10,406 nt of DNA, from NCBI GenBank assembly GCA_003660635.1, contig QMUP01000015.1, forward strand, positions 1 to 10,406, read 5' to 3'. The notes under the pieces were generated by a model, which saw nothing but the letters and a program-made list of their open reading frames with translations, was not told where the DNA came from and ran no database searches. Source of the stretch: Candidatus Wolframiiraptor sp. GTDB taxonomy: Archaea > Thermoproteota > Nitrososphaeria_A > Caldarchaeales > Wolframiiraptoraceae. Made by a program: the position numbers and the translations under genes. Of this stretch, positions 1-10,406 are shown piece by piece; position 1 is the stretch's first letter; the number at the start of each line of letters is the position of its first letter.

Positions 1-600
1 AAGCAGCTGATCCAAGAGGGGCGAATAGGAAAGATACTCTCGATCTATGCTAGGCGAAATATACCCGGCGCATTCGCCAGACCACACCTCCGATACGGAT
101 CACCAATTCTACTGGATGCCATACACGACACGGACATAATGTTATGGTATCTGGGAGACGGCGTGGACTCCGTTTACGCCACCTGGATCCAAGTGACGGA
201 TGCACCTAACCCCGAGATAACTTGGGCCATGTACAATTTCTCCGGTGGCGCGAAGGGGGTTTGTGAGACGGTTTGGTTCCTCAGAACTAACACGCCGTTC
301 TCAATCGACGCGAAGATGGAGATAATAGGGACAGAGGGGGCCATATACATAAACTGCGCGGATTCCGGTCTGATGATTAACGACGAAAACGGGACGAAGA
401 AACTTGATACCATGCATTGGCCCGTTATGCACGGCGAGATAGTCGGCGCATTAAAGGAAGAACTCAGCTACTTCGCTAGATGTGTAATGAAAGATGAAGA
501 ACCTAAGATCGTCACGCCCACGGAGGCCAGGAGAGCACTAGAAGTAGTATTGGCTGCCGAAGAAGCAGCGAGGAAAAACCAGATAGTGTCCCTTAAGTAG
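1..600 (+). CDS. Gfo/Idh/MocA family oxidoreductase, C-terminal part (5' cut by window edge)
   Basis: The frame is open from base 1 to a TAG at 598-600, giving 199 residues without the N-terminal NAD(P)-binding Rossmann domain, which would lie outside the window. The visible part reads as the C-terminal alpha/beta substrate domain of Gfo/Idh/MocA dehydrogenases. An early 'LLDAIHDTDIMLWYLGD' stretch (about residues 38-53) matches the family's catalytic H-x-x-D region, followed by the open beta-sheet and the familiar ending 'EARRALEVVLAAEEAARKN'. Members oxidise or reduce hydroxyl/keto groups of sugars, inositols and related compounds with NAD(P). The substrate cannot be told here. The next gene, a sugar isomerase/epimerase-like barrel, starts 9 bases after the stop, so the two are very likely co-transcribed. 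This pairing is common in sugar catabolism and in oxidoreductive glycoside cleavage. The family call is firm; the reaction is unknown. Confidence 0.88.
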   Translation, partial: KQLIQEGRIGKILSIYARRNIPGAFARPHLRYGSPILLDAIHDTDIMLWYLGDGVDSVYATWIQVTDAPNPEITWAMYNFSGGAKGVCETVWFLRTNTPFSIDAKMEIIGTEGAIYINCADSGLMINDENGTKKLDTMHWPVMHGEIVGALKEELSYFARCVMKDEEPKIVTPTEARRALEVVLAAEEAARKNQIVSLK

Positions 601-609
601 GTGTATGGA

Positions 610-1467
610 ATGGAGATTGGATTAGAAGCGGGATCGTTTGCAACAGTCGGCAAGGGTTTTAATGATTGGATTAACGCAGCCTTAGAACTCGGGATAAAAT
701 ACATCGAACTGTGGATTGATAGAAATTACTTCTGGCCTGAATCCACAAGCCCCGAAGAGATCTCGAAAGCTGTTGAGATCCTCCGATCCAACGGCCTAAA
801 AGTGATAGCAGTATGCCCGATACCATTTTCGGCTAAGCGTTGGGAGGAATTTGAATTCGAGTTTAATTTAGCGCATCCGGATGAGAAGCTCCGGGAGAAA
901 GCCGTCAAATTCTACAAGTCGGTGATCGATGAAGCGGTTAAATTTGAAACAACTAACGTGCTCACTTTGCCGGGGAAAATAGAGGAGCCGAATAAGATGA
1001 AATCTAAACTATCTTATCGTCAATACTTCGAAGCAGCCGTCAAAAGCCTTAAAGAACTCGCAAAAACCGCAAATGACCTTGGAGTTAAGCTCTGCCTTGA
1101 GAACGCCGTGGTAGGGAATTTTGGAGACTTACCCGAAGAACTCGCCATGCTCGTCGAATCAACGGATCCAGATATCGTCAAAGTCTACCTCGACATAGCC
1201 AACGCAAACGTCTTTCTAGACCCAAAAATCTACGTAAACAAATTGAAGGATTATCTCTGCGACGCGATCCACGCCACAGATAACGATGGAACTTATCCAT
1301 ATCACCTGCCTATAGGTAAAGGCACAATCAACTACGAGGAGGTACTCCGATTACTGAAGGAAGTCGGCTGGGATGGATGTTTACTCCCTGAAGTATTCAC
1401 GGATAATCCCATGGAAGCCCTCAAGACCAGTAAACAGGCGCTGGAAGAAATCATCAAAAAACTATAA
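610..1467 (+). CDS. Sugar phosphate isomerase/epimerase-like TIM-barrel protein
   Basis: A 285-residue protein of the xylose isomerase-like / AP endonuclease 2 fold. I chose ATG at 610 over the in-frame GTG at 601 because AGGTG at 599-603 gives a Shine-Dalgarno six bases ahead and because the family typically starts 'M-x-I-G-L-E'. Candidate metal ligands are in their usual order (numbered from this Met): Glu164 in 'CLENAV', Asp195 in 'VYLDIANA', His221 in 'AIHATDND' and Glu261 in 'LLPEVF'. The late 'HLPIGKGTINYEEV' is the typical substrate-side loop. Such enzymes bind a divalent metal and isomerise or epimerise sugars; some relatives act as eliminases on 3-keto-glycosides. It sits 9 bases after a Gfo/Idh/MocA gene and 114 bases before an exporter gene. 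Fold and metal site are clear; substrate and exact reaction are not. Confidence 0.88.
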   Translation: MEIGLEAGSFATVGKGFNDWINAALELGIKYIELWIDRNYFWPESTSPEEISKAVEILRSNGLKVIAVCPIPFSAKRWEEFEFEFNLAHPDEKLREKAVKFYKSVIDEAVKFETTNVLTLPGKIEEPNKMKSKLSYRQYFEAAVKSLKELAKTANDLGVKLCLENAVVGNFGDLPEELAMLVESTDPDIVKVYLDIANANVFLDPKIYVNKLKDYLCDAIHATDNDGTYPYHLPIGKGTINYEEVLRLLKEVGWDGCLLPEVFTDNPMEALKTSKQALEEIIKKL

Positions 1468-1502
1468 TTCGGCGAGCGCACGAACCTTAAACTATTTTCA
1501 AA

Positions 1503-1558
1503 ACCTCATCTTTCAACGCGTAAAATCGAGAGAAAAGATAAGCCGTAAAAGATGAGGT
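1503..1558. repeat. 11-bp perfect inverted repeat with 34-base spacer before the exporter gene
   Basis: ACCTCATCTTT at 1503-1513 is exactly complementary to AAAGATGAGGT at 1548-1558. The spacer is A/G-rich with CGCG near its left side. It lies in the 114-base gap between the TIM-barrel gene and the TauE/SafE gene, and its right arm ends 24 bases before the TTG start. It could fold as an RNA stem, or the arms could be two inverted binding sites for a regulator around the promoter. No run of T follows the second arm, which argues against a simple terminator. Confidence 0.5.
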
Positions 1559-1581
1559 GATTTAATCGGGAGGACGCTTGT

Positions 1582-2349
1582 TTGATAGATTTGGCGACAT
1601 ATTTTCTAATAGGATTAATTGCCGCGCTCCTCGGCTCGATGACCGGGCTTGGAGGCGGATTTGTAGCAGTACCGGCATTATATTATCTAGGCTTACCGCC
1701 CCCAACCGCGATCGCGGTCTCAAAGGTTATGGTCTTCGCGAATTCTGGAGCCAGCACATATAGGTATTCACGGGCGATTAAGTTACCTATGAAGCTCTAT
1801 CTTAGTGTGATCACCTTAATGATCCCCACGGCATATCTAGGCGCATATCTCGTCGTCGTGATCCCTCAGAGGCTCCTAATAATCGTCGTCGGTTTAGTAT
1901 TGCTGGCAGGTAGTTTGAGGATAATTCTCAGCGAGGGCGAGAAGAAAGTCGAGAAAATAGGATCCCGTATGTCAAGCCGAAAGACCTACTTTTTCGGGGC
2001 GGTATCGGGTAGCATCGCGGGAGTGATCGCGGGCTTAACTGGGCTCGGCGGGGGAATAGTCAACGTCCCCGCATTCATATACTTATTAGATTTAGATGTT
2101 CATACCGCGGTATCGCTCTCCATGGCCTGCATACTACCTTCCTCTTTTTCCTCAGTTGTCAGGCATATAATTGACGGAATAATTCTATGGCGAGCGGCCA
2201 TTCCCCTGAGCGCGGGCGCATTGTTTGGGGGGTGGATTGGCCCGAGGATAAGTCTGAGGCTAAGTAGGAGAAAACTCAGAAAGGTTGTGGGGGCTATGAT
2301 CGCCGTCGCCGTTCTGAGGATCCTTCTTCAAGCCATTTTACAGGTCTAA
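1582..2349 (+). CDS. TauE/SafE family sulfite/anion exporter, membrane protein
   Basis: A 255-residue integral membrane protein with the internal duplication of the TauE/SafE family: 'TGLGGGFVAVP' at residues 21-31 and its copy 'TGLGGGIVNVP' at 153-163, each at the start of a half with about four membrane spans. A charged cytoplasmic-type linker (about 117-135) joins the halves. The start is TTG 1582, supported by GGGAGG at 1568-1573, eight bases upstream. Characterised or proposed members export sulfite, sulfoacetate or other small organic anions, and several are found beside genes that release sulfite from organosulfonates. Here it is followed by a split UxaA/SuyB-family lyase, so export of lyase-derived sulfite is a reasonable inference. 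The family is broad, however, and other anions or import cannot be excluded. Confidence 0.9.
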   Translation: MIDLATYFLIGLIAALLGSMTGLGGGFVAVPALYYLGLPPPTAIAVSKVMVFANSGASTYRYSRAIKLPMKLYLSVITLMIPTAYLGAYLVVVIPQRLLIIVVGLVLLAGSLRIILSEGEKKVEKIGSRMSSRKTYFFGAVSGSIAGVIAGLTGLGGGIVNVPAFIYLLDLDVHTAVSLSMACILPSSFSSVVRHIIDGIILWRAAIPLSAGALFGGWIGPRISLRLSRRKLRKVVGAMIAVAVLRILLQAILQV

Positions 2350-2375
2350 GCCCGCTGATCTTCTGGAAAATATAG

Positions 2376-2397
2376 CCTTATATGTCTGGATATAATG
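2376..2397 (+). promoter_or_regulatory. Possible archaeal TATA region for the lyase genes
   Basis: The 66-base gap before the lyase gene contains two TATA-like stretches, CTTATATG around 2377-2384 and GATATAAT around 2389-2396. Archaeal start sites usually lie about 25 bases past the TATA centre. From the second stretch this falls at about 2418, right at the ATGATG start (2416 or 2419), which would give a leaderless transcript. There is no convincing Shine-Dalgarno, consistent with that reading. The lyase pair may therefore have its own promoter besides read-through from the exporter gene. Confidence 0.4.
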
Positions 2398-2415
2398 TGG
2401 TCCTGTGAATAATTT

Positions 2416-3567
2416 ATGATGTTCCGGGGATTTGTGAGGGAAGGAGGAGTGGGAGTTAGAAACTACGTCGCAGTCATCTGCACGGTTGGATGCGCTGCCC
2501 ACGTTGTGAGAAAGATCGTGGAGGCAAATCCGAGAGCAAAAGCGATAATACATCACCAGGGATGTTGCCACGTTCCACCCGAGATTTCTCACGTCGAAAA
2601 AGTATTGATTAACTTGGCGTTGAATCCGAATGTTCACTCGGCGTTGTTCGTGAGCCTCGGATGCGAGGGGGTTTCAGCGGAGAAGGTTGCCGATGAAGTC
2701 TCCAAGTTTAAGGAAGCAGAGGTCGTGAGAATACTCGACGAAGGGACCTCTAAGGCCATTTCAAAGGGTTCGAGGATTGTGGAGAAGATGCTCGTGGAAG
2801 CGGAGAAGATGAAGAGAGAAGAAGTGGCACTCTCAGAACTCAAACTCGCGATAAAATGCGGTGGATCCGACTTCACTTCAGGAATAGTCTCCAACCCGGT
2901 AGCCGGAAAAGTCGCAGATCTCATAATCGATAACGGGGGCACGGTCATCTTCGGCGAAACAACCGAGGTAATCGGCGCAGAGCACATAGTCGCCAGAAGA
3001 GCGGCCAGCGAGGAAGTGGCCCAGAAACTGTATAAGGCCGTTGAGAGCATGGAGCAAAGAGTCATCGCGATGGGCGTTGATATGAGAAAAGGCCAACCAA
3101 CCCCCGGGAATATACGAGGGGGGATAACTACGATAGAGGAGAAATCCATTGGAGCCGTCTGCAAGGCGGGTTCATCAAAGTTAATAGACGTCGTCGACTA
3201 CGGCGACATCGTCAAAGAAAGGGGATTGATATTCATGGACACCCCGGGAAGGGAGCTAGAGGTCTTGACGGGGTTTGCGGCAGGAGGCGCACAGATAACA
3301 TTATTTACGACGGGGCTCGGGGTTCCACAGGGGTATCCCATCATGCCCGTGGTGAAGATCAGTGGAAACCCGGAGACATGTAAGAGATTATCCGAGCACA
3401 TAGATGTTGACCTGGGTAAGGTGTTCTATGGAGAGGAGTCAATAGAGGCCGCGGCGAAACGGGTCTTAAAGGAGATATTGGAAGTCGCTTCATCGAAAAA
3501 GACGAAGGCGGAGCTCCTAGGCTACGAAGACACTGTTGAGATCTATGTTAGGGGGCCGGTGATCTGA
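2416..3567 (+). CDS. UxaA-family lyase large subunit (altronate/galactarate dehydratase-like or sulfolactate sulfo-lyase SuyB-like)
   Basis: A 383-residue protein that aligns from memory with the region of E. coli UxaA beyond its SAF domain. Landmarks in order: 'GVRNYV' at 12-17, 'HQGCCH' at 47-52, 'LGCEG' at 81-85, 'CGGSD' at 148-152 with 'SGI' and 'NP' after it, 'PTPGN' at 228-232, 'GGITTIEEKSIG' at 235-246, and 'FTTGLG' at 297-302. The family uses a metal or iron site to remove water from sugar acids or, in SuyB, sulfite from (2R)-sulfolactate. ATG 2419 is an equally good start. The partner SAF subunit begins one base after this stop codon. The fused arrangement of E. coli is split here, and the order is large before small. 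The upstream TauE/SafE gene favours a sulfite-releasing role, but sequence alone does not decide between dehydratase and sulfo-lyase. Confidence 0.87.
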   Translation: MMFRGFVREGGVGVRNYVAVICTVGCAAHVVRKIVEANPRAKAIIHHQGCCHVPPEISHVEKVLINLALNPNVHSALFVSLGCEGVSAEKVADEVSKFKEAEVVRILDEGTSKAISKGSRIVEKMLVEAEKMKREEVALSELKLAIKCGGSDFTSGIVSNPVAGKVADLIIDNGGTVIFGETTEVIGAEHIVARRAASEEVAQKLYKAVESMEQRVIAMGVDMRKGQPTPGNIRGGITTIEEKSIGAVCKAGSSKLIDVVDYGDIVKERGLIFMDTPGRELEVLTGFAAGGAQITLFTTGLGVPQGYPIMPVVKISGNPETCKRLSEHIDVDLGKVFYGEESIEAAAKRVLKEILEVASSKKTKAELLGYEDTVEIYVRGPVI

Positions 3568-3568
3568 A

Positions 3569-3874
3569 ATGAGCAAAGAAAGGGTCTCCGCGATAGTTGT
3601 TGACAAAAAGGATAACGTGGCAGTCGCATTATCCGACATCAAACGCGGGGATAAGGTGACTATTCGAATAGGTGAGAAAATTGAAGAGCTGGTCGCTAGG
3701 TCGGATATCCCATTCGGCCATAAGCTCGCGATAAGAGAGATCCCAAGAGGTGAGGAGATCATAAAATATGGTGAAGTCATAGGCAGAGCCACAAGGGATA
3801 TAGAGATCGGAGAACACGTCCATGTCCATAACGTCGAGAGCCTCAGGGGCAGAGGAGATCTAAAGAAAGAATAG
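3569..3874 (+). CDS. UxaA/SuyA-like SAF-domain small subunit
   Basis: A 101-residue SAF-domain protein matching the N-terminal segment of UxaA: 'KDNVAVALSDIKRGDKV' near residues 14-30, 'FGHKLAIREIPRGEEIIKYG' at 49-68, and 'HVHVHNVES' at 83-91, followed by 'RGRGD'. The three spaced histidines and the GHK motif are the conserved, probably metal- or substrate-binding, part. In this family the small domain completes the active site of the large subunit, here encoded immediately upstream with one base between stop and start. GGTGA at 3558-3562 lies six bases before the ATG and inside the large-subunit gene, so translation of the two subunits is probably coupled. It is either the small subunit of an altronate-type dehydratase or SuyA of sulfolactate sulfo-lyase. 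The gene converges with the glycosyltransferase gene, only 21 bases apart. Confidence 0.88.
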   Translation: MSKERVSAIVVDKKDNVAVALSDIKRGDKVTIRIGEKIEELVARSDIPFGHKLAIREIPRGEEIIKYGEVIGRATRDIEIGEHVHVHNVESLRGRGDLKKE

Positions 3875-3895
3875 ACAAGGAGCCAATAAATAATC

Positions 3896-5236
3896 TTAGG
3901 TGCGTTTTTCCGCAATAACCCACTTCGCACCCCTTCCAATGTGCCTCGTCTTTTCCCAAAACACATCCTTGAAAACTTCCTGATAGAATGCTCTGATCGC
4001 GGCAAGCGGCATCATGAGATTCATGTAAAAGATCATGTGGGGTAAATACTTGAGGAGCGCCTTTGCGGTGCCCATTTTCTCTAGAACTCCGCCTTGGATC
4101 CACGTATAATAGTAGACTATGTTAAAGAGTAGGGGTAAGAGGGCCCACCAAGGGAAGAGGTTCGCCGTCAGCGTGAAGGGAATTATATCCAAATATTCTA
4201 GAACCCAGTAAACGGTCATCCCGTAGGCCACCCAGTTGAGCAGCACCATTATCGGCGCGCTGAGCATCAAGAATATGGAGAATACTTCAATTAAGCCGAT
4301 CCGCCTGAGAATCGCCGGCCTAAACAACACCTTGAAGTATTTTATCAGGCTCTGTATCCAACCCCTAAACCACCGCGTCCTCTGCCTTAGCCACGCCTTG
4401 AAGGAGGTCGGCGCCTCTTCCCAGTGCCGTGTATCTATTAACACGGTTTTCCTCCGAGATAGGTGGAATCTGATAGCTATCTCAGCGTCTTCCGCCAGGT
4501 TTAGCGGATCCCATCCACCTACTTCGGCTATTAACGATCGCTTGACATAGTTTCCGGTCCCGCCGAGGGGGGTGAAGAACCCCAGCCGAGACCTGCCGTT
4601 AAGCCATATCCTAAACCATCCGGCGTATTCCATCGCGAAGATCTTGGTGATCCAGTTGTCGTTTTCATTACTTATCCTGAGTATTGCTTGAATAGAGTCT
4701 AGGCCGTGGTTCTCGATCGCGGAGGCGACCTTTAGAAATGTGTCGCCCTCCGGGATGTCCTCGACGTCCACGATGCCTATGATGTCTCCTTTACAGATGA
4801 GTATCGAGTCATTAAGGGCGCTGGGCTTGGTTGGAAAATACTCTCTTCTGATCACTGGTATGACGCGGCCGGGGTATAGTTGGGAATACCATATCGCGGT
4901 TCTCTCTCCAACCGGGTCCTCCGTAACTATTACGACCTCCTTATTATCTTCAGGGTATTCAACGTGGTTCAAACATATCTCGATTGTCCTCGAGAGTATC
5001 GGCTCATCCCTAGCGGGAATAATTAATGAAAGTTTTGGAAAACTCTTCGGATTCGTCCCCGGATTAAATGGAGCCTTCAGGCCGACGGCCATTATCACTA
5101 GGTGATAAACGCCCCAAATAAGGTATAATATCGTTAGACCATAGGCTAGAATTATGAAAAATTCCCTTGGAAAGAGTACCAGTAAAACTACGGCCGCTAG
5201 GGACGCCGCAATTGCGGCAATCTTACGTCTTCTCAT
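3896..5236 (-). CDS. Membrane glycosyltransferase family 2, cellulose/hyaluronan synthase-like
   Basis: A 446-residue protein with two N-terminal membrane spans (about 5-22 and 26-52), a cytosolic GT-A catalytic domain, and three to four C-terminal spans (about 314-345, 358-380, 396-418). The GT2 signature is complete: 'LSLIIPARDE' at 69-78, the metal-binding 'DVED' at 157-160, 'GGTGNYVKR' at 225-233, 'AED' with the catalytic-base Asp at about 250, and Q-x-x-R-W as 'QRTRW' at 285-289. Q-x-x-R-W and flanking membrane spans are the marks of processive polysaccharide synthases, which transfer sugars from a nucleotide sugar and pass the chain through the membrane. The first 14 bases overlap the 3' end of the zinc-ribbon gene, which implies translational coupling and a functional link. 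No PilZ-type control domain is visible at the C-terminus. The product is likely an exopolysaccharide or surface glycan; the sugar is unknown. Confidence 0.92.
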   Translation of the reverse strand: MRRRKIAAIAASLAAVVLLVLFPREFFIILAYGLTILYLIWGVYHLVIMAVGLKAPFNPGTNPKSFPKLSLIIPARDEPILSRTIEICLNHVEYPEDNKEVVIVTEDPVGERTAIWYSQLYPGRVIPVIRREYFPTKPSALNDSILICKGDIIGIVDVEDIPEGDTFLKVASAIENHGLDSIQAILRISNENDNWITKIFAMEYAGWFRIWLNGRSRLGFFTPLGGTGNYVKRSLIAEVGGWDPLNLAEDAEIAIRFHLSRRKTVLIDTRHWEEAPTSFKAWLRQRTRWFRGWIQSLIKYFKVLFRPAILRRIGLIEVFSIFLMLSAPIMVLLNWVAYGMTVYWVLEYLDIIPFTLTANLFPWWALLPLLFNIVYYYTWIQGGVLEKMGTAKALLKYLPHMIFYMNLMMPLAAIRAFYQEVFKDVFWEKTRHIGRGAKWVIAEKRT

Positions 5237-6194
5237 GAAGCCTCGCGCCGATGAGGGTTAAGATTTCGTTAACGATCTGATCCATTGAGTTCATTAAATC
5301 CTCGACCTTGAAGACCTTCACTTTCTCCGGGTTAAAGATCTTCTCAAAGTCCGATTTTACATTCCTAGGCAGCACCAATAGCGTTATCGTATCCGAGAGA
5401 TCTACAGCCTTCACGGCGACCCCGAGCAAGTATTTCTCATCGAGGAAGTCCTCCGTAACTATATCGACGATCACGGCCGGCTTAGCGTTGACGTAGAGTG
5501 GGGCTGTATGGGTTATCCCGCTGAGACCCTTAATTCGAGCGAAGGGTTCGGATTCCACGCCGAGAGATGCGAGCCTCTTTCTCAATTCTTCTATCGCGTA
5601 ATAGATCGCGGCGAACTTCTTTACCTCCGGCGATATACGGTATACGGGGTATTTCTCCATATCTAAGGTTTGGATTTTATTTCTATGACCCTTTTGGCAT
5701 TCTACCTCGATTAGAGGGACTTGGAAGACGGAGCCGCATTTCTTACAGGTAAACCCGAAGCCAGGCCTCCCATAATCTATTCCAACCCTGTTCATGGTCT
5801 TTTTGCATTTCGGACATCTATAGACGCCCGGCTCTCGGGTTTCGAATTCCTCCACCGGCCCGATATAGCCGCAGTCATAATGGGCCATAAGCTCTTTCTT
5901 CTCTATATTCATCGAGCCACACTTTGGGCAAAGGAGTAGAGGGTGAAGACAGACCTCGCCGCAGATAGGGCAGACCGGTAGCGAGATCTCATCGGATACC
6001 TCTAGGAAGCCCCTCTCCCTGTAGTATTGAAGCCTTTCCTCAGGTACCTCTATTCCGAAGAGATCATAGGTTATACCGGTTTCCTGCTTTATCTTAGGCT
6101 TGAACTCTACGACCTTGCCTTGGGATAGAGCCTTATAAGCGGATGAAAAGAAGTGAGCATCAAGGATGTTAAAGAAGCCCTTGGTTTTCGACAT
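5223..6194 (-). CDS. Multi-zinc-ribbon protein, TackOD1-like, with uncharacterised C-terminal domain
   Basis: A 323-residue soluble protein. Residues 1-70 form an unassigned N-terminal part. Residues 75-170 hold paired zinc-binding motifs: CPIC at 75-78 with CPKC at 89-92, H105/C108 in 'AHYDCGYIG', CPKC at 127-130 with CKKC at 150-153, and C166/H170. The spacing and the 'H-x-x-CG' between ribbons resemble TackOD1, the output domain described from thaumarchaeal signalling proteins; I call this from memory and could be wrong about the exact family. Residues 185-318 form an alpha/beta domain with strands such as 'PAVIVDIV' and 'TITLLVLP', possibly a nuclease- or receiver-like fold without recognisable catalytic residues. 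It is first in a two-gene unit with a GT2 polysaccharide synthase (14-base overlap) behind a strong TATA box. A regulatory or scaffolding role for that synthase is inference. Confidence 0.8.
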   Translation of the reverse strand: MSKTKGFFNILDAHFFSSAYKALSQGKVVEFKPKIKQETGITYDLFGIEVPEERLQYYRERGFLEVSDEISLPVCPICGEVCLHPLLLCPKCGSMNIEKKELMAHYDCGYIGPVEEFETREPGVYRCPKCKKTMNRVGIDYGRPGFGFTCKKCGSVFQVPLIEVECQKGHRNKIQTLDMEKYPVYRISPEVKKFAAIYYAIEELRKRLASLGVESEPFARIKGLSGITHTAPLYVNAKPAVIVDIVTEDFLDEKYLLGVAVKAVDLSDTITLLVLPRNVKSDFEKIFNPEKVKVFKVEDLMNSMDQIVNEILTLIGARLHEKT

Positions 6195-6223
6195 AATTAT
6201 ACCTGAAAGGTCAGTTATGGCTG

Positions 6224-6238
6224 TTATTTAAAAATTTC
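6224..6238 (-). promoter_or_regulatory. Archaeal BRE/TATA promoter for the zinc-ribbon/GT2 pair
   Basis: On the minus strand the sequence reads GAAATTTTTAAATAA, a purine-rich BRE-like element followed by a good TATA box (TTTAAATA at about 6232-6225). The expected start site, about 26 bases further on, falls near 6202, eight bases before the ATG at 6194. That short leader still contains AGGT six bases before the ATG. This is the clearest promoter in the window. Confidence 0.65.
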
Positions 6239-6267
6239 TTCAATGGTCTATATTGCCAGGCGATTCT

Positions 6268-6279
6268 AAAAGGAAAAAA
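6268..6279 (-). terminator. T-rich terminator after GAPDH
   Basis: Twelve to fifteen bases past the GAPDH stop codon the minus strand reads TTTTTTCCTTTT. Archaeal RNA polymerase typically stops at such T-rich tracts without a hairpin. It separates the GAPDH transcript from the promoter of the zinc-ribbon gene about 35 bases further on. Confidence 0.55.
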
Positions 6280-6290
6280 GTGTGAAATAT

Positions 6291-7310
6291 TTAGAGCTGG
6301 CGGTTGATCAGCAGGATTATATCTACGAGCCTGTTTGAGTACCCCCATTCGTTGTCATACCATCCTAGCACTTTTATCAGGTCGCTGCGTTCGCCGAGGG
6401 TGGTTATACTGGCTCCGTCGATTATAACCGAATGCGGGTTACCGATCACGTCTATCGAGACTATTGGGTCCTCCGTGTATTCCATTATCCCCTTAAGCTT
6501 TCCCTCTGCGGCTTTTTTGAATGCCTCCTTAACTTCGTCGACCGAGACCTCCTTTTCCAATAATGTAACAAGGTCGGTGACGGAGCCGTCTGTTACGGGT
6601 ACTCGGAGGGCTATTCCGTGGAGCTTGCCCTTAACCTCGGGGATTACTAGGTGGAGTGCTTTAGCGGCGCCTGTGGTGGTCGGGATTATGGAGGCCGCGG
6701 CAGCCCGGGCCCTCCTCAGATCCTTATGCACTAGGTCTAGGAGCCTCTGATCATTCGTATACGCGTGGACCGTTGTCATGAACCCCTTCTTTATCCCGAA
6801 GTTCTCGAGGAGCACCTTGACCATGGGGGCGAGGCAGTTCGTTGTACATGATGCACCTGAGATTACGTCATGCTTCTTGACGTCAAGCATATCATCATTA
6901 ACGCCTGGCACTATGGTGACATCTGCATCTCCTGAAGGAGCTGAAATCAAGACCTTTTTGACACCGTCCCTGAGGTGCTTTGCGGCGTCGGCTCGAGCTC
7001 TAAACCTTCCGGTTGACTCGATTACCACGTCAACGTCGGCTTTGCCCCATGGAATCTTCGCCGGATCGGGTTCTTGGAAGCCCATCAACTCTTGGCCGTC
7101 GATCTCTATGCCCTTTTCCATCGCCTCTACTTTTCGGCTCCACTTCCTATGAACTGAGTCGTATTTCAAGAGAAAAGCCGTGGTCTTGTTGTCGGCTAAA
7201 TCGTTAAAGGCAACTATCTCGAAACTCTTACCGTATTCCGGGCTCTCAAAGGCGGCGCGCGTGAATAGTCGGCCGATTCTCCCCATACCATTAACGCCTA
7301 TACGCAACAT
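6291..7310 (-). CDS. gap: Glyceraldehyde-3-phosphate dehydrogenase, class I (bacterial/eukaryotic type)
   Basis: A 339-residue protein that converts glyceraldehyde-3-phosphate, NAD+ and phosphate to 1,3-bisphosphoglycerate and NADH. All class I hallmarks are present (numbered from Met at 7310): 'NGMGRIGR' at 7-14 for NAD binding, Asp in 'FNDLAD' that favours NAD over NADP, the catalytic Cys155 in 'SCTTNC', His182 in 'VHAYTNDQ', 'RRARAAAASIIPTTTGAAKA' for phosphate binding, and 'WYDNEWGYS' near the C-terminus. A TTG at 7313 lies directly before the chosen ATG and is less likely. Most archaea use the distantly related class II GAPDH and/or non-phosphorylating enzymes, so this type points to acquisition from bacteria or to a lineage known to carry it. 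It stands alone, divergent from the RHH-nucleotidyltransferase gene and followed by a T-rich terminator. Confidence 0.96.
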   Translation of the reverse strand: MLRIGVNGMGRIGRLFTRAAFESPEYGKSFEIVAFNDLADNKTTAFLLKYDSVHRKWSRKVEAMEKGIEIDGQELMGFQEPDPAKIPWGKADVDVVIESTGRFRARADAAKHLRDGVKKVLISAPSGDADVTIVPGVNDDMLDVKKHDVISGASCTTNCLAPMVKVLLENFGIKKGFMTTVHAYTNDQRLLDLVHKDLRRARAAAASIIPTTTGAAKALHLVIPEVKGKLHGIALRVPVTDGSVTDLVTLLEKEVSVDEVKEAFKKAAEGKLKGIMEYTEDPIVSIDVIGNPHSVIIDGASITTLGERSDLIKVLGWYDNEWGYSNRLVDIILLINRQL

Positions 7311-7431
7311 CAAGAAACTCTAACCTCGGCGTCCTCTTTTAACCATATCCCTTTTTAGACCGACGTTTCCTGGAAATTCGCAGCAATCTTTTTACATAAA
7401 GATTATATGTAGATGAATGGGGGCTATTCCC
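7311..7431. promoter_or_regulatory. Divergent promoter region between gap and the RHH-nucleotidyltransferase gene
   Basis: This short gap should hold two promoters. On the plus strand AGATTATATG (7400-7409) is a good TATA box; 26 bases from its centre lands at about 7430, next to ATG 7432, so that transcript would be leaderless. On the minus strand GTTAAAAG (7343-7336) would place a start near 7313, at the gap start codon. Two small dyads lie here: AATCTTT/AAAGATT (7385-7391 and 7398-7404), which overlaps the plus-strand TATA area, and TTTCCTGGAAA (7366-7376) between the two promoters. Either could be an operator, including an autoregulatory one. Confidence 0.45.
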
Positions 7432-8268
7432 ATGCAGAAACACCGGACGAGCATAGAGTTTCCAGCCGAGCTCTGGGAGGAGCTTACGAGGCGTATCCCT
7501 CCGAGGAAGCGGACGGCGTTCATAGTTGACGCGATTAGGGAGAAGCTGATAAGGGAGTCCATGAGGTGCATAATACTTTGCGGAGGCCCGGGTGTCGGGA
7601 TGGGCCCCTTGACGACGAGTATCCCGAAGCCGATGATGCCCATCGGATATAAGCCGATCGTCGAGCACCTGATCCTAAAGCTCAAGAAACAGGGGATCTA
7701 TAACTTCATTCTAGCGGTTAGCCACCTCGGAGAACATCTCATAAGATATTTTGGAGATGGGAGCTCACTCGGGGTCAAGATAGATTACTCGGTCGAGAAG
7801 GTTCAGCTGGGGACGGCTGGCGCCGTTAAGAACGCTGAGAAGAAGCTGAATGGGACATTTCTCGTAGTCTACGGCGACATACTATTCAACGAACTCGACA
7901 TCCAGGACCTCATCGAGTACCATAAGAAGAAGGGCGGTGTTGCAACCATGGTGCTGGCAAAGGTACAGGACGCCAGTAGATTCGGGTTAGTGTCTATCGA
8001 CGAAGCGGGGAGGGTCATAGCCTTTAGGGAAAAACCGAGGCATCCGGCTCCAGGCCTCGTGAACGCTGGGATCTATGCTTGCGAGCCATCCATCTTCGAC
8101 TACATACCCCAGAAAAGGCCGGTTTCTTTCGAGGAACACGTCTTTCCAGACCTAGCCGATAAGGGGAAGCTCTATGCCTATATCTATGAGGACTATTGGG
8201 TAGACATAGGGGCCCCTGAAGACTATGAAAGGGCATGTAGGGACTTCTTCCGCGGGATCCTGAGGTAA
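7432..8268 (+). CDS. Ribbon-helix-helix domain fused to a degenerate sugar-phosphate nucleotidyltransferase; putative metabolite-sensing regulator
   Basis: A 278-residue fusion. Residues 4-42 form a ribbon-helix-helix (CopG/Arc-type) DNA-binding domain: strand 'HRTSIEFP', helix 'AELWEELTRRI', then 'RKRTAFIVDAIREKLIRE'. Residues 44-275 are a GT-A fold nucleotidyltransferase with 'PKPMMP' at 65-70, 'LGTAGAV' at 126-132, metal-type 'GD' at 148-149, 'FREKP' at 198-202, 'NAGIY' at 211-215 and 'DIGAPEDY' at 258-265. The nucleotide-binding signature, normally G-G-x-G-T-R-[LM]-R-P-L-T, reads 'GGPGVGMGPLT': Thr-Arg is Val-Gly and the second Arg is Gly. Catalysis is therefore doubtful, while ligand binding may persist. 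I chose ATG 7432 over ATG 7417 because the DNA-binding domain starts just after it and the TATA spacing fits. An internal ATG at 7561, with GGGAG upstream, could yield the enzyme domain alone. A palindrome cluster follows the stop codon. Confidence 0.85.
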   Translation: MQKHRTSIEFPAELWEELTRRIPPRKRTAFIVDAIREKLIRESMRCIILCGGPGVGMGPLTTSIPKPMMPIGYKPIVEHLILKLKKQGIYNFILAVSHLGEHLIRYFGDGSSLGVKIDYSVEKVQLGTAGAVKNAEKKLNGTFLVVYGDILFNELDIQDLIEYHKKKGGVATMVLAKVQDASRFGLVSIDEAGRVIAFREKPRHPAPGLVNAGIYACEPSIFDYIPQKRPVSFEEHVFPDLADKGKLYAYIYEDYWVDIGAPEDYERACRDFFRGILR

Positions 8269-8270
8269 TG

Positions 8271-8297
8271 TACTCAAATTTGAGTAATTACTCAAAT
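8271..8297. promoter_or_regulatory. Operator-like cluster: two overlapping perfect palindromes (three ACTCAAAT half-sites)
   Basis: TACTCAAATTTGAGTA (8271-8286) is a perfect 16-base palindrome. ATTTGAGTAATTACTCAAAT (8278-8297) is a perfect 20-base palindrome overlapping it. The result is three half-sites of the form ACTCAAAT in alternating orientation. It sits in the 60-base gap between the RHH-nucleotidyltransferase gene and the ECF transporter gene. AAATCTTAT at its right end (8294-8302) could serve as a TATA box, with a start near 8325, so a protein bound here would block transcription. Short tandem half-sites suit ribbon-helix-helix dimers, and the fused regulator next door is the obvious candidate. 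Confidence 0.68.
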
Positions 8298-8328
8298 CTT
8301 ATCAGGAGGAAGTAAGCGAGGATGTCTG

Positions 8329-8994
8329 ATGAGATTGAGGGCCAACCTCATCATTTCTTCTTCGACGTTTCTAGGGGCTCTCGCCGCCTTACTAGCCACG
8401 CTCCCGCTGTATGTGCACTTTCCCATCATACCGTATTTGAGGTTCGAGGCCGCGGAGATCCCGATAGTCTTCGCCTTCCTCATCCTCGGGCCTGAGCCGG
8501 CATTCCTCTCTTCCGTAATCTATTGGATAGTCTTGCTCTTGGTTGGCGAGTTTACGCCGATAGGGCCGACCATGAAATTTGTCGCCGTTTTCACGATGCT
8601 CCTCGGATTATGGCTGGGATTTAGAACGCGTAGAAGCCCTAGGGTTAGCCTCTTCATAGGTTCTTGCTTAGGATGCCTTTTCAGGGTCCTGGCGATGAGC
8701 ATATTCAACTACGTGATCGTGGTAATAATGTTCCCGGAGTTCATCGAGATCGCCGCCGCCAGCATCTCCGCGGTTCTTGGAACGGGGGTTCTATCCTATA
8801 TCCCGGTTCTCGCCGCAGTCTTGGTTTTCACGGCGATCTTCAACGTCTTACACGTCATTATCAGCATAACGCCGGCATATCTACTAGTGCGGTATATCGT
8901 CAGGATAAAGGGCGGTGGGCTCCCCATTATTGGGAAAGCTTGGTACGTTGAGGTCGTCAGGGCTGCTTCGAGGCGATCTCCTCAGCGATCTTAA
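8329..8994 (+). CDS. ECF transporter S component, RibU-like (probable riboflavin/vitamin uptake)
   Basis: A 221-residue membrane protein with about six hydrophobic segments (roughly 8-28, 44-60, 60-73, 82-98, 107-135, 155-190). 'YLRFEAAEIPIVFAFLILGP' at 36-55 is the typical RibU-type pattern of an aromatic/Asp-Glu loop before a long span. 'TPIGPTMKF' (76-84), 'IFNYVIV' (125-131) and 'IFNVLHVII' (170-178) also match the riboflavin-type group. S components bind the vitamin and work with a shared energising module (two ATPases and EcfT), which is not in this window. ATG 8329 has GAGG at 8318-8321, seven bases upstream; the stronger AGGAGG at 8304-8309 serves no good start in frame. The palindrome cluster just upstream suggests repression by the neighbouring RHH fusion. 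Its last 38 bases overlap the FAU-1 gene on the other strand. The substrate is inferred, and other vitamins are possible. Confidence 0.82.
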   Translation: MRLRANLIISSSTFLGALAALLATLPLYVHFPIIPYLRFEAAEIPIVFAFLILGPEPAFLSSVIYWIVLLLVGEFTPIGPTMKFVAVFTMLLGLWLGFRTRRSPRVSLFIGSCLGCLFRVLAMSIFNYVIVVIMFPEFIEIAAASISAVLGTGVLSYIPVLAAVLVFTAIFNVLHVIISITPAYLLVRYIVRIKGGGLPIIGKAWYVEVVRAASRRSPQRS

Positions 8995-9907
8995 GAGCTT
9001 TAATCTTCACTTCCTCTCTAATCCTTCCCTCTTCAAGGGCTTTCTCTAATAATTCGATGTCAACTATCTCGGCCTCTGAGTTCGGTTTCACGACTACGTC
9101 TATCTCTAAATCAAAATAGTGAACATGATCTGGGTAAAGCGAGATCGGCGTCGAAATGTTGTAGTATCGCCCTTTCAGTTCTCCGGAGATGCTGTAGTAG
9201 CTGGTCTTCATCCAAGGTTGAAATCTTGTGACCTCGGTTATGGCGTAATCCCCAGGAGACTTCTCTACCCCCAATCCATCATATACTCCGAACCCCATGA
9301 TTCTCCTCTGAATTCTAGCCTTTCCATCGCCCCTCCATATCACTTTACCTAGACCCAGTGACAAACGTTTACCGTTAGGTTTTATGTGAATTATTTTTAT
9401 CATCGTTCCGAGCCTCGGTGTGATACCGTCCACCTGTTCTCTGAACATCCTCGACATCTCTTCCGCCGGAACCAACCCCCTCTCTACTAAATCCTCGGCG
9501 AAACTCACCATGCTGGATAGACCCTCTCCTCCCGCTCTGCAATAGTGATGATAAGGAACTGTATAGGAGACCCTTGATCTGAGTTCATCTAATTTTAATT
9601 TCGCCTGATTTGGGAATCCTACCTTCGCCCTTCCTAACGGTTCGCAGACGGATAGATGTAGAACGACGAGGTCCTCGAAAAAACTCTGGAGAGTTTTGAC
9701 CAGTTCTTGGACGACCTCAGCAGATCCCCTGATCTCGATGCAATTCCTATCTGAAGGAGAATCGACGATCATGACGTCTGGTTCGTTTTTCATGGTTATT
9801 CCGAATCTCTCGACCTGCGACTTAGTGGGATTCACTATCGTGAAACCCTTTTCTTGAAGGAGACCGATTAAGGCGGTCGAGTATATTCCCCGGATTGAGA
9901 CCTTCAA
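8957..9907 (-). CDS. fau-1: Ribonuclease FAU-1 family protein (DUF402 domain)
   Basis: A 316-residue homologue of the archaeal AU-rich RNA-binding ribonuclease FAU-1, reported in Pyrococcus furiosus and linked to 5S rRNA maturation. The N-terminus 'MKVSIRGIYSTALIGLL' is characteristic, 'VPYHHYCRAGGEGLSSMV' at 117-134 is the conserved central motif, and the DUF402 region runs from about 205 to 290 with 'SYYSISGELKGRYYNISTP' (236-254) and 'YFDLEIDVVVKP' (264-275). The start is TTG 9907: no in-frame ATG lies upstream before a stop, and GGTGG at 9918-9914 gives a Shine-Dalgarno six bases away. It follows the SerRS-like gene on the same strand after a 60-base gap, so both may form a translation-related unit. 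Length fits the single-chain forms of the family. Confidence 0.93.
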   Translation of the reverse strand: MKVSIRGIYSTALIGLLQEKGFTIVNPTKSQVERFGITMKNEPDVMIVDSPSDRNCIEIRGSAEVVQELVKTLQSFFEDLVVLHLSVCEPLGRAKVGFPNQAKLKLDELRSRVSYTVPYHHYCRAGGEGLSSMVSFAEDLVERGLVPAEEMSRMFREQVDGITPRLGTMIKIIHIKPNGKRLSLGLGKVIWRGDGKARIQRRIMGFGVYDGLGVEKSPGDYAITEVTRFQPWMKTSYYSISGELKGRYYNISTPISLYPDHVHYFDLEIDVVVKPNSEAEIVDIELLEKALEEGRIREEVKIKALKIAEEIASKQP

Positions 9908-9967
9908 GGCGGTCCACCGTCCCTGAGTGAATACTGCTTTGAATTATTGGAGGAGCCGCTAAATTTT

Positions 9968-10406
9968 TCAGGTCAGTACTTTGGGAGGACTGGGGAGTTC
10001 ACCTATTATTTCCTTAATCGCCTTGGGCCAATTATCGAATTCAAAGCCATGTCTCGCGAGGAATCCGGCGGCCCACCTACTTAAACCGTGTCCAACGCAT
10101 CCTGTCCATAATTCTCTTTCTCTGGCCTCCTTTATCTTGAAGTTCTTTACATAGAAGTCTCTGTGAACACTTGCCGCGGTTACCTCAAGCCATTCCGCGC
10201 TTTCCCTCGGGCCTCTATAGGGGAGATAGACTTCGATGTCGAGTGTTGGGATCTTGTTTATGTGGGAGATGTCTATCATTCTCTTTGAGGCTTCTTGCGG
10301 TGATAGGTAGAAAGGTGCTCCGGCGACGACCCGCCATTCCATGTCTAAATCCTTGTCCGCTAACTCGATCGTTAGATCTGTGACCTTATTCCTGATCTCG
10401 GTTACC
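9968..10406 (-). CDS. serS: Seryl-tRNA synthetase, type 2-like, C-terminal part (5' cut by window edge)
   Basis: The frame is open from the window edge (about 10405) to the stop at 9968-9970, giving about 145 residues with no fixed start; the Met at 10342 is internal. It matches the end of a class II aminoacyl-tRNA synthetase core. Motif 3-like 'GCVGHGLSRWAAGFLARHG' holds the class-defining Gly-x-Gly-x-x-Arg, and 'ELWTGC' precedes it. 'YLPYRGPRESAEWLEVTAASVHRDFYVKNFKIK' and 'DNWPKAIKEIIG' resemble the atypical, methanogen-type SerRS rather than the common form, which has 'NCxDFQARR' before motif 3. It should charge tRNA-Ser, or be one of the SerRS-like paralogues of unknown role. FAU-1 lies 60 bases downstream. 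The N-terminal tRNA-binding domain and motifs 1 and 2 are outside the window. Confidence 0.8.
   Translation of the reverse strand, partial: VTEIRNKVTDLTIELADKDLDMEWRVVAGAPFYLSPQEASKRMIDISHINKIPTLDIEVYLPYRGPRESAEWLEVTAASVHRDFYVKNFKIKEARERELWTGCVGHGLSRWAAGFLARHGFEFDNWPKAIKEIIGELPSPPKVLT

Follow-up and report, generated by a model that had tools for sequence, protein, structure and literature searches.

The window (the whole stretch of 10,406 nucleotides analyzed here) encodes a protein in which a short N-terminal module resembling the ribbon-helix-helix (RHH) DNA-binding domain is fused to a full-length sugar nucleotidyltransferase domain that lacks the arginine on the triphosphate side of the active site. 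Given the loss of this arginine, the retention of the rest of the active site, the front end that looks like a DNA-binding domain and the central sugar metabolism gene next door, the fusion protein is probably a sugar-sensing gene switch, as far as can be judged from sequence. In its more detailed form, namely, an autoregulated, ligand-sensing one-component transcription regulator that evolved from a sugar-1-phosphate nucleotidyltransferase and is tied to triose-phosphate metabolism, this reading has, in our estimate, a probability of roughly one half. The coordinates of the relevant features are given in Table 1.

Table 1. Features in and around the fusion gene (positions are those of the window)
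Feature	Positions	Strand	Remarks
RHH-like + silenced sugar nucleotidyltransferase gene	7432..8268	+	278 aa; in-frame ATG also at 7417
RHH-like N-terminal module	7441..7557	+	residues 4-42: HRTSIEFP strand-like segment, helices 12-21 and 24-42
GT-A nucleotidyltransferase domain	7570..8238	+	residues 47-269; Pfam PF00483 and Foldseek
Altered loop GGPGVGMGPLT	7582..7614	+	residues 51-61
Gly56 in place of the GTR arginine	7597-7599	+	codon GGG
Gly58 in place of the second Arg	7603-7605	+	codon GGC
Lys66 of PKP	7627..7629	+	kept in 37/37
Asp149 (GD)	7876..7878	+	kept in 37/37
Glu200-Lys201 (EKP)	8029..8034	+	kept in 37/37
Asp258 (DIG)	8203..8205	+	kept in 37/37
gap, bacterial-type glyceraldehyde-3-phosphate dehydrogenase, divergent neighbor	6291..7313	-	Pfam Gp_dh_N/C; candidate target
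Motif a, TACAT-N9-ATGTA, candidate operator	7393..7411	.	gap/regulator intergenic region; ends 20 bp upstream of the start codon
TACTC-N6-GAGTA-N2-TACTC, three half-sites	8271-8293		before the RibU-like ECF S-component gene (8329-8994)

The longest open frame of the fusion gene spans positions 7417-8268 of the forward strand (283 aa); the start at 7432 is favored because most of the close homologs (278-280 aa) begin at the methionine that matches this position. In the encoded protein, Pfam search detects NTP_transferase (residues 47-269, E = 3.7e-45) along with NTP_transf_3, and no other family; among the 25 of 32 NCBIfam matches listed, no model reaches its cut-off. The AlphaFold model (mean pLDDT 92.5) places two helices, 12-21 and 24-42, ahead of the GT-A domain, and its top folds in PDB, identified using Foldseek, are tlr0611, plant VTC1, HddC and human GMPPB, with a TM-score of 0.80 for 8x7s. 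The GT-A fold typical of the PF00483 sugar-phosphate nucleotidyltransferases is thus recovered by both Pfam and Foldseek, and the PKPMMP, LGTAGAV, GD and DIGAPEDY motifs listed in the earlier note are all present. The LGTAG motif and the nearest structural relatives point to a guanylyltransferase as the ancestor of the enzyme domain. The VTC1/GMPPB and HddC guanylyltransferases share the GT-A fold, with 32-37% identity in structural alignments, but lack the N-terminal module; the VTC1 alignment shows an intact GxGTR loop, and those of GMPPB and HddC are presumably intact as well.

The GxGTRxxPxT loop with its catalytic Arg, a hallmark of PF00483, is broken throughout the close clade. In an alignment of the window protein with 120 proteins listed out of the 7332 matches of the homolog search, which are the closest listed relatives and not a random sample, every one of the 37 members of this clade (the window protein and P0002-P0037) has Gly at position 56, and residue 58 is not Arg in 33 of the 37; P0001, which is 99% identical to the window protein, and P0052, which lacks the N-terminus, are left out of the residue counts. 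A start-site or sequence error as the source of the fusion or of the broken loop is ruled out by the presence of Gly56 in all 37 close homologs. Close homologs combining an intact GTR with the lack of the module were sought, and none was found among the 120 proteins listed. The fusion of an RHH-like segment with a full-length nucleotidyltransferase is genuine and conserved, the module being seen in the close homologs.

The residues Lys66, Asp149, Glu200, Lys201 and Asp258 are invariant in all four groups of the alignment, and therefore, only the triphosphate-side arginine is gone. Going by the RmlA-type enzymes, we take Asp149 to be the first metal-binding Asp; Asp258 is presumably the second one, Glu200-Lys201 are assumed to contact the sugar phosphate, and Lys66 is assumed to be a catalytic or ligand-type residue. 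The metal Asp pair, the PKP Lys and the EKP motif, all characteristic of PF00483, are present in 37 of 37 members of the close clade, so, for the catalytic and ligand residues checked, the statement of the earlier note that this Arg was lost and the rest retained is borne out.

Outside the close clade, position 56 is variable among the fused proteins. The 14 more distant ones (P0038-P0051) have Arg in eight cases (P0038, P0039, P0040, P0042, P0043, P0046, P0048 and P0051, all with an intact GTR), Gln in two, Met in two, Lys in one and Thr in one, and four distant RHH fusions (P0062, P0079, P0089 and P0105) have Lys in three cases and Arg in one. All 64 remaining listed relatives have Arg. In 62 of these, the loop starts at residue 3-35, and in the other two, P0081 and P0092, it is preceded by 44-48 extra residues, which by eye bear no likeness to RHH.

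The history of the arginine loss was traced on a tree of 67 rows that was built without the loop or the N-terminus, with branch support given as SH-aLRT. Of the 64 remaining listed relatives, 12 were picked by hand for the tree, and 10 of these are present in it; P0052, P0096 and P0112 are absent because the loop pattern did not match. The tree unites the 51 fused, KHRT-type rows (support 94), within which the Gly56 clade (37 rows, support 99) and its sister group (13 rows, support 97) are separated, with P0051 outside both. Read by eye, the tree implies one loss of Arg for the Gly56 clade and another three among the sister rows (P0041/P0044, P0045 and P0047/P0049/P0050). The loss thus appears to have happened more than once among the fused proteins as a whole, but the count is soft because many forks of the tree are open. 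Because eight of the 14 more distant fused proteins keep Arg, the fusion preceded the loss, and the ancestral protein probably already combined the module with the enzyme. The suggestion that the loss is recent does not hold, given that all 37 sequences of the close clade share Gly56 and the orthologs span four genera. Neither is the loss general, since Arg persists in those eight relatives as well as in the six f39 genomes and G415 discussed below. At this one catalytic site, the fused proteins provide a natural series (Arg, Lys, Gln, Met, Thr, Asn and Gly), along which a presumed change from enzyme to sensor could be followed.

The retained residues bear on an alternative, namely, that the protein is an altered but still active enzyme that also binds DNA, a bifunctional autoregulator similar to PutA in which, for example, Arg199 replaces the lost Arg. 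In its favor, both metal Asp, the PKP Lys and EKP are invariant, fused relatives with an intact loop exist, and Arg199, located beside EKP, is fixed in 37 of 37 members of the Gly56 clade compared with 3 of 14 in the sister group. We nevertheless consider continued activity rather unlikely, given that every one of the 64 remaining relatives listed has Arg56, that this residue disappeared repeatedly in the fused proteins, and that the GxGTR arginine is, as far as is known, essential in the characterized sugar nucleotidyltransferases.

The 45 residues ahead of the enzyme domain follow an RHH-like pattern: a basic, strand-like segment (KHRTSIEFP), helix A, an RKRS/T turn and helix B. In the close clade, with gaps ignored, the mean entropy of HRTSIEFP (positions 4-11) is 0.02 bits, compared with 0.76 for the enzyme domain; the module as a whole (positions 3-42) is, at 0.63, barely better conserved than the enzyme domain, and therefore, only the strand-like part stands out. 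Two proteins deviate at this end: the predicted start of P0036 falls inside the module, unlike in the other close homologs, and the N-terminus of P0051 is shorter and divergent.

Profile searches with the module give faint signals. The only recurrent Pfam match in the N-terminal segments of the close clade is RHH_4, in 4 of 15 (best E = 0.067); in a second set of segments, RHH_4 appears in 1 of 11 (E = 0.094), and the segment of the window protein has no RHH_4 match. No RHH profile match in the close clade is significant, and a genome search with the RHH_4 profile gave no hits in eight genomes. In hhalign comparisons over about 20 residues, the module matches the distant RHH group with P = 0.016 (probability 2.8%) and CopG with P = 0.026 (probability 1.9%), whereas the distant RHH group itself matches CopG with a probability of 84.7%. 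Pfam detects RHH_1 in 3 of the 51 members of set A3 (best E = 4.9e-6), and these three carriers are taken to belong to the distant group of P0062, P0079, P0089 and P0105. The monomer models predict the two helices and no strand, and a Foldseek search with the model of the 45-aa module yielded no match; PDB sequence search, fold search with the short model, PHROGs and tblastn against plasmids likewise did not confirm an RHH. We nonetheless take an RHH domain to be the likely identity of the module.

The earlier impression that the architecture lacks any known precedent has to be narrowed. The same two-part architecture is found in proteins such as P0079, which combines Pfam RHH_1 (PF01402) with NTP_transferase (PF00483), and in another class, 9 of 256 genomes contain a second, separate lineage of related RHH-type fusions. 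The P0079-type proteins differ in having another RHH subtype, 39-41% identity, and Arg or Lys at the loop position.

A full-length ortholog of the window protein (at least 67% identity) is present in 16 of 61 genomes sampled from genus to phylum. All 16 belong to genera g1, g2, g4 and g5 of family f1, including 7 of the 7 other genomes of the genus of the window; among the 61 genomes, none of the six g3 genomes of the same family has one. The gap genes of the other 15 regulator-bearing f1 genomes share 72-87% identity with that of the window. The g3 genomes have a gap gene with 57-58% identity, as if it had been replaced, which is lower than in 14 of the 15 gap-bearing genomes of f2 and f4, two other families of the order. 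The 20 f2/f4 genomes all lack the regulator, and gap in these is 64-74% identical in 14 cases, 55% in G042 and not found in five. Within f1, then, the regulator is absent where gap is more distant, yet similar gap genes occur without the regulator.

The genomic context fits the regulator reading. The gap gene is directly upstream and divergent in 13 of the 16 loci (the window and 15 relatives); in G020, it is two genes away from the regulator, and in G016, it is on another contig, with none within 5.4 kb upstream of the regulator. In G001 (C80; L059, L192), roughly 9 kb of inserted DNA lies between the regulator on one side and motif a and gap on the other, all on the same contig; the genes of this insert are absent from the other 15 fetched stretches, and it is either a mobile insertion or an assembly join. 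The pgk gene lies on the fetched stretch in 10 of the 16 loci, the window not being among these. Farther downstream, a DUF402 protein (8957-9907) is kept in 15 of 16 loci, and its neighbor without a Pfam match (9968-10405) in 11 of 16.

In the second fusion lineage, G067 and G081 have the same-strand gene order gap, pgk, fusion gene, and their fusion proteins have Lys and Asn, respectively, in place of Arg; the upstream regions of gap in these two genomes contain no convincing shared palindrome. That fusions of two lineages lie next to gap-pgk offers the strongest hint as to the target, with the proviso that seven of the nine fusions of the second lineage are not beside gap-pgk. The fusion of G415 keeps Arg and is preceded by a PEP-utilizing synthase. 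In six f39 genomes (L195, L198, L199, L226, L227 and L229), an RHH-type fusion with an intact GTR loop is preceded by a LarA-like gene, not gap, in six of six cases, accompanied, where the contig reaches, by PdxA and a kinase-type gene with sugar-binding and nucleotide-binding domains; the domains were checked in G180 only.

The candidate operator, motif a, was scanned for with the pattern KCATAAANNTTATATGTA, allowing at most one mismatch, in 22 genomes of the family, with 10 matches, compared with four for the reversed pattern. Seven of the 10 are at the regulator promoter (G000, G002, G003, G004, G006, G010 and G013), one is at the stranded promoter of G001, about 106 bp from gap, and two are elsewhere (G010 and G016). 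The six g3 genomes, which lack the regulator, have no match, and the scan of the 22 genomes revealed no wider regulon beyond this promoter. In 8 of the 16 regulator-bearing genomes, motif a is absent at the gene within one mismatch. When the upstream regions were shuffled base by base, none of the 3200 shuffles reached 17 of 18 matching positions, a score attained by 7 of the 16 real regions. G005 and G008 score 16, a value reached by 2 of the 3200 shuffles, and G007 and the g5 loci (G011, G014, G016 and G018) score 14-15, with 118 of the 3200 shuffles reaching 14; the scores of G001 and G020 at the gene are at background. In the g5 loci, the middle of the motif differs and the CAT and ATGTA arms stay. 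Because the consensus was drawn from these same sites, the genome scan is a fairer control than the shuffles. Motif a coincides in part with the place where a TATA box is expected, and it might represent no more than a core promoter.

These observations also bear on a second alternative, that the protein is a pseudoenzyme similar to GMPPA, in which the module serves for oligomerization alone and which allosterically controls a catalytic nucleotidyltransferase rather than DNA. GMPPA, which forms a complex with GMPPB, and the plant KONJAC proteins are silenced sugar nucleotidyltransferase paralogs that presumably sense an NDP-sugar; at the sequence level, the window protein resembles them in that the catalytic residue is lost and the ligand residues are kept. 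Unlike the window protein, they have no DNA-binding part, and their effect is exerted on a partner enzyme. The top folds include GMPPB, from the human GMPPA/GMPPB complex, and VTC1, from the VTC1-KJC2 complex, the genome of the window also encodes a 42% identical nucleotidyltransferase with the loop GYGKRLRPLT that could be such a partner, and the RHH assignment is statistically weak. Control of a partner enzyme still seems improbable to us, considering that HRTSIEFP is far more conserved than the rest of the protein, that the inverted repeat is largely specific to the regulator promoter and that the linkage is to gap.

If the protein is a sugar-sensing regulator, it would dimerize through the RHH-like module, and the dimer would bind TACAT-N9-ATGTA over its own promoter, between the promoters of the regulator and gap. 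The ligand, probably a sugar phosphate or an NDP-sugar (a GDP-mannose-like one, going by the nearest structural relatives), would occupy the silenced pocket and shift the affinity for DNA, such that the output of gluconeogenesis would be reported back to the regulator itself and, more speculatively, to gap-pgk. DNA binding, control of gap-pgk and autoregulation are thus candidate roles. A close precedent is PutA, in which an N-terminal RHH domain is attached to a metabolic enzyme and which represses its own operon. The window protein shares with PutA an RHH-like N-terminus fused to a metabolic enzyme domain, but PutA stays active and has another enzyme fold, whereas here the catalytic Arg is lost; as for an operator in its own promoter, motif a is largely promoter-specific but lies at the TATA position and is missing from half of the loci at the stringency of the scan. 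More broadly, it is possible, although we regard it as a tentative proposal, that RHH-captured sugar nucleotidyltransferases, repeatedly silenced at the triphosphate-binding Arg, constitute a new class of archaeal central-carbon regulators that respond to sugar phosphates or NDP-sugars as the end products of gluconeogenesis and regulate the bacterial-type gap-pgk genes in more than one archaeal lineage. To our knowledge, carbon-status sensing in archaea outside the model lineages is largely open. The fusion family is a candidate that is conserved and whose ligand pocket can be identified; with a short putative operator and a possible target also at hand, every step is testable with purified protein.

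The gene that follows the regulator in 15 of the 16 loci encodes a RibU-like protein (PDB 3p5n, E = 1.5e-6), and the regulator could, in principle, control this riboflavin transporter gene via the TACTC repeats in between. The conserved gene order would fit, as would the matched changes in both arms of the palindrome in G005 and G010. However, ribU-like genes are also preceded by this motif, or by one closely resembling it, in eight genomes without the regulator, namely, G028, G036 and G041 and the g3 genomes G009, G012, G015, G017 and G021 (G019 did not match the pattern, and none was seen in G024). The site is therefore not evidence for the regulator, and control of ribU through it is rejected as highly improbable. 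RbkR is an archaeal one-component regulator that combines a winged HTH with an active CTP-dependent riboflavin kinase; it resembles the fusion protein in joining a DNA-binding domain to a nucleotide-enzyme domain and differs in that neither the winged HTH nor the PF01982 kinase is present in the latter. RbkR-type proteins, which combine an HTH with a CTP-dependent riboflavin kinase, are encoded in 20 of the 22 family genomes by genes separate from the fusion gene; the RbkR-type protein is the likelier binder of the TACTC repeats, which makes this a likely RbkR site. A scan for the corresponding pattern (motif b) gave 17 matches in 12 of the 22 genomes, about half of these being the ribU site and the rest scattered, and 14 for the reversed pattern. 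On the other side of gap, a protein with the thaumarchaeal output domain TackOD1 (5223-6194) adjoins a glycosyltransferase-2 gene (3896-5236), and an altronate/galactarate dehydratase is apparently split into two adjacent genes (2416-3567 and 3569-3874).
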